In this document: positions 1 to 64,000 of the stretch, piece by piece | How the letters are laid out: every line of letters begins with the position of its first letter | Numbering within the stretch: position 1 is the first letter of the stretch | DNA from: Kibdelosporangium persicum | GTDB taxonomy: Bacteria; Actinomycetota; Actinomycetes; Mycobacteriales; Pseudonocardiaceae | DNA length: 64,000 nucleotides | Direction of reading: 5' to 3' | NCBI RefSeq assembly: GCF_013280595.1 | Contig: NZ_JAAATY010000011.1 | Coordinates: 124,001-188,000 of the forward strand | Made by a program: the position numbers and the translations under genes | Notes under the pieces: generated by a model | Databases searched by the model: none | Seen by the model: only the letters and a program-made list of their open reading frames with translations | Told to the model about the DNA's origin: nothing

Positions 1-756
1 AAGACCTTCGTGTCCAAGCTGGTCGCGGGCGAGTACGCGGGCAAGGACGCCGAGATCACCGTGACCGTCCAGTCGGTCAAGGTCCGGGAGCTGCCCGAGG
101 CCGACGACGAGTTCGCGCAGATGGCCAGCGAGTTCGACACCATCGACGAGCTGCGCGGCAACCTGCGTGAGCGGGTCGCGATGGCCAAGAAGATGCAGCA
201 GGGCGTGCAGGCGCGCGACAAGGTCCTCGAGGCGCTGCTGGAGACCACCGAGGTCCCGCTGCCCGAGAGCGTGGTCGACGCCGAGGTCGAGATGCGTGCG
301 CACGACGCCGTGCACGCGTTCGACCACGACGACGCCAAGTTCAACGAGTTCCTCGAGTCGCAGGGCCAGACCCGCGAGCAGTTCGACGCCGACGTGCGCA
401 CCGAGGCCGAGAAGGCCGTCAAGACGCAGCTGGTGCTCGACTCGGTCGCCGACGCGGAGAACCTGTCCGTGTCCGACCAGGAGCTCACCGAACGCATCAT
501 CTACCAGGCCCAGCGCTTCGGCGTCAGCCCGGACGAGTACGTCCAGCGCGCCCAGCAGTCCGGCCAGCTCGGCGCGATCTTCGCCGACGTGCGCCGCGGC
601 AAGGCGCTGGCCTCGATCGTGCGCCAGGCCACGGTGACCGACGCCAGCGGCAACGCGATCGACTTCGACGAGCTGTTCGGGCCGGTCACGCCCGCCGCCG
701 ACGACTCGGCGGAGGCCGCCGGGACCGCCGAGGCGGAGCCGGCCGAGGCCAAGTAG
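1..756 (+). CDS. tig: Trigger factor, 3' part (5' end outside window)
   Basis: Ribosome-bound chaperone and peptidyl-prolyl isomerase that receives nascent chains. The reading frame is open from base 1, so the ribosome-binding domain and most of the FKBP-type domain lie outside the window. The 251 visible residues start at the end of the FKBP domain (VKVRELPEADDEFAQ is the usual junction). They continue through the long helical C-terminal chaperone domain and finish in an acidic, alanine-rich tail. The gene lies directly before clpP1-clpP2-clpX, the usual bacterial order, and ends at a hairpin. The family call is secure; the start cannot be seen. Confidence 0.96.
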   Translation, partial: KTFVSKLVAGEYAGKDAEITVTVQSVKVRELPEADDEFAQMASEFDTIDELRGNLRERVAMAKKMQQGVQARDKVLEALLETTEVPLPESVVDAEVEMRAHDAVHAFDHDDAKFNEFLESQGQTREQFDADVRTEAEKAVKTQLVLDSVADAENLSVSDQELTERIIYQAQRFGVSPDEYVQRAQQSGQLGAIFADVRRGKALASIVRQATVTDASGNAIDFDELFGPVTPAADDSAEAAGTAEAEPAEAK

Positions 757-773
757 TGACGCTCTGAGCGAAC

Positions 774-805
774 GCGGGCGGTGTCGGGACGTCGGCGCCG
801 CCCGC
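774..805 (+). terminator. Hairpin terminator candidate after tig
   Basis: Two 13-base arms pair across a 6-base loop (GGACGT), with two G-T wobbles. A T-rich but interrupted stretch follows. The hairpin lies 18 bases after the trigger factor stop and before the clpP1 leader, so it could end or attenuate tig transcription. Confidence 0.5.
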
Positions 806-865
806 CTTCGTTAATGTCGTTTGCGAGAGATGAGCTCGAGTTCTTTCAGGAGAAGGCAGGCAGAC

Positions 866-1471
866 GTGACGCAACACCACATGCCCCACATGCGGTCCGG
901 TACCGCAGGGCTGACCTTGAACGACTCGGTGTACGAGCGGCTGCTCCGCGAGCGGATCGTCTTCCTCGGTTCCGAGGTCGATGACGAGATCGCCAACCGG
1001 ATCACGGCGCAGCTGCTGTTGCTGGAGGCCGAGGACCCGAAGCGCGACATCGTCTTCTACATCAACTCCCCGGGTGGCTCGGTCACCGCGGGCATGGCGA
1101 TCTACGACACCATGCAGCTGATCGAGCCGGACGTGCAGACGTGGGCGATGGGCCTGGCCGCCTCCATGGGCCAGTTCCTGCTGTCCTCCGGCACCCCGGG
1201 CAAGCGCTACGCGCTGCCGCACGCGCGGATCATGATGCACCAGCCGTCCGCCGGTGTCGGTGGCACCGCCTCTGACATCGCCATCCGCGCCGAGGTGTTC
1301 GGCAAGTGGAAGCGGGAGATGGCCCAGATCACGGCCGACCAGACCGGCCAGAGCGTCGAGAAGATCACCGCGGACGCCGACCGGGACCGCTGGTTCACCG
1401 CCGAGGAGGCCCGCGAGTACGGCTTCGTCGATCACGTCGCCGCCCGCGGATCGTCCAGCTCGCGCACCTGA
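866..1471 (+). CDS. clpP1: ATP-dependent Clp protease proteolytic subunit 1
   Basis: Serine peptidase subunit (family S14) of the cytoplasmic Clp protease, 201 residues. The nucleophile is the Ser near residue 100 in AASMGQF and the catalytic His near 125 in MMHQPS. The Gly-rich INSPGGSV strand forms the oxyanion region. The GTG start is chosen because AGGAGAAGG lies about ten bases upstream and the protein then has normal length; an in-frame start further upstream would add an atypical serine/arginine-rich extension. clpP2 follows after 31 bases. In actinobacteria ClpP1 and ClpP2 form a mixed tetradecamer that works with ClpX or ClpC1, so the two are probably co-transcribed. Confidence 0.97.
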
Positions 1472-1502
1472 ACCGGCGACTGAGAACAAACCAGGAGTAA
1501 CA

Positions 1503-2132
1503 GTGAGCGACTTGCAGCTCCCGCAGTCCCGGTACGTGCTGCCCTCCTTCGTGGAGCGCACCAGCTACGGGGTCAAGGAGTCCAACCCGTACAACAAGCT
1601 CTTCGAAGAGCGGATCATCTTCCTCGGCGTGCAGATCGACGACGCGTCGGCCAACGACGTGATGGCACAGCTGCTGTACCTCGAGTCGGTCGACCCCGAC
1701 CGCGACATCGAGATGTACATCAACTCGCCGGGCGGTTCATTCACGTCGCTCATGGCGATTTACGACACGATGCAGTACGTGCGCCCGGACGTGCGCACGA
1801 CCTGCCTCGGCCAGGCCGCGTCGGCCGCGGCCGTGCTGCTCGCGGCCGGCACGCCCGGCAAGCGGATGGCGCTGCCCAACGCGCGGATCCTGATCCACCA
1901 GCCGTCGCTCGAAGGCGTCTACGGCCAGGTCTCCGACCTGGAGATCCAGGCCAACGAGATCCAGCGGCTGCGGCGCCAGATGGAGATCACGCTGGCGCAC
2001 CACACCCGCAAGTCGGCCGACGACATCCGGGCCGACATCGAGCGCGACAAGATCCTTACCGCCGAGGACGCCAAGAACTACGGGATCATTGACGAAGTTC
2101 TGCCGTACCGCAAGCTTTCCGCGGTGAGTTAG
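1503..2132 (+). CDS. clpP2: ATP-dependent Clp protease proteolytic subunit 2
   Basis: Second S14 peptidase subunit of the mixed ClpP1P2 barrel, 209 residues. The nucleophile Ser is near residue 107 (GQAASAAAV) and the His near 132 (LIHQPSLEG). INSPGGSF aligns with the same strand in ClpP1. The GTG start has an AGGAG ribosome binding site six bases upstream, and the N-terminus [15 protein letters not shown] is typical of the ClpP2 branch. The frame stays open upstream through the end of clpP1, but that extension is a shadow of clpP1 coding. clpX follows after a 285-base leader region. Confidence 0.97.
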
Positions 2133-2275
2133 CCCGGGAATCCTGACCCGTCCCAGCCAATTCCGCGCTTCATCCGACACGCGGGGCCGTAATGGCATAC
2201 GGTCGGTGACGAGGGTTGTCACCGGTATTCGGCAACGGACGGGTCAGGTTCTCCCGCTTTGCGGCACTTGGCACG

Positions 2276-2281
2276 TACAGT
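2276..2281 (+). promoter_or_regulatory. Candidate -10 element in the clpX leader
   Basis: TACAGT lies 137 bases before the clpX start codon, inside the 285-base gap after clpP2. If used, transcription would start almost at a GTG six bases downstream that opens a 15-codon frame ending at 2335. No convincing -35 element was seen. Two hairpins follow in the leader: GGTGTT/AACACC arms at 2328-2347, and an 8-bp stem at 2377-2395 that abuts the purine-rich stretch before clpX. Confidence 0.35.
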
Positions 2282-2376
2282 CGAGGGGTGCGCGGCCGAA
2301 CCCGCCGCCTGAGGAGACACCCCGACTGGTGTTGAAGTCGAAACACCCGAACGGGCGAAAGCTCGAGACACAGCCA

Positions 2377-2395
2377 GGCGTACCGCCGGTACGCC
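2377..2395 (+). promoter_or_regulatory. Hairpin just upstream of the clpX ribosome binding region
   Basis: GGCGTACC and GGTACGCC form a perfect 8-bp stem around a 3-base loop. The stem is directly followed by GGAGGGGACAAGG, the purine-rich stretch that serves clpX. Its position suggests an effect on translation or mRNA stability, which is inference only. Confidence 0.4.
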
Positions 2396-2417
2396 GGAGG
2401 GGACAAGGTCAGCGGTC

Positions 2418-3707
2418 ATGGCACGTATCGGTGACGGCGGAGACCTGCTCAAGTGCTCCTTCTGCGGAAAGAGCCAGAAGCAGGTGAAGAAGCTCATCGC
2501 CGGCCCCGGCGTGTACATCTGCGACGAGTGCATCGACCTGTGCAACGAGATCATCGAAGAGGAACTGGCCGAGGCCGGTGACGTCAAGCTCGACGAGCTG
2601 CCCAAGCCCGCCGAGATCCACGACTTCCTCGACCAGTACGTGATCGGCCAGGACGACGCGAAACGCAGCCTCGCCGTAGCGGTGTACAACCACTACAAGC
2701 GCATCCAGTCAGGCGACCGGGCCCGGGAAGGACGGGAGTCCCGCGAGGAGACCGTCGAGCTGGCGAAGTCGAACATCCTGATGCTCGGGCCGACCGGCTG
2801 CGGGAAGACCTACCTGGCCCAGACACTGGCCAAGTTGCTCAACGTCCCGTTCGCGATCGCGGACGCCACGGCGTTGACCGAGGCGGGCTATGTCGGTGAG
2901 GACGTCGAGAACATCCTGTTGAAGCTGATCCAGGCGGCGGACTACGACGTCAAGCGCGCCGAGACCGGCATCATCTACATCGACGAGGTCGACAAGATCG
3001 CCCGCAAGTCCGAGAACCCCTCGATCACCAGGGACGTCTCCGGCGAGGGCGTGCAGCAGGCGCTGCTGAAGATCCTCGAGGGCACCACCGCCAGCGTGCC
3101 GCCGCAGGGCGGCCGCAAGCACCCGCACCAGGAGTTCATCCAGATCGACACGACGAACGTGCTGTTCATCGTGGCCGGCGCGTTCGCCGGGCTGGAGAAG
3201 ATCATCCAGGACCGGGTCGGCAAGCGCGGCCTGGGCTTCGGCGCGGAGATCCGCACCGCGGCCGAGATCGACAAGAGCGACGTGTTCTCCGACACCATGC
3301 CGGAGGACCTGATCAAGTTCGGCCTGATCCCCGAGTTCATCGGCCGTCTGCCGATCGTCGCGAGCGTGACGAACCTCGACAAGCGCTCCCTGGTCACCAT
3401 CCTCACCACGCCCCGCAACGCGCTGGTGAAGCAGTACCAGAAGCTCTTCGAGATGGACGGCGTCGAGCTGGAGTTCACCGACACCGCCCTGGAGGCCGTC
3501 GCCGACCAGGCGATCCTGCGCGGCACCGGTGCCCGTGGCCTGCGCGCGATCATGGAAGAGGTCCTGCAGCCGGTGATGTACGACATCCCGAGCCGTACGG
3601 ACGTCGCCAAGGTCGTGATCACCGAGCAGACGGTCCGGGAGAACGTGAACCCGACGATCGTGGCCCGGCAGCCCACCCGCCGCGAGCGGCGCGAGAAATC
3701 GGCCTGA
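2418..3707 (+). CDS. clpX: ATP-dependent Clp protease ATP-binding subunit ClpX
   Basis: AAA+ unfoldase that feeds substrates to ClpP1P2; 429 residues, normal for the family. An N-terminal C4 zinc-binding dimerization domain carries Cys 13/16 and 35/38 (CSFC, CDEC). The Walker A motif GPTGCGKT is near residues 124-131 and the Walker B motif IIYIDEVDK near 190. An IGF-like ClpP-contact loop appears as GLGFG, and sensor and C-terminal lid segments follow ([15 protein letters not shown]-like). The ATG start gives the standard [14 protein letters not shown]-terminus. A strong hairpin follows the stop. Confidence 0.98.
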
Positions 3708-3738
3708 GCGGCCGGTTTCCGACAGATCGGCACAGGGA

Positions 3739-3764
3739 CGCCTCCGCCCGCACGGGCGGGGGCG
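3739..3764. terminator. Bidirectional terminator between clpX and the esterase-like gene
   Basis: Arms CGCCTCCGCCCG and CGGGCGGGGGCG pair over 12 positions with one wobble. The hairpin lies between two convergent genes and ends one base before the stop codon of the minus-strand gene. There is no long T run, as is common at high GC. Confidence 0.6.
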
Positions 3765-3765
3765 T

Positions 3766-4695
3766 TCAGTGGTTCTGGGGGACGTGTTTGCCCAGGAACG
3801 TCAGCACATCGGGGACGATGCGGCGGTAGAACGGGTCGCCGTGCCCGCCCGGCCCGGTGTACGCCACCTGCGGTTTGGCCAGTTTGATGAACTTGCGGGT
3901 GCCTTCGATGAAGTGGTCCTCGGTGCCGCACCAGATCCCGACCGGGACCGACCCGAGCTTGTCCACGTTGCGCAGCGGGTCGAGCGAGGCCCACTCAACG
4001 GTGTCCTTGAACGCCCGGCGGGTGCTCATCTCACGCCAGGACGTGAGCAGCCCGGGGGAGATGGCGGCGATCGCCTGAGCCGGGTTGCCCCGCTCGTTGC
4101 GGCGCCTTGCGTACAGCAGCGCGCCGAAACCGCCCATCGAGATGCCCGCGCACGCGAACGGGACGCCGTCCGCGTCGCCGAGGCCACGTGAACGCATCCA
4201 CTGGGGGACTTCGTCGAGCAGCATGGCCATGGAGTTGTCGCCGCGCTGGTTCTCGTGCCAGTAGTTGTCGCCACCGTCCAACGCGACGAACGCGAACGGC
4301 GGGATGGCGCCGGCGGCCGACAGGTCGATCAGTTTGCGAGCCAGCCCGGTCGGTGCGGCGCGACGGGCGTTGCCGCGCAGGCCGTGCAGCAGCAGGCAGA
4401 CGGGCAGCTGCTCCGGGCGGGCCCGGTTGGGCAGGATCGTGACCATGTCGACGTCACGCTTGCGTCGCTGCGAGTGGACCCGCTCGTACTTGATGACGAC
4501 CTCATTCGGGCCCACTGGAGGCGTCGAGACGTCCAGGGCGTGGTCGAGCAGGTTGGCCACCGGGAGCGTGCCCGTCGCGGTGCCGAGCACGACGCCGGTG
4601 GTGGCCAGCCCGGCCGTGCCCGCGATGAGCAGCGAGCGGCGGCTCATCCGCCGCTTCCCGGGGTCCTCCCCGGACCCCGCTGGCTCGTCCGCCAC
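3766..4695 (-). CDS. Tat-exported esterase-like alpha/beta hydrolase
   Basis: Predicted exported serine hydrolase of about 309 residues. The N-terminus holds KRRMSRRSLLIAG followed by a hydrophobic stretch, a twin-arginine signal. The fold of the esterase-D/antigen 85 kind is suggested by LLLHGLRGN (oxyanion region), the nucleophile elbow GISMGG (Ser near residue 186), a plausible acid in GTEDHF (Asp near 260) and the His in GGHGD (near 285). The GTG start is chosen for GGAAGGAAG a few bases upstream; an internal ATG at MSRRSLL would still keep the Tat motif. The substrate is unknown. The gene converges on clpX across a terminator, and fdhD lies behind it on the same strand. Confidence 0.8.
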   Translation of the reverse strand: MADEPAGSGEDPGKRRMSRRSLLIAGTAGLATTGVVLGTATGTLPVANLLDHALDVSTPPVGPNEVVIKYERVHSQRRKRDVDMVTILPNRARPEQLPVCLLLHGLRGNARRAAPTGLARKLIDLSAAGAIPPFAFVALDGGDNYWHENQRGDNSMAMLLDEVPQWMRSRGLGDADGVPFACAGISMGGFGALLYARRRNERGNPAQAIAAISPGLLTSWREMSTRRAFKDTVEWASLDPLRNVDKLGSVPVGIWCGTEDHFIEGTRKFIKLAKPQVAYTGPGGHGDPFYRRIVPDVLTFLGKHVPQNH

Positions 4696-4825
4696 CCGTC
4701 TTCCTTCCCCCGGCCCTGCTCTCATGCTCTACCACTCAGACGTGCCCGAGGGCGGATGAGTTGCGTTCTGTAGCCACAATCGGGGAAAAGGGTCTAGACA
4801 TTACCACTTGAACCTGGGAAGCCGC

Positions 4826-5659
4826 TCACGCCGTGTGATCGCCCAGTCGCTCGATCCCGGTGTACACGTTCATCGAGTCGCCCCGCAGGAACCCGATCAG
4901 CGTCATCCCGCTCTCCTCGGCCAGTTCGGCCGCCAACGACGACGGCGCCGACACCGAGGCGAGGATCGGCACACCCGCCATGGCCGCCTTCTGCACGAGT
5001 TCGAACGAGGCCCGCCCGGAGACCAGCAGCACGGTGCCGGCCAGTGGAATCCGGTCGGTGAGCAGCGCCCAGCCCATGACCTTGTCGACGGCGTTGTGCC
5101 TGCCGACGTCCTCGCGGACGACGAGCATCGTCCCGTCCGAACCGAACAGTCCGGCCGCGTGCAGCCCGCCGGTGGACTCGAACACCCGCTGGGCCGCGCG
5201 CAGCGCGTCCGGCAGGGCGGTCAGGACCTCCGGGGAGACCGTGACGGGGTCCCCGGCCGGGGAGTGGCGGGTTTTCACCCGTACGGCGTCCAGAGCGGCC
5301 TTGCCGCACACCCCGCAGGACGACGTGGTGTAAAAGTTTCTCTCCACGCCCGTGTGGGGCGGTGGTACGCCTGGTGCCAGCGCCAGGTCGAGCACGTTGT
5401 AGGTGTTGCGGCCGCTGTCGTCCACGCCGTCGCAGTACCGGGCGGTGGAGACGTCCTCCTTGCCGCCGATGACGCCTTCGGTGAACAGGAACCCGTGGGC
5501 GAGCTCGACATCGTGCCCGGGGGTGCGCATGGTGACCGCGAGCGATCTGCCGTCGACGCGCAGTTCCAACGGCTCCTCGGCCACTAGCACGTCCAGCCGG
5601 CTGCGTCGACCGTTCGGCGACAACTTGACGACCGGTCGGCGAATGATTACCCGCCCCAT
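4826..5659 (-). CDS. fdhD: Formate dehydrogenase accessory sulfurtransferase FdhD
   Basis: FdhD passes sulfur from a cysteine desulfurase to the molybdenum cofactor of formate dehydrogenase, which is needed for activity. The 277 residues contain the hallmark CGVCGK (Cys near 115 and 118) after the FYTTSS lead-in, and [14 protein letters not shown] with downstream [13 protein letters not shown], all conserved. The ATG start has AAGGAG seven bases upstream and yields the typical [13 protein letters not shown]-terminus. No formate dehydrogenase gene is in the window. The divergent neighbour is an oxalate/formate-family transporter, which fits a formate-related cluster. Confidence 0.95.
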
Positions 5660-5733
5660 CCGGACTCCTTCTTGTGAGGGTGCGTCCAGACCATTAGTTT
5701 GCCTACTCAACAACCAGCGTGGGAGGTCGACGA

Positions 5734-7113
5734 ATGGCCCTCGGTTTCCTGGACCGCTCCCGTATCGTCGCGCCGGCGGGCTGGAGCCGCTGGCTGATCC
5801 CGCCCGCCGCCCTGTCGGTTCACCTGGCGATCGGGCAGGCGTACGCCTGGAGCGTGTTCAAGCCTCCGCTGGAGAAGTATCTCTCGCTGAGCGGCGCGCA
5901 GAGTGCTTTGCCGTTCCAGCTGGGCATCGTCATGCTCGGGCTGTCGGCCGCGCTGTTCGGCACCAGGGTGGAGCGCAACGGGCCGCGGTGGGCGATGTTC
6001 GTGTCGCTCTGCTGCTTCTGCGGTGGCTTCCTGGTCGCCGCGCTCGGTGTGCTGACCAAGCAGTACTGGCTGGTCGTGCTGGGCTACGGCGGCCTGGGCG
6101 GGATCGGTCTGGGCATTGGCTACATCTCGCCGGTGTCCACCCTCATCAAGTGGTTCCCCGACCGTCCCGGCATGGCCACCGGTATCGCGATCATGGGCTT
6201 CGGCGGCGGCGCGCTGATCGCCTCACCGTGGTCGACGGAGATGCTGCAGGCCTTCGGGGTCGCGTACGACAACGTCGGCCGCGTGGTCTCGGTCGCCGAC
6301 AGCGCGATCGCCACGACGTTCCTGGTGCACGGCCTCGCGTACGCGGTGTTCATGTCCGTCGGCGTCCTGCTTGTCCGTGTTCCCGCGGACGACTGGAAAC
6401 CGGCGGGCTGGAACCCGGCCAACGACAAGGCGCACGCGCTGATCACCACCGCGAACGTGTCGGCGCGCAACGCCATCAGGACGCCGCAGTTCTGGTGCCT
6501 GTGGGTGGTGTTGTGCTTCAACGTGACCGCGGGCATCGGCATCCTGGAGAAGGCGTCGCCGATGATCACGGACTTCTTCCGGGAGACGCCGGTCCCGGTC
6601 AGTGCCTCGGCCGCGGCCGGGTTCGTGGCCCTGCTGTCGCTGGCGAACATGCTCGGCCGGATCGTCTGGTCGTCCACATCGGACCTGGTCGGCCGCAAGA
6701 ACATGTACCGGGGCTACCTCGGCGTCGGTGCGGTGCTGTACCTGGCGATCGCGTTGTTCACCAACGAGTCGAAGGTGCTGTTCATCGTCTGCGCGATGCT
6801 GATCCTTTCCTTCTACGGCGCCGGTTTCGCCACGGTTCCGGCGTACCTGAAGGACTTGTTCGGCACGTACCAGGTCGGCGCGATCCACGGCAGGCTGCTC
6901 ACCGCGTGGTCGGTCGCCGGCGTGCTCGGCCCGCTGATCATCAACGCCATCGCCGACTCGCAGAAGGCGGCGGGCAAGAGCGGGCCCGCGCTCTACACCA
7001 CGTCGATCTACATCATGATCGGGCTGCTGGTCGTCGGCTTCGTCGCCAACGAGTTCGTCCGGCCGGTCAACGCGAAGTTCCATGAGCCGACCGGGGAGAA
7101 GGTGACCCAGTGA
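5734..7113 (+). CDS. OFA-type (oxalate/formate antiporter family) MFS transporter
   Basis: Integral membrane carrier of about 459 residues with twelve hydrophobic segments. The opening [19 protein letters not shown] and the [21 protein letters not shown] segment are typical of the OFA family of the major facilitator superfamily, which includes the oxalate:formate antiporter OxlT. The conserved [17 protein letters not shown] follows. The ATG start is preceded by GGGAGG. A short hydrophilic tail follows the last helix, and the next gene overlaps it by four bases. Substrate identity (oxalate, formate or another small carboxylate) cannot be read from sequence, but the divergent fdhD hints at formate. 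Confidence 0.88.
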
Positions 7114-7238
7114 GCCGACCGGACCAGAAGGTCAACCGCACGCCGTTGATCGTCTTCGCCTGGCTGTGGGTGGGCATCCCGCTGCTCTACGGCCTGTACC
7201 AGTTGATCAGCAAGGTGACCCAGTTGTTCACCGGCTGA
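7110..7238 (+). CDS. Small single-helix protein paired with the OFA transporter
   Basis: A 42-residue protein starts at a GTG overlapping the transporter stop codon in the GTGA arrangement. It has a basic N-terminus ([11 protein letters not shown]), one membrane helix (LIVFAWLWVGIPLLYGLYQL) and a short tail. Small one-helix proteins directly after OFA-type transporters are annotated elsewhere as MFS transporter small subunits, so it is probably a partner or stabilizer of the carrier. Coupling of start and stop, codon use and the clean membrane segment support a real gene. Its end overlaps the convergent GntR gene by 11 bases. Confidence 0.7.
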   Translation: MSRPDQKVNRTPLIVFAWLWVGIPLLYGLYQLISKVTQLFTG

Positions 7239-7881
7239 GTTGCCCGGCCAACGCCCGCAGCGCCGAGTGCACGTGCTCCTCGGCGAAGCGGGTGACGGCG
7301 TCGGCTTGGCCCCGCGTCAGCAGCGTCACCAGCTCCCTGTGCTCGTCGACGACGACCGCTCGGTACTCGTTGTGCCCCAAGCGGATGCGGGTCAGCTGGA
7401 ACAGGTACACCTGAGACCGCAGGGCCTGCCACGCCTCGATCAGCCGCCGGTTGCCGGTGGCCTGGTAGATCGTGTCGTGGAAGTCGATGTCCAGCGCTAG
7501 TAGCTCTTCGCTGGCGACGCCTTCGGTGAGTCCCCTGGCCATCGCGTCGACGAGCCTGGTGAGCGCGGCAAGGTCCACCCTGCCGATCGCGTCCCGGGTG
7601 GCCAGTCCTTCCAAGGCCGCTCGGACCGAGTAGACCTCTCGCGCGTCCCGAGTGGTCAGGTCGATCACCTTCGTGCCGCGGTGCCAGGCGCTCTGCACGA
7701 GGCCTTCCCGTTCCAGGATCGCCAGCCCTTCGCGGACCGATCCGCGGCTGACGTCCAGCTGCGCGGCGAGCTCGACCTCACGCAGTGCCGCGCCTGGCGG
7801 GAAGTCGCCACGGAAGATCGCGTCCCGGATCCGGTCGGCCGCCTCTTCGGCCAGGCCGCGCCTGCCCGCCTTCTGCAACAT
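7228..7881 (-). CDS. GntR-family (FadR/FCD subfamily) transcriptional regulator
   Basis: DNA-binding repressor-like protein of 217 residues. The N-terminal winged helix includes [31 protein letters not shown]. The C-terminal all-helical FCD ligand-binding domain shows the metal-site pattern D..FH in [16 protein letters not shown] and EHRELVTLL...HVHSAL further on. Such proteins commonly sense small organic acids. A perfect 20-base palindrome lies two bases before its start and between it and the divergent VOC gene. No ribosome binding site is visible, so the mRNA is probably leaderless. It is probably autoregulated and may control the VOC-SDR pair or the transporter it converges with. Confidence 0.9.
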
Positions 7882-7882
7882 G

Positions 7883-7902
7883 TCCGAATGTTGACATTCG
7901 GA
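7883..7902. promoter_or_regulatory. Palindromic operator, probably for the GntR regulator
   Basis: TCCGAATGT and ACATTCGGA form a perfect palindrome around TG. On the minus strand TTGACC (7916-7911), a 17-base spacer and CAACAT (7893-7888) form a promoter whose predicted transcription start coincides with the regulator's ATG. The palindrome covers that -10 region, a good arrangement for autorepression. It also lies 24 bases before the divergent VOC start. Confidence 0.65.
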
Positions 7903-7925
7903 TGTCCGGCGGTCAAGGTGGAGAC

Positions 7926-8345
7926 ATGACCCGACCTGGATTCCACCTCGCCATTCCCGTCGATGACCTGGCCGAAGCCCGTGAGTTCTACGGCGGCGTG
8001 CTCAAGCTCGAAGAGGGGCGTTCCGCTGACGCGTGGGTCGACTGGAACTTCTACGGCCACCAAGTGGTCACCCACGTCGTGCCGGGAGCGCGTGGTGACT
8101 CCGGCCGTAACCCGGTCGACGGCCACGACGTGCCCGTGCCGCACTTCGGGCTGATCCTGCCGATCCCGGAGTTCCACGTGCTGGCCGACCGGCTGCGCGC
8201 GGCCGGGACCGAGTTCGTGATCGAGCCGTATCTGCGGTTCGAGGGCGAGCCCGGCGAGCAGTGGACCATGTTCTTCCGTGACCCGGCCGGCAACGCGCTG
8301 GAGTTCAAGGCGTTCAAGGACGAGTCGCAGGTGTTCGCCAAGTGA
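7926..8345 (+). CDS. VOC (glyoxalase/bleomycin resistance fold) family protein
   Basis: Cytoplasmic metal-dependent enzyme of the vicinal oxygen chelate superfamily, 139 residues, single domain with two beta-alpha-beta-beta-beta halves. [21 protein letters not shown] is the usual opening (metal-ligand His near residue 7), and the second half carries [10 protein letters not shown] and [16 protein letters not shown], with the terminal Glu as a typical metal ligand. The ATG is preceded by AAGGTGGAG. The next gene, an SDR, overlaps it by four bases, so the two are translationally coupled. The substrate is unknown. Confidence 0.88.
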
Positions 8346-9022
8346 CCAGGGGAGTCCTGGTCACCGGCGGCTCACGGGGGATCGGTGCGGCGATCGCCGA
8401 CGCGTTCCGGGCGCAGGGCGACCGCGTTGTCGCTCTGTCGTCCGCGGATGCCGACCTCGCCGACCCCGCCGCCATCTCGGACGCCGTCACGTCCGCCGCG
8501 GAAACGCTGGGCGGCATTGACGTCCTGGTCAACAACGCCGGGCTGGTCGAGCTGGGCTCGGTGCACGAACTGTCCTATGAGGAGTGGCAGTCGCTCTGGC
8601 AGCGAACCTTCGCGGTCAACGTGTTCGGCGCGGCCAACATGTCGTACTGCGTCGCCAAGCACATGATCGACCGAGGGGTCCGTGGCCGGATCGTCAACGT
8701 CGGCTCGCGCGGCGCCTTCCGCGGTGAACCGGACATGCCCGCCTACGGCGCGAGCAAGGCGGCGTTGCACGCACTCGGCCAATCACTCGCGATCTCCCTT
8801 GCACCGCAGGGGATCGCCGTGACCGCGGTCGCTCCGGGGTTCGTCGCCACCGACCGTGTCGCGGAGATGGTGACCGAGGACGTCCGGCGGCAGAGCCCGT
8901 TCGGCCGGGTCGCCCGCCCGGAGGAGATCGCCGCCGCGGTGATCTACCTGGCGTCCCAGGACGCGGAGTGGGCGTCGGGAACTGTGCTGGACCTGAACGG
9001 CGCCTCCTATCTGCGGACCTGA
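8342..9022 (+). CDS. Short-chain dehydrogenase/reductase (SDR)
   Basis: NAD(P)H-dependent oxidoreductase of the classical SDR type, 226 residues. The Rossmann motif TGGSRGIG is near residues 8-15, NNAG follows in the middle, the catalytic Ser lies in NVGSRGA, and the YGASK motif gives Tyr and Lys. PGFVATD follows the active site as usual. The GTG start overlaps the end of the VOC gene (GTGA). Both probably form one operon facing away from the GntR regulator. The substrate cannot be deduced. Its last codons overlap the end of the convergent broken carboxylesterase by 16 bases. Confidence 0.92.
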
Positions 9023-10529
9023 GGAATCGTGGCCCAGAACCCGCAGTGGTGGGCGGCCCCGAGGTCGACCCGCGCCGGATCTCCGGGCGCGCTGGTGAGC
9101 GAGACGGTCACCGGATAACGAGGCCATACGTCCTGCTCGGCCGGTTGCCCGGTGCGGGCGAACGTCGTCCAGTAGCCGATCACGCGGTCGGACAGGCTGC
9201 CGTACGGCTTCTCGAACTCCGGGAACAAGTACGGCAGGTCCGACGCATGCGGCGCACCCGGCGGGAACGTCAGCTTGGGCACCGAGGACTGGGCTCGGCG
9301 AACTCGTACGACCACGCACCCATGTCCTTGTTGCGTCGTGCGGTAGGGCAGGCGAACACGACGTCCGTGGTCACCGCTGACCATGCCTGACTCGGCGAGG
9401 CATATCGGCTCACCGGGTACCGCTGCTCGACTCTGGGCGCATGCGTCTCGCCGAACGCCTTGTGTAACAACGCCTTGTACTGGTCGCCGGAGATGGGCCG
9501 GTCGGCAAGGTCGTAGAAAAGCATTGCCAGATACGTCATCTCGTCCTTGGTGATGCCCGACAGCGTCGGCACCTTGTGGATGCGCCCCGCTGTGATCGCC
9601 GCGTCCGGATTCCGCGGAAGTACCGCATTGCCGTACGTCGGTGAGATGAACTCGTGGTGCTTGGCCAACAAGTCCTTCGTGGTCAGTCTCCGCAGGCACG
9701 CGATGTCCGGGCAGCCGAGGTCGGTGGCCACTTTCGCGCCGTCGCCCGCCCGCTCCCCGGCGTGCGTCCACTGGGGGAACGCTTCCAGCCCCGGGAACAT
9801 GGCACCGGCGGGCACGGTTCCCGTACACGGCGCGCTCATCAGGATGACCCGCTGGAACAGGCCCGCGGCGGCCGGCGAGGCGAGATGCCCGCAGATGCTC
9901 TTGCCGCCCGCCGACTCCCCGGCCAGCGTGACCGCGCGTGGATCACCGCCGAACCGTCCGATGTTGCGCTGGACCCATCGCAACGCCGCTTGCTGGTCTT
10001 CCAGGGCGAAGCCACCGGAGCCCGCGAGTCCTGGGTAGGCGAGCAACCCGAAGATCCCCAGCCGGTAGTTCGGCGTCACCACGATGACGTCACCGCTCAC
10101 GGCCATGCGCCGCGCGTCGTAGTCGCTTCCCGCCTCCTCGGTGAATCCGCCGCCGTGCAACCACACGAAGACCGGTTTGCGGGCCGCGCCACCACGCGGC
10201 ACCGTCACGTCGAGAAACAGGCAGTCTTCGTTCTCGCTTCCCGGGTTTCCCTGGTGTGATCGGGTTTGCGCGCACCGGGCCCCGGGTGTGGTGACGTCAC
10301 GGACGCCGGTCCACGCAGCGGGTGGCCGCGGTGACCGCCAGCGCAGGTCACCGACTGGTGGCTCCGCATACGGAATGCCTTGGAACATCCGGTAATCCCC
10401 TGTCGCAATGCCTCTCAACCACCCACTTTCGATCCGCACCTGGCCTTGGTGTGCTTCCGATGCCGCTGGGACGGCCATCATGGCCGTCAGCGCGGCCGCT
10501 GAGACGGCGAGCTTCTTCCCCCATCGCAT
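9007..10529 (-). pseudogene. Type-B carboxylesterase broken by a frameshift
   Basis: Two minus-strand frames together encode one secreted carboxylesterase of about 507 residues. The first frame has a signal peptide (MRWGKKLAVSAAALTAMMAV), the conserved QGIPYAEPPVGDLRW region, EDCLFLDV, the nucleophile elbow GESAGG and the acid in TKDEMTYL. It shifts after WSYEFAEP near base 9290 and then stops at 9270. The second frame continues with SSVPKLTFPPGAPHASDLPYLF, which holds the catalytic His, through to the TAG at 9007. One missing base explains the break. The start codon ATG is preceded by AGGGGGT. A real mutation or a sequencing error are both possible; as written, the enzyme lacks its catalytic His. 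Confidence 0.85.
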
Positions 10530-10565
10530 GAGATACCCCCTGCTGTTCTGCAGCAAATCAAGTCA

Positions 10566-10606
10566 ACCGTATCGGAATGGGCTGCCCAGGGCAATACGGC
10601 TATATT
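10566..10606. promoter_or_regulatory. Overlapping divergent promoters, carboxylesterase and TetR regulator
   Basis: On the minus strand TTGCCC (10594-10589), a 17-base spacer and TACGGT (10571-10566) form a good promoter for the carboxylesterase. On the plus strand TATATT (10601-10606) lies six bases before the GTG of the TetR gene, so that mRNA is probably leaderless. The six-base arms CCGTAT and ATACGG flank the region and could be a widely spaced operator. A regulator bound here would affect both genes. Confidence 0.55.
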
Positions 10607-10612
10607 GGGAAG

Positions 10613-11227
10613 GTGTCCAGCCAGCGGACCCGCGGTGTCGGAGCCGCCCACGACGAGCGGCAGCACCAGATCGTCGACGCCGTGCTCGCCCTGATCGGCG
10701 AGCAAGGCCTGGACGGGATCAGCCTGCGGGACGTCGCCACCAAGGCAGGCGTCTCACTGGGCCGGGTCCAGCACTACTTCCGCACCAAGGACCAGATGCT
10801 GCGGGCCGCCTTCGAGCGAGTGAACGACCTGGGCGCCGCGCTGGTCGGCCAACGCCTTGCCGACGCGGGCGACTCCTCACCCAGAACGGTCATCCGCGCC
10901 ATCGCCACCGAACTGCTGCCGATCGACGACCTGCACCGGCATGCCCTGCAGGTCGGGATGGCCTTCACAGCCCGTGCCCTGGTGGCCGACGACTTCGCCG
11001 CCCGGCTCAAGGCCGGCTACGGCGAACTGCACAACCTCCTTGTCCTGCTGCTCACCACCGCCCGGGACGCCGGCGACACCCGTCCTGACCTGGACATCGA
11101 CCACGAGGCCCGGCTGCTGCTCAGCCTGATCGACGGCCTCAGTACCCACACCCTGATAGGCCACCACACTCCGGACACCGCACTGGCCGTCGTCGACACC
11201 TGTCTGGACCGCGTCTTCACCTCCTAG
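10613..11227 (+). CDS. TetR-family transcriptional regulator
   Basis: About 204 residues. The N-terminal helix-turn-helix spans roughly residues 15-60, with RQHQIVDAVLALIGEQGLDG, SLRDVATKAGVSLGRVQHYF as recognition region and the RTKDQMLRAAF helix; the rest is a helical ligand/dimer domain ending in ALAVVDTCLDRVFTS, as in TetR proteins with a YcdC/BetI-like C-terminus. The GTG start is favoured because TATATT lies six bases upstream (leaderless) and the N-terminus then has normal length. It is divergent from the carboxylesterase, the likely target, and converges with the ABC permease gene with a 4-base overlap. Confidence 0.88.
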   Translation: MSSQRTRGVGAAHDERQHQIVDAVLALIGEQGLDGISLRDVATKAGVSLGRVQHYFRTKDQMLRAAFERVNDLGAALVGQRLADAGDSSPRTVIRAIATELLPIDDLHRHALQVGMAFTARALVADDFAARLKAGYGELHNLLVLLLTTARDAGDTRPDLDIDHEARLLLSLIDGLSTHTLIGHHTPDTALAVVDTCLDRVFTS

Positions 11228-13683
11228 GTCGTCCCGATGGCGGCGAGGATGTCGGTGCGTGACGCCCGGCGGGCCGGCCACAGGGCCGCGAGGACGCCGA
11301 CGACGACCATGCCGATCAGGGCGGCGCCGATGATCTCGTAGGGAACGGAGAACTCCCAGAGGGACTGGCCCATCATCGCGTGGTTCATGACCGCGCCGAA
11401 GCCGATGCCGACCAGGATGCCGAGTAAGCCGCCGTACGCGCAGATCACCACGCTCTCCACGCGGATCGCCCGGCGGATCAACGGCCGGCTCGCACCCACC
11501 GCCCGCAGCACACCGATCTCCCTGGTCCGCTCCATCACCGACAGCGCCAGCGTGTTGACCACACCGAACGCCGCGATGATGATGGCCGCTCCGAACAACG
11601 CGTACATCAACGACAGCAGCAGCTGGAAACCTTCGGTCGCCTCCTTGATCACGCCGTCGCGGTCGGTCACCACCACGTCAGGCCGGTCGAGAAAGGCCGC
11701 CTCGATCCCGGCGCGCACCGCTGCCGCGTCCGGCCCGGTGGCGTACACGCTGGTCACCGTGGTGGCCTTCAGCTTGGCCGGCATCACCGCCAGGTCCACA
11801 TAGAACAGAGGTCTGCCTTCCATTCCTTTGTGCAAGCCGACAATCGTCGTGGTCACCGACGTGGTGGGGTCGAGGACGAGAGTGACCTCGTCACCTAATC
11901 GGGCACCGATCATGGCCGCCTGGTTCTCCCCGACGACCGCGCCGCGCCGCACATCGCCCGTGCCCGCGACGACTTCGGGCCGGATGACGCCGCCCGGTTC
12001 GATGGCCGACATCGTGGTCTGGGAGGTCGACCCGTTGTGCGTGACCTTGACGAACATGTACCGGTCGGCCGACGCGTTCGTCACACCCGGCACGGACCGC
12101 GCCTTGTCCAGCACATCAGTGCCGAGCGCCACGTTGTCGACCGGTGACTCGACGACCGTCGCCTCGGCGGGGACCGTGGCCTGAATCGACGAGCTGAGCA
12201 TTGACGTGATCGAGGAACCCAACGTGGCGAACGCGCACACCAACGCCAAGCCGACCATCAACGCCGATGTCGTCGCCGCAGTGCGCCGGGAATCGCGCAC
12301 TGAGTTGCGTACGCCGAGCCGTGTCGCGGGACCGCCACGGCGGCTCATCACCCTGCCCACGGGCCGAAGCACGGCATTGGCCAGCACCGGCGCGAGGAAC
12401 AACACGCCCAGCCACACCGCGATGCCGCCGCCCATTGCCACGATCCGTTCCGTGGTCGACAGGTCGTTGCGCAACGTCGAGACGATCGCGACGACACCGG
12501 CCGCCACAGCGACTCCGCCCAGAATCGACCGCGCGACGAGCGACCGCGGAGCGAAGGAACCGTCTGTCCTCAGCGCCGCCACGGGCGCCACGCCGGCAGC
12601 CCGGCGTGCGGACGCGTACGCGGCGATCATGGTGACCGGAACCCCTGTCGCGTATCCGACCAGGATGCTGGTGGGAGACACCGACAGTGTGATGTTCGTG
12701 TCGTCGGACCCGGTGGTGGCCAGCCCCAGCAGTCCCAGGCCGATTCCCAGCGCCACGCCCAGCGTCGAGGCGATCCAGCCGAGCACACCGGCCTCGACCA
12801 GCACCGCGTTGCGAACCTGGCGGCGGGTCGCCCCGATCGCCCGCAGCAGAGCCAGTTGCCGCGTTCGCTGGGTCACGAGCATCGAGAAGGTGTTGGCTAT
12901 CACGAACATCCCGGCCAGCAACGCCACCGCGGCGAAGCCGAGTAACGACTCCCGGCTCGACTGAGCCGAATCGTCCGCTCTGGCCTGTGCCTGCGCCGCG
13001 AGGTCCGCTCCGGTGGCGACTGTGCGCAGGGCCGGGTCGACGAGATCACGGGCGGCCGCGGCGATGGCGTCGATGTCCGCCCCGGGCCGGGCGACCAGTT
13101 CGACGCGCGTGAAGCGGTCACCGAGCACGCCGGGATCGCCGAAGGCGACGCTGGGCGGCGTCTCAGCGAAAGGCCGATACGTGAACAGGCCCGCGACAAC
13201 GGCGTCGACCGACCGTCCGTCGGAGAGCAGGATTTGTGTCCTGTCACCGGTTTCGCGGCCTGCCTCGCGGGCTTGCCGCTCGTGCAGCGCCACTTCACCC
13301 GGCGCCGGTGTCCGGCCCGCCACCAAGGCGAACCGGTCCGACGAATCCCAGCCGGTGCCGGCGAGCGTCGGCCGGGCCGACGTCAGCTTGCCGTCCTGGC
13401 CGACCAAGCCGGCGTAGCCGAACGCCACCCCCGAAGCGCTTGCCACACCGGGGATGCGCGCCAGCCGGTCGCGCTCCGCGGGCGTGAGTTCCGGCCCGCC
13501 GCCGACGGTCCGCACGGTGACCGCGACGTCACCGCGGATGTCCCGGCCACGCAGGGTTTCCGCGGCGGAGTCCGAGATCACCCAGGTGGTCACGACAAAA
13601 GCAACTCCGAGGGTGATCGCGATGAGTGTCATCGCGATCCTTCCCTTGTGCGCGCGGAGATCACGCAGCATCGCGCGGAGCAT
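11224..13683 (-). CDS. ABC transporter permease, FtsX/MacB type, two FtsX domains
   Basis: Membrane protein of 819 residues. The N-terminal helix (HKGRIAMTLIAITLGVAFVV) is followed by a large extracytoplasmic region, then a three-helix FtsX domain (GMFVIANTFSMLVTQRTRQLALLRAIGATRRQV), linker helices, a second external region and a second FtsX domain at the C-terminus (VNTLALSVMERTREIGVLRAVGAS). This doubled layout is typical of actinobacterial exporters of the MacB/LolE superfamily. Its start overlaps the stop of the ATPase gene by one base, so they are one operon. The substrate is unknown; such pairs often export lipids, peptides or antibiotics. Confidence 0.9.
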   Translation of the reverse strand: MLRAMLRDLRAHKGRIAMTLIAITLGVAFVVTTWVISDSAAETLRGRDIRGDVAVTVRTVGGGPELTPAERDRLARIPGVASASGVAFGYAGLVGQDGKLTSARPTLAGTGWDSSDRFALVAGRTPAPGEVALHERQAREAGRETGDRTQILLSDGRSVDAVVAGLFTYRPFAETPPSVAFGDPGVLGDRFTRVELVARPGADIDAIAAAARDLVDPALRTVATGADLAAQAQARADDSAQSSRESLLGFAAVALLAGMFVIANTFSMLVTQRTRQLALLRAIGATRRQVRNAVLVEAGVLGWIASTLGVALGIGLGLLGLATTGSDDTNITLSVSPTSILVGYATGVPVTMIAAYASARRAAGVAPVAALRTDGSFAPRSLVARSILGGVAVAAGVVAIVSTLRNDLSTTERIVAMGGGIAVWLGVLFLAPVLANAVLRPVGRVMSRRGGPATRLGVRNSVRDSRRTAATTSALMVGLALVCAFATLGSSITSMLSSSIQATVPAEATVVESPVDNVALGTDVLDKARSVPGVTNASADRYMFVKVTHNGSTSQTTMSAIEPGGVIRPEVVAGTGDVRRGAVVGENQAAMIGARLGDEVTLVLDPTTSVTTTIVGLHKGMEGRPLFYVDLAVMPAKLKATTVTSVYATGPDAAAVRAGIEAAFLDRPDVVVTDRDGVIKEATEGFQLLLSLMYALFGAAIIIAAFGVVNTLALSVMERTREIGVLRAVGASRPLIRRAIRVESVVICAYGGLLGILVGIGFGAVMNHAMMGQSLWEFSVPYEIIGAALIGMVVVGVLAALWPARRASRTDILAAIGTT

Positions 13684-14447
13684 CAGGCATCTACTTTCTC
13701 GAGGTCTTTCATCCGGTCGAGGACGCGGTCGGCGGTCGGCTCGGTCAGTTCACCGACCACCCGGCCATCAGCGAAGAACAGAACACGGTCGGCGTAGGCG
13801 GCCGCCGTCGGTTCGTGCGTCACCATCACCACGGTCTGACCTAACTCGTCCACGCTGCGCCGCAGGAAACCCAGCACGTCGGCCGACGACTTGGAGTCCA
13901 GCGCACCTGTCGGTTCGTCGGCGAACACGACCTCCGGCTTGGTGATCAACGCCCGGGCGCACGCGACCCGCTGCTGCTGGCCACCCGAGAGCTGACTGGG
14001 CTTGTGCCCCAGCCGGTGCCGCAGGCCGATGCCGTCGATGATCCTGTCGGCGAACGCCTGGTCCGGCCGCCGCCCGGCCAGGTCGAGCGGCAGCACGATG
14101 TTCTCCCACGCGGTCAGCGTCGGCAGCAGGTTGAACGCCTGGAACACGAATCCGACGCGGTCCCGGCGTAACGCGGTCAGCCGCGCGTCGGACAACGAAG
14201 ACGTCTCGGTGCCACCGACGTACACCTGGCCGCTGGTCGGTTTGTCCAGCCCCGCAAGGCAATGCAGCAGTGTGGACTTGCCGGACCCGGACGGGCCCAT
14301 GATGGCGGTGAACCGCTCGCGCGGAAAGTCCACAGTGACGTCGTCGAGCGCGATCACCTTGACGTCACTGGAAGAACCGGATCCATATACTTTGGACAGC
14401 TGAGTGGCGTGTACCGCCGGTGTGGTCGATGTCTGCACGCTGACCAC
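13683..14447 (-). CDS. ABC transporter ATP-binding protein, MacB/LolD type
   Basis: Cytoplasmic ATPase of about 254 residues that powers the FtsX-type permease encoded next. Walker A is GPSGSGKS, the Q-loop is FVFQAFNLLPTLTAWENI, the ABC signature is LSGGQQQRVACARAL, Walker B with catalytic Glu is VVFADEPTGALD, and the switch His is in VMVTHEP. The DEPTGALD ending and NLLPTLT are characteristic of LolD/MacB/FtsE ATPases. The start is uncertain: a GTG giving VVSVQTST is used here, a second GTG nine bases downstream is as likely, and neither has a clear ribosome binding site. Confidence 0.92.
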   Translation of the reverse strand: MVSVQTSTTPAVHATQLSKVYGSGSSSDVKVIALDDVTVDFPRERFTAIMGPSGSGKSTLLHCLAGLDKPTSGQVYVGGTETSSLSDARLTALRRDRVGFVFQAFNLLPTLTAWENIVLPLDLAGRRPDQAFADRIIDGIGLRHRLGHKPSQLSGGQQQRVACARALITKPEVVFADEPTGALDSKSSADVLGFLRRSVDELGQTVVMVTHEPTAAAYADRVLFFADGRVVGELTEPTADRVLDRMKDLEKVDA

Positions 14448-14608
14448 GGTCCCGCAATCGCCACCGCGGCACATCTGCCCGCAGACAGATTCACGATCTC
14501 TGTCTCCAGACGGATGCGCCGCGCGCCGGTCCGCCCTACGGTGGAACGTGCGGCGCAGCTCGGCACCACCCGGATCACGGGATCAAGCCGTCTGATCGAG
14601 CGGAACGG

Positions 14609-15496
14609 TCAGTCGCAGGTGCTGTGTGAAGGCAGATCAGTGCCGGGATCGAAGTAGGCGGTCCGGTCCTTGCCCTGGCCTTTCGCCGCCGCGTCCGCGC
14701 GTCGCTCGCTGTAGGCGGGAGCGAGATAACCGGCGCGCAAAGCCTCACACCCCATGGAATAGGTGAAGCCCTGTGAACGCACTGGCCAGATCCCCAGGCT
14801 GCTGGCGGCGTACTTGCCGGTCAGCACGGAGTAGTCGACGTCCCATCGATCGACCGCGACGAGGTCCATGACGTCCCGGAGTTTGTCCGGTTCAGCGGGT
14901 TGGAACGCGTACGCGAACACGAAGTTCGTGTGCACGACGAGCTCACCGGGCCTGGTTCCCTGCTCGGCCCACATCCGGCCGCGCACCTTCGGCTCGGCGG
15001 GCAGCAGCCTGTGCCCGACGGCGAGCCTGGTGGCGTACGCGTGCGCCTCGTTCGGCTCGTTGCCGAACACCGGTCGCATGTTCTTCTGCGAGTCCTTGGC
15101 CAGCAGCGTGAGGTAGCGCTCGACGTCGTGCTGTTCGAGGACTCCCCGATCCAGTCTGGAGGTGATCACTGCCTGGCGGACCTTCGCGTAGGCGTCGCCG
15201 ACCTGCTGCGCGGTGAACGGGCCGATGGCCTGCGCCGGCGGCGCGACGACACCGGCCTCTCCGTCCGGCCAGTCCGCCGCGGGCGTGCCGGTGAAAGGAC
15301 GTTCGAAGTCCACTTGAATCGGTGGTGCCGCAGCGGTGACGTCGACTGTTCTCGGCTCGGCGGTGCCGCGGACCTCGTTGAACGTGACGATTCCGGCCAC
15401 CACCGCGACGCCCACGCTGAGCGTGGCGACCTTGGCGCGGTAGCGCTTGAGGAACGATCGTGCTGAGCCGGTGTCGTGTTGTGGGTCCTCGGGCAT
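14609..15496 (-). CDS. Membrane-anchored or exported protein of unknown function
   Basis: About 295 residues: a short hydrophilic start (MPEDPQHDTGSA), basic residues and one membrane helix near residues 22-40 (VATLSVGVAVVAGIVTF), then a soluble domain that would lie outside the membrane. Visible in it are a proline-rich linker, PFTAQQVGDAYAKVRQAVITSRLD, a helical stretch around HDVERYLTLLAKDSQ, and two cysteines (GCEALRAG and the last residues, CD) that could form a disulfide. I do not recognise a family with a known role. The ATG start has AGGGAG six bases upstream. Downstream genes on the same strand encode an ABC exporter, 161 bases away, so a shared role is possible but unproven. Confidence 0.75.
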   Translation of the reverse strand: MPEDPQHDTGSARSFLKRYRAKVATLSVGVAVVAGIVTFNEVRGTAEPRTVDVTAAAPPIQVDFERPFTGTPAADWPDGEAGVVAPPAQAIGPFTAQQVGDAYAKVRQAVITSRLDRGVLEQHDVERYLTLLAKDSQKNMRPVFGNEPNEAHAYATRLAVGHRLLPAEPKVRGRMWAEQGTRPGELVVHTNFVFAYAFQPAEPDKLRDVMDLVAVDRWDVDYSVLTGKYAASSLGIWPVRSQGFTYSMGCEALRAGYLAPAYSERRADAAAKGQGKDRTAYFDPGTDLPSHSTCD

Positions 15497-15725
15497 TTCT
15501 CCCTCGCGCGTGGTCGCGGAGTACAGGGTCGCCCGGCAGCCCCGTGGTGTAGTCCACACCGGACCGGGTGAGCCTAGCGTGACCACGGTGCGTAAAACCA
15601 GTGGTCACGCGTAGTGCTCTGAGTGCGCTGAGTCACAATCCGTGGTCGTTGGCCGCCGGCTGACGGCTGAAGTCACCCGTTCGTATGAGTAGGCAATGCG
15701 AGTGAAGGCGGTCCAGCGTGGTTCG

Positions 15726-15731
15726 TAAACT
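15726..15731 (+). promoter_or_regulatory. valS -10 element, probably leaderless transcript
   Basis: TAAACT lies eight bases before the GTG start of valS, and there is no ribosome binding site between them. Transcription would therefore begin at or next to the start codon. The -35 region is not clear. Confidence 0.5.
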
Positions 15732-15739
15732 CTTTCACC

Positions 15740-18373
15740 GTGACAGAGACAGCCCTCCCCCGGTCCACTACCGATCTTCCGGCCGCGTTCGAGCCCGAGA
15801 AGGTAGAGGGGCGGCTGTATGAACGGTGGGTGACGGCCGGGTACTTCGAGGCGGACCCGTCCTCGGACAAGCCGCCCTTCACCATCGTGCTGCCGCCACC
15901 GAACGTGACCGGCAGCCTGCACATGGGCCACGCGCTGGACCACACGCTCATGGACGCCATGTCCCGGCGCCGCCGCATGCAGGGCTACGAAGTGCTGTGG
16001 CTGCCCGGCATGGATCACGCGGGCATCGCCACCCAGAACGTGGTGGAGCGTTCGCTCGCCGAGAAGGAAGGCGTGTCCCGGCACGACCTGGGCCGTGACG
16101 AGTTCGTCGCGCGGGTCTGGGAGTGGAAGGACGAGTACGGCGGCCGGATCCTCGGCCAGATGCGCAGGCTCGGCGACGGCGTCGACTGGAGCCGTGAGCG
16201 CTTCACTATGGACGAGGGCCTGTCCAAGGCTGTGCAGACCGTCTTCAAGACGATGTACGACGACGGCCTGATCTACCGCGCGGAACGGATCATCAACTGG
16301 TGCCCGCGGTGCCAGACGGCACTGTCGGACATCGAGGTGGAGCACTCCGAGGACGAGGGCGAGCTCGTCTCGATCCGGTACGGCGACGGGGACGAGTCGA
16401 TCGTCGTGGCGACCACGCGTGCCGAGACGATGCTCGGCGACACCGCCGTGGCCGTGCACCCGGACGACGAGCGCTACAAGCACCTGGTCGGCAAGGAGAT
16501 CCACCTGCCGCTGACCGACCGCCGGATCCCGGTGGTCGCCGACGAGCACGTGGACCCCGAGTTCGGCACCGGTGCGGTGAAGGTGACGCCCGCGCACGAC
16601 CCGAACGACTTCGAGATCGGCCAGCGGCACGACCTGCCGGCGATCACGATGATGAACGAGCGTGCCGTGGTCACGGTGAAGGGACCGTTCGAGGGGCTCG
16701 ACCGGTTCGAGGCCAGGCCCGCCGTGGTGGCCGCGCTGCGTGAGCAGGGCCGGATCGTGGCGGAGAAGCGCCCGTACCTGCACTCCGTCGGGCACTGCTC
16801 GCGGTGCGACACCGTCATCGAGCCGCGCCTGTCGATGCAGTGGTGGGTCAAGGTCGAGCCGCTGGCCCGCGCGGCTGGTGACGCCGTGCGTGACGGCCGG
16901 ACCACGGTCCACCCGCCGGAGCTGGCCAAGCGCTACTTCGACTGGGTCGACAACATGCACGACTGGACCATCTCCCGTCAGCTGTGGTGGGGGCACCGGA
17001 TCCCGGTCTGGTACGGCCCGGACGGCGAGGTCGTGTGCGTCGGCCCGGACGAGCAGCCGCCCAGCGGTGCGGGCTGGACGCAGGACCCGGACGTGCTCGA
17101 CACGTGGTTCTCGTCGGGCCTGTGGCCGATCTCCACGCTCGGCTGGCCGGACGACACCGCGGACCTGCGGAAGTTCTATCCGACCAGCGTGCTGTGCACC
17201 GGCTACGACATCCTGTTCTTCTGGGTCGCCCGGATGATGATGTTCGGCCTGTACGCGATGGACGGCAGGCAGCCGTTCGACCAGTTGTACCTGCACGGGC
17301 TGATCCGCGACCAGTTCGGCAAGAAGATGTCCAAGTCGCGCGGGAACGTGATCGACCCGCTGGAGTGGCTCGACCGCTACGGCGCCGACGCGCTGCGCTT
17401 CACCCTGGCCCGCGGCGCCAACCCCGGCAGCGACATGGCGCTGGCCGAGGAGTGGGCGTCCGGCTCGCGCAACTTCGTCACCAAGCTGTGGAACGCCAGC
17501 CGCTTCGCCCTGATGAACGGCGCCACCACCGCCATCCCGGTGCCGTCCCGCGACGAGCTGACCGACGCCGACCGCTGGATCCTGGACCGGCTGGACAGCC
17601 TGGTGGCCGAGGTGGACGGCCTGTTCGAGGACTTCCAGTTCGCCAAGCTCTGCGACGCGCTCTACCACTTCACGTGGGACGAGTTCTGCGACTGGTACCT
17701 GGAGCTGGCCAAGGTCCAGATCGCCGAGGGCCGGCAGGAGCCGACCCAGGCGGTGCTCGGCCATGTGCTCGACGCGCTGCTGCGCCTGCTGCATCCCGTC
17801 ATCCCGTTCGTCACCGAGGAGCTGTGGACCGCGCTGACCGGCGGCGAGTCGATCGTCGTCGCCGAGTGGCCGTCGGCGACCGGCGCGTCCGCGGACACCG
17901 CGGCGGCCCAGCGGATCGAGGGCGTGCAGAAGCTGATCACCGAGATCCGCAGGTTCCGCAACGACCAGGGCCTCAAGCCCGGGCAGAAGGTCAGTGCCCG
18001 GCTGACCGGCGTCGAGTCCGCCGGCCTCGCGGCGCACGAGGCCGCGGTGGCCACCCTGGCCCGGCTCACCGAGCCAGGCGACGGGTTCTCGGCCAGCGCG
18101 TCCCTCGACGTCGCCCTGCCCGGCGGGGCCTCGGTCGGGGTCGAGCTGGACCTGTCCGGTGCGGTGGACGTCGATGCGGAGCGCAAGCGCCTGACCAAGG
18201 ACCTCGCGGTCGCGCAGAAGGACCTCGCGCAGTGTGAGGCCAAACTGACCAACCCGAAGTTCACCGAGAAGGCCCCGGCCGACGTGGTCGACAAGATCAA
18301 GGTCCGGCGCGACACCGCCCTGGCCGACATCGACCGGATCAACGCGCGCCTCAGCGCCCTGCCTCCGGCCTGA
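15740..18373 (+). CDS. valS: Valyl-tRNA synthetase
   Basis: Class I aminoacyl-tRNA synthetase that charges tRNA-Val in the cytoplasm; 877 residues, a usual length. The catalytic Rossmann fold has HMGH in [18 protein letters not shown] (near residue 56) and KMSKS in [14 protein letters not shown] (near 531). The inserted CP1 editing domain holds [19 protein letters not shown] and [30 protein letters not shown] marks the anticodon-binding domain, and a C-terminal coiled-coil arm ([20 protein letters not shown]) closes the protein. The GTG start follows a -10 element by eight bases. In M. tuberculosis valS is followed by folC; here about 5 kb of other genes separate them. Confidence 0.98.
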
Positions 18374-18476
18374 CCACTGGCGACGCCGGTCCGGCCCGTC
18401 CTCGCGCGGCGGACCAGACCGGTGTTGTCACACCCCTTGGGTAACGTGGTTGTCCGGGGGCGCTCAAGGCGGAATG

Positions 18477-19973
18477 TCAGACCCCTGTGGTAGGGGACGA
18501 GGGCCGGGGTTCCACGGCAGCGTCGGGACTCCACGGCGACTTGTGCTCGTCGGAATCGTCCACCGGCGGCCGGTTCTCCTTCGCGGTCGCCAGCGGCGTG
18601 AGCGTGATGATGAACGTCGTCCGGCCGGGTTCGCTGGACAGGTTCACCGTTCCGCCGTGGGCGCTGACGATCGAGTGCACGATCGAAAGCCCCAGGCCCG
18701 TGCCACCGATGTGCCTGCTGCGGGAGTCGTCGATCCGGTAGAACCGGTCGAAGATCCGGGCTTGGTGCTCCGGCGGGATCCCCGGCCCGGTGTCGGTCAC
18801 GATCACCACGGCGTCCGCGCTCACCGTCAGCTCGACCTCGGTGCCGGACGGGGTGTGCCGGGCGATGTTCGTCAACAGGTTGTCCAGCACCTGCCGCAGG
18901 CGCATGGCGTCGCCCACGATCAGCACCCGGCTGGGCGCGTCGAAGTTCAGCGGGTAGTCCGGATGGGCCGCGACGAAGGCCTGCGCCGCGGCCGATGCGA
19001 TCTCGACCAGGTCGGTCTGTTCCCGGCGCAGCGGGGTTTCCGAGTCCAGGCGGGCGAGCAGCAGCAGGTCGTCGACCAGCACGCTCATCCGTTCGGTCTC
19101 TTCGCGGATCTTCGCCAGGTGCGCTTCGCGTTCGGCAGGCTCGTTGGCCGCCGCGTACCGGAACAGGTCGGCGTATCCCCGGATGGACGTCAGGGGAGTA
19201 CGCAGTTCGTGCGACGCGTCGGCGATGAACCGGCGCAGTCGTTGCTCCGCGGCCGTGCGTGCGGCCAGCGAGTGGTCGATGTGGTCGAGCATCACGTTCA
19301 ACGACGTTCGCAGCTCCTCCACCTCCGGGCCGCCGCCCTTGCCCTGGGCGCGCACCGGGAGATGACCGGAGTCCGTGAGATCGTGGGACGTGATGTCGTG
19401 CGCTGTCGACGCCATGTCGCTCAGTGGCCGCAAGCCTCGGCGCAGGACGAGCCTGCCCGCGACGACGAGAACCACCAACGCGGCGCCGAAGGCGCCCACC
19501 GACAGGAGGACCAGCCACCGCACCGTGCGGCTCAGGTCGTTGATCGGAGCCGCGCTCACCAGGACCGCTCCGTCATACAGCTTGCAGGCGCGGGCACGGT
19601 AACTGCCCTGGCCGTGGATGAAGATCGTCCGGTAGTCGTCGGTCTCGTGGCCTTTGGCGATGTCGTCGCCCAGTTCGACGAACTGGTCCAGGTCCTGGGC
19701 CGGCGGCAGGCCGCCGCCGGCGACTTCCTCAGCGCCGCCCGTCGACGGGTTGTACCTGATCTGGTACCAGGTGTACGGCGGTTTCCACTTGGTCCGCACG
19801 GCAGGGACCTGTTCCTGCTGGGTCTTGGCGATCTGGTCGTCCAGCTGGCGGGCCAGGAAGTCACTCGTGCTCGTCACCAGCACCGTGCCGACGATCCCGA
19901 AGACCACCAATGACAACACGCCCAGCGCCAAGGCCAGCCGAGTACCGAGCGGGGTTCGCTGCCAGCGGTTCAT
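18477..19973 (-). CDS. Sensor histidine kinase
   Basis: Membrane histidine kinase of 498 residues. A first membrane helix (LALALGVLSLVVFGIVGTVLV) is followed by an extracytoplasmic sensor region of about 140 residues, a second helix (WLVLLSVGAFGAALVVLVVAGRLV), a HAMP linker (RRGLRPLSDMASTAHDIT), the HisKA box FIADASHELRTPLTSIRGYA with the phosphorylated His, and the ATPase domain with N box NLLTNIARHTP, G1 DTGPGIPP and G2 GGTGLGLSIV. The architecture resembles actinobacterial TcrY/MprB-like kinases. Its start overlaps the stop of the response-regulator gene (ATGA). The signal is unknown. Confidence 0.94.
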   Translation of the reverse strand: MNRWQRTPLGTRLALALGVLSLVVFGIVGTVLVTSTSDFLARQLDDQIAKTQQEQVPAVRTKWKPPYTWYQIRYNPSTGGAEEVAGGGLPPAQDLDQFVELGDDIAKGHETDDYRTIFIHGQGSYRARACKLYDGAVLVSAAPINDLSRTVRWLVLLSVGAFGAALVVLVVAGRLVLRRGLRPLSDMASTAHDITSHDLTDSGHLPVRAQGKGGGPEVEELRTSLNVMLDHIDHSLAARTAAEQRLRRFIADASHELRTPLTSIRGYADLFRYAAANEPAEREAHLAKIREETERMSVLVDDLLLLARLDSETPLRREQTDLVEIASAAAQAFVAAHPDYPLNFDAPSRVLIVGDAMRLRQVLDNLLTNIARHTPSGTEVELTVSADAVVIVTDTGPGIPPEHQARIFDRFYRIDDSRSRHIGGTGLGLSIVHSIVSAHGGTVNLSSEPGRTTFIITLTPLATAKENRPPVDDSDEHKSPWSPDAAVEPRPSSPTTGV

Positions 19974-20668
19974 CCCGTCGCCCGCCGCACGACGTACCCC
20001 ACGCCGCGGACGGTATGTATCAACGGTTCATGCCCGTCGTCGATCTTCCGGCGCAGATGTGACACGACCAGTTCGACCACATTGGACCTGCCGCCGAAGT
20101 CGTACTCCCAGACGTGGTCGAGGATCTGCGCCTTGGTCAGCACCGCGGGGGAGCGGCGCATCAGGTACCGCAACAGCTCGAACTCCGTCGGCGTCAACGA
20201 GACCGGCACGCCCGCGCGTTTCACCTCACGGGTGTCCTCGTCCATCGTCAGGTCGCCGACCTCGAGCACGGACCGCTTCCACGCGGGCCCGTTGCTGCGC
20301 CGTAACACCGCGCGCAGCCTGGCCATCAGCTCCTCCACCGAGAAGGGCTTGACCAGGTAGTCGTCGCCGCCGCGGGTGAGCCCGGCGATCCGGTCCGCGG
20401 TCGCGTCCTTGGCCGTGAGGAACACCACGGGCACCATCGCGCCGCTCGCGCGCAGGCCGTCGAGCACGGTGAACCCGTCCACGTCGGGCAGCATCAGGTC
20501 CAGCACCACGATGTCCGGGCTGAAGCCGGCCGCCTGGCGCAGCGCCTCCTCGCCTGTCCCGGCGGTGACCGCGTTCCAGCCCTCGTAGCGGGCGACGGTC
20601 GCGACCAGGTCGGCGATGTGCGGCTCGTCGTCGACGACGAGCAGACGCACCGGGCTCTTCTTGTTCAC
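19970..20668 (-). CDS. OmpR/PhoB-type response regulator
   Basis: DNA-binding partner of the adjacent kinase, about 232 residues. The receiver domain shows the acidic pocket in VVDDEPHI, the phosphorylated Asp in IVVLDLMLPDVDG, the Thr in FLTAKDA and the Lys in YLVKPFS. The C-terminal winged helix carries LTPTEFELLRYLMRRSPAVLT and the DNA-contact segment VSHLRRKIDDG...TVRGVGYVVR. The start is uncertain: the GTG giving MNKKSPVRLLVVDDE is chosen, while GTGs 18 bases either side are alternatives. The divergent gene begins the flavinylated redox module, a candidate target. Confidence 0.94.
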   Translation of the reverse strand: MNKKSPVRLLVVDDEPHIADLVATVARYEGWNAVTAGTGEEALRQAAGFSPDIVVLDLMLPDVDGFTVLDGLRASGAMVPVVFLTAKDATADRIAGLTRGGDDYLVKPFSVEELMARLRAVLRRSNGPAWKRSVLEVGDLTMDEDTREVKRAGVPVSLTPTEFELLRYLMRRSPAVLTKAQILDHVWEYDFGGRSNVVELVVSHLRRKIDDGHEPLIHTVRGVGYVVRRATG

Positions 20669-20779
20669 ATCCTCATGGTGCGGCACCGGCGCACGGGGAG
20701 CGAGACGGCCGGGCCCCCGATAGCAAGTCGACAGGTAGATAACAGGACGGACACAGGAACGGACCCCAAGCTCGGTTCC

Positions 20780-22114
20780 ATGACGACCCTGTCACTGACC
20801 CGGCCGCGCGTGCTGGCCCGTACCGGGCTTTGTGCCGTGCTCGGCGCCAATGGAGCGCTGGTCACGGTGCTGTTCGCCGAAGCAGGCCCGTCGGCCCACC
20901 CGTTGATCTCCGTCGGGCGGCTGTTCGGCCTGTACGGCGCCTTGCTGATGGCCTTCCAGCTCGTGCTCGTGGCCCGGCTGCCCTGGCTGGACCGCCGGCT
21001 CGGCATGGACCGGCTGACCAGCCTGCACCGCTGGACCGGCTTCGGCGTGCTCTGGCTTCTGCTCGGGCACATGGTGTTCATCGCCTTCGGGTACGCCGGT
21101 CTGTCCGGCGTCGGCCCGGTCGGCGAACTGGTCACGCTGGCCGAGACCACCGAGGGAGTCCTGCAGGCGATCGTCGCTTTCGCACTGATCCTCATGGTGG
21201 GTGTCGTCTCCGCGCGGGTCGCCCGGCGCAGGCTGGCCTACGAGACCTGGCACTTCATCCACCTGTACACCTACATCGCCGTTGTCCTCGCGTTCTCGCA
21301 CCAGATCGCGGTCGGCTCGTCGTTCGTCGAGTCGCCGTTCGCCCGTGCCTACTGGTGGGCGCTGTGGGGAGGCGCGCTCGGTGCCGTGCTGCTCGGTCGC
21401 GTGGTTCTGCCGCTGTGGCGCAACTTCCGGCACCGGCTGCGGGTGTCCGCGGTCGTGCCCGAGTCCGATCAGGTCGTGTCGGTGTACGTCACCGGCCGCA
21501 ACCTCGACCGGTTGCCCGCCAAGGCAGGGCAGTTCTTCATCTGGCGGTTCCTGGCCAAGGGCCGGTGGTGGGCGGCCAACCCGTTCTCGCTGTCCGCGGC
21601 GCCCGACGGGAAATCCTTGCGGCTCACCGCGAAAGCCCTGGGTGACGGCAGCGCGTCGTTGCGCCACATCAAGCCAGGCACGCGTGTGTTCGCCGAAGGC
21701 CCGTACGGCGCGTTCACCACCATGCACCAGACCAAGCAGAACGCCCTGCTCGTCGCCGGAGGCGTGGGCGTCACGCCGATTCGCGCCTTGCTGGAGGAGA
21801 TTCGTGGCCACGTGGTGGTGCTTTACCGTGTGAACAAACAAGATGACGCCGTCCTCCTGCGTGAGCTGTCCGATTTGGCACGGTCGCGCGGTGCGGTGCT
21901 GCACCTGTTGACCGGTCCGGTGACCGCGCTCGACGCCCACGGCAACGTGCTGCTCAGCCCGCAGAACCTGAGCGGGCTCGTCCCCGATGTCTCGGATCGC
22001 GACGTGTTCGTCTGCGGCCCGCCTCCGATGACCGCCGCGGTCCTGCGCTCCCTGCGTGAGCTGGGCGTGCCCCGTGAGCAAGTCCACGCCGAACGTTTCA
22101 GCCTGGCCAGTTGA
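20780..22114 (+). CDS. Ferric reductase-like transmembrane flavoprotein
   Basis: About 444 residues. The N-terminal half has six or so membrane helices with paired histidines (SLHRWTGF, LLGHMVF; ETWHFIHLYTYI, FSHQIAVG) that would bind two hemes, the ferric reductase/NOX-like fold. The C-terminal half is a ferredoxin-reductase module with the FAD-binding loop ANPFSLSAAPDG, a NAD(P)-binding GGVGVTPIRALLEE and the terminal VFVCGPPPMTAAVLRSL. It should carry electrons from cytoplasmic NAD(P)H across the membrane. The ATG start gives a typical N-terminus; no strong ribosome binding site is seen. The next two genes encode an FMN-carrying protein and its flavin transferase. Confidence 0.9.
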   Translation: MTTLSLTRPRVLARTGLCAVLGANGALVTVLFAEAGPSAHPLISVGRLFGLYGALLMAFQLVLVARLPWLDRRLGMDRLTSLHRWTGFGVLWLLLGHMVFIAFGYAGLSGVGPVGELVTLAETTEGVLQAIVAFALILMVGVVSARVARRRLAYETWHFIHLYTYIAVVLAFSHQIAVGSSFVESPFARAYWWALWGGALGAVLLGRVVLPLWRNFRHRLRVSAVVPESDQVVSVYVTGRNLDRLPAKAGQFFIWRFLAKGRWWAANPFSLSAAPDGKSLRLTAKALGDGSASLRHIKPGTRVFAEGPYGAFTTMHQTKQNALLVAGGVGVTPIRALLEEIRGHVVVLYRVNKQDDAVLLRELSDLARSRGAVLHLLTGPVTALDAHGNVLLSPQNLSGLVPDVSDRDVFVCGPPPMTAAVLRSLRELGVPREQVHAERFSLAS

Positions 22115-22128
22115 GAGGACCGAGAACC

Positions 22129-22566
22129 ATGCGCAGAGCGATTCCCGCCATCGTGGCGACCGCGGTCGGATTCGTGCTCGTCTGGCAGTACGAACCGACC
22201 ATGTCCACGGAGCAGGTGGCGCTCCCTTCCCCGAACACCGTGCCCGCGTTGCCACCAGGTTCCGCGACGCAGCAACCCATGCCGGGCACCGATTCGCCCG
22301 GCCAGGCCCGGACCGTCGACGGATCGGCCGAACGCAACCGGCACGGCGTCGTGCAGGTGCAGGTCACCTTCACCGGCCAGAAGATCACCGACGTGACGTT
22401 CCTGCAGTTGCCGAACTCCGGGCCGTCCAGAATGGCCGGACCGCGGCTGGTGCAGGAGACGTTGCAGGCGCAGAGCGCGGACGTCGAGACCGTGTCCGGC
22501 GCCACCCAGACAAGTGAGTCGTACATCAAGTCGCTGCAGTCCGCGATCGACGCCAAGGGGGCGTGA
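22129..22566 (+). CDS. Secreted or anchored FMN-binding domain protein
   Basis: 145 residues: an N-terminal membrane helix or signal (MRRAIPAIVATAVGFVLVW), a proline- and serine-rich linker, then a single FMN-binding domain of the NqrC/RnfG kind. The motif VSGATQTSESYIKSL carries the threonine to which FMN is covalently linked by an ApbE transferase. The ATG follows GAGAGGA. Its stop codon overlaps the start of the apbE gene. It should sit outside the membrane and take electrons from the ferric reductase-like protein encoded just before it. Confidence 0.9.
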   Translation: MRRAIPAIVATAVGFVLVWQYEPTMSTEQVALPSPNTVPALPPGSATQQPMPGTDSPGQARTVDGSAERNRHGVVQVQVTFTGQKITDVTFLQLPNSGPSRMAGPRLVQETLQAQSADVETVSGATQTSESYIKSLQSAIDAKGA

Positions 22567-23303
22567 TGGCGATCACCGCTGTTCGTCAGCTGATGGGCCT
22601 GCCTATTTCCGTCGACCTGCGCGACGGCACGCAACGTGAGGCAGACATGGTCTTCGACTGGCTGCACGAGGTGGACCTGCGGTTCAGCCCGTTCCGGCTG
22701 GACAGCGAGGTCACCAGGCTGGACGAGGGCAGGATCGGTGCCGAGGAGATCAGCGCCGATCTCCTGCACGTCCTCGCGCTGTGCGAGACCTACGAGCTGC
22801 GGTCCGGCGGCGCGTTCAAGGCAAAGCTGCCGGGGCGACAGCTTGACCCGAACGCCGTCGTGAAGGGCTGGGCGGTGCAGCGCGCCGCCGACCTGCTGCG
22901 GGCGGCCGGGCTGCGCCGGTTCTGCATCAACGCCGGTGGTGACGTGGTCACGGCCGGTGAACCGACCGACGGCGAGCCGTGGCGCGTCGGTATCCGGCAC
23001 CCGGACGACAGCCAGCGGGTCTGTGCCGTCGTCGGCATCCGTGACGGCGCCGTCGCCACCTCCGCGGCCTATGAGCGAGGCAACCACATCATCGACGGGC
23101 GCACCGGCCTCCCGGCGTTCGGCCTGCTCAGCATGACCGTGTACGCGCCGGACCTGACCACGGCCGACGCGACCGCGACGGCGGCTTTCGCGATGGGCAT
23201 CGACGGCCCGGAATGGGCCGCTCAGCAGCCGGGTTGCCTCGTGCACGCGGTCGACTCGAACCACCGCGTCTTCCGGTCCCCGGAGCTGCCGGTTCTGTCG
23301 TAA
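22566..23303 (+). CDS. apbE: FAD:protein FMN transferase (ApbE family)
   Basis: Transfers FMN from FAD to a threonine or serine of an acceptor domain. The 245 residues include WLHEVDLRFSPFRLDSEVTRL, the ELRSGGAF region, DPNAVVKGWAVQRAADLL (family signature DxxGxxKGxxxD-like), INAGGDVVTAG and VATSAAYERGNHIIDGRTG with the metal-binding end. It is shorter than the enterobacterial lipoprotein form and has no obvious signal peptide, so it may act in the cytoplasm or use another export route. The start ATG overlaps the previous stop; a GTG directly before it is an alternative. Its substrate is almost certainly the FMN-binding protein encoded upstream. Confidence 0.9.
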   Translation: MAITAVRQLMGLPISVDLRDGTQREADMVFDWLHEVDLRFSPFRLDSEVTRLDEGRIGAEEISADLLHVLALCETYELRSGGAFKAKLPGRQLDPNAVVKGWAVQRAADLLRAAGLRRFCINAGGDVVTAGEPTDGEPWRVGIRHPDDSQRVCAVVGIRDGAVATSAAYERGNHIIDGRTGLPAFGLLSMTVYAPDLTTADATATAAFAMGIDGPEWAAQQPGCLVHAVDSNHRVFRSPELPVLS

Positions 23304-23313
23304 TCACGGGAAC

Positions 23314-23319
23314 TAGACT
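23314..23319 (+). promoter_or_regulatory. folC -10 element, probably leaderless transcript
   Basis: TAGACT lies eight bases before the GTG start of folC with no ribosome binding site between. A -35 box is not obvious. The element separates folC from the preceding redox module despite the short 24-base gap. Confidence 0.5.
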
Positions 23320-23327
23320 CAGTTGAC

Positions 23328-24689
23328 GTGACCGATCCCGACGCGCTGCAGGTTCTCCGTGAGGTCGAGGCGGAGCTGGACACCCGCTGGCCGGAAACCA
23401 GGATCGCGCCGTCGCTCGAGCGCGTCAAGGCCCTGATGGACGTGCTGGGCAACCCGCACCGCTCCTACCCGGTGCTGCACGTGACCGGGACGAACGGCAA
23501 GACGTCCACCACCCGCATGATCGACGCCCTGCTGACCAGGATCGGTCTGCGGGTCGGCCGGTTCACCAGCCCGCACCTGCAGCTGGTGACCGAGCGGATC
23601 GCGCTGGACGGCGCCCCGATCAGCCCCGAGCGGTACGTCGCGGCCTACCGCGAGATCGAGCCGTACGTGTCCATGGTGGACGACGCGAGCGACGTCCGGA
23701 TGAGCAAGTTCGAGGTGCTCGCCGGGATGGCGTACGCGGCGTTCGCCGAGGCGCCGGTCGAGGCCGCGGTGGTGGAGGTCGGGCTGGGCGGCGGCTGGGA
23801 CGCCACCAACGTGGTGGACGCCCAGATCGCCGTGATCGGCCCGGTGGCCGTCGACCACGTCGACTACCTGGGACCGGACATCACCGGCATCGCGCGCGAG
23901 AAGGCCGGCATCATCAAGCCGGAGTCCATCGCGCTGGTCGCCGAGCAGCGGCCCGAGGTGATGCAGGTCGTGCTGGAGCGAGTGGCCGAAGTGGACGCCG
24001 TGGTGGCCCGGCAGGGCTCGGAGTTCACCGTGCTCAACCGGGACGTCGCGGTGGGTGGTCAGCTGCTGACGCTGCAAGGCCTCGGCGGGGTGTACGACGA
24101 CATCTTCCTGCCGCTGCACGGCGCGCATCAGGCCGACAACGCCGTCCGCGCGCTCGCGGCGGTCGAGGCGTTCTTCGGTGCCGGAGCGGACCGGCAGCTC
24201 GACGTCGAGGCGGTCCGGGAAGGCTTCGCGTCGGTCGTGGTGCCGGGGCGGCTGGAGCGGATGCGTTCCGCGCCAAGCGTTTTCATCGACGCCGCGCACA
24301 ACCCGCACGGCGCGAGCGCACTGGCCGCGGCCCTGGAGGACGAGTTCGCGTTCCGGCGGCTGATCGCGGTCGTCGGCATGATGGGCGACAAGGACGCCAA
24401 GGGCATTCTCGAAGCGCTCGAACCGGTCGTGACGGAGATCATCCTGACTCGCAACACCTCGCCGCGGGCCATGGACGTCGACGAGCTGGCCACCATCGCG
24501 CAGGACATCTTCGGGGACGAGCGGATCGTCGTCCAACCCCGGCTGGACGCCGCGCTGGAGACCGCGGTGCAGCTCGTCGAGGAGGTCGGCGAGCCGAACG
24601 AACCGCTGGCGGGCGGCGGCATCGTGGTCACCGGATCGGTGGTCACCGCAGGCGAGGCCAGGACGCTGTTCGGGAAGGACCCGGCATGA
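23328..24689 (+). CDS. folC: Bifunctional dihydrofolate/folylpolyglutamate synthase
   Basis: Mur-ligase-type enzyme that adds glutamate to dihydropteroate and to folates. The 453 residues carry the P-loop VTGTNGKTSTTRMI (near 52-65), the substrate loop FTSPHLQLVTERI, the Mg-binding VVEVGLGGGWDATNV, PVAVDHVDYLG with the catalytic His, REKAGIIKP (carbamylated Lys region) and the C-terminal domain motif FIDAAHNPHGASAL. The GTG start is favoured by the -10 element eight bases upstream. It overlaps the next gene (DUF4233) by four bases, as in mycobacteria. Confidence 0.96.
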   Translation: MTDPDALQVLREVEAELDTRWPETRIAPSLERVKALMDVLGNPHRSYPVLHVTGTNGKTSTTRMIDALLTRIGLRVGRFTSPHLQLVTERIALDGAPISPERYVAAYREIEPYVSMVDDASDVRMSKFEVLAGMAYAAFAEAPVEAAVVEVGLGGGWDATNVVDAQIAVIGPVAVDHVDYLGPDITGIAREKAGIIKPESIALVAEQRPEVMQVVLERVAEVDAVVARQGSEFTVLNRDVAVGGQLLTLQGLGGVYDDIFLPLHGAHQADNAVRALAAVEAFFGAGADRQLDVEAVREGFASVVVPGRLERMRSAPSVFIDAAHNPHGASALAAALEDEFAFRRLIAVVGMMGDKDAKGILEALEPVVTEIILTRNTSPRAMDVDELATIAQDIFGDERIVVQPRLDAALETAVQLVEEVGEPNEPLAGGGIVVTGSVVTAGEARTLFGKDPA

Positions 24690-25057
24690 GCACCCCCGAC
24701 CCCATGAAGGGCTTCCGCGGCGTGATGGCCGGTGCCCTGATCATCGAGGCGATCGTGGTCGCGCTGGCGCTGCTGGTGGTGCACCGCACCGGCGGCGGGC
24801 TGGCCTCGTGGAAGGGCCTGCTGGTCGGCGGGATCGTGCTCGGTTTGGTGCTGACCTGCGGGCTGCTGCGGTTCTCCTGGGCGATGTACGTGGTGATCGC
24901 GTTGCAGCTGGTGATGCTCGGCAGCTTCTTCGCCGTGGTGGAACTCGGCGTGCTGGGCGTGATTTTCGGTCTGGTGTGGACATACCTGTTCTGGCTGCGC
25001 CGGGACGTCGCCAGGCGGATGGCAGAAGGACGTCTGCCAAGTCAGCAGGAACGTTAA
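24686..25057 (+). CDS. DUF4233 membrane protein
   Basis: Small integral membrane protein of 123 residues with four hydrophobic helices (GVMAGALIIEAIVVALALLVV; LLVGGIVLGLVLTCGLL; MYVVIALQLVMLGSFF; LGVIFGLVWTYLFWL) and a short basic tail. DUF4233 proteins sit between folC and ndk across actinobacteria; their function is unknown. ATGA overlap with folC means coupled translation. Its TAA stop falls inside the probable PHO box of the next gene. Confidence 0.88.
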   Translation: MSTPDPMKGFRGVMAGALIIEAIVVALALLVVHRTGGGLASWKGLLVGGIVLGLVLTCGLLRFSWAMYVVIALQLVMLGSFFAVVELGVLGVIFGLVWTYLFWLRRDVARRMAEGRLPSQQER

Positions 25058-25074
25058 CCCCGCGTTCGTTTCCC
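25053..25074 (+). promoter_or_regulatory. Candidate PHO box (PhoP-binding direct repeats) before phoD
   Basis: Two adjacent 11-base units, GTTAACCCCGC and GTTCGTTTCCC, resemble the actinobacterial PhoP repeat (consensus close to GTTCACC plus four bases). The first unit matches GTTCACCCGGC at nine of eleven positions and the second mainly in its GTTC head. The block ends five bases before the -10 element TAGAAC, which is where PhoP-activated promoters usually carry it. Confidence 0.5.
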
Positions 25075-25079
25075 CGGGA

Positions 25080-25085
25080 TAGAAC
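25080..25085 (+). promoter_or_regulatory. phoD -10 element, probably leaderless transcript
   Basis: TAGAAC lies seven bases before the phoD ATG, with no ribosome binding site. The -35 position is occupied by the second unit of the probable PHO box, which fits activator-dependent transcription. Confidence 0.5.
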
Positions 25086-25092
25086 GCCCCGT

Positions 25093-26616
25093 ATGGACAG
25101 ACGAACAGTTCTACGGGCGGGCGCGCTCAGCGCCGGAGTCCTTGTCGCCGGAGCGCTTCCGGCTGGTGCGGTGCTACGCCGCGACCGTCCGGTGCTCACG
25201 CACGGTGTGCAGACCGGCGATGTGACCACTGACGGTGCTCTTGTGTGGACCAGGGCTGACCGGCCGTCACGGATGCTGGTCGAGGTGTCCAACGACCCGT
25301 CGTTCCGTCACGCCCGTCAGATGCGTGGCCCACTGCTGACGCCCGCGTCCGACGGCACGGGCAAGCTGCGCCTGCGCGGCCTGCCACCCGGATGCGAGGC
25401 GTACTACCGCGTGCGCGCCGAGGATCTCGACGGCCGGACGGTCAGCGAGCCACTGACGGGCAGTTTCCGCACCGCGCCGGTGGGCAACGCGGACGTACGG
25501 TTCGCGTGGTCCGGTGACGTCGCGGGCCAGGGCTGGGGCATCAACCCCGACATCGGCGGGATGACCGGATTCGCCGCGATCGCCGCGCGCAAACCCGACT
25601 TCTTCCTCAACAGCGGCGACACCGTGTACTCGGACAACCCGCTGGCCGAGAAGGTCACGCTGCCCGACGGCCAGGTGTGGCGCAACATCGTCACGCCGGA
25701 GAAGAGCAAGGTCGCCGAGACGCTCGCGGAGTACCGCGGGCAGTTCGCGTACAACCTGCTCGACACCAACGTCCGGGAGTTGGCCGCCTCGGTGCCGTCG
25801 ATCGTGCAGTGGGACGACCATGAGGTGGTCAACAACTGGTACCCGGGCGAGATCCTGGACCTGCCGCAGTACACCGAGAAGCGCGTCGACGTGCTGGCGC
25901 AGCGCGCTTTCCAGGCGTTCCACGAGTGGCAGCCGGTCGACCCGGCCCGTGCCGTCGACGGCCGCGTGTACCGCAGCTTCAGCTTCGGCCGCCGGGTCGA
26001 ACTGTTCGTTCTGGACATGCGCTCGTACAAGGACGCCAACAACTCTCCCCGCGACGGTGCCGGGCACGTGCTGGGCGCCAGGCAGGCGCGGTGGCTGGTC
26101 GACTCGCTGACGCGCAGCCGCGCCACCTGGAAGATCATCGCCGCGGACCTGCCGATCGGACTGACCGTGCCGGACGGCGCGGACATCGAGGGCGTCGCCA
26201 ACGGCCTGCCGGGCAAGCCGGGCGGACGTGAGCACGAACTGGCGTGGGTGCTGCGGACCCTGGCCCAGCGGCGGGTCCGCAACGTCGTGTGGCTGACCGC
26301 CGACGTGCACTACACGGCCGCACACCACTACTCGCCGGACCGTGCCGCGGTCGGCGACTTCGACCCGTTCTGGGAGTTCGTGTCCGGGCCGCTGCACGCG
26401 GGCGCGTTCGGCCCCAACACCCTCGACCCGACCTTCGGGCCGGTCGCCGAGTTCGTGCACGCCCCGCCGGCCGCGAACACGTCGCCGTTGCTGGGCTACC
26501 AGCACTTCGGCGAGGTCTCGGTGGACGGGCGCAGCGGCGAGCTGACCGTGTGGCTGCGTGACGGGCGCGGCACCTCGCTCTGGACCAGGACATTGACCCC
26601 GGAACGCGCCCGTTAG
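25093..26616 (+). CDS. phoD: Alkaline phosphatase D family protein (PhoD-like), Tat-exported
   Basis: Secreted metallophosphatase/phosphodiesterase of 507 residues that releases phosphate from organic esters. The N-terminus MDRRTVLRAGALSAGVLVAG is a twin-arginine signal. An N-terminal Fn3-like PhoD domain (LTHGVQTGDVTTDGALVWTRAD) precedes the phosphoesterase domain, which has the metal-binding FLNSGDTVYSD, the conserved WDDHEVVNNW and the later TADVHYTAAH. These motifs match Fe/Ca-dependent PhoD enzymes. The ATG start is leaderless by position of its -10 element. The probable PHO box upstream suggests induction by phosphate starvation. Confidence 0.92.
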   Translation: MDRRTVLRAGALSAGVLVAGALPAGAVLRRDRPVLTHGVQTGDVTTDGALVWTRADRPSRMLVEVSNDPSFRHARQMRGPLLTPASDGTGKLRLRGLPPGCEAYYRVRAEDLDGRTVSEPLTGSFRTAPVGNADVRFAWSGDVAGQGWGINPDIGGMTGFAAIAARKPDFFLNSGDTVYSDNPLAEKVTLPDGQVWRNIVTPEKSKVAETLAEYRGQFAYNLLDTNVRELAASVPSIVQWDDHEVVNNWYPGEILDLPQYTEKRVDVLAQRAFQAFHEWQPVDPARAVDGRVYRSFSFGRRVELFVLDMRSYKDANNSPRDGAGHVLGARQARWLVDSLTRSRATWKIIAADLPIGLTVPDGADIEGVANGLPGKPGGREHELAWVLRTLAQRRVRNVVWLTADVHYTAAHHYSPDRAAVGDFDPFWEFVSGPLHAGAFGPNTLDPTFGPVAEFVHAPPAANTSPLLGYQHFGEVSVDGRSGELTVWLRDGRGTSLWTRTLTPERAR

Positions 26617-26661
26617 TCTGCTGGCGTCTCTACAAACCCGCACGAAGGAGTACGGACCGCT

Positions 26662-27072
26662 GTGAGCGAGCGCACCCTTGTTCTGGTCAAGCCCGACGGT
26701 GTGAGCCGCGGCCTGGTCGGAGAGGTCATCTCCCGGATCGAGCGCAAGGGCCTGAGCCTGGTCGCGCTCGAGCTCAAGCACGTCAGCAAGGAGCTGGCCG
26801 AGCAGCACTACGCCGAGCACAAGGAGCGGCCGTTCTTCGGCTCGCTCGTCGAGTTCATCACCGGCGGCCCGGTCGTCGCGATCGTCGTCGAGGGTGTTCG
26901 CGCGATCGCCGCGTTCCGCCAGCTGGCCGGCGGCACCGACCCGGTGGAGAAGGCCGTGCCCGGCAGCATCCGCGGTGACTTCGGCACCGAGGTGCAGTAC
27001 AACCTCGTGCACGGCTCGGACTCGGCCGACTCGGCCAAGCGCGAGATCGACCTCTGGTTCCCGAACCTCTGA
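26662..27072 (+). CDS. ndk: Nucleoside diphosphate kinase
   Basis: Cytoplasmic enzyme that transfers phosphate from ATP to NDPs through a phosphohistidine. The 136 residues match the family length. [19 protein letters not shown] is the opening, [21 protein letters not shown] the middle, and [16 protein letters not shown] carries the active-site His near residue 116. The GTG start has AAGGAG eleven bases upstream. In mycobacteria rne follows ndk directly; here roughly 10 kb of other genes intervene. A 33-base palindrome follows the stop. Confidence 0.98.
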
Positions 27073-27082
27073 GGCCCGCCAC

Positions 27083-27115
27083 GAGTGCGTGCGAACGGAC
27101 CGTTCGCACGCACTC
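27083..27115. terminator. Perfect 16-bp stem palindrome after ndk
   Basis: GAGTGCGTGCGAACGG and CCGTTCGCACGCACTC are exact reverse complements around a single A. The placement ten bases after the ndk stop suggests a terminator, although no T run follows. Eighteen of its bases (27089-27106) recur identically at 47735-47752 in front of a TetR gene, so a protein-binding or repeat function is an alternative. Confidence 0.55.
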
Positions 27116-27379
27116 CACCCTTTCGGGCACCCCTCCCCGCCCCGGTCGCCGGTAGACTGGCTTCGGGGTCGCCCCCCGGGAGTGGTGGGGGCTGCCCTGG
27201 GCGGTTTTCGTTGTGGCATAAGGGTTTTGGCTGCTCGGCGCGTGTTATGGGGTGGCGGATTCGCCGGGAACAAGGCTGTCCGACGGTGTCCGGCAAGCGC
27301 TTGGCCGCGAGCCGAGGGATTTCCGGGAGTACGCGAAAACCATCCGATGATTGTCGGTGTGTGCCGTTATGGTGCCTGA
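27116..27379. other. Non-coding gap between ndk and the NodI-like ABC gene
   Basis: No convincing coding frame is present. TAGACT at 27153-27158 looks like a -10 element. It is followed by GC-rich sequence containing arms GCCCCC and GGGGGC and then GCGGTTTTCG, so a short terminated transcript could arise here. Close to the next gene, TATGGT lies six bases before its GTG start and may be that gene's own -10 element. Confidence 0.4.
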
Positions 27380-28303
27380 GTGGCTGATGATCCGCTGGTC
27401 CTGGCTGAGGGGCTGACCAAACGGTTCGGGGAGTTCGAGGCGGTCGCCGGGATCGACATCGAGGTGCGGCGGGGTGAGGCGTTCGGCTTCCTCGGGCCCA
27501 ACGGTGCCGGCAAGTCGTCCACCATGCGCATGGTCGCGTGCGTGTCGCCGCGCTCCGGCGGCACGCTCAGCGTGCTGGGCATGGACCCGGACACCGACGG
27601 CCCGAAGATCCGTGCCCGCCTCGGTGTGGTGCCGCAGCAGGACAACCTCGACAACGAGCTGACCGTGCGGCAGAACCTCCAGGTGTACGGCCGGTATTTC
27701 GGGTTGTCCCGCAAGCACGTCCGGGACAAGGCGACCGAGCTGCTGGAGTTCGCGCAACTGTCCGACCGGGCCGACGACGAGGTGGATCCGTTGTCCGGCG
27801 GGATGAAGCGCCGCCTGACCATCGCCCGGTCGCTGGTCAACGACCCTGAGCTGCTGCTGCTCGACGAGCCGACCACCGGACTGGACCCGCAGGCCCGGCA
27901 CCTGTTGTGGGACAGGCTGTTCCGGCTCAAGCAACAAGGCGTCACGCTGATCGTCACCACGCACTATATGGACGAGGCCGAGCAGCTGTGCGACCGCCTC
28001 GTGGTGATGGACAAGGGCAAGATCGCCGCCGAGGGCAGCCCGGCGCAGCTGATCGACCGGTACTCCACCAAGGAGGTCCTCGAACTGCGGTTCCCGCCGG
28101 GGCAGCAGGATCCCGCGCCGGTTCAGGACCTCGGCGAACGCGTCGAGGTGCTGCCCGACCGCATCCTGGTCTACACGACCGACGGTGAGGCGTCGCTGGC
28201 CGCCGCGCACACCAGGGGAGTGACGCCGGTGTCCAGCCTGGTCCGGCGCTCCACCCTGGAGGACGTGTTCCTCAGGCTCACCGGCCGGACGTTGGTGGAC
28301 TGA
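27380..28303 (+). CDS. ABC transporter ATP-binding protein, NodI/DrrA type
   Basis: Cytoplasmic ATPase of 307 residues driving the two permeases encoded next. Walker A is GPNGAGKSST, the Q-loop region VVPQQDNLDNELTVRQNLQVYGRYF is close to the NodI pattern, the signature is LSGGMKRRLTIARSL, Walker B LLLLDEPTTGLD and the H-loop VTTHYMDEAEQLCDR. A C-terminal extension of about 80 residues follows, as in DrrA/NodI proteins, ending in LEDVFLRLTGRTL. The GTG start lies six bases after a TATGGT. NodIJ-like systems export lipooligosaccharides or similar amphiphiles; the cargo here is unknown. Confidence 0.93.
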   Translation: MADDPLVLAEGLTKRFGEFEAVAGIDIEVRRGEAFGFLGPNGAGKSSTMRMVACVSPRSGGTLSVLGMDPDTDGPKIRARLGVVPQQDNLDNELTVRQNLQVYGRYFGLSRKHVRDKATELLEFAQLSDRADDEVDPLSGGMKRRLTIARSLVNDPELLLLDEPTTGLDPQARHLLWDRLFRLKQQGVTLIVTTHYMDEAEQLCDRLVVMDKGKIAAEGSPAQLIDRYSTKEVLELRFPPGQQDPAPVQDLGERVEVLPDRILVYTTDGEASLAAAHTRGVTPVSSLVRRSTLEDVFLRLTGRTLVD

Positions 28304-29097
28304 TGCCCGGTCCGACAGCGCCACACCCGTGGCAGGCCCGTTTCCTCGTGGTCGAGTCGATGTGGATCTGGTATCGCCGCAACTGGCGCGCGACCGTCGT
28401 GTCGACCGTGCTGAACCCGGTGTTCTTCCTGGTCGCGATGGGTTTCGGGCTCGGCTCGCAGATCCAGCCCGGCGCGGCCACCGGCGGGTACGGCTACGCG
28501 GTGTACCTGATGCCCGCGATGCTGGCGGCCGGCGCGGTGCAGAACGCGGCCGGTGAGTCGACGTTCCCGATCCTGTCGGGCTTCAAGTGGAGCCGCGTGT
28601 ACTGGGGCATGACCGCGACGCCGATCACGCCTGCCCAGGTCGCCACCGGCCAGCTGTTGTGGATCCTGTTCCGGCTGGTGTTCTCCGGGATCGTGTTCGT
28701 GATCGTCGGCGCGGCGCTCGGCGTGGTCACCGGGGCCGGGATCATCCTGTCGCTCGTGTTCGCGGTACTGGCCGGGATGGCGTTCGCCGCGCCACTGGTC
28801 GCGTTCGCCGCGACGATCGAAGGCGAAGGCACCGCGTTCAACCCGGTGTTCCGGTTCATCGTGCTGCCGATGACGCTGCTGGCCGGAACGTTCTTCCCGG
28901 TGACGGAGCTGCCCGCGCTCGTGCGCCCGATCGCGTGGATCACGCCGCTGTGGCACGGCACCGAACTGGCGCGCGCCGCGGCGTTCTGGAATCTCGAGTT
29001 CTGGCCAGTGGCCGGGCACATGGCGTACCTGCTGGCGCTGACCGGGATCGGCGCGGCGTTGGCGGTCCGGAACTTCCGGCGCAGGTTGGGGGTCTAG
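28303..29097 (+). CDS. ABC-2 type permease, NodJ-like, first of two
   Basis: Membrane component of the ABC exporter, 264 residues with six hydrophobic helices. The short cytoplasmic N-terminus (HPWQARFLVVESMWIWYRRNW) precedes the first helix VVSTVLNPVFFLVAMGFGLG. EGTAFNPVFRFIVLPMTLLAGTFFPVTELP and TPLWHGTELARAA are typical of the NodJ branch. The ATG overlaps the ATPase stop by one base, so translation is coupled. The second permease starts two bases after its TAG. Confidence 0.9.
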   Translation: MPGPTAPHPWQARFLVVESMWIWYRRNWRATVVSTVLNPVFFLVAMGFGLGSQIQPGAATGGYGYAVYLMPAMLAAGAVQNAAGESTFPILSGFKWSRVYWGMTATPITPAQVATGQLLWILFRLVFSGIVFVIVGAALGVVTGAGIILSLVFAVLAGMAFAAPLVAFAATIEGEGTAFNPVFRFIVLPMTLLAGTFFPVTELPALVRPIAWITPLWHGTELARAAAFWNLEFWPVAGHMAYLLALTGIGAALAVRNFRRRLGV

Positions 29098-29099
29098 CG

Positions 29100-29906
29100 G
29101 TGAGTGTCGGACTGGTCTGGCGGGTGGTTCCGCCAGGGTTGTACGCGCGTCGCGCGCGGACCGTCGTGGAGCGGTCGTTCCTGGTCAACCGGCGGGCGTG
29201 GATGACCATCTTCTCCGGCTTCTTCGAGTCGTTCTTCTACCTGTTCGCCATGGGCGTCGGTTTCGGCCGGCTGGTCGGCGAGGTCATCGGGCCGGGCGGG
29301 CAACCGATGAGCTACGCCGCGTACGTCGCGCCCGCGTTGCTCGCGGCGTCCGCGATGAACGGCGCCGTGTACGACGCCACGTTCAACCTGTTCTTCAAAC
29401 TGAAGTACGCCAAGGTGTACGACGGCATGCTCGCCACGCCGCTCGGCCCGTTCGACGTCGCCATCGGGGAGATCTCGTGGGCGTTGATCCGTGGCGCGGT
29501 CTACGCGACCGGGTTCCTCACCGTGATCTCGGTCCTCGGGCTGGTCTCGTCGCCGTGGACGATCCTCGCGCTCCCGGTCGTCCTGCTGGTGTCGCTGGCG
29601 TTCGCCGCCGTCGGCATGGCGTGTACGACGTTCATGCGCTCATGGCAGGATTTCGACCTCGTCCAGTTGGCGCTGCTGCCGATGTTCTTGTTCTCCGCGA
29701 CGTTCTATCCGCTGAGCGTGTACCCGGACGGCCTGCAGTGGGTCGTGCGGCTCTCCCCGCTGTACCACGCGGTCGAGCTGATGCGTGGACTCACCGCAGG
29801 CGTCATCGAATGGGCAATGCTCGGGCACTTGTCGTACTTCGTGGTGATGGCGGTCGTCGGTCTGATCGTGGCCGGCCGTCGCCTCGGCAAGCTGCTGTTG
29901 AGTTAG
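29100..29906 (+). CDS. ABC-2 type permease, NodJ-like, second of two
   Basis: Second membrane component of the same exporter, 268 residues, homologous in layout to its upstream neighbour: basic start (RRARTVVERSFLVNRRAW), first helix FFESFFYLFAMGVGFG, then NLFFKLKYAKVYDGMLATPLG, DFDLVQLALLPMFLFSATFYPLS and SPLYHAVELMRGLTAG. The GTG start immediately follows the first permease stop, giving one three-gene operon. Two different NodJ-like subunits suggest a heterodimeric channel. An 11-base direct repeat spans its end and the end of the convergent permease gene. Confidence 0.9.
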   Translation: MSVGLVWRVVPPGLYARRARTVVERSFLVNRRAWMTIFSGFFESFFYLFAMGVGFGRLVGEVIGPGGQPMSYAAYVAPALLAASAMNGAVYDATFNLFFKLKYAKVYDGMLATPLGPFDVAIGEISWALIRGAVYATGFLTVISVLGLVSSPWTILALPVVLLVSLAFAAVGMACTTFMRSWQDFDLVQLALLPMFLFSATFYPLSVYPDGLQWVVRLSPLYHAVELMRGLTAGVIEWAMLGHLSYFVVMAVVGLIVAGRRLGKLLLS

Positions 29907-29919
29907 GCGTGCTGTTGAG

Positions 29920-30711
29920 TCAAGCGACGTCCCGCCGCAACGACGTGGCGAACGCCAGAACCGCGGCGACGACCGCGTAACCGAGCAACACGAGGGCGCC
30001 GAGTGGCGCCGACAGCAGGTGCGGCGCGGAGATGCCTGTCTGCGCCACGGCGTCGGCGAGGAACGTGAAGCCGGTCAGTGCCGAGCTGGCTCCACCCGGA
30101 AGGAACGGGTACATCGTGTTGACGCCAGGGATCAGCAGCAGAAGCGTTTCGCCCATGTAGAAGTAGCCGCCGAGCACCGCGAGCGCGGTCACTTGGTTGC
30201 GCAGCAGCGCACCGAACGCGACGCCGAGCAACGTGTACACCGCCATCATGACCGCGATGCGCAACAACAAGCCGACGAGTTCGCCGGTCGGTAGTCCCAG
30301 GGTGATGCCGTGAACCGCCGCCGCCACGGCAAGACCCGCTCCCGCGAGCACGGCGACGACGAGCCCGTACGCCAGCCCGGCGACGCCGTAGATGCCGAGC
30401 TTGGCGGCCAGGACCGTTCCGCGACGGGGAACGAACAGGTACGTGAACGTGATCGTCTGATGCCGGTACTCGGCGGTCACGGCGGTGGTGCCGAGCAGCG
30501 CCGGGACGAACGCCAGCAACCCGGCCATGCCGAGGACCAGTCGCGTGCCCTGCGCCGTGGACAAAGCCGGCATCGGCGGGTCGAAGTTCTCCGGACCGGC
30601 CAAGGCCATCACGGACACCAGCACGCCGGTGAACACCGCCGCTGCCAGTGCCCACACCCACAGCCGAGTGCTGAGCAGACGCCGTGCCTCGGCGCTGAGC
30701 AACGTGATCAC
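29920..30711 (-). CDS. ABC-2 type permease subunit of the YtrA-linked transporter
   Basis: Membrane protein of about 263 residues with six hydrophobic helices. ITLLSAEARRLLSTRLWVW is the cytoplasmic lead, then WALAAAVFTGVLVSVMALA; TAEYRHQTITFTYLFVPRR is a conserved cytoplasmic segment of bacitracin/ABC-2 permeases. Its GTG start overlaps the TGA of the ATPase gene by four bases. With that ATPase it forms an ABC transporter encoded divergently from a YtrA-type GntR regulator, the usual setting for cell-envelope-stress transporters. Confidence 0.88.
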   Translation of the reverse strand: MITLLSAEARRLLSTRLWVWALAAAVFTGVLVSVMALAGPENFDPPMPALSTAQGTRLVLGMAGLLAFVPALLGTTAVTAEYRHQTITFTYLFVPRRGTVLAAKLGIYGVAGLAYGLVVAVLAGAGLAVAAAVHGITLGLPTGELVGLLLRIAVMMAVYTLLGVAFGALLRNQVTALAVLGGYFYMGETLLLLIPGVNTMYPFLPGGASSALTGFTFLADAVAQTGISAPHLLSAPLGALVLLGYAVVAAVLAFATSLRRDVA

Positions 30712-31406
30712 GCGGCACCTCCGGTGAGCGTGAGGTAGGTCTGTTCGAGGCTGCCGTGTTCGGTCAGCTCGGCGATGGCGCCCGACGTCACCAGGCGGCC
30801 CTCGCGGATGATCACCACGCGGTCCACCATCTGCTCGGCTTCGCTCAGCACGTGACTGGAGACCAGGAGCGTGCGGCCCTCCCCCGCGAGAGCACGGACG
30901 AACCGGCGCAGCCACGCGATGCCTTCGGGGTCGAGCCCGTTGCTGGGCTCGTCCAACAGGAGCACTTGCGGATCGCCGAGCAGGGCGGTGGCCAGGTTCA
31001 GCCGCTGCCGCATCCCGGTGGACAGGCCGCGCGCCCGGCGGTGTGCGTACGACGTGGCGCCGACCAGATCGAGGACCTCCGCGACGCGTGCGTCGGGGTA
31101 GCCGCCCATGCGGGCGTACAGCCGCAGATGGTCGCGGCACGTGCGGGCGGGGTGGAAGCCCGACCTGTCCAGCACGGCGCCGACTGTGCGCGAGGGGTTC
31201 GGCAGGTCGGCGTACCGCGAGCCGTTGATCGTCGCGGCGCCTTCGGTGGGCGCGACCAAGCCCAGGATCATCCGCAGCGTGGTCGTCTTGCCCGCGCCGT
31301 TCGGCCCGAGGAACCCCGTCACCGCGCCGGGCGGCACGTCGAAGCTGAGCCCGTCGACCGCTCTGACCTCACCGAACCGCTTGCCTAGCCGTTGTACCCG
31401 GATCAT
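30708..31406 (-). CDS. ABC transporter ATP-binding protein of the YtrA-linked system
   Basis: Cytoplasmic ATPase of 232 residues. Walker A is GPNGAGKTTTLRM, the signature is LSTGMRQRLNLATALL, Walker B VLLLDEPSNGLDPEG, and the H-loop LLVSSHVLSEAEQM. LSTGM instead of LSGGM and the NGLDPEG segment are common in the BcrA/YxlF class. The ATG with GGGGGTG upstream is preferred over an in-frame GTG four codons earlier that falls inside the operator. The gene is transcribed divergently from the GntR regulator across a palindromic AT-rich region. Confidence 0.93.
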   Translation of the reverse strand: MIRVQRLGKRFGEVRAVDGLSFDVPPGAVTGFLGPNGAGKTTTLRMILGLVAPTEGAATINGSRYADLPNPSRTVGAVLDRSGFHPARTCRDHLRLYARMGGYPDARVAEVLDLVGATSYAHRRARGLSTGMRQRLNLATALLGDPQVLLLDEPSNGLDPEGIAWLRRFVRALAGEGRTLLVSSHVLSEAEQMVDRVVIIREGRLVTSGAIAELTEHGSLEQTYLTLTGGAA

Positions 31407-31416
31407 GCGCACCCCC

Positions 31417-31459
31417 ATAGATCGTCGATCTATCTGTTATACTTCATGTATATCAGATA
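31417..31459. promoter_or_regulatory. Double palindromic operator between the ABC operon and the YtrA-type regulator
   Basis: Two inverted repeats overlap by three bases. The first is a perfect 17-base palindrome, ATAGATCG-T-CGATCTAT (31417-31433). The second has 12-base arms TATCTGTTATAC and GTATATCAGATA around TTCAT (31431-31459) with one mismatch. The stretch is markedly AT-rich against its surroundings. It contains TATACT (31438-31443) as a plus-strand -10 candidate and TATAAC on the minus strand, so a bound regulator would block both promoters. Confidence 0.65.
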
Positions 31460-31471
31460 GAGTTCGTAGCT

Positions 31472-31864
31472 ATGCACATCGATGTAGACCTCGACAGTGA
31501 GGTGCCGATCTACCAGCAGATCCGCGACCGGATCCTGGAGGCGATCGCCCGGGGAGAGGCCAAGGAAGGTGATCCGCTGCCGTCGACCCGCCAGCTCGCG
31601 ATGGACTTCGGGATCAACTTCCTGACCGTCGGCAAGGCCTACGACCTGTTGCGCAAGCAGGGGGTGATCCGGATAAACCGTAAGAGCGGCGCGGTGATCC
31701 GGCGTGATCCGAACACCGGCCCGCCGGAGCCGGGGTTCATCGAGGACTGGGACGACCGGATGCGGGTCATGCTGGCCGAAGCGGCCGTGCAGGGCTTTTC
31801 CCGCCGTGACCTGGTCAACCGCTGCAAGATGCTGCTCGACCAGTACGAAGCGGTGCATCCGTGA
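31472..31864 (+). CDS. YtrA-subfamily GntR transcriptional regulator
   Basis: 130 residues: an N-terminal winged helix (VPIYQQIRDRILEAIARGEA, LPSTRQLAMDFGINFLTVGKAYDLLRKQGVI) and a short C-terminal helical dimerization tail instead of a ligand-binding domain, as in YtrA proteins. Such regulators usually repress a neighbouring ABC transporter and respond to envelope-active compounds. The ATG start follows the double palindrome by 12 bases. The next gene overlaps it by four bases, so one mRNA carries both, and the ABC operon runs the other way from the same region. Confidence 0.92.
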   Translation: MHIDVDLDSEVPIYQQIRDRILEAIARGEAKEGDPLPSTRQLAMDFGINFLTVGKAYDLLRKQGVIRINRKSGAVIRRDPNTGPPEPGFIEDWDDRMRVMLAEAAVQGFSRRDLVNRCKMLLDQYEAVHP

Positions 31865-32853
31865 CGACCTGGGTCGCCTCCTCGCTCATCGTCCTGCTGA
31901 CGTGCCTGGCCTGGGCGGCGCCGAGGTTCGCACGCCCCACGTTGCCGTTCGGCGTGCAGGTGGCCGCCGCGCGGGCCGACGACCCGGCCATCGTGCGCAC
32001 GCGACAGCGCTACAGCCGCTGGGTGGTGGCCGTGGCTCTCGTCGCGGTGGTGGTCTGCCTCGCGGTCGACGATCTCATCGTCTCCGGCGTCATCGCCAAC
32101 GGCCTGCTTGTCGTCCACATGGCGCTGTACGGCCTGGCTCACCAGCGGATACGCACGGTCAAACGCAGGGAATGGTGGCAGGCGGAGCACCGGTACGGCG
32201 TGACCACAGACACCACGTTCCGAACTGACCCCGTTCGCGTGCCGATTCTCTGGCTACTGCCCTCCGTCGCCGTGCTCGTGGCGAGCATGCTTCTCGGGCG
32301 CTGGGAGATCGTGGTCCCGATCGCGGTGATGACGGTGCTGGCGCCGATCTGCGTGCGTGCGCTGGTCCGCGCCAGGCCTGACCTGGATGCCGCCCGTCCC
32401 GTCGCGTCCGCGCGCAAGTACCGCGCATACCTGGAGGGCACCGCCCGGTTGCTGTTGCTGGGGGTCGCGGCGGTGAACCTGCCGGTGTTGCTCTTCACCT
32501 TCCCTGGCTGGGAGGTAGTCGCGAACGTGCTGCTCGGCGCGGCGTGCCTGGCGATCGTCGTGTGGACGATCCGAGTCGGCCAGGCAGGGCACCGCCTGCC
32601 CTCACTGCCCGGTGAGGAGGACGAGGACACTGGGCTGACCCAGCGCGATGACGACCGGTACTGGCACCTGGCCGGGACGGTCTACGTCAACCGGCAGGAC
32701 CCCGCCGTGCTCGTGCACCAGCGGGTGGGGATGGTGTGGACGATGAACCTGGGCCACCCGGTCACCTGGGTGCTGCTCGCCGCGCTCGCGGTGGTGGCCG
32801 CACTGGCCGGTTTCGGCGTGGTCGACCTGCCTGATCGGGGTAACCTCCGCTGA
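31861..32853 (+). CDS. DUF5808-containing multi-spanning membrane protein
   Basis: Membrane protein of about 330 residues with seven or so hydrophobic segments (ASSLIVLLTCLAWAA; WVVAVALVAVVVCLAV; ILWLLPSVAVLVASMLL; and others). The C-terminal part holds DRYWHLAGTVYVNRQDPAVL and RVGMVWTMNLGHPVTW, the DUF5808 pattern that also appears in membrane proteins encoded beside YtrA-like regulators in Firmicutes. The GTG overlaps the regulator stop. It is presumably part of the same stress-response unit as the divergent ABC transporter; its function is unknown. Confidence 0.82.
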   Translation: MTTWVASSLIVLLTCLAWAAPRFARPTLPFGVQVAAARADDPAIVRTRQRYSRWVVAVALVAVVVCLAVDDLIVSGVIANGLLVVHMALYGLAHQRIRTVKRREWWQAEHRYGVTTDTTFRTDPVRVPILWLLPSVAVLVASMLLGRWEIVVPIAVMTVLAPICVRALVRARPDLDAARPVASARKYRAYLEGTARLLLLGVAAVNLPVLLFTFPGWEVVANVLLGAACLAIVVWTIRVGQAGHRLPSLPGEEDEDTGLTQRDDDRYWHLAGTVYVNRQDPAVLVHQRVGMVWTMNLGHPVTWVLLAALAVVAALAGFGVVDLPDRGNLR

Positions 32854-32859
32854 TCCCGC

Positions 32860-32865
32860 TACCCT
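32860..32865 (+). promoter_or_regulatory. -10 element of the radical SAM gene, probably leaderless
   Basis: TACCCT lies eight bases before the GTG start with no ribosome binding site. No strong -35 element is visible. Confidence 0.45.
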
Positions 32866-32873
32866 GGTTCGCT

Positions 32874-34796
32874 GTGAGTGTTGAGTCCGTTTTCCCGAAG
32901 CTGGAGTCGCTGCTGCCCAAGGTCGCCAAGCCGGTGCAGTACGTCGGCGGTGAGCTCAACGCGACGGTGAAGGAGTGGGATTCCGCCACGGTCCGCTGGG
33001 CGTTGATGTACCCGGACGCCTACGAGGTCGGCCTGCCCAACCAGGGCCTGATGATCCTCTACGAGATCCTCAACGAGCAGCCCGACGTGCTGGCCGAGCG
33101 CACGTACGCGGTCTGGCCGGACCTCGAGAAGCTGATGCGGGAACACAGTGTGCCGCAGTTCACAGTCGACGGGCACCGCCCGGTCGGCGCGTTCGACATG
33201 CTCGGGGTGAGCTTCGCGACCGAGCTGGGCTACACCAACCTGCTGACCGCGCTGGACCTGGCCGGTATCCCGCTGCGCGCGGCCGACCGCACCGAGGAGC
33301 ACCCGGTGGTGCTCGCCGGTGGGCACTCGGCGTTCAACCCGGAGCCGATGGCCGACTTCCTCGACGCCGTGGTCCTCGGCGACGGTGAGGAAGCGGTGCT
33401 GGACATCACCGACGTGATCCGCCGGTGGAAGGCCGAAGGACGGCCCGGCGGCCGGATCGAGCTGCTGACCAGGCTGGCCGAGCGCGGCAACGTCTACATC
33501 CCGCGGTTCTACGACGTGGGCTACACGCCGGAGGGTGAGCTCGCGTACACCCGGCCCAACCGGGACCGTGTGCCCGAGCGGGTGTCCAAGCGCACGACGA
33601 TGGACCTCGACGCGTGGCCGTACCCCAAGCAGCCGTTGGTGCCGCTCGCCGAGAGCGTGCACGAGCGGATGAGCGTGGAGATCTTCCGCGGGTGCACGCG
33701 TGGCTGCCGGTTCTGCCAGGCAGGCATGATCACCCGGCCGGTCCGGGAGCGCTCGATCGAGGGCATCGGTGAGATGGTCCACCAGGGACTGGCGGCGAGC
33801 GGGTTCGAGGAGGTCGGCCTGCTGTCGCTCTCCAGTGCCGACCACTCCGAGATCGCGCAGATCACCAAGGGCCTCGCGGACCGCTACGAGGGCACCAACA
33901 CCGGTCTGTCACTGCCGAGCACCCGGGTCGACGCGTTCAACGTGGATCTGGCGAACGAGCTGTCCCGCAACGGAAGGCGCTCCGGCCTGACGTTCGCGCC
34001 GGAGGGCGGCAGTGAGCGGATCCGGCGTGTGATCAACAAGATGGTGTCCGAGGAGGACCTCATCCGCACGGTGTCCGCCGCGTTCGCCAACGGCTGGCGC
34101 CAGGTCAAGCTGTACTTCATGTGCGGCCTGCCGACCGAGACCGACGAGGACGTCCTGCAGATCGCCCACATGGCCAAGGAGGTCATCCGGGCGGGCCGGA
34201 AAGCCGCCGGCCGCAACGACATCCGCTGCACGATCTCGATCGGCGGGTTCGTGCCCAAGCCGCACACCCCGTTCCAGTGGGCCGCGCAGTGCGATCCGGA
34301 CACTGTGGACAGCCGGCTGCGCAAGCTGCGCGCGGAGATCAACGCCGACCGCGGCCTGGCCCGCAACATCGGAATGCGGTACCACGACGGCAAACCGAGC
34401 CTGGTCGAAGGCCTGCTCTCCCGCGGTGACCGCCGGGTCGGCCGGGTCATCGAGCGGGTCTGGCGCGAAGGCGGCCGGTTCGACGGCTGGGGCGAGCACT
34501 TCTCGTTCGACCGCTGGGTCGACGCCTGCCGGGCCGAACTGGAGCCGCTGGGCGTGAGCCTGGACTGGTTCACCACGCGGGAACGCGGCGAGACCGAGGT
34601 CCTGCCGTGGGACCACCTGGATTCCGGTCTGGACCGGCAGTGGCTCTGGGACGACTGGCAGGACGCGCTGGACGAGCGGGAACTGGACGACTGCCGGTGG
34701 ACGCCGTGCTTCGACTGCGGTGTCTGCCCCACCATGGGCACCACCATCGAGGTCGGCCCGACCGGCAAGAAACTCCTGCCGCTGACCCCCGTCTGA
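32874..34796 (+). CDS. B12-binding-like radical SAM protein, TIGR03960 type
   Basis: Cytoplasmic iron-sulfur enzyme of 640 residues. An N-terminal B12-binding-like Rossmann region (roughly residues 40-190, with DMLGVSFATELGYTNLLTAL and VVLAGGHSAFNPEPMADFLDA) precedes the radical SAM barrel, whose CTRGCRFC cluster motif puts cysteines near 274, 278 and 281. FAPEGGSERIRRVINK and YFMCGLPTETDEDV follow, as in the YgiQ-like group. The C-terminus carries extra cysteines (CFDCGVCPTMG). The reaction is unknown. It normally neighbours a DUF2344 protein and rne; here a subtilase gene on the other strand separates the pair. The GTG is leaderless by its -10 position. Confidence 0.92.
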   Translation: MSVESVFPKLESLLPKVAKPVQYVGGELNATVKEWDSATVRWALMYPDAYEVGLPNQGLMILYEILNEQPDVLAERTYAVWPDLEKLMREHSVPQFTVDGHRPVGAFDMLGVSFATELGYTNLLTALDLAGIPLRAADRTEEHPVVLAGGHSAFNPEPMADFLDAVVLGDGEEAVLDITDVIRRWKAEGRPGGRIELLTRLAERGNVYIPRFYDVGYTPEGELAYTRPNRDRVPERVSKRTTMDLDAWPYPKQPLVPLAESVHERMSVEIFRGCTRGCRFCQAGMITRPVRERSIEGIGEMVHQGLAASGFEEVGLLSLSSADHSEIAQITKGLADRYEGTNTGLSLPSTRVDAFNVDLANELSRNGRRSGLTFAPEGGSERIRRVINKMVSEEDLIRTVSAAFANGWRQVKLYFMCGLPTETDEDVLQIAHMAKEVIRAGRKAAGRNDIRCTISIGGFVPKPHTPFQWAAQCDPDTVDSRLRKLRAEINADRGLARNIGMRYHDGKPSLVEGLLSRGDRRVGRVIERVWREGGRFDGWGEHFSFDRWVDACRAELEPLGVSLDWFTTRERGETEVLPWDHLDSGLDRQWLWDDWQDALDERELDDCRWTPCFDCGVCPTMGTTIEVGPTGKKLLPLTPV

Positions 34797-34812
34797 GCAG
34801 AGTCCTCAGCGC

Positions 34813-34842
34813 AGGGCGGATCCCACCGGGTCCGCCCTTTTC
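34813..34842 (+). terminator. Intrinsic terminator after the radical SAM gene
   Basis: Arms AGGGCGGA(T)CCC and GGGTCCGCCCT pair over 11 positions with one bulged T, followed by TTTT. It lies 16 bases after the stop and is one of the clearest intrinsic terminators in the window. It shows that the radical SAM gene is transcribed separately from its DUF2344 partner 1.7 kb away. Confidence 0.8.
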
Positions 34843-34961
34843 GCTGTCCGGCGACAGCGACCAAGCGCTGGAACTTGATCCGGGGCACGCGTCATCGCGA
34901 TGACAATTCCCTTGGGGGAACCCCTAATTTCAACGTTACCGCAGGGGTACGACAGTTTCGG

Positions 34962-36347
34962 CTAGTTGGTCACGGCGGCGAGCGCGTCGACCAAGCCGTG
35001 CCCGTAGAAACCGTTGTACGGCGCGTATCCCGCGCAGAACGCGTCCTGCGTCCCTGACCCGTTGAGGTCGTAGTCCGCCGGGCACGGGACGGTCTGCGAC
35101 TGGTTGTTCAGCAACCGCGTCAACGTCGAAGGCGAAGCCCCCGGACGGGTCGAGGCCAGCAATGCCAGCACGCCCGAAACATGCGGTGCCGCCATGGAAG
35201 TACCGCAGTAGCGCGCGTATCCGCCTGGCACGGTGGAAAGAACGCAGCCGCGCTCCGGGTCTTCCGTGTCGCGCAACCGTTCCCCGCCCGGCGCGGTCAC
35301 GTCGATCACGCCGAGCCCGTATGCGCTGTACCCGGCCTTCAGTTTGTCCATGCCCACCGACGACACCGCGAGCACGTCTCGCAGCCCCGCGGGCAGTACC
35401 CGGCAGCTCGGGTCCGGAGGATTCGCCATGTCGACGTTCTCGTTCGTCGCCGCGGCGACGTTCACCACGCGTTGCGAGTAGGCGTACGCGACGGCACGCG
35501 TCAACGCCTCACGCACAACGCGTTGCCCGCCCTTGGAGCACGTGAACAGCCACGGGTCCACGAAGTAGCTGCTGTTGGTGATGGTCATGTGCTTTTCCGC
35601 GGCCCACATGAAGCCGCAGATCGCGTACTCGGGGTAGATGCGGCCGCCGTCGTCGACCACGCGCACTGACGCGATGCGTACGCCGGGTGCGACACCGGTG
35701 ATGCCCTTGCCGTCGTCAGCGGCGGCGATGGTGCCGGCCACGTGTGTGCCGTGCGGTGAGTTCTTGGGCGCCCAGGCGGCGGGCGTGGTGTCGGGGCGTC
35801 CGGTGAGGCAGCCCGCGGACAGCGCGGGGTCGACGGCGGCCTTCAGGTCCGGGTGCGTGGCGTCGACGCCGGAGTCGAGCACGCCGACCACGACGTCGCG
35901 GCTGCCGGTCGTGACCTTGTGGGCGGCGTCGGCGTTGATCATCGCCATGTCCCACTGCTCGGCACTGCGGTCCGCGGACGACACGCTCGTCGAGCGCCGT
36001 ACGGTCGCGCTCGTCTCCTCTGACTTGCGCGTGCGTGCCGTCGAGCGCTGTGCGCTGAAGGCGCGGTTGGCGCCGATCTGGTCGGTGAACGCGGGGTCGG
36101 CGGAGGTCGCGACCGCCACGGCGATCTGCGGGTAGTAAACAGTGGTCACGCCACACGCGGCGGTGATCTCCGCCTGCGCCTCGGCCGTGCTCGTGCCAGG
36201 ATCGAACAGCACGATGTACCGCGACCGGGCACTGCTCGCGGAGACGCACCCGGCGTCGGTGGCGTCGGCTACAGCGGGCAGTGTGCACGTTGTGGCGAGC
36301 ACCGCCGTGAGCACCGCTGCCGCCTTTACGCGGCGGAGCAGAGGCAC
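34962..36347 (-). CDS. Secreted S8 family serine peptidase (subtilisin-like)
   Basis: Exported protease of 461 residues. A signal peptide (basic RRVKAAAVLTAVLATTCTLPAVADA) precedes a prodomain of about 110 residues, an Arg/Ser/Thr-rich linker and the catalytic domain with Asp near 158 (VVGVLDSGVD), His near 199 (SPHGTHVAG) and Ser near 384 (YCGTSMAAPH). Several cysteines suggest disulfides, and the oxyanion Asn region is NVAAATNEN. The GTG start has GGAGGT eight bases upstream. The gene lies antisense between two partner genes that are adjacent in other actinomycetes, so it is probably an insertion. Its target is unknown. Confidence 0.93.
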   Translation of the reverse strand: MPLLRRVKAAAVLTAVLATTCTLPAVADATDAGCVSASSARSRYIVLFDPGTSTAEAQAEITAACGVTTVYYPQIAVAVATSADPAFTDQIGANRAFSAQRSTARTRKSEETSATVRRSTSVSSADRSAEQWDMAMINADAAHKVTTGSRDVVVGVLDSGVDATHPDLKAAVDPALSAGCLTGRPDTTPAAWAPKNSPHGTHVAGTIAAADDGKGITGVAPGVRIASVRVVDDGGRIYPEYAICGFMWAAEKHMTITNSSYFVDPWLFTCSKGGQRVVREALTRAVAYAYSQRVVNVAAATNENVDMANPPDPSCRVLPAGLRDVLAVSSVGMDKLKAGYSAYGLGVIDVTAPGGERLRDTEDPERGCVLSTVPGGYARYCGTSMAAPHVSGVLALLASTRPGASPSTLTRLLNNQSQTVPCPADYDLNGSGTQDAFCAGYAPYNGFYGHGLVDALAAVTN

Positions 36348-36529
36348 GACAACAGACCTCCATCACTGGGTCGGCCGGCTCGGGGGTACCGGCTGTCCAC
36401 GTTGCGGGACGGTAGCCACGCCGCGTCGGCCAGACAAGTTCATCCGCGCAATTGCGTCAGCCGGTACGGTGCCAGCCGGACACGGGTGCGCACCAGCCGA
36501 GCAGCCACAGACCACCAGAAGGAGTAACG

Positions 36530-37297
36530 CTGAGCCGTCAAGACCAGCCCAATCCGTCGCCACCTGGGGTGCAGAAGCTCAGGTTGCGTTACGCCAAACG
36601 TGGGCGACTGCGTTTCACGTCACACCGTGACATCGCCAGGGCGTTCGAACGCGCCCTGCGGCGCGCGCACGTGCCCATGGCGTTCTCCCAGGGCTTCAAC
36701 CCGCACCCGAAGATCTCCTGGATCGGCGCGGCCCCGACCGGCGCGGCCAGTGAGGCCGAATACGTGGAGATCCAGCTGGTCGAGGTGGTCGAGCCGGCGA
36801 GCCTGCTGCCGGAGCTGGACAAGGCCATGCCACCGGGCCTGGACCTGCTCGAGGTGGTCCAGGCCACATCGGGGTCGCTGGCCGACCGCATCGATGCCAG
36901 CCGCTGGCAGATCGAGGTGCCCGGGGTCCCGCACGCCGAGCTGGTCGCGGCGGTCGAGGCGTTCCTGGCCGTCGAAGTGGCCGAAGTAGAGCGTCTGACC
37001 AAGGGCGGCATGCGGACAATCAACGTCCGACCTGCGGTTGTACGTGCGCGGACCCGTGAAGTGTCGGCGGACTCGCAACCATATGGGATACTTGACGTAG
37101 TTGTACGGCAGACAACACCTGCCGTGCGGCCGGACGACGTGCTGAGCGCGCTCCGTGTCGTCGCCGCTCTGGAACCGCCGGTGCCCGCGAAGGCGACCCG
37201 GATGGCCCAGGGGCGGCTCGACGATGGCGGCGGTATCGCCGACCCGCTGGCCCCTGACCGGGGCCCGGAGCCGTCACGGGACGACGTCCACAGCTGA
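36530..37297 (+). CDS. TIGR03936 (DUF2344) radical SAM-associated protein, CTG start
   Basis: About 255 residues. The domain opens with QKLRLRYAKRGRLRFTSHRD and continues with AFERALRRAHVPMAFSQGFNPHPKISW, the family hallmark. It partners the TIGR03960 radical SAM protein in an unknown reaction, probably on RNA or a translation factor given its place before rne. No ATG or GTG has a ribosome binding site, but AGAAGGAG lies five bases before a CTG that gives a normal N-terminus (SRQDQPNPSPPGVQ). A start at a later GTG (VQKLRLRY) would cut very close to the domain and lacks a binding site. Confidence 0.88.
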   Translation: MSRQDQPNPSPPGVQKLRLRYAKRGRLRFTSHRDIARAFERALRRAHVPMAFSQGFNPHPKISWIGAAPTGAASEAEYVEIQLVEVVEPASLLPELDKAMPPGLDLLEVVQATSGSLADRIDASRWQIEVPGVPHAELVAAVEAFLAVEVAEVERLTKGGMRTINVRPAVVRARTREVSADSQPYGILDVVVRQTTPAVRPDDVLSALRVVAALEPPVPAKATRMAQGRLDDGGGIADPLAPDRGPEPSRDDVHS

Positions 37298-37502
37298 CCT
37301 GTGCCACCCAAGGGTGGCGTGAGGCGAGGATTCCCGCCGTTCGCGCGGCGGACCAGGCAAGAAGAACGAACCGGCTCTCGCCAGGGGAAGGCGGCGAAGA
37401 GACCGGTACACAACGTCCGCTGCCCTGCGCGGCGGACCGAACACGAGAGGCCCCTGTGCGGCCGCGTCCGAGTATGGACGCGCCCGGGGGCGGAGGAGCT
37501 AC

Positions 37503-40289
37503 ATGTCGGACACGACGACGCCCGCCGGTGAAGACAACGCCGAGCGGGACCTGATCGACCTGCCGCCGAAGATCCGGGTGCACGCCCTCGCGAAGCTGCT
37601 CGGCGCGAGCAGCCGCGAGGTGATGGCGGCCCTCGCGGACCTGGATGAGGAGGTCCGCAGCGCGCAGTCCAGCGTCAGCCGTGAGGTGGCGCGGCGCGTC
37701 GTGGACGCGCTGGCTCCCCAGGAGGACGAGCCGGTGGCCGAGGAGGCGGAGCCCGAGCCCGCCCCCGAGGTACAACAGACCGAGGAGCAGCAGGCCGAGG
37801 AGCCGGCCGCCGACGTGCGCGTGCCGCCGCGGCAGCCGCTGTTCGCGTCGGCGTCCCCGCTGTTCCTGCCGCCGGACGCGCAGGCTCGCCCGGCCCGGCC
37901 GCCGCAGCAGCCGGTCGAGGAGCCCGCCGAGCCCGCTGACCAGGCCGAGGACGCTGAGGACGCGGAGGGCACCGAGGAGGACGGCAGCACGCGTCGCCGC
38001 CGTCGTCGCGGCCGTCGTGGGCGCGGTCGCGGCAAGGGCGGCCAGGCCGACGAGGCCGGTGACGAGCAGGACGACGAGGAGACCCCGGCCGCGTCCGAGG
38101 AGGAGCCGGAGGCCGGCGAGAGCGACGCGGACGAGGCCGAGGACGCCGCCGAGGATGGCGTGAGCCGTCGCCGCCGTCGTCGCCGTCGCCGCAAGGGCAC
38201 GGCTGACGACGAGGTCGCGGCCAGCGAGGACGACCCGCCGAACACCGTTGTGCACGTGCGGGAAGCGCGGGACGAAAAGTCCAAAGCGGACAAACCGGAA
38301 CGCGACGAGGTGCGCAGCGTCCGGGGCTCGACCCGGCTGGAGGCCAAGCGCCAGCGCCGCCGGGACGGCCGCGAGGCAGGCCGCCGCCGCGCGCCGATCC
38401 TGTCCGAGGCCGAGTTCCTCACCCGGCGTGAGTCGGTCGACCGCAAGATGATCGTGCGTGAGCGCGCGGACCGCACCCAGATCGGCGTGCTGGAGGACGG
38501 CGTGCTCGTCGAGCACTTCGTCACCGCGTCCGGCTCGGGCTCGCTCGTCGGCAACGTCTACCTCGGCCGTGTGCAGAACGTGCTGCCGAGCATGGAGGCC
38601 GCGTTCGTCGACATCGGCCGCGGCCGCAACGCCGTGCTGTACGCCGGTGAGGTCGACTGGGACGCCGCCGGCCTGGAGGGCAAGGCCCGCCGGATCGAGC
38701 AGGCGCTGGCGACCGGCGACAGCGTGCTCGTGCAGGTCACCAAGGACCCGGTCGGGCACAAGGGCGCCCGGCTGACCACCCAGATCAGCCTGCCCGGCCG
38801 TTTCCTGGTCTACGTGCCCGGCGGCGGCGCCACCGGGATCAGCCGCAAGCTGCCGGAGAACGAGCGGCGCAGGCTCAAGGACATCCTCAAGCGGATCGTC
38901 CCCGAGGACGCCGGTGTGATCATCCGGACCGCCTCCGAGGGCATCAGCGAGGAGGAACTGGCCCGCGACGTGCGCAGGCTGCAGGCGCAGTGGCAGGTCA
39001 TCAAGGACAAGGCCGAGGGCACCGACGAGGTCAAGAAGGCCACCGCGCCGACGCTGCTCTACGAGGAGCCGGACCTGCTGGTCAAGGTCGTGCGCGACCT
39101 GTTCACCGAGGACTTCTCCGCGCTGGTCGTGCAGGGCGACGACGCGTGGGACACGATCGACGCCTACGTCCGGCACGTCGCGCCTGACCTGCAGGAACGC
39201 CTGCAGCGGCACGTCGGCCCGACGGACGTGTTCACCGAGTACCGCATCGACGAGCAGCTGCTCAAGGCGCTGGACCGCAAGGTCTGGCTGCCGTCCGGCG
39301 GCTACCTGGTCATCGACCGCACCGAGGCGATGACCGTGATCGACGTGAACACCGGCAAGTTCACCGGATCAGGCGGCAACCTCGAGGAGACGGTCACCCG
39401 CAACAACCTGGAGTCGGCCGAGGAGATCGTCCGCCAGCTGCGGCTGCGCGACATCGGCGGGATCATCGTGATCGACTTCATCGACATGGTGCTGGAGTCC
39501 AACCGGGACCTGGTGCTGCGCAGGCTGACCGAGTGCCTCGGCCGCGACCGCACGCGGCACCAGGTCGCCGAGGTCACCTCGCTGGGCCTGGTGCAGATGA
39601 CCCGCAAGCGGGTCGGCACGGGCCTGCTCGAGGCGTTCAGCAGCACGTGTGAGCACTGCCGGGGCCGTGGCGTGGTCGTGTCCACCGAGCCGATCGTCAA
39701 GTCGAACGGCGCGAACGGCGGCGGCAACGGCCACCAGCATCAGCACCAGCCGTCGAAGCCGGGCAAGCCGGAGGAGAAGGCGGCGGAGCGCACGCGGGAG
39801 CGGCCGACCCGGGCGGAGCGCCGGGCCAAGGCCGAGCGGGCGCGTGCCGAGGCCGCGGAGGCGGCGGAGGCCGCTGAAGCGGCCGAGTCGGCCGAGACAC
39901 AGGCCGAAGCGGCCGCCGAGGTCGCCGCCGAAGCCGCGGCTGAGGCTGTGCAGGCCGTCGAGGTCGCCGAGGAAGCCGCCGGCCAGGCCGTCGCCGAGGT
40001 CGAAGCCGTCGAGACCGAGGCCGTCGAGCCCGCGCCGGCCGCTGAGCCGGAGCCTGAGCTGCGGCCCGTCGCCGCGGCCATGGACGAGGCCGCGGCCGAG
40101 AAGCCTGAGAAGGCCGAGAAGGCGGCGGAGATCGAGCAGGCGTCCGCGACCAACGGGCACGTGCCGTCCTCCGAGGTGCCGCAGGGTGTCGACGACGACC
40201 TGGTGCTCGCGCCACCGCCCCGGCGGCAGCGCAGGCGCGCCGCGTCCCGGCCGGCCGGACCGCCGGTCAACGCGGCCCAGGACAGGTAA
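37503..40289 (+). CDS. rne: Ribonuclease E/G
   Basis: Endoribonuclease that starts mRNA decay and processes rRNA. At 928 residues it has the actinobacterial layout with the catalytic core in the middle. A long N-terminal acidic/basic region (about residues 1-310, with RRRRRRGRRGRGRGKGG and a second Arg run) is followed by the S1 domain (GNVYLGRVQNVLPSMEAAFVDI). The RNase domain has catalytic Asp residues in MTVIDVNTGKF (near 614) and IIVIDFIDM, and the Zn-link cysteines lie in STCEHCRGRG (near 716 and 719). A Glu/Ala-rich tail follows. The ATG is preceded by GGAGGAG. rplU follows, as in relatives. Confidence 0.97.
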   Translation: MSDTTTPAGEDNAERDLIDLPPKIRVHALAKLLGASSREVMAALADLDEEVRSAQSSVSREVARRVVDALAPQEDEPVAEEAEPEPAPEVQQTEEQQAEEPAADVRVPPRQPLFASASPLFLPPDAQARPARPPQQPVEEPAEPADQAEDAEDAEGTEEDGSTRRRRRRGRRGRGRGKGGQADEAGDEQDDEETPAASEEEPEAGESDADEAEDAAEDGVSRRRRRRRRRKGTADDEVAASEDDPPNTVVHVREARDEKSKADKPERDEVRSVRGSTRLEAKRQRRRDGREAGRRRAPILSEAEFLTRRESVDRKMIVRERADRTQIGVLEDGVLVEHFVTASGSGSLVGNVYLGRVQNVLPSMEAAFVDIGRGRNAVLYAGEVDWDAAGLEGKARRIEQALATGDSVLVQVTKDPVGHKGARLTTQISLPGRFLVYVPGGGATGISRKLPENERRRLKDILKRIVPEDAGVIIRTASEGISEEELARDVRRLQAQWQVIKDKAEGTDEVKKATAPTLLYEEPDLLVKVVRDLFTEDFSALVVQGDDAWDTIDAYVRHVAPDLQERLQRHVGPTDVFTEYRIDEQLLKALDRKVWLPSGGYLVIDRTEAMTVIDVNTGKFTGSGGNLEETVTRNNLESAEEIVRQLRLRDIGGIIVIDFIDMVLESNRDLVLRRLTECLGRDRTRHQVAEVTSLGLVQMTRKRVGTGLLEAFSSTCEHCRGRGVVVSTEPIVKSNGANGGGNGHQHQHQPSKPGKPEEKAAERTRERPTRAERRAKAERARAEAAEAAEAAEAAESAETQAEAAAEVAAEAAAEAVQAVEVAEEAAGQAVAEVEAVETEAVEPAPAAEPEPELRPVAAAMDEAAAEKPEKAEKAAEIEQASATNGHVPSSEVPQGVDDDLVLAPPPRRQRRRAASRPAGPPVNAAQDR

Positions 40290-40293
40290 CAAG

Positions 40294-40308
40294 GCCCCCG
40301 CCGGGGGC
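40294..40308 (+). terminator. Short GC hairpin after rne
   Basis: GCCCCC and GGGGGC pair around a 3-base loop five bases after the rne stop. There is no T run. It separates rne from the rplU promoter. Confidence 0.4.
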
Positions 40309-40323
40309 GCCAGGAGCATGTTG

Positions 40324-40360
40324 TAACCTAGTACGTGGCCCGCCTTCCAGCGGGTCACGT
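40324..40360 (+). promoter_or_regulatory. rplU promoter element and 5' leader hairpin
   Basis: TAACCT (40324-40329) is a good -10 element. The transcript would begin near the foot of a hairpin with 11-base arms (ACGTGGCCCGC and GCGGGTCACGT, one wobble) around a 6-base loop at 40333-40360. The start codon lies 78 bases downstream. A hairpin at the very 5' end of a ribosomal protein mRNA could stabilize it or serve autoregulation by L21, neither of which can be judged from sequence. Confidence 0.45.
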
Positions 40361-40437
40361 CGTGTGCAGCCCGGTCCGAAACGGCCAGGGCGCGCGTGGC
40401 CCACCCATCATCAACGAGTAGCAAGCAGGAGACTTCC

Positions 40438-40752
40438 GTGTCCGCGTACGCGATCGTCAAGACCGGCGGCAAGCAGTACAAGGTCGCCGTGGGCGACGTC
40501 GTCGAGGTCGAGAAGCTCGAGGGCGAGCCGGGCACCGAGCTCACCTTCCCGGCAGTGCTCGTTGTCGATGGCAGCGACGTCACCACCGACGCCGACGCGC
40601 TGGCCAAGGTGTCGGTGACCGGCAAGGTCGTCGCGCAGACCAAGGGCCCCAAGATCCGCATCCACAAGTTCAAGAACAAGACCGGATACCACAAGCGCCA
40701 GGGTCACCGCCAGAAGCTGACCCGCGTCGAGGTCACCGGCATCACCAAGTAA
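40438..40752 (+). CDS. rplU: 50S ribosomal protein L21
   Basis: Large-subunit ribosomal protein of 104 residues that binds 23S rRNA near L20. The opening [28 protein letters not shown] and the closing [22 protein letters not shown] are family hallmarks. The GTG start has CAGGAG six bases upstream; an in-frame ATG 42 bases earlier would add a Ser/Thr-rich tail not found in L21. rpmA follows after 14 bases. Confidence 0.98.
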
Positions 40753-40766
40753 GGACCTGACCAGCC

Positions 40767-41030
40767 ATGGCACACAAAAAGGGCGCGTCCAGCTCCCGCA
40801 ACGGCCGTGACTCCAACCCGCAGTACCTGGGAGTCAAGCGGTTCGGCGGCCAGGTGGTGAAGGCCGGTGAGATCCTGATCCGCCAGCGCGGCACCAAGTT
40901 CCACCCGGGCGTGAACGTCGGCCGCGGCAAGGACGACACGCTGTTCGCTCTGGCCGCCGGTGCGGTCCAGTTCGGTGCGAAGCGCGGCCGTAAGACCGTG
41001 AACATCGTTCCGGTCGAGGCTTCGGCCTAA
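40767..41030 (+). CDS. rpmA: 50S ribosomal protein L27
   Basis: Large-subunit protein of 87 residues whose N-terminal arm reaches the peptidyl transferase centre. [28 protein letters not shown] is the typical opening, split here by the conserved SSRNGRDS. There is no N-terminal extension needing cleavage as in Firmicutes. The ATG follows AAGGA closely. It shares an operon with rplU and ends at a strong hairpin. Confidence 0.98.
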
Positions 41031-41046
41031 TCGACCTAGCATTTCC

Positions 41047-41075
41047 AGGGGCGGGCCTGTAGTAGGCCCGCCCCT
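41047..41075 (+). terminator. Terminator after rpmA
   Basis: Perfect 12-base arms, AGGGGCGGGCCT and AGGCCCGCCCCT, around a 5-base loop, 16 bases after the rpmA stop. Only TT follows, but the stem is very stable. It would separate rplU-rpmA from obg-proB, or attenuate read-through. Confidence 0.7.
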
Positions 41076-41102
41076 TGGTGCGTTTGAAGAGAGGAACCCG
41101 CT

Positions 41103-42542
41103 GTGTCCCGATTCGTCGACCGCGTGGTGATTCACGTCGCCGCGGGTGACGGGGGTAACGGCGTTGCCTCCGTGCACCGGGAGAAGTTCAAGCCGCTCGG
41201 CGGCCCCGACGGCGGCAACGGTGGCAACGGCGGTGACGTCGTGCTCGTTGTCGACCCCGGTGTGCACACGCTGCTCGACTTCCACTTCCGCCCGCACGCG
41301 AGCGCCGGCAACGGCAAGCCAGGCCAGGGCAGCAACCGGGACGGCGCCAACGGTGCGCCACTCGAGCTGAAGGTCCCTGACGGCACTGTTGTGATGACCG
41401 AAGACGGCGAAGTGCTCGCCGACCTCGTCGGTGCCGGAACTCAGTTCGTGGCCGCCTCCGGTGGCCGTGGCGGGCTGGGCAACGCGGCGCTGGCGTCCAA
41501 GGCGCGTAAGGCGCCCGGGTTCGCCCTGCTCGGCGAGCCGGGGGAGCGGCGTGACCTCGTGCTCGAGCTGCGCTCGGTCGCCGATGTCGGCCTGGTCGGC
41601 TTCCCGTCCGCGGGCAAGTCGTCGCTGATCGCGGTGTTGTCCGCGGCACGGCCGAAGATCGCCGACTACCCGTTCACCACGCTCGTGCCGAACCTCGGTG
41701 TGATCACCAGCGGCGACCACGTGTTCACCATGGCCGACGTGCCCGGCCTGATCCCGGGCGCCAGCCAGGGCAAGGGCCTCGGCCTGGACTTCCTGCGGCA
41801 CATCGAACGCTGCGCGGTGCTGGTGCACGTCGTCGACTGCGCGACGTACGAGCCAGGCCGCGACCCGATGTCCGACGTCGACGCGCTGGAGGCCGAGCTG
41901 GCCCGCTACACCCCCGCGCTCGGCGGGGACCTGGCGGAGCGGCCCCGGGTCGTGGTGCTGAACAAGATCGACATACCGGACGCGCGGGACCTGGCCGAGA
42001 TCGTCCGGCCGGACTTCGAGCAGCGCGGCTGGCCGGTGTTCGAGGTGTCCACGGCGACCCGCGAAGGCCTGCGGGAACTGACCTTCGCGCTGGCCGAAGT
42101 GGTCGAGCGGTACCGCGCGGCGCAGCCGGTCGCCGAGTCGACCCGGGTCGTGCTGCGGCCGAAAGCCGTGGACGACAAGGGCTTCGAGGTCATCCCCGAC
42201 CCGGACGACGAGACCGGGTTCATCGTCACGGGCGAACGCCCGGAGCGGTGGGTGCTGCAGACGGACTTCACCAACGACGAAGCCGTCGGCTACCTCGCCG
42301 ACCGCCTCAACAGGCTGGGCGTCGAGGACGAGTTGGCGGCCAAGGGCGCACAGCCCGGGTGTGCCGTCACGATCGGATCGTGGACCTTCGACTGGGAGCC
42401 GTCCACTCCTGGCGTCGCCGCCGTGCTGACCGGGCGCGGTACCGACGTGCGGCTTGAGCAGACAGATCGCGTGAGCGCCGCGGAACGCAAGATCGCCCGG
42501 CGGTTGCGCCGTGGTCTGCCGGTCGAGGATGAAACCGAGTGA
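41103..42542 (+). CDS. obg: GTPase Obg (CgtA)
   Basis: Ribosome-associated GTPase linked to 50S assembly and stress control, 479 residues. The glycine-rich Obg fold fills the first 160 residues ([24 protein letters not shown]-type repeats). The G domain follows with G1 [10 protein letters not shown], the G3 [16 protein letters not shown] and G4 NKIDIPD. The C-terminal OCT domain (about 340-430, with [23 protein letters not shown]) is present, then a basic tail. The GTG start has GAGAGGAA upstream. The next gene, proB, overlaps by four bases. Confidence 0.97.
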
Positions 42543-43669
42543 CAGCTCCGGCGACACCGCAGACGCGCAAGGCCCTGGCCGACGCGAACCGGATTGTGGT
42601 GAAGGTCGGTTCGTCCTCGCTGACCACAGCGGAAGGCGGCTTGGACCCGGCACGGCTGGACTCCCTGGTGGACGCGCTGGCCGCGCGCCGCGCGGCCGGG
42701 AGTCAGGTCGTGCTGGTGTCGTCGGGTGCCATCGCGGCGGGTCTCGCGCCGCTCGGCATTCCGCGTCGTCCGCGTGACCTCGCCACCCAACAGGCCGCCG
42801 CATCGGTCGGTCAGTTGGCGCTCGCACACGCGTACGCGTCGTCGTTCGCGCGGTACTCGGTGACGGTCGGTCAGGTCCTGCTCACGGCCGATGACGTTGT
42901 GCGGCGCTCGCACTACCGCAACGCCCAGCGCACGTTCTCCAAGCTGCTCGCCTTGGACACCGTGCCGGTGGTGAACGAGAACGACACCGTTGCCACCGAG
43001 GAGATCCGGTTCGGTGACAACGACCGGCTCGCCGCCCTCGTCGCTCACCTGGTCGGCGCCGACGGTCTTTTCCTGCTGTCCGATGTGGACGCCCTGTACG
43101 ACGGCGATCCGCGCCGCGGCGCCGCCAACAAGATCGACGAGGTGATCGGCGATTCCGATGTGGACGGTGTGAAAGCCGGTACCCAGGGGGCTTCCGGCCT
43201 GGGCACCGGCGGCATGGCGTCCAAGCTGGCCGCGGCCCGGCTGGCTTCGTCCTCCGGTATCCCGGTCCTGCTCGCCGCCGCGGCGGACGTCACCCGCGCC
43301 CTGACCACCGCCGACGTGGGCACGGCTTTCGCCGCCACCGGCACCAGGCTCTCGGCCCGGCGGTTCTGGCTCGGCCACGCCGCCGGTGCGACCGGTCGCC
43401 TCTGGCTCGACGACGGCGCCGTGACCGCCGTGGTCCACCGCCGCCGGTCGCTGCTCAGCGCCGGCATCACCGCCGTCGACGGCGAATTCGACGCAGGCGA
43501 TGTCGTCGAGCTCGTCAACCTGTCCGGCACTGTGGTCGCCCGCGGCGTGGTCGCGTTCGACGCCGCCGAACTTCCTGCGCTGATCGGCCGGTCAAGCCAC
43601 GAACTGCCCGCCGAACAGCGCCGCGAGGTCGTGCACGCCGACGACCTGGTCCCCGTCCGGACCTTCTAG
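42539..43669 (+). CDS. proB: Glutamate 5-kinase
   Basis: First enzyme of proline synthesis; phosphorylates glutamate. The 376 residues hold an amino-acid kinase domain ([78 protein letters not shown]) and a C-terminal PUA domain from about residue 280 ([24 protein letters not shown]). The GTG start overlaps the obg stop (GTGA), so expression is coupled. proA does not follow; an unrelated transporter gene converges here. Confidence 0.97.
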
Positions 43670-43686
43670 GTCAGCCACCGGCGTCG

Positions 43687-44967
43687 TCACTTCAGGTCGA
43701 TGCCCTTGGTCTCCGGCAACGTCCGGATGACGAAGAACGCGATGGCCGCGCCCACCGCGACGTACCAGAAGAACACGTTGGACAGGCCAGCGTCCGTCAA
43801 GGCGGTGTTCACCAACGGCGCGGTGCCGCCGAACGTCGCGACCGTGACGTTGTACCAAGCGCCGATGCCCAGAGCGCGCACCTCAGTCGGGAACATCTCG
43901 CTCATGATCGCCGGCGCGATCGACGTCATCGCCGTGTACAGGCCGAGGCCCACACAGAACACCACGATCAGGTTGCCGAGACTCGGGGTGATCAGAGTGG
44001 ACAGTGGAACGATGAGTACCGCCGTCGCCGCGGCCCAGATCAACAGCTGCGGTTTGCGGCCGTGGCGATCGGACAACACGCCCATCGGGTACTGCAAGGC
44101 GATGAACAACGCGGTCCCGATCGACAGCGCCAGGAAGACGTCGTCCGCGGATGCCTCCTTGGCGTTGATCGCGAACGGCGTCAGCGTGCTGAAGAACGTG
44201 TAGTAGCAGAGCGTGGACAGCATCGTGTAGCCGATGAGCTGGCCCACCGCCTTCGGGTGGTGCTTCAGCGTCACCAGCAACGGGTTCTTGACGTGCCGTG
44301 CCTTGTCCTTGCTCTTCTCGAAGTGCTCGGTCTCGTCGATGGCGCGGCGCAGCCACAACCCGACGATGCCCAGCACGCCGCCCACGATGAACGGGATCCG
44401 CCAGCCGTAGCTGGCCATGTCGTCCTTGCTCAGGATGCGGACCAGGAAGTAGCCGAGCAGCGACGCGATCAGCACCGCCGACCCGGTCGAGATGTAGAAG
44501 AACGCCGAGTACCGCCCACGGCGGGGCGACGGCGCGATCTCACCGAGGTACGCCGACGCGTTCGACACCTCACCGCCCAGCGAGATGCCCTGCGCGATGC
44601 GGGCGAGCAGCAACAGGATCGGCGCCAGCCAGCCGACCGCCGCGAACGTCGGCAGGATGCCGATCGCCAGCGACCCGCCCGCCATCAGCACGATGGTCAG
44701 GATCATCGCCGGTTTGCGCCCGCGCACGTCCGCGAATCTGCCCAGCAGGAAACCGCCGAGCGGCCGGAAGAAGAACGCCAGCGCGTACGTGGCGAACGTC
44801 GTGATCAGCGCCTTGCTGTCCGGTGCGAACATCGCACTGGCGATGTACGTGCTGAACGTCGCGTAGACGGTCCAGTCGTACCACTCGATCGCATTGCCGA
44901 TGCTCGCCGCGACCAGCTTGCGAACCGGCAGTTTGTGCTCAACCGGCTGTGCCACCTGCTCCGACAT
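43687..44967 (-). CDS. MFS transporter, metabolite:H+ symporter (MHS) family
   Basis: Integral membrane carrier of 426 residues with twelve helices. The opening RKLVAASIGNAIEWYDWTVYATFSTYI and the segment FFRPLGGFLLGRFADVRGRKPAMI are hallmarks of the MHS family (relatives of ProP, KgtP, ShiA), as is GGEVSNASAYLGEIAPSPRRG before helix 5. The family imports zwitterions, dicarboxylates or aromatic acids with protons; the substrate cannot be assigned. The gene converges on proB with a 17-base gap and has no operon partner. The ribosome binding site is weak. Confidence 0.92.
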   Translation of the reverse strand: MSEQVAQPVEHKLPVRKLVAASIGNAIEWYDWTVYATFSTYIASAMFAPDSKALITTFATYALAFFFRPLGGFLLGRFADVRGRKPAMILTIVLMAGGSLAIGILPTFAAVGWLAPILLLLARIAQGISLGGEVSNASAYLGEIAPSPRRGRYSAFFYISTGSAVLIASLLGYFLVRILSKDDMASYGWRIPFIVGGVLGIVGLWLRRAIDETEHFEKSKDKARHVKNPLLVTLKHHPKAVGQLIGYTMLSTLCYYTFFSTLTPFAINAKEASADDVFLALSIGTALFIALQYPMGVLSDRHGRKPQLLIWAAATAVLIVPLSTLITPSLGNLIVVFCVGLGLYTAMTSIAPAIMSEMFPTEVRALGIGAWYNVTVATFGGTAPLVNTALTDAGLSNVFFWYVAVGAAIAFFVIRTLPETKGIDLK

Positions 44968-45096
44968 GCGATGGACTCAACCACACAGGACGCCGGATGA
45001 GTAGATCTCCCACCGCATTCACGCTGTGCGACCACTTTTCGAGACTCTGCGTAAAACTCGATGACACCTCCTTGCCGTCCGGTCCACTATGTGCCC

Positions 45097-45573
45097 ATGT
45101 CCGCCGAAGCCGCCCTGTCGGCGATGCGCGACGCCGTCGCCCTATGGCAGGTGGGCCAGTCGAGCGCCGCCGACGTCATCTACGCGGCCTGCGGCCTGCT
45201 CACCGCCGACGTCGACACACCGACGCTGCGGACGCTCGCGGCACTGTCGATCAAGGACGCGGACTACGAGGTGAACGAGCTGATCGAGGCCGCCATGTCC
45301 GAGATCGGCCTGGCCTGGCACCCGCGAGACACCAGTGCTGCCAAGGAAGCCGCCCTCGTGGCGCTGGCCCGCCGGGTGCTGTCAGGCGGCATGAAGCCCG
45401 CCGATCTGGCCTTCTGGGCGCACTCGGCCTTCTGCCACGGGACTTCCGACCTCGCCGAAACCCTCGTCGAACTCGACGACGTCTACGGCACACTCGACTG
45501 CATGCATCTCGCCGTTGCCGATGTCGACGCCCAAGTGATCGCCGAAGCCAGGCGCATCACCTCCTTGTCCTGA
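45097..45573 (+). CDS. Hypothetical helical protein
   Basis: About 158 residues, mostly alpha-helical and alanine/leucine-rich with an acidic balance (pattern SAEAALSAMRDAVALW, ADVIYAACGLL, TPTLRTLAALSI, DYEVNELIEAAM). No membrane helix, signal peptide or catalytic motif is visible, and I do not recognise the family. An ATG 12 codons upstream in the same frame is an alternative start. The coding pattern is normal for this genome. It converges with the recQ-like gene, two bases apart, and is divergent from the MHS transporter. Confidence 0.65.
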   Translation: MSAEAALSAMRDAVALWQVGQSSAADVIYAACGLLTADVDTPTLRTLAALSIKDADYEVNELIEAAMSEIGLAWHPRDTSAAKEAALVALARRVLSGGMKPADLAFWAHSAFCHGTSDLAETLVELDDVYGTLDCMHLAVADVDAQVIAEARRITSLS

Positions 45574-45575
45574 AG

Positions 45576-47678
45576 TCAGGTTGTCGTCGCCAGCGCGAAC
45601 GGCAGTACCGCTCGCGCTCCCGCGTCCGCCAGCAGCTTGGCGGCCACGGCCATGGTCCAGCCGGTGTCGATCTGGTCGTCCACCACCAGGATCGGCCCGC
45701 CGACCCGGCGCACGCCTTCGGCCAGCGATGCCGGTACCTGCATCGCGTGCCACAGACCGGCCAGGCGTTGCGCGCTGTTGCCCCGGCGGTCGGCTCCCGC
45801 GGCGATCCGCACCTCGCCGAGGAACTCCAGCCGTCCGATCCCGGCGAGCCGCTCACCCAGGCTGCGGATGAGCTTCGGCCGGGACCCCGAGGAGATGGTG
45901 GCGACCGCGACCGGCCGGTCGTCCCATTTCCACGTGGCCAACACCTTCACGCACGCGTCGAACACGTCGTCCGGCACGGGTTCGTCGGGTGCTGTCGCGC
46001 TCAGCATTGTTCTCAGCCTGTTGCCCCAGCCGATGTCGGTCAGCCTGCCGAGCGCACGTCCGGGGCTCGCCTGCTCGTTCTTCGCGATCTTGCCCGACAA
46101 CGGCACGCCCAGGGCGCCCATCCCTGGCGGCCACTGCCGTCGCGGCATCACCTCCACTCCCGGGCGCCGCAGCCGATCCCGCGCCTCGGCCGCGCCGCCC
46201 TGGGAAACCGTTGTGTCCCAGGTATTTCCTGTGCAGTTGTCACACCGTCCACACGGTGCCGCGTGCGGATCGTCCAGCTGGCGCAGCAGGAACTCCATCC
46301 GGCAGCCAGTGGTGGCCTGGTAGTCGAGCATCGCCTGCTGCTCGGCCACCCGCGCCTCGGCCACATGCGCGTACCGTTCGGAGTCGTACGTCCAGGAGCT
46401 GTCCAGAAGCACCCAGCCGCCGCGTTCCCGCCGCACCACACCGTCCACATCGAGCACTTTGAGCACGACTTCGAGGCGTGAGCGCGACAGGTCCACCCGG
46501 GGTTCCAGAGCAGGCAACGACATCGGCCCGTCCGCGCCCGCCAACGCGTCGAGCACCTGCCGCACCACCGGCTCCGGTGGAAAGGCCAGCGAGGCGAAGT
46601 ACGCCCAGATGTCCCTGTCCTCCGCGCCAGGCAACAGGAGCACCTCGGCCTTGTCCACCCCACGGCCCGCCCGGCCGATCTGCTGGTAGTACGCGATCGG
46701 CGACTGTGGTGCGCCCAGGTGCACCACGAACCCGAGATCCGGCTTGTCGAACCCCATCCCGAGCGCGGACGTCGCCACCAACGCCTTCACCCGGTTGGCC
46801 AACAGGTCTTCCTCGGCCCGCAACCGTTCCGCTTGTTCCGTCTTCCCCGAGTACGCCCTTGCTTCGAACCCCCGCTCGCGCAAGAAGGACGCCACTTCTT
46901 CGGCCGCCGCGACAGTCAGTGTGTAGATGATCCCGGAGCCAGGCAACTTCGGGAGTTGTTCCGCCAGCCATGCCAGTCGCGTCGCGGCGTCCGGCAACCG
47001 CACCACCGCCAATCTTAGACTCTCCCGGTCGAGCGCGCCACGCAGGACCAGAGTGTCCATTGCGGAGGGTCCAAGTCCCAGCTGCTGCGCCACATCCCGC
47101 ACGACGCGGTCGTTGGCCGTCGCCGTGGTCGCCAGCACCGGGACGCCTTGCGGCAGCTCGGTCAGCAACGTGCGCAGCCGCCGGTAGTCGGGCCGGAAGT
47201 CATGCCCCCAGTCCGAAATGCAGTGTGCCTCGTCCACGACGAGCAGCCCTGCCGACGCCGTGAGTGAAGGCAGCACATTGTCGCGGAAATCCGGGTTGTT
47301 CAACCGTTCCGGACTGACCAGCAGCACGTCGACGTCACCCGCGTTGACCGAGTCCTGCACCTCGCGCCACTGGTCGGAGTTGGCCGAGTTGATCGTCGCC
47401 GCGTGCACGCCCGCCCGTGCGGCCGCCTCGACCTGGTTACGCATCAAGGCCAACAGCGGTGAGACGATCACAGTCGGCCCGGCGCCGCGCGCCCGGAGCA
47501 ACGCCGTCGCCACGAAGTAGACGGCTGATTTACCCCACCCCGTACGCTGGACGACGAGCGCGCGTCTGCGCCCGGCGACGAGTGCCTCGATGGCGGTCCA
47601 CTGATCATCCCGCAGCCGGGCATGGTCGCCGGCGAGCGCCCTGAGGTGACGCTCGGCGTCTTGGCGTAGTTCGTTCAC
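45576..47678 (-). CDS. RecQ-family DNA helicase with phosphoribosyltransferase-like tail
   Basis: ATP-dependent helicase-like protein of 700 residues. Walker A is TGWGKS (Lys near 50), the DEAH box lies in LLVVDEAHCISDWGHDFRPDY, motif VI is YYQQIGRAGRG, and the zinc-binding Cys set ends in PCGRCDNC. The HRDC domain of classical RecQ is missing. Instead, the last 200 residues look like a phosphoribosyltransferase fold, with GGPILVVDDQIDTGWTMAVAAKLL as the PRPP-loop pattern. The GTG start is chosen for AGAGGTGG upstream. It is divergent from a TetR gene, with a palindrome between. A DNA-repair role is likely, and the tail's job is unknown. Confidence 0.88.
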   Translation of the reverse strand: MNELRQDAERHLRALAGDHARLRDDQWTAIEALVAGRRRALVVQRTGWGKSAVYFVATALLRARGAGPTVIVSPLLALMRNQVEAAARAGVHAATINSANSDQWREVQDSVNAGDVDVLLVSPERLNNPDFRDNVLPSLTASAGLLVVDEAHCISDWGHDFRPDYRRLRTLLTELPQGVPVLATTATANDRVVRDVAQQLGLGPSAMDTLVLRGALDRESLRLAVVRLPDAATRLAWLAEQLPKLPGSGIIYTLTVAAAEEVASFLRERGFEARAYSGKTEQAERLRAEEDLLANRVKALVATSALGMGFDKPDLGFVVHLGAPQSPIAYYQQIGRAGRGVDKAEVLLLPGAEDRDIWAYFASLAFPPEPVVRQVLDALAGADGPMSLPALEPRVDLSRSRLEVVLKVLDVDGVVRRERGGWVLLDSSWTYDSERYAHVAEARVAEQQAMLDYQATTGCRMEFLLRQLDDPHAAPCGRCDNCTGNTWDTTVSQGGAAEARDRLRRPGVEVMPRRQWPPGMGALGVPLSGKIAKNEQASPGRALGRLTDIGWGNRLRTMLSATAPDEPVPDDVFDACVKVLATWKWDDRPVAVATISSGSRPKLIRSLGERLAGIGRLEFLGEVRIAAGADRRGNSAQRLAGLWHAMQVPASLAEGVRRVGGPILVVDDQIDTGWTMAVAAKLLADAGARAVLPFALATTT

Positions 47679-47734
47679 GATTCCACCTCTACCGTATTGG
47701 CCGCAGGTGCACCGTAGTAAGCGGCGACGAGTCA

Positions 47735-47755
47735 GTGCGAACGGACCGTTCGTAC
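47735..47755. promoter_or_regulatory. Near-perfect palindrome between recQ-like and tetR genes
   Basis: GTGCGAACGG and CCGTTCGTAC pair around one A with a single mismatch. The palindrome lies 17 bases before the TTG start of the TetR gene and 56 bases before the recQ-like start, a fitting place for a TetR operator. Its first 18 bases recur exactly at 27089-27106 after ndk. Confidence 0.55.
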
Positions 47756-47772
47756 GGATTGCAGGAGCGGAC

Positions 47773-48354
47773 TTGACCGAACAGCGCAAGCGTGGCTCGA
47801 CCGCGAGCAAGGAGGCTTTGCTCGACGCCGCAAGGGATTTGTTCGCCGAACGCGGCTACGACCGGACCACGGTGCGCGACATCGCCGGCCGCGCCGGGGT
47901 GAACCAGGCGTTGTTGTTCCGCTACTTCGGCAGCAAGGAGGCGTTGTTCGCGGCGGTCGTCGCCCGCTCCGGCCGGGACCGGCTCGCCGGATCACCACCC
48001 GATCAGGTGTTCGCCCGGATCCTGCGCGGCATCCTCGACAAGGAGCACCACGGCGACCACGCGATGCGGATCATGCTGCGGTCGACCGGGGAGGACGCCG
48101 TGGCCCGGGAGATCCACGACCGGCTCGGCCAGGACTACATCCGGGCGCTGGCGGGTACGACCGGCCATCCGGACGCCGCTCTGCGGGCGCACCTCGTGCT
48201 GGCCTGGATCGTGGGGATCGACCTGCTGCGGTCGGTGACCGGTGCCGAGCCGCTCGCCGGTGCCGACAGCGACCACGTCATGGCGTGCGTGTTGCCCGCT
48301 GTCCGGACGCTGCTCGAACAGGTGCAGGACATTCCGTCCCATTCGGACACATAG
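47773..48354 (+). CDS. TetR-family transcriptional regulator (TTG start)
   Basis: 193 residues. The helix-turn-helix region covers roughly residues 10-55: SKEALLDAARDLFAERGYDR, TTVRDIAGRAGVNQALLFRYF, GSKEALFAAVV. The rest is a helical ligand/dimer domain. The TTG start is preferred because AGGAG lies five bases upstream and the protein then begins with the usual short basic lead (TEQRKRGSTASKEA); an in-frame GTG 66 bases earlier would translate the palindrome and has no binding site. It lies directly before the P450 gene on the same strand and is divergent from recQ, so either may be its target. Confidence 0.9.
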   Translation: MTEQRKRGSTASKEALLDAARDLFAERGYDRTTVRDIAGRAGVNQALLFRYFGSKEALFAAVVARSGRDRLAGSPPDQVFARILRGILDKEHHGDHAMRIMLRSTGEDAVAREIHDRLGQDYIRALAGTTGHPDAALRAHLVLAWIVGIDLLRSVTGAEPLAGADSDHVMACVLPAVRTLLEQVQDIPSHSDT

Positions 48355-48403
48355 TGCGACGTTTCATTGACGGCGAGTTATGGCCGGAGTACCTTCCGGT
48401 GAT

Positions 48404-48419
48404 GTAAGCAAGCGCTTAC
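48404..48419. promoter_or_regulatory. Inverted repeat upstream of the P450 gene
   Basis: GTAAGC and GCTTAC flank AAGC. The centre AGCAAGCGCTTAC resembles operators often seen for TetR-type regulators in actinobacteria. It lies 20 bases before the P450 start, overlapping the expected promoter. It does not resemble the palindrome before the adjacent TetR gene, so which regulator binds it is open. Confidence 0.5.
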
Positions 48420-48438
48420 CATCGGAGGGGGCAGATCG

Positions 48439-49671
48439 ATGACCACCACCCAGAACCCGATCGACTTCCCGTTCAGCGGCGGCGGCACCGATGACTACGT
48501 CGCGCTGGTCCCGCCGGCCGAGCAGGCCGGCCTCGCCGACGGCGAACCACTGGTCCGGGTCCGGCTGCCGTACGGCGGTGACGCGTGGCTGGCACGCCGT
48601 TACGAGGACGTCAAGGTCGTGCTGGCCGACCAGCGGTTCAGCCGCGAGGCCACGCTCGGCAAGGACGTGCCCCGCTGGTCACCGGTGATCCAGACCGTAC
48701 GCAGCATCCTCAGCATGGATCCGCCGGACCACACACGGCTGCGCAAACTGGCCACGAAGGCGTTCACGGCCAGACGGATCGAGATGCTCCGGCCCCGCGT
48801 CCAGCAGATCGTGGACGACCTGTTCGACGCCATGATCGCCAACGGTGCGCCCGCCGACCTGATGGCGTCGGTGTCGTGGCCACTGCCGATCACCGTGATC
48901 TGCGAGATGCTCGGCGTTCCCTACGAGGACCGGGCCGAGTTCCGGGCGTGGACCGACACTTCCCTCGCGATCACGGCGTACACGCCGGAGGAGATCCAGC
49001 AGGCGCAGCAGGACCTGCGGGACTACATGAAGGGCCTGCTGACACAGCGCCGCGAAGACCCCCGCGACGACTTGCTCACCGCGTTGTTGCAGGCGAGGGA
49101 CAACGACGACCGGCTCAACCCGGACGAGATCGTCCAGCTGGCCGCCTCGCTGCTGGCCGCCGGGCACGAGACGACCGCCAACCAGTTCGGCAACTTCGTC
49201 TACAGCCTGCTCACCCACCCGGACGAACTGGCCAAACTGCGGGCGAACCACGACCTGGTGAACAGCGCCGTGGAAGAGCTGCTGCGGCACACGCCGCTTG
49301 GGGCGACCGGCGGGCTTTTCGTCCGGATCGCCAAGGAGGACGTGGAACTCGGTGGCGTGACGATACGGGCCGGTGAAGGCGTGTTCGCCGACGCGCAGGC
49401 GGCCAACCGTGACCCGCGGATGTTCGACCACCCCGACGAGCTGCGGCTGGAGCGTCAGGTCAACCCGCACATCGCGTTCGGCCACGGCGTGCACCACTGC
49501 ATCGGCGCCCAGCTGGCCAGGCTGGAACTGCAGGTCGCGCTCGGCACGGTGATCCGGCGTTTCCCGGACCTGTCACTGGCCGTGGACGCGCGGGAGGTGC
49601 CGTGGAAACATGGCCGCCTGGTACGTGGCCTGCAAGAGTTGCCGGTCACCTGGGCGGAGGTACGCGAGTGA
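48439..49671 (+). CDS. Cytochrome P450
   Basis: Soluble bacterial heme monooxygenase of 410 residues. The heme-binding loop AFGHGVHHCIGAQLARLE places the ligand Cys near residue 354. The I-helix oxygen-activation motif is LLAAGHETTANQ, the K-helix ExxR is EELLR, and HTRLRKLATKAFTARRIE is the C-helix region that contacts the heme propionates. The overall pattern resembles actinobacterial CYP105/CYP107-like enzymes. The ATG follows GGAGGGGG. A ferredoxin gene overlaps its stop by four bases and should supply electrons; no ferredoxin reductase is adjacent. The substrate is unknown. Confidence 0.95.
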   Translation: MTTTQNPIDFPFSGGGTDDYVALVPPAEQAGLADGEPLVRVRLPYGGDAWLARRYEDVKVVLADQRFSREATLGKDVPRWSPVIQTVRSILSMDPPDHTRLRKLATKAFTARRIEMLRPRVQQIVDDLFDAMIANGAPADLMASVSWPLPITVICEMLGVPYEDRAEFRAWTDTSLAITAYTPEEIQQAQQDLRDYMKGLLTQRREDPRDDLLTALLQARDNDDRLNPDEIVQLAASLLAAGHETTANQFGNFVYSLLTHPDELAKLRANHDLVNSAVEELLRHTPLGATGGLFVRIAKEDVELGGVTIRAGEGVFADAQAANRDPRMFDHPDELRLERQVNPHIAFGHGVHHCIGAQLARLELQVALGTVIRRFPDLSLAVDAREVPWKHGRLVRGLQELPVTWAEVRE

Positions 49672-49898
49672 GCGATTCACAGTGGCGGCTCGAAGTCGAC
49701 CGGCACCTGTGCATCTCGTCGGGGATGTGCGTCGGCATCGCGCCGGACCATTTCGAACTCGAAGGCGACGGCTCGCATGCGCTGGCTGACGTCGTCGACC
49801 AGGACGAGGCCGTGGTCGACGCGGCCGAGTCGTGCCCGGTCGAGGCGATCAAGGTGTTCAGCGCGGCCAGCAACGAGCTCGTCGCACCGACCGACTGA
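49668..49898 (+). CDS. Ferredoxin, 3Fe-4S type, P450 partner
   Basis: Small electron carrier of 76 residues. RHLCISSGMCVGIAPDHFEL carries two cluster cysteines and ESCPVEAIKV the third; the missing second Cys of a 4Fe-4S set fits the 3Fe-4S ferredoxins that serve actinobacterial P450s. The GTG start overlaps the P450 stop (GTGA), so the two are co-translated. A hairpin terminator follows 12 bases after its stop. Confidence 0.93.
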   Translation: MSDSQWRLEVDRHLCISSGMCVGIAPDHFELEGDGSHALADVVDQDEAVVDAAESCPVEAIKVFSAASNELVAPTD

Positions 49899-49909
49899 GA
49901 TCGGTGAAC

Positions 49910-49937
49910 TCCGGGCGTGAACGCCTTCACGCCCGGA
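49910..49937. terminator. Bidirectional terminator between ferredoxin and nitroreductase genes
   Basis: Perfect 12-base arms TCCGGGCGTGAA and TTCACGCCCGGA enclose CGCC. The 3' arm overlaps the last codons and stop of the minus-strand nitroreductase gene. No T run follows on the plus strand. Confidence 0.65.
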
Positions 49938-50598
49938 TGATCACCTCGTCGAGCGACTTGCGCACCAGGTCGGGCACCACCGCGTCCCGCGCCGGGTAGC
50001 CGACCGCGATCACCGCGAACGGCTTCTCGTTGTGCGGCCTGCAGAGCATGTCCGACAGGAAGTCCATCGAGTTCGGCGCGTGCACGAGCGCGGACAGGCC
50101 GGACAGGTGCAGCGTGGTCAGCAGCATCCCCACGGAGATCCCGACCGACTCGTCGACGTGGTAGTGCTTGTGGCTCGCACCGTTCGCGTCGAGATAGAAC
50201 TGCTGCTCGAACACCGCGATCAGATAGGGCGCGTCGGTGAGATGCGGTTTGTGCGCGTCCGTGCCCAGCGGCACCCGCGCGGCGAGCCACTCCTGGCCGA
50301 GCCGCCCCTCGTAGGAACGCTGCTCGTCCTCCTCCACGGCCGTCCGGATGGCCGCCCTGGTCTGGGGGCTCGTGACCAAAACGTAGGTCCACGGCTGCTG
50401 GTTCGCACCGGACGGTGCGGTCGCGGCCACGGCGATGGCGTCGAGCACGACCTGCTCAGGGACCGGGTCAGTGGCGAACGTACGGACCGTACGCCGTTCG
50501 CTCATCCGTTCCCGCAGGTCAGCGGAGATCGCCATGGACGCCTTCGCCGGAATCCGGGCCGGCTGGTACGGCACGGGCTGGTAGGGCTGGCCGTGCAT
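49927..50598 (-). CDS. Nitroreductase-family flavoprotein
   Basis: FMN-dependent oxidoreductase of about 223 residues. RRTVRTFATDPVPEQVVLDA and APSGANQQPWTYVLV form the FMN phosphate-binding region, VDESVGISVGMLLTTLHLSGL the dimer core, and NEKPFAVIAVGYPA the C-terminal flavin contact. The SGANQQPW and long lid segment (GRLGQEWLAARVPLGTDAHKPHL) resemble the iodotyrosine deiodinase-like branch of the family, so dehalogenation or nitro reduction are both possible. The ATG with AGGAG ten bases upstream is preferred over one six codons earlier. The gene converges on the P450-ferredoxin operon. Confidence 0.88.
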   Translation of the reverse strand: MHGQPYQPVPYQPARIPAKASMAISADLRERMSERRTVRTFATDPVPEQVVLDAIAVAATAPSGANQQPWTYVLVTSPQTRAAIRTAVEEDEQRSYEGRLGQEWLAARVPLGTDAHKPHLTDAPYLIAVFEQQFYLDANGASHKHYHVDESVGISVGMLLTTLHLSGLSALVHAPNSMDFLSDMLCRPHNEKPFAVIAVGYPARDAVVPDLVRKSLDEVIIRA

Positions 50599-50708
50599 GG
50601 GTGTCCAACTCCTCATAGCCGTTCATCCTGCACCGGTGATCAGGTGAAATGCGCGCACAAGAGGTGAAAAAGGCAGGTAATGGCCCCTTGTGCCCCCTTG
50701 ATGCCGCG

Positions 50709-50714
50709 TACCCT
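50709..50714 (+). promoter_or_regulatory. nadD -10 element, probably leaderless transcript
   Basis: TACCCT lies eight bases before the ATG of nadD and no ribosome binding site is present. TTGTGC lies 15 bases upstream of it, a shorter than usual spacing for a -35 box. Confidence 0.45.
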
Positions 50715-50722
50715 CCCGAGCT

Positions 50723-51337
50723 ATGTCGGCGAACTGTCGCATCGGGATCATGGGTGGCACCTTCGACCCGATACACCACGGTCACCTCGTCGCGGCCAGC
50801 GAGGTCCAGGCACGGTTCAACCTGGACGAGGTCGTCTTCGTCCCGACCGGCCAGCCGTGGCAGAAGGGCGAACGCGAGGTCAGCCCGGCCGAGGACCGGT
50901 ACCTGATGACGGTGATCGCCACCGCGTCCAACCCGAGGTTCTCGGTCAGCCGGGTGGACATCGACCGCGACGGGCCGACGTACACCGTCGACACGCTGCA
51001 GGACCTGCGGGCCGCACGGCCGGACGCGGAGCTGTTCTTCATGACCGGCGCCGACGCGCTCGCGCAGATCCTGTCGTGGCGGGACGCCGAGAAGCTGTTC
51101 GGCCTGGCCCATTTCATCGGCGTGACCAGGCCCGGGTACACGCTCGACGACCACCACCTGCCGGACGGTTCGGTCAGCCTGGTCGAGGTCCCCGCGATGG
51201 CGATCTCGTCGACCGCGTGCCGCGACCGTGTCGCGCTCGGGGAGCCGGTCTGGTACCTGGTCCCGGATGGTGTCGTGCAGTACATCCAGAAGCGCAACCT
51301 GTACTCCGATCGGACCATCGAATGCCGGCCGGAATAG
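50723..51337 (+). CDS. nadD: Nicotinate-nucleotide adenylyltransferase
   Basis: Makes deamido-NAD from nicotinate mononucleotide and ATP in the NAD pathway. 204 residues, with the nucleotidyltransferase motif [18 protein letters not shown] (HxGH) at the N-terminus, [31 protein letters not shown] and the C-terminal [12 protein letters not shown], equivalent to the ISSTxxR ATP-binding motif. The ATG start is leaderless. It begins the nadD-rsfS-gpgP-octT group conserved in mycobacteria. Confidence 0.97.
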
Positions 51338-51406
51338 CCTGGAGCCCGCACGGCCACGCCCAGGTACCCTCATACCTCAATCGCTGAAGGCCGGACAAGG
51401 AGAGAT

Positions 51407-51793
51407 GTGGCTGCTACGCCCGACGCACGCAGGTTGGCGCTGGTGGCGGCCAACGCGGCGGCTGACAAACTGGCCAGTGACATCGTCGTGCTCGACGTGT
51501 CCAACCAGCTGGTGATCACCGACTGCTTCGTGATCGCCTCCGCGCCCAACGAACGCCAGGTGGGCGCCATCGTCGACAACGTCGAGGAGAAGATGCGCGA
51601 AGCCGGCACCAAGCCGGTCCGCCGCGAAGGCGCCCGCGAGGGCCGCTGGGTGCTGCTCGACTTCGTCGATGTGGTCGTGCACGTCCAGCACACCGAGGAA
51701 CGCTCGTTCTACTCGCTTGAGCGGCTCTGGAAGGACTGCCCGCGCATCGAGTTCGACCCTGCCGAGCCCACCCAGGCCGGGCAGGAGACGTGA
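51407..51793 (+). CDS. rsfS: Ribosomal silencing factor RsfS
   Basis: Binds ribosomal protein L14 and blocks subunit joining when nutrients are scarce. 128 residues with DIVVLDVSNQLVITDCFVIASAPNERQV as the core strand-helix pattern and EGRWVLLDFVDVVVHVQ near the end, both diagnostic. The GTG follows AAGGAG by four bases. Its stop overlaps the start of the next gene by four bases. nadD-rsfS pairing is widespread. Confidence 0.96.
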   Translation: MAATPDARRLALVAANAAADKLASDIVVLDVSNQLVITDCFVIASAPNERQVGAIVDNVEEKMREAGTKPVRREGAREGRWVLLDFVDVVVHVQHTEERSFYSLERLWKDCPRIEFDPAEPTQAGQET

Positions 51794-52404
51794 CGCTTCG
51801 CCGCCTCGTGCTGTGGCGGCACGGGGAGACCGACTACAACGCCTCCAGCCGGATGCAGGGGCATCTGGACTCCGCGCTGACCGAGGTCGGCTGGAACCAG
51901 GCGCGGTTCGCCGTGCCCGCGTTGGCCCGGTTCTCCCCGGATCTGGTGGTCGCGTCCGATCTGCGCCGGGCGACCGACACGGCGACGGTGTTCGTCAACG
52001 CGACCGGGGTGCCGTTGCGCATCGACAAGCGTTTGCGTGAGACCAACCTCGGCAGCTGGCAGGGCATGACGGGTGCCGAGGTCGACGAGATGTCCCCGGG
52101 GGCACGAACCCTGTGGCAGAACGACGCGACCTGGGCACCGCCCGGTGGCGAGTCACGTGTCGAGGTCGCCGCTCGTGCCATCGAGGTCGTCGCCGATCTC
52201 GACAAGGGGGACGAACAGACCGTCATCCTGGGCACGCACGGCGGCCTGATCACCGCGCTGACGGGCAAGCTGCTCGGCCTGCCGGTGGAGAACTGGCCGC
52301 TGCTCGGCGGCATCGGCAACTGCCACTGGACCGTGCTGGCCCGGCGGGAGAGCACAGGACAGGCTTGGCGGCTGATCGCGTACAACGCCGGCATAACCGG
52401 ATGA
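51790..52404 (+). CDS. gpgP: Glucosyl-3-phosphoglycerate phosphatase-like histidine phosphatase
   Basis: Histidine-phosphatase superfamily enzyme of 204 residues with the phosphohistidine motif LWRHGETDYN at the N-terminus, ASDLRRATDTA, the second-half catalytic His in LGTHGGLITAL and the acid-containing ETNLGSWQG. In M. tuberculosis the gene between rsfS and octT (Rv2419c) encodes GpgP, which dephosphorylates glucosyl-3-phosphoglycerate in methylglucose lipopolysaccharide synthesis. Position and length match, so that name is used; the sequence alone would only show a phosphoglycerate-mutase-like phosphatase. GTGA overlap with rsfS. Confidence 0.85.
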   Translation: MTLRRLVLWRHGETDYNASSRMQGHLDSALTEVGWNQARFAVPALARFSPDLVVASDLRRATDTATVFVNATGVPLRIDKRLRETNLGSWQGMTGAEVDEMSPGARTLWQNDATWAPPGGESRVEVAARAIEVVADLDKGDEQTVILGTHGGLITALTGKLLGLPVENWPLLGGIGNCHWTVLARRESTGQAWRLIAYNAGITG

Positions 52405-53120
52405 CCAGACTGCTGTTCTTCGGCGACTCGCTGAGTTTCCACGGCCCTGATGGCCCCATGCCCGCTGACGACCCGCGGCTGTGGCCCAACGTCGCGGCCG
52501 CGGAGCTCGGCGGCACGACGGAGCTCGTCGCCGGTTTCGGCTGGACGGCCCGGGACGCCTACTGGTCGCTGGTCGGCGATCCTCGCGTGTGGACGTTGCT
52601 GCCCAAGGCCGACGTGCTCGTTCTTGGCGTCGGAAGCATGGACACGCTGCCTTCACCGTTGCCGACGTACCTGCGGCAAGGCCTGCGGTACCTGCGTCCG
52701 GACGGGCTGCGGCGATGGGTTCGTTCCCAGTACCTGGCCGCTCAGCCCTGGCTCTCGCAAGTCATGCGCGGACGCCCGGTCGCCCTGCCGCCCGCGTTGA
52801 CGGTCCGGTACCTCGATCTGATCCTGACCTCGATCCGGGCGCTCCGCCCCACCCTGCCCGCGGTCGGCGTGTTGCCGCCCGAGCACCGCGCGCCTTCGTA
52901 CCGCGGGGTGCACACCGGGCGGGTGCCCGGCGCTCGGGCGATCTCCCGGTGGGCCGCTTCGGCCGGTGTCCCCCTGCTGGACCTGGCAGCGTTGACCAGG
53001 GACCACGTGCTCGGCGGGCAGGGCAACGCCGACGGGATGCACTGGGGCTGGGACGCCCACAAAGTCGTCGGCCGGGCTTTGGCCGAGTCGGTCGGCTCCG
53101 CCGGGGTGAAAGAGACGTAG
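52401..53120 (+). CDS. octT: Diglucosylglycerate octanoyltransferase-like protein
   Basis: SGNH-hydrolase-fold acyltransferase of 239 residues. RLLFFGDSLSFHGPDGPMP carries the GDS block with the nucleophile Ser, VLVLGVGSMDTLP is the block III-like region, and NADGMHWGWDAH near the end provides Asp and His. In mycobacteria the gene between gpgP and degV (Rv2418c) is OctT, which octanoylates diglucosylglycerate, an early step in polymethylated glucan assembly. Gene order here is the same. The ATG overlaps the previous stop (ATGA). Confidence 0.82.
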   Translation: MTRLLFFGDSLSFHGPDGPMPADDPRLWPNVAAAELGGTTELVAGFGWTARDAYWSLVGDPRVWTLLPKADVLVLGVGSMDTLPSPLPTYLRQGLRYLRPDGLRRWVRSQYLAAQPWLSQVMRGRPVALPPALTVRYLDLILTSIRALRPTLPAVGVLPPEHRAPSYRGVHTGRVPGARAISRWAASAGVPLLDLAALTRDHVLGGQGNADGMHWGWDAHKVVGRALAESVGSAGVKET

Positions 53121-53123
53121 GCT
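53118..53123 (+). promoter_or_regulatory. degV -10 element, probably leaderless transcript
   Basis: TAGGCT overlaps the octT stop codon and lies eight bases before the ATG of the DegV gene. No ribosome binding site is visible, so the gene may be transcribed separately from octT. Confidence 0.4.
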
Positions 53124-53131
53124 CGTCGTTC

Positions 53132-53974
53132 ATGCCGGTCGTCGTAGTCACTGACTCCACGGCGCACCTGCCGGAGGGCTTCGCCGTCCGGCACGCGGTG
53201 CGCGTGGTGCCCCTGCACGTCGTGATGGACGACCGGACCGGTTTGGACGGTATCGACATCGGCCCGACACAGCTGGCCGGGGCGTTGTCGCAACGGCTGG
53301 TGGTGACGACTTCACGACCGTCGCCGCACGAGTTCGCCAAGGTCTACCGGGACGAATTGGACGCTGGCGCGTCCGCGGTGGTGTCCGTGCACCTGTCCCG
53401 GCACCTGTCGGGAACGTGGGATTCGGCGCGTCTGGCAGCGGAGGAGGTCGGCGCTGACCGCGTCCGCGTCGTGGACTCCCGGACCACGGGGATGGGACTC
53501 GGGTTCGCCGCGTTGCGCGCCGCCGCGGCCGCCGCTGACGGCGCGAAGGCACTGGAGGTCGAGGCGGAGGCGGTGACCACCGCGGCCCGTGCCAAGACGT
53601 ACTTCATGGTCGAGACGCTCGAGTACTTGCGCCGGGGCGGGCGCATCGGTGCCGCGGCGGCGTTGGTCGGAACGGCCTTGGCGGTCAAGCCGGTTCTGCA
53701 CGTCGCGGACGGGCGGATCATGCCGCTGGAGAAGGTCCGGACGACCAGCCGCGCGATGGCGCGCCTGGTGGAACTGGCGGTCGACTCGGCCGGCAGCGGA
53801 CCGGTTTCCCTTGCCGTGCACCACCTTGCCGCACCGGACCGGGCCGCCGAACTGGCCACCCGGCTGGAGGAACGGCTGCCTCGGTCCTCGGGCTGCGTGG
53901 TGTCCGAGCTGGGCGCGGTCGTCGGCGCGCACACGGGCCCGGGTGTCCTGGGGGTAGTGGTCCTCCCGGACTGA
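53132..53974 (+). CDS. DegV family fatty-acid-binding protein
   Basis: 280 residues. The DegV pattern is clear: VVVTDSTAHLPEGFAVRHAV at the N-terminus, TTSRPSPHEFAKVYRDEL, SVHLSRHLSGTWDSARLAAEEV with the Ser that contacts the lipid carboxylate, VVDSRTTGMGLGF and VETLEYLRRGGRIGAAAALVGTAL. In Firmicutes homologues (FakB) bind fatty acids for phosphorylation by FakA. No FakA-like kinase gene is nearby. The corresponding M. tuberculosis gene is Rv2417c, also after octT. The ATG lacks a ribosome binding site. Confidence 0.95.
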   Translation: MPVVVVTDSTAHLPEGFAVRHAVRVVPLHVVMDDRTGLDGIDIGPTQLAGALSQRLVVTTSRPSPHEFAKVYRDELDAGASAVVSVHLSRHLSGTWDSARLAAEEVGADRVRVVDSRTTGMGLGFAALRAAAAAADGAKALEVEAEAVTTAARAKTYFMVETLEYLRRGGRIGAAAALVGTALAVKPVLHVADGRIMPLEKVRTTSRAMARLVELAVDSAGSGPVSLAVHHLAAPDRAAELATRLEERLPRSSGCVVSELGAVVGAHTGPGVLGVVVLPD

Positions 53975-54098
53975 CCCGCTACCACAACCCACCGACAATC
54001 CCGCCCCGGAAACCGGGTCGAAGCCCGGACTTGTCCACAGAGCCCCCTCTGTCCACAGCCACCCACCCCGGCCCCGGGCGTCCCCCGCGGAACCGGCC

Positions 54099-54104
54099 TA
54101 ACGT
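54099..54104 (+). promoter_or_regulatory. comEA -10 element, probably leaderless transcript
   Basis: TAACGT lies seven bases before the chosen ATG. It supports that start over an in-frame GTG 27 codons upstream. Confidence 0.4.
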
Positions 54105-54111
54105 CGAAGAC

Positions 54112-54825
54112 ATGTTCGAAACGCTCCGGCGGAAAACGGCCGACGACAAGGACCCCAGGACAAGGCTCAGGGAGCTGGCGACCGCCAGTACGGTCACCGT
54201 CCCCGAACACACCGAGGAATGGATAGACGAGACACCACCGGAACCCGTGGCCCGGCCACGCCTCAAGAACCTCCGGCTGCCGGTCGTCGTTACGGCCACC
54301 GTGGTCATCGCGGCCTGCGCCACGATCGGAATCCTTGTGGCACAACCGGACAAAGAAGTACCGCCGCCACTCCCGGCCGCTGTCGTCACCACGAACACCA
54401 GTACCGCCACGGGAAGAATCGTGGTGAGCGTGGTCGGTCGCGTACCGAGACCAGGGCTGGTGACCTTACCGGAAGGCGCCCGCGTGGCCGACGCGGTTCA
54501 CGCGGCAGGCGGAGCGTCCGATCTGGACACTCTTGCTCTCAACATGGCTCGTCGCCTGAGTGACGGCGAACAAATCTACGTCGGCATCCCACCACCACCG
54601 GAGGCGGCGCCCGCACCCCAGTCCAAACCAGCCAAGATCGACCTGAACACAGCCACAGCGGCGCAACTCGACAGTCTGCCGGGCGTCGGCGCTGTCACGG
54701 CGCAACGCATCATCGACTGGCGCACCGAACGCGGCCCGTTCACGGCCGTGGACCAACTTCGCAACATAGACGGAATCGGCGAAACCCGTTACTCCAGACT
54801 GAAGGACCTGGTGACCGTACGATGA
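54112..54825 (+). CDS. comEA: ComEA family DNA-binding protein
   Basis: 237 residues: a cytoplasmic N-terminal tail of about 55 residues, one membrane helix (LRLPVVVTATVVIAACATIGILV), an SLBB domain (IVVSVVGRVPRPGLVTLPEG), a proline-rich linker and a C-terminal double helix-hairpin-helix DNA-binding domain (KIDLNTATAAQLDSLPGVGAVTAQRI; FTAVDQLRNIDGIGETRY). It should bind incoming DNA outside the membrane and hand it to ComEC. The ATG is favoured by the -10 element upstream. Whether actinobacteria of this type are naturally competent is unclear. Confidence 0.94.
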   Translation: MFETLRRKTADDKDPRTRLRELATASTVTVPEHTEEWIDETPPEPVARPRLKNLRLPVVVTATVVIAACATIGILVAQPDKEVPPPLPAAVVTTNTSTATGRIVVSVVGRVPRPGLVTLPEGARVADAVHAAGGASDLDTLALNMARRLSDGEQIYVGIPPPPEAAPAPQSKPAKIDLNTATAAQLDSLPGVGAVTAQRIIDWRTERGPFTAVDQLRNIDGIGETRYSRLKDLVTVR

Positions 54826-54941
54826 CCATCCCCTTCCTGCCCACAACACCCCACAGCTGGCCCTTCCCGCCCGCGGAAACGTTCTGGCTCACCGCCCTTT
54901 TCGGCCTCCTGCTCGTCGCGAAACTCCGCCTCCCACCGTGA
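54822..54941 (+). CDS. Possible 39-residue membrane protein between comEA and comEC
   Basis: An ATG overlaps the comEA stop in the ATGA arrangement and opens a 39-codon frame. The product starts with a proline-rich segment (TIPFLPTTPHSWPFPPAE) and contains one hydrophobic helix (TFWLTALFGLLLVAKL). Overlap and hydrophobic pattern argue for a real gene; its small size and lack of known homologues argue for caution. If expressed it would be co-translated with comEA. Confidence 0.35.
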   Translation: MTIPFLPTTPHSWPFPPAETFWLTALFGLLLVAKLRLPP

Positions 54942-55009
54942 GCCGCCCCTGCGCACAACTGCCGTGCGCGACTCTCCAGCGGCGCTGTGCCTGAAAGGAG
55001 GTGAATTCA

Positions 55010-57400
55010 TTGGCAGACGTCAAATCCCGCGACCCGCTGAAGAATCGGGACTGGCGGCTGGTGCCGGCCGCGCTGGCCGTGTGGCTCGCCGCGCTCCTGG
55101 GCCTGCTCGTCAGTTGGTGGTGCGCGGTCGTGATCGGTCTGCTCGGCGGTGTGGCCGGAATCCTTGTCCTGCGAAGACGGTGGCCGCGGCTGGGCGGAGA
55201 CGTCCGTGGCCGGTGGTTGCGGCGTGGCATGGGGTGGTCCCTGCTGGTGTGCGGGGTGCTCTCGGTGGTGCCGACTTCCCTGCGGTTGCGCGCGTGGGAG
55301 CAGGATCCGCTGAGAACGCACGCGGCAAGAGGCGAATCGGCGCGGTTGACGGTCGTCCTGTCGGACCGGCCCCGGCCGATCTTCTCGGCGGGATTCGGCG
55401 GGCAGCAGGCCGGTGCGCGGTTGGCCTCGGTGTCCGGTGAGGTCGAGCACGCCACAGTGGACGGACAACCGGTCCCGTCCACAGGGGCGGTGGTGCTCCT
55501 CGTTCCTCTGAAGAACTGGTCGGACTTGTTGCCCGGGCAGGAAGTCCGCGCAGGCGGGCAGCTGGCGCCCGGTGACTCGGCGGTAGCCGTTCTCCGTGTG
55601 CGAGGTCCGCCTGAGGAGGTCACGCCCGCACCGGTGTGGCAGCGGGTGGCCGAAGCGATGCGAGCCGGACTGCGTCGGGCCGCGGGAGTGCTTCCGCCGG
55701 AGTCGGCAGGGTTGTTGCCCGCGTTGGTCGTCGGCGACACGTCGGTGTTGCCGCAACGTGTGGTCGAGGAGTTCCGTGCGGCCGGGATGGCTCATTTCCT
55801 CGCGGTCAGCGGTGCGAACTTGGCCATCGTGGGTGTGGCGACGTTGCTGTTGCTACGGACCTTGCGGCTGGGACCGCGGCTCTGCGCCGCCGGTGCCGCG
55901 GTGACCCTCCTGGGGTTCGTAGTGCTGGCGGGACCGGAACCGAGTGTGTTGCGGGCCGCGGTCATGGGCGGCGTCGGGTTGCTGGCATTGGTGATCGGGC
56001 GTGAACGGGCCGCGTTGCCTGCGTTGGCGACGTCAGTCGTCTTGCTGGTGTTGCACGACCCGATGATGGCCACCAACCTCGGCTTCGTGCTGTCCGTGCT
56101 GGCCACGGGTGCGTTGGTCCTTCTGGCCGCAAGGTGGTCACGGTCGATGGCCGACCGTGGTGTGCCGAGGTTGTTCGCGGAGGCAGTGGCGGTCCCTGCT
56201 GCGGCGCACTTGGCGACGGCTCCGGTGGTCGCCGGGATGAGCGGACAGGTCAGCCTCGTGGCGGTCGGCGCCAACCTGCTTGCCGCGCCAGTGGTCGCGC
56301 CGGCGACGGTGCTCGGGTTGTTGGCAGCGCTCGTCGCCGCGCCGTTGCCGTGGCTGGCGGAGTTCTTCGTCTGGCTCGCCGGACCCGCGCTGTTCTGGAT
56401 GATCCAGGTCGGGCGGCACGCCGCCGCGATCCCCGGCGCGGCGCTGGACTGGCCCGCCGGATGGTGGGGAGGGATACTGCTGGCCTTGGTCCTGGCCGTC
56501 GGCGTGGTGCTGTTGCGGCACAGGCGACTGCGCGTCCTGACGATCGCCGTGGTCGTCGGACTGGTGGTCGTGCTCGTCCCCGTCCGGGTCCTGGCACCAG
56601 GATGGCCGCCGTCCGGCTGGTCGTCGGTAGTGTGCGATGTGGGACAAGGCGACGCGATCGTGCTGTCGACCGCGGAGCCGGGGCGCGTCGTGCTCGTCGA
56701 CACCGGCCCGGATCCCGGTGCTGTCGCGGGATGCCTCAGCAGGCTGGGAGTGTCGCGGATTCCGTTGGTGATCCTCACCCATCTGCACGCGGATCATGTG
56801 GGCGGACTGTCGGCGGTCCTCGACGAACACACGATCGGGGCAGTCGCGGTCGGCTCCGGGAGGTTGCCGGAGTGGGCGTGGCGGCAGGTGCGGACGGAGG
56901 CCGGCCGGTCGCGGGTTCCGCTCCTGAGGCTGACCGCCGGTCAGCGGCTGGACTGGCCAGGTCTGGCGATAGAGGTGCTCGGCCCGCGGCACACCGACAG
57001 CCGGGAGAAAGGCGAGGCGAACGGCACAGAGATCAACAACGGGTCGGTCGTCCTGCGCGCGACCACAGGCAGCGGGCGGATTCTGCTGACCGGTGACGTC
57101 GAACTGGCCGCCCAGACCGACTTGCTGGACACCGGAACCGACCTGCGGGCCGATGTCCTGAAAGTCCCGCACCACGGGAGCCGGTCCATCGTGCCGGAGT
57201 TCATCGCCGCCGTCCGGCCACGCATCGCCATGATCAGCGTCGGTGCGGGAAACCGTTACGGGCACCCGAACTCGACGACGCTGGGACGGCTGATCACCGG
57301 CGGGGCCACGGTGCTCCGCACGGATCAGGACGGCGACGTGGCCGTCACAGGTGACCTCTCCGTGGTGCGGCGAGGCAATCCACGCGGCCCACCCCGGTAG
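55010..57400 (+). CDS. comEC: ComEC/Rec2 family DNA translocation channel
   Basis: Multi-spanning membrane protein of 796 residues. Two or three helices (VPAALAVWLAALLGLLVSWW) lead into an external OB-like region (residues about 90-200). The competence domain of eight or more helices follows (AVSGANLAIVGVATLLLL; GPEPSVLRAAVMGGVGLLAL). The C-terminal metallo-beta-lactamase-like domain starts at CDVGQGDAIVL with ILTHLHADHVGGLSAVL as metal site. The AAAGGAGGTGA ribosome binding site matches the 16S tail perfectly and points to a TTG start; a GTG inside that site is the alternative. It should form the pore for single-stranded DNA uptake. Confidence 0.94.
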   Translation: MADVKSRDPLKNRDWRLVPAALAVWLAALLGLLVSWWCAVVIGLLGGVAGILVLRRRWPRLGGDVRGRWLRRGMGWSLLVCGVLSVVPTSLRLRAWEQDPLRTHAARGESARLTVVLSDRPRPIFSAGFGGQQAGARLASVSGEVEHATVDGQPVPSTGAVVLLVPLKNWSDLLPGQEVRAGGQLAPGDSAVAVLRVRGPPEEVTPAPVWQRVAEAMRAGLRRAAGVLPPESAGLLPALVVGDTSVLPQRVVEEFRAAGMAHFLAVSGANLAIVGVATLLLLRTLRLGPRLCAAGAAVTLLGFVVLAGPEPSVLRAAVMGGVGLLALVIGRERAALPALATSVVLLVLHDPMMATNLGFVLSVLATGALVLLAARWSRSMADRGVPRLFAEAVAVPAAAHLATAPVVAGMSGQVSLVAVGANLLAAPVVAPATVLGLLAALVAAPLPWLAEFFVWLAGPALFWMIQVGRHAAAIPGAALDWPAGWWGGILLALVLAVGVVLLRHRRLRVLTIAVVVGLVVVLVPVRVLAPGWPPSGWSSVVCDVGQGDAIVLSTAEPGRVVLVDTGPDPGAVAGCLSRLGVSRIPLVILTHLHADHVGGLSAVLDEHTIGAVAVGSGRLPEWAWRQVRTEAGRSRVPLLRLTAGQRLDWPGLAIEVLGPRHTDSREKGEANGTEINNGSVVLRATTGSGRILLTGDVELAAQTDLLDTGTDLRADVLKVPHHGSRSIVPEFIAAVRPRIAMISVGAGNRYGHPNSTTLGRLITGGATVLRTDQDGDVAVTGDLSVVRRGNPRGPPR

Positions 57401-57401
57401 C

Positions 57402-57442
57402 CCGGGACGGGCCGCCGGCCGGATGCCGGCAGCCCGTCCCGG
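57402..57442. terminator. Bidirectional terminator between comEC and thrC
   Basis: Outer 11-base arms (CCGGGACGGGC and GCCCGTCCCGG) and inner 6-base arms (GCCGGC twice) form one 17-bp stem with a C/A bulge and a 5-base loop. It sits in the 58-base gap between convergent genes. Confidence 0.75.
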
Positions 57443-57458
57443 AAGCCGGAAGCCGCTG

Positions 57459-58715
57459 TCAGAAGCCGAGTGCTTTGTGGACGGCGTCAGCCGACGGCGG
57501 GACGGTGGCGCGCGGGCCGACCTTGGTCTCGATGGCGTCCAAGGTCTTCAGTCCGTCACCGGTGATCAGCAGGACCGTCTCGGCCTCCGGGTCGAGCTTG
57601 CCGGTCTCGATCAGCTTCTTCGCCGTCGCGACGGTCACGCCGCCCGCGGTCTCGGTGAAGATGCCCTCGGTACGGGCCAGCAACCGGATGCCCTCGACGA
57701 CTTCCTCGTCACTGACGTCCTCGATCGCGCCCTGGGTGCGGTTGACGACATCGAGCACGTACGGGCCGTCGGCGGGGGCGCCGATGGCGAGCGAACGCGC
57801 GATGGTGTCCGGGCGCACCGGCTGGACCACGTCGTGGCCCGCCTTGTACGCCGCCGACACCGGCGAGCATCCGGTGGCCTGCGCGCCGAAGACCCGGTAC
57901 GGCGTCTCGTCGACGAGCCCGAGCGAGCCGAGCTCGCGGAAACCCTTGTCCACCTTGGTCAACTGCGCACCGGAGGCGATCGGCACGACCACCTGCTCAG
58001 GCAGCCGCCAGCCGAGCTGCTCGGCGATCTCGAACGCCAGGGTCTTGGACCCTTCGGCGTAGTACGGCCGGACGTTGACGTTCACGAACGCCCAGTCCTC
58101 GTGCTCCGCGGCCAGTTCGGTGGCCAGGCGGTTCACGTCGTCGTAGTTGCCTTCGACGGCGATCAGCGCGCCGTCGTACACCGCCGTGGTGAGAATCTTG
58201 GCCCGCTCAAGGGAGGACGGGATCAGCACGACCGACTCCCAGCCGGCGCGGGCGGCCGCGGCGGCGGTGGCGTTGGCCAGATTGCCGGTCGACGGGCAGG
58301 CCAGCACGCGGAAACCAAGCTGGCGCGCGGCGGCCAGCGCGACGGCGACGACGCGGTCCTTGAAGGAGTGCGTCGGGTTTCCGGTGTCGTCCTTGACCCA
58401 CAGGCTCTTCACGCCGAGCGCGGCGGCGAGCCGGTCGGCCTTCACCAGCCGGGTCAGGCCGGGCTCGGTGTTCGGGTGGCTGTCCACATCGGACGGAACC
58501 GGGAGCAGGTCACGGTAGCGCCAGATGTTCTTGGGGCCCGCTTCGATGTCCTCCCGCCGGATCGGGCCGAACGAGTACTTGACCTCGAGCGGGCCGAAAC
58601 ACTCCGAACAGGCGAACTCCGGGGCGAGGGGGATCTGGTGACCGCACTCGCGGCACGACAGTGCCTGGGCAGGTCCGAGGTCGAAGGTGGTGGGCGCACC
58701 GACTGTGGTCGTCAT
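57459..58715 (-). CDS. thrC: Threonine synthase
   Basis: PLP enzyme that converts O-phosphohomoserine to threonine, 418 residues. The N-terminus holds a zinc-ribbon-like pair of CxxC motifs (CRECGHQIP; CSECFGP) typical of the ThrC class with that extension. The PLP Lys lies in NPTHSFKDRVVA, the phosphate loop is STGNLANATA and the ITGDGLKT end is conserved. The ATG start has AGGAG ten bases upstream; that site lies at the edge of a SAM-I riboswitch, so SAM should repress translation. hom and thrB are not adjacent. Confidence 0.96.
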   Translation of the reverse strand: MTTTVGAPTTFDLGPAQALSCRECGHQIPLAPEFACSECFGPLEVKYSFGPIRREDIEAGPKNIWRYRDLLPVPSDVDSHPNTEPGLTRLVKADRLAAALGVKSLWVKDDTGNPTHSFKDRVVAVALAAARQLGFRVLACPSTGNLANATAAAAARAGWESVVLIPSSLERAKILTTAVYDGALIAVEGNYDDVNRLATELAAEHEDWAFVNVNVRPYYAEGSKTLAFEIAEQLGWRLPEQVVVPIASGAQLTKVDKGFRELGSLGLVDETPYRVFGAQATGCSPVSAAYKAGHDVVQPVRPDTIARSLAIGAPADGPYVLDVVNRTQGAIEDVSDEEVVEGIRLLARTEGIFTETAGGVTVATAKKLIETGKLDPEAETVLLITGDGLKTLDAIETKVGPRATVPPSADAVHKALGF

Positions 58716-58728
58716 CGCGAGGTATCTC

Positions 58729-58839
58729 CTCATCTTTCCGGCTTTCGCCGGTCGGAATTGGCACCGTGTTCGCCACCTGAACGGTGTGCGCCGGTTGCCG
58801 GGGCTTCTTCGGGCCGATCCCTCTGCCCCTCTGGATGAG
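58729..58839 (-). promoter_or_regulatory. SAM-I (S-box) riboswitch controlling thrC
   Basis: Read on the minus strand, the leader has the S-box parts in order. The closing stem P1 pairs CTCATC (58839-58834) with GATGAG (58734-58729). Then come AGAGGGGCAGAGGGAT, GGCCCGAAGAAGCC, CCGGCAACC, the diagnostic core GGTGCCAATTCC (58765-58754) and a P4 hairpin CCGGC-GAAA-GCCGG. These match the SAM-I consensus; GGTGCCAATTCC argues against SAM-IV. The right arm of P1 runs into GAGGAG, so its last two bases are the first two of the thrC ribosome binding site AGGAG (58730-58726). SAM binding would stabilize P1 and hide that site. Confidence 0.88.
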
Positions 58840-58949
58840 CAATATTCGGTTGTGGGTCTTTCAGCCGGACACGTTACGGCACGGCGGTTACCCGATGCCA
58901 CCCAAGGCGCCCACTATCCGGGAGCGCGGCCCGTGGCAGGATGCTGGGT

Positions 58950-59930
58950 GTGAACGCCCCGGCCGTGACGCCCGAGCCGCTGCAACTGGTGCTGGGCGAG
59001 GAAGAGCTACTGGTAGACCGCGCGGTCCGGGCCGCGCTGGAAGCCGCCCGGCTGGCCGACCCGACAGCGGACCTGACCAGGGTCCGGGTGGCTGATCTCA
59101 CAACCCCGCTGCTGACCGAGCTGGTCAGCCCGTCGCTGTTCGCCGAGGCCCGCGTGGTCGTGCTGGAGGCGGCGCACGAGGCGAGCCAGGAGATCGCCGA
59201 CGCGATCATCTCCTACGGCAGGAATCCGGCGGACGGTGTCGTGCTCGTGGTGCTGCATTCCGGCGGCGGGCGCAGCAAGGTGGCCAAGGCGTTGCCCGCG
59301 GCGCTGAAGAAGGCGGGCGCGAAGGTGACCGAGTGCCCCAAGCTGACCAAGGCTTCGGAGCGTGAGGAGTTCGTCCGGCACGAGATCCGCGTCGCGGGCG
59401 GCCGCACCGATGCCGCGGCCGTCGCCGCCCTGATCGAGACCGTCGGCTCGGACCTGCGCGAGCTCGCGTCCGCCGCGGCGCAGCTGGTCGCCGACACGGA
59501 CGGCAAGGTCGACGAGAACGCCGTCCGCCGCTACCACAACGGCCGCGCCGAGGTGAACGGCTTCGCCGTCGCGGAGAAGGCGGTCGTCGGTGACCTGCCC
59601 GGAGCCCTCGAGGCACTCCGCTGGGCCATGCAACTCGGCGTGCCGCACGTCCTCGTCGCGGACGCCCTCGCCGACGCCGTGCGCACCGTCGCGCGGGTTG
59701 CCCCGCTGGGCCGGATCGACCCCTTCAAATCAGCCGGTGAGCTGGGCATGCCGCCCTGGAAGATCCGCAAGGCCATGGGCCAGACCCGAGGCTGGCACCC
59801 GGCCGGACTGGCCGACGCGATGCAGATCGTCGCCCAGCTCAACGCCGACGTGAAAGGCGCCGCGGCCGACCCGGGCTACGCGCTGGAACTCGCCATCATC
59901 AAGATCGCCCGCGCCCACCGCCGCGCCTGA
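58950..59930 (+). CDS. holA: DNA polymerase III subunit delta
   Basis: Clamp-loader subunit that opens the beta clamp, about 326 residues. The N-terminal domain starts PLQLVLGEEELLVDRAVRAAL, with the conserved LGEE, and contains VLEAAHEASQEIADAIISYG. DLRELASAAAQLVADTDGKVDENAV is typical of domain II, and KIRKAMGQTRGWHPAGLADAMQIVAQL of the C-terminal collar. GTG is chosen as start; an ATG nine bases earlier is an alternative. In M. tuberculosis it likewise lies between comEC and rpsT. It converges with rpsT. Confidence 0.94.
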   Translation: MNAPAVTPEPLQLVLGEEELLVDRAVRAALEAARLADPTADLTRVRVADLTTPLLTELVSPSLFAEARVVVLEAAHEASQEIADAIISYGRNPADGVVLVVLHSGGGRSKVAKALPAALKKAGAKVTECPKLTKASEREEFVRHEIRVAGGRTDAAAVAALIETVGSDLRELASAAAQLVADTDGKVDENAVRRYHNGRAEVNGFAVAEKAVVGDLPGALEALRWAMQLGVPHVLVADALADAVRTVARVAPLGRIDPFKSAGELGMPPWKIRKAMGQTRGWHPAGLADAMQIVAQLNADVKGAAADPGYALELAIIKIARAHRRA

Positions 59931-59952
59931 CCTACGCCCTGGTCCGGGCACG

Positions 59953-59985
59953 AAAAAGCCCGCACCTGCCGAGAGCGGTGCGGGC
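59953..59985 (-). terminator. Intrinsic terminator after rpsT
   Basis: On the minus strand GCCCGCACC and GGTGCGGGC form a 9-bp stem with a 10-base loop, followed immediately by TTTTT. This is a textbook factor-independent terminator for rpsT, 13 bases after its stop. Confidence 0.85.
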
Positions 59986-59998
59986 CTTGTCGCGGTTG

Positions 59999-60259
59999 TC
60001 AGAGGCTGTTGGCGCGCTTGGCCATCGACGACTTGCGGTTGGCGGCCTGGTTGGCGTGGATGACGCCCTTGCTGGCGGCCTTGTCCAGCTGACGGCTGGC
60101 GACCTGCAACAGCTCCATGGCCTTGTCCTTCTCACCGGCGTCGGCGGCCTCGCGGAACTTCCGGATCGCCGTCTTCACCGAGGACTTCACGGACTTGTTG
60201 CGCAGGCGAGCGGCCTCGTTGGTCTTGATGCGCTTGATCTGGGACTTGATGTTGGCCAC
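59999..60259 (-). CDS. rpsT: 30S ribosomal protein S20
   Basis: Primary 16S rRNA-binding protein of 86 residues, all helical and highly basic. [25 protein letters not shown] is the standard opening and [20 protein letters not shown] the standard end. The GTG start has GAGGAG seven bases upstream. Autoregulation by S20 through its leader is known in other bacteria; nothing specific is visible here. A clear terminator follows. Confidence 0.98.
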
Positions 60260-60426
60260 GCGGGTACTCCTCAGTGTCGCTATCCGGATTGCCGTACCGC
60301 GCCAGCCGGCCCCGCGATCGCGGGTTTCCTCCAGGGCGGAATGCCACACGGCACGACCGCACAAGGGTAACAACCCGTTACCGCGGCCGGCGAATCCGCC
60401 CCTGCGAGACCTGGAGCACCGCCGGA

Positions 60427-61251
60427 TCAGACGGTCTTCTCCTCCCGGTCCGGGCCGAGTTCCTCGAACAGCTGACGCTGCAGGTAGGGCAGGGACTTGT
60501 CCGGTTCGGTGAGCAGTTCCCAGGCGGGCCCGCCGTGCTCGGGCCACTCCGTGACGCCTGCCTTGGCCAGCGCTTCCGTGCCCTCTGGCGTGGTCAGGTA
60601 GGCGTTGAACCGCTGCACCAGGTCGGGGGTGCGGTACTGGTACGACACCCGGGCGGAGGAGAAACGGAAATCGCGCCATACGGCCGCCAACGCGGGCAGC
60701 TTGACGAAGGCGGACTTCGCGGCCTGGTCGTCGGACGCACTGGCCGCGACGGCTTCGGCCTGCTCGGCCCGTGTGCGGGTGTGCGACTTCGTGATCAGCT
60801 GATACGGCCGCAGCACGGCCCTGGGAAGCCGGGACTCCCAGGGCGAGACCAGCTGGAAGTGCGCAAGCTCCCGGCCGGTCACCGCGCGCAACTCGCTCAC
60901 CGACAACCCGCCCAGCAGCGGCAGGCCGAGCACCAGGCACCGGAAACCGCCGCTGTACTCCCGGACGTCCGCGCGCATGTCCGGGCCCAGCCGGATCTCG
61001 TCGGGCGTGCGGCACCCGGCGACCTCGGCCACCTCGTCGACCATCTGCCACAGACCCGGATGTAACTTGCGGTTGATCCACGCGCCCTGCGTCTCCGGCT
61101 TCGTCCGGCGCATCAGCACGTACCGCACGAAAAGCCACAGCAGCACGACGATCAGCAGCAGCGCCGCCCACGTGGCACTGAAGAGCATGGCCACGGCCGT
61201 GAGTACCCCGGCCGCGAGTGTTGCGAGCAGTACGAGGTACCCGGCCAGCAT
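60427..61251 (-). CDS. Membrane protein with degenerate M48 peptidase domain
   Basis: 274 residues with two N-terminal helices ([41 protein letters not shown]), then a domain laid out like M48 (HtpX/Ste24-like) peptidases: [52 protein letters not shown] and a long helical tail. The zinc motif HExxH reads RELAH, so its first His is replaced by Arg and no catalytic zinc site of the usual kind can form. It is probably a non-catalytic relative. The ATG follows CAGGGG. It starts two bases after the stop of the PemK-like gene, so the two are an operon. Confidence 0.75.
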
Positions 61252-61253
61252 GG

Positions 61254-61649
61254 TCAGCCCCTGGTACGTGCGGCCACCGCGGCGGCCACCCGTGCGAACC
61301 GCTCTGGTTCCAGCACCGCGCCCTCCCTGCGGATGTCGTCCTCGTCCAGCTCGTACATCCGGTCCCACGAGCCGTTGCCCAGCCCGACCCAGCCACGCTG
61401 GCCCGTGCGGTCCTTGCTCGACAGCATCATGGCCAGCAGCCGCTGACCGTTTCGTCCGATCACCAGCAACGGCCTATCCTTACCCCTGTCCGGGTCCTCC
61501 TCATAGGGAACCCAGGCCCAGACGATCTCGCCGGGATCCGCGAGGCCGTCGAGGTCGGGGGAGTAGTCCAGCGTCGAGCCGGGCTCGATGACATGCACCT
61601 GCCGGACACGGCCGTGGGCGGGCTTGGGGTCTTCGCCGGGATCACGCAC
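61254..61649 (-). CDS. PemK/MazF-like protein
   Basis: 131 residues. [27 protein letters not shown] is the strand-loop-strand pattern of the PemK/MazF endoribonuclease fold, followed by [11 protein letters not shown]. Classical members are mRNA-cleaving toxins with an adjacent antitoxin; here no antitoxin gene is present on either side. Related genes beside lepA occur in other actinomycetes, so a housekeeping or regulatory role is possible. The GTG start lies six bases after TACGCT (61661-61656) and lacks a binding site, so the mRNA is probably leaderless. It is divergent from lepA. Confidence 0.75.
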
Positions 61650-61711
61650 GCGGCGAGCGTACTGGTCATGGGACTATTGAGCGGTCAGGCATGCAAACAG
61701 CGAGGGAATCA

Positions 61712-63559
61712 GTGGCCACGTTCGCCGATACGACGTTCACGCCGCCGGAGCGCATCCGGAACTTCTGCATCATCGCGCACATCGACCACGGCAAATCCAC
61801 CCTGGCCGACCGGATGCTGCAGCTCACCGGCGTGGTCGAGGAACGCGCCATGCGGGCTCAGTATCTGGACCGGATGGACATCGAGCGGGAACGCGGCATC
61901 ACGATCAAGGCGCAGAACGTGCGCCTGCCGTGGGTGGTGGACGACGAGGAGATCGTCCTGCACATGATCGACACGCCGGGGCACGTCGACTTCACCTACG
62001 AGGTGTCGCGGGCGCTGGAGGCCTGTGAGGGCGCGATCCTGCTGGTCGACGCCGCACAGGGGATCGAGGCGCAGACCCTGGCGAACCTGTACCTGGCGCT
62101 GGAGAACAACCTGGCGATCATCCCGGTGCTGAACAAGATCGACCTGCCCGCGGCCGACCCGGAGAAGTACTCCCGTGAGCTGGCGCACATCATCGGCTGC
62201 GAGCCGGAGGACGTGCTGCGGGTCTCCGCGAAGACCGGCGAGGGCGTGCGTGAGCTGCTCGACGCGGTCGTGCGCCAGGTCCCGCCGCCCGTCGGCGAGG
62301 ACAACGCGCCCGCCCGGGCGATGATCTTCGACTCGGTCTACGACACCTACCGGGGTGTCGTGACCTACATCCGGGTGGTGGACGGCCGGATCACCCCGCG
62401 GGAGCGCATCCGGATGATGTCCACCGGTGCCGTGCACGAGCTGCTCGAGGTCGGCATCATCTCGCCGGAGCCCAAGCCCAGCGCGGGCCTCGGGGTCGGC
62501 GAGGTGGGCTACCTGATCACCGGTGTGAAGGACGTCCGCCAGTCCAAGGTCGGTGACACGGTCACCTCCGAACGCAAGGGCGCGACCGAGCCCCTGGCCG
62601 GGTACCGCGAGCCGAGGCCGATGGTCTACTCCGGGCTGTACCCGCTGGACGGCTCGGACTACCCGGACCTGCGGGAGGCGCTGGACAAGCTGCGGCTCAA
62701 CGACGCGGCGCTGACCTACGAGCCGGAGACCTCGGCGGCCCTGGGCTTCGGTTTCCGCTGCGGCTTCCTCGGCCTGCTGCACCTGGAGATCACCCGCGAC
62801 CGGCTGGAGCGCGAGTTCGGCCTGGAGCTGATCTCCACGGCGCCGAACGTGGTCTACCGCGTCGTGACCGACGACGGCACCGAGACGACCGTGACCAACC
62901 CGTCCGACTGGGTCGACGGCAAGATCATGGAGGTCTACGAGCCGATCGTGAAGACGACCGTGATCTGCCCGAGCGAGTTCATCGGCACGGTCATGGAGCT
63001 GTGCCAGGCCCGGCGCGGCCAGCTCGGCGGCATGGACTACCTCTCGGAGGACCGGGTCGAGCTGCGCTACACGATGCCGCTCGCGGAGATCATCTTCGAC
63101 TTCTTCGACTCGCTGAAGTCCCGCACCCGCGGCTACGCCTCGCTGGACTACGAGGAGGCGGGCGAGCAGACCGCGAACCTGGTCAAGGTCGACATCCTGT
63201 TGCAGGGCGAACCCGTCGACGCGTTCAGCGCGATCGTGCACCGGGATGCCGCCTACACCTATGGCACCCGGATGGCCACGAAACTGCGCGAGCTCATTCC
63301 GCGGCAGCAGTTCGAGGTGCCCATTCAGGCGGCCATCGGTTCTCGCGTGATCGCCCGGGAGACAATTCGCGCGATGCGCAAGGACGTTCTCGCCAAGTGT
63401 TACGGCGGTGACATCACCCGTAAGCGCAAACTGCTGGAAAAGCAGAAGGAAGGCAAGAAGCGGATGAAGATGGTGGGCCGCGTCGAGGTCCCCCAGGAGG
63501 CGTTCGTCGCGGCCCTGTCGACCGACGAGACGGGCGACAAACCCAAGGGCAAAAAATAG
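61712..63559 (+). CDS. lepA: Elongation factor 4 (LepA)
   Basis: Translational GTPase acting on ribosomes, 615 residues. G1 is [14 protein letters not shown], then [12 protein letters not shown]3 [13 protein letters not shown]4 NKIDLP. EF-G-like domains II, III and V follow, and the LepA-specific C-terminal domain has [20 protein letters not shown] and [24 protein letters not shown]. The GTG start giving [18 protein letters not shown] has GAGGGA five bases upstream and fits relatives; an ATG seven codons earlier is the alternative. A hairpin terminator follows. Confidence 0.97.
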
Positions 63560-63570
63560 CACCCGTGTGG

Positions 63571-63596
63571 GTGAGCGGCCGGCTCCGGCCGCTCAC
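63571..63596. terminator. Bidirectional terminator after lepA
   Basis: GTGAGCGGCCGG and CCGGCCGCTCAC are perfect 12-base arms around CT. The hairpin lies 11 bases after the lepA stop and overlaps the last bases of the convergent small gene. Confidence 0.65.
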
Positions 63597-63793
63597 TGGT
63601 CGATGGGCGGATGGCAGTCACATGCCCTGACCAGGTGCCAGACCCAGCTCGGGTCGCCGCCGAACGGTGTCCCGGCCCGGACGCATTCCTCGGCGTGGAC
63701 CTGGTTGTTCGGGTAGTAGTAACCGGTGGTCTGGCAGATCGTGCCGCCCCGGGTCAACGGCAGGTCGGTGCCGGTGCCGCGTGTGCTGTCCAT
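63593..63793 (-). CDS. Small cysteine-bearing hypothetical protein
   Basis: 66 residues. Cysteines occur in TICQTTGYYYPNN, EECVRAG and the CDCHPP near the C-terminus; with two histidines this could bind zinc or form disulfides. There is no signal peptide or membrane helix. The ATG has AGGAGAAG seven bases upstream, which supports a real gene. I do not recognise the family and propose no function. It converges with lepA across a hairpin. Confidence 0.6.
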   Translation of the reverse strand: MDSTRGTGTDLPLTRGGTICQTTGYYYPNNQVHAEECVRAGTPFGGDPSWVWHLVRACDCHPPIDQ

Positions 63794-64000
63794 GATTCTT
63801 CTCCTATGTCGTTCGTGACCGGATATCCCGAGAATCCGGATCGCGGCCGGTGAAGTCGAGCGTATTTCCCCCTTCGGGTGACGTGAGCAGGACAACTCGC
63901 CGGGGTGTGCCGGGTGGTCCCGCGGATCTGTAGACTTCGCGGCTCAACACCGGTCGGCCGGTTTTCCCGGCGGGGATTCCACCGCCCCGGCACGAATGGC
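63794..64000. other. Non-coding sequence at the window end
   Basis: No coding frame is convincing. CCGGAT and ATCCGG form an inverted repeat about 30 bases before the small gene on the minus strand. TAGACT at 63931-63936 may be a plus-strand -10 element for a gene beyond the window. Nothing else was identified. Confidence 0.3.

Follow-up and report, generated by a model that had tools for sequence, protein, structure and literature searches.

The window analysed here, a 64-kb stretch of DNA (64,000 nucleotides) from Kibdelosporangium persicum, contains on its minus strand a gene (57459-58715) whose 418-residue product is named ThrC, threonine synthase, by standard models, and which the original prediction placed under the control of an S-box riboswitch in its leader. 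A cmscan search against Rfam located a SAM-I (S-box) aptamer, RF00162, at 58841-58727 (-), with a score of 85.8 bits against a gathering cut-off of 44.4 bits and an E-value of 6.8e-19. The alignment covers positions 1-108 of the 108-position model without truncation, so the predicted aptamer is full-length and its covariance-model score is above threshold. RF00162 was the sole Rfam match at the gathering threshold in the whole window. No match to SAM-IV (RF00634) was reported in the window and, since cmscan displays the best member of each clan, SAM-IV could only score lower; this identity was rejected. The core motifs GGCCCGAAGAAGCC, CCGGCAACC and GGTGCCAATTCC are all present in the leader as had been described, as is the P4 hairpin with its GAAA loop (CCGGC-GAAA-GCCGG, 58738-58751), and P1 to P4 together with the conserved junction core align to RF00162 with few pairs marked as non-standard, one of them in P1. 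Judged by its sequence and covariance score, the aptamer appears to be a genuine SAM-I switch that would bind SAM.

The core of P1 is formed by CTCATC (58839-58834) and GATGAG (58734-58729), the latter continuing into the Shine-Dalgarno sequence AGGAG (58730-58726), again as predicted, with only 2 nt (AG) shared between them. AGGAG lies 10 nt from the ATG (58715-58713), and the 3' end of the aptamer is 11 nt upstream of this start codon. Beyond the core, the next P1 pair in the cmscan alignment is a G opposite a G, which is marked as non-standard.

Association of the switch with one group of orthologs

The pairing of this switch with the ortholog group of the window gene is near-invariable. 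All 80 named ortholog loci, the best 80 of at least 534 confirmed relatives, have RF00162 immediately upstream (59.9-85 bits). Genes of the window type, defined by at least 379 bits and at least 60% identity (all other matches reached at most 222.1 bits), are present in 106 of 148 class genomes, and 104 of these 106 genes are directly preceded by RF00162; the other two are gene pieces lacking the 5' end, which start at query residues 149 and 160. Likewise, of 115 listed RF00162 matches from these genomes, 104 precede a window-type gene. At the level of the order, the gene occurs in 19 of 21 genomes and the switch in 17 of 18 fetched loci, the remaining locus having only 2 bases of upstream sequence. 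We found no support for the idea that the element is a chance resemblance or a decayed switch, and the E-value combined with its presence in all 80 named loci excludes chance, making this explanation close to impossible in our estimation.

The 11 listed RF00162 matches that do not precede a listed gene of this type, three of which score under the cut-off, occur in G002, G025, G031, G033, G055, G065, G074, G076, G084 and G116 and on contig C47 of K. persicum itself. This last match (locus L002, 1589-1501 (-), 59 bits) is a second SAM-I riboswitch of the genome, located upstream of a gene (1328-303 (-)) encoding an ABC ATPase with a NIL domain, which is MetN-like but falls under the MetN cut-off (203.3 against 499.7 bits); the gene is followed by an ORF that is presumably ispE-like.

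Identity of the regulated gene

The product of the window gene is a fold-type-II PLP enzyme (PF00291) that scores above the cut-off of TIGR00260, the NCBIfam model for threonine synthase (273.3 against 167.1 bits), and its best-scoring solved structures are threonine synthases, as expected if this were the true threonine synthase gene, with threonine synthesis under repression by SAM. However, the same genome contains a separate thrC on another contig, which scores higher on TIGR00260 (298.2 against 274 bits) and lies between an ORF resembling homoserine dehydrogenase, which directly precedes it, and one resembling homoserine kinase; from their sequence we take these two to be hom and thrB, giving a hom-thrC-thrB cluster. 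The window protein is 37% identical to this ThrC over the matched part. In a tree of 103 rows, built by a quick method and containing some long branches, a single branch sets apart each of three groups: 85 window-type rows (support 100), 11 of ThrC (99) and 7 of a third paralog (86). The window protein neither groups with the hom-cluster ThrC nor keeps the positions that are constant in ThrC: at several positions where at least 90% of the 11 ThrC rows agree, at least 97% of the 85 window-type rows differ from them, with G replaced by H beside the PLP lysine motif (NPTGSFKDRG in ThrC, NPTHSFKDRV in window-type rows) and Y219 in place of ThrC R166. This distinct clade, its altered pocket positions and a distribution across the class sample that is complementary to that of metX (see below) make a true threonine synthase quite unlikely, and thrC was rejected as the target of the switch on the basis of the separate thrC, the tree and the metX pattern.

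A third threonine-synthase-like paralog is encoded on contig C14 of the genome (locus L012, 1453-2715 (-); NF006050, 591.1 against 303 bits), and similar genes are found in some other class genomes. The window protein also has four N-terminal cysteines (residues 21, 24, 36 and 39) in a zinc-ribbon-like arrangement, which are kept in 56-58 of the 85 window-type rows and replaced in the rest.

PMC12172450 credits Hasebe et al. (2024, AEM 90:e01247-24) with finding MetM, a homocysteine synthase, in Streptomyces and, on the same authority, mentions a SAM riboswitch ahead of metM in S. albulus, an organism that MetM keeps from becoming auxotrophic for methionine; by this account, a SAM riboswitch on metM is already on record for Streptomyces. 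Among the literature matches listed, in a search that reached few subscription papers, only PMC12172450 treated MetM as an enzyme. The Streptomyces leader, as described there, resembles that of the window in that a threonine-synthase-like homocysteine synthase gene follows a SAM riboswitch, whereas the window locus belongs by its tree position to the Pseudonocardiaceae, has no downstream metO and shares its genome with metY-metX. A second parallel comes from the re-annotation of S. lividans TK24, where the portion of PMC8079986 that includes Table 3 lists RF00162 before SLIV_16930-SLIV_16925 under 'Threonine biosynthesis', bearing out the mention, in the original prediction, of similar annotations in related genera; 21 of the 22 leader elements listed there were transcribed. 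In both organisms a SAM-I element precedes a gene filed as threonine biosynthesis, but the S. lividans transcript comprises two genes, probably metM-metO, whereas in the window there is a single gene.

In the tree, which held no named Streptomyces MetM, the window protein shares a clade with four orthologs from the class genomes, two of which (in G018 and G089) are followed by a gene of the MetO clade; the window protein is a putative member of the MetM clade. The window gene is best read as metM, in which case SAM would repress methionine synthesis. Phosphohomoserine is indeed the node common to the threonine and methionine branches, as had been pointed out, yet the S-box is no longer remarkable for acting on thrC, because a methionine gene as target conforms to the usual S-box pattern, and the apparently odd control of threonine by SAM is explained away. 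These results suggest that metM is commonly misnamed thrC in this class, in which the riboswitch itself marks the paralog. What is new here is the extent of the linkage between switch and metM, and the absence, in this lineage, of metO from the neighbourhood of metM.

The enzyme might alternatively be bifunctional, making both threonine and homocysteine, with the switch tuning how phosphohomoserine is split. There is some precedent in PMC12172450, where a cyanobacterial protein sharing 51.6% identity with S. albulus MetM is described as chiefly a threonine synthase that also has deaminase activity and falls short of a full MetM, although with sulfide this MetM-like ThrC reportedly gave an unidentified product near methionine. 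Against this, 103 of the 106 genomes with a window-type gene contain at least one further threonine-synthase-like match (E up to 1e-30), which could be ThrC or the third paralog, most of these matches not being listed singly, and we consider bifunctionality unlikely.

Mode of control by the switch

The P1 core is nearly invariant across 81 leaders (5' arm CTCATC in 80 and TTCATC in one; 3' arm GATGAG in 74, GATGGG in six and GATGAC in one), and its end lies 8-19 nt from the start codon in 80 of them, the 88-nt distance in the remaining leader (L077) probably resulting from a misplaced start codon. A Shine-Dalgarno-like match starts inside the Rfam 3' arm of P1 in 48 of the 81 leaders and 0-3 nt beyond this arm in 31, while two leaders gave no match; these counts may be in error by one or two, since two of the start codons called lay at anomalous offsets (0 and 86). 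One group of leaders has AAGGA just past P1. This geometry of P1 relative to the start codon favours translational OFF control.

ViennaRNA modelling was applied to the same leaders. When P1 is favoured in the window leader, the AG of AGGAG is predicted to lie in P1, and in the minimum-energy fold the GAG (58728-58726) pairs with a CUC (58719-58721) before the start, forming a mini-hairpin that would close the remainder of the Shine-Dalgarno sequence; this prediction is not common to all relatives (L031 differs). The modelled accessibility (unpaired value) of the window Shine-Dalgarno sequence is 0.06 with P1 formed and 0.40 with P1 opened, but the AUG follows the opposite trend (0.80 formed, 0.13 opened). 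Over the 81 leaders, the Shine-Dalgarno sequence is less accessible with P1 formed in only 47 (mean 0.27 versus 0.38), and the mean accessibility of the start codon rises (0.56 versus 0.41). Because the direction is inconsistent, the modelling does not prove the mode of control. The behaviour of the window start codon in the model would suit a switch in which SAM turns the same gene ON by freeing the start, although the Shine-Dalgarno sequence becomes less accessible in the same fold, and the SAM-I switches known from methionine genes turn expression OFF. Control of the same gene by transcription termination would require a site that we did not find: the consensus scan detected no terminator-like site at 58600-59050, and the 8-19 nt between the P1 core and the start in 80 of 81 leaders leave little room for one. 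Terminator control was rejected from this consensus scan, and we regard either departure from translational OFF control, termination or an ON switch, as improbable. A promoter scan found no promoter in the window leader.

As a further observation, the window leader and those of L033, L038 and L069 have CCUC or UUCUC just before the start, which, once P1 has opened, could base-pair with the GAGG of its 3' arm and might thereby form an alternative structure.

Control of the window gene by the switch is likely to be translational. The original prediction of translational repression of threonine synthesis survives in part: with P1 at the ribosome binding site and no terminator-like site, translation is the likeliest level of control, but threonine synthase as the target is not supported, given the separate thrC and a clade that fits metM. 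The aptamer architecture, its core and a methionine-pathway target are shared with the S-box riboswitches of Bacillota, which act mostly by terminators, whereas the P1 of the window sits at the ribosome binding site. We consider it probable that the SAM-I riboswitch controls translation of metM, whose product, a threonine synthase paralog, would convert O-phosphohomoserine to homocysteine on the way to methionine; SAM binding, the translational mode and the MetM reaction are what we infer for K. persicum. When SAM is plentiful, the aptamer would close P1, and with it a 3' arm that borders and partly overlaps the Shine-Dalgarno sequence, so that ribosomes could not start; the level of MetM would then drop, leaving phosphohomoserine for the true ThrC. 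At low SAM, P1 would open and MetM would be made.

Methionine routes and the possible sulfur donor of MetM

The distribution of metX, called from matches to TIGR01392 at E up to 1e-50 (the curated cut-off was passed by no genome, nor by 14 controls), is complementary to that of the window-type gene: of the 106 genomes that carry this gene, 43 have metX, against 35 of the 42 that do not carry it. The 148 class genomes comprise 63 with metM alone, 43 with both genes, 35 with metX alone and 7 with neither (Fisher p 2.9e-6, a value that ignores the relatedness of the genomes, some of which are incomplete). A genome scored as lacking metX does not necessarily lack an acylation route, as metA, encoding homoserine succinyltransferase, lay outside the search. 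This distribution fits a gene supplying homocysteine. The K. persicum genome itself contains an O-acetylhomoserine sulfhydrylase-like gene (metY) adjoining metX (NF005872, 823.4 against 703 bits; NF047917, 515.8 against 475 bits), as well as a cystathionine gamma-synthase-like (metB-like) gene (NF005871, 662 against 513 bits), and metM is therefore one of at least two possible methionine routes in this organism.

The downstream partner of metM is reportedly metO, which encodes a sulfur carrier. No metO was found beside the window metM, either in the window or by tblastn, and the gene that comes next is convergently oriented. Of the 80 named loci (the best 80 of at least 534 relatives), 22 have a MetO-like carrier gene after metM, and none of these 22 is titled or placed as Pseudonocardiales, whereas the named loci without metO after metM are Pseudonocardiales by title or tree place, except for the Nakamurella locus L075. 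In the class loci L114-L142, metO-like genes follow metM in 14 of 29, and 11 of the 15 loci without one come from genomes with no metX match, several of these being incomplete. No MetO or CysO match was found beside metM in the 18 order-level loci, of which 17 have at least 1260 nt of downstream sequence and one has 234 nt. Many lineages thus keep metM without the described partner alongside, and the sulfur donor in these lineages is a testable point.

Three ThiS-family genes are present in the K. persicum genome: one between Mec-like and CysM-like ORFs, one between thiO- and thiG-like ORFs and a third, MoaD-like, whose product ends in PPFAGG, all of these names being our own presumptive assignments. 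Cysteine synthesis by the proteins we take to be Mec, CysO and CysM resembles metM-metO in that a sulfur carrier ending in GG feeds a fold-type-II PLP enzyme. The K. persicum CysO is 55.6% identical to a MetO, but a tree separates 30 rows of CysO from 30 of MetO (support 100/100). With no MetO found, the donor would presumably be CysO or free sulfide, and CysO is the obvious candidate in this lineage. We tentatively suggest, as a possibility well short of probable, that in Pseudonocardiaceae, and perhaps in other lineages in which metM has no metO beside it, MetM draws its sulfur from CysO, such that cysteine and methionine would share a single thiocarboxylate pool, with the SAM-I switch of metM as the valve that apportions it between them.

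An extra MetO/CysO-like carrier gene was not found in the K. persicum genome (G000). Among 20 further ThiS-family genes from genomes without metO, three show 37-44% identity to MetO or CysO along some 90 residues, namely L240 (G012), L244 (G162) and L254 (G165), all located away from metM, and two more (G155 and G159) match more weakly, implying that some genomes without metO hold another carrier elsewhere.
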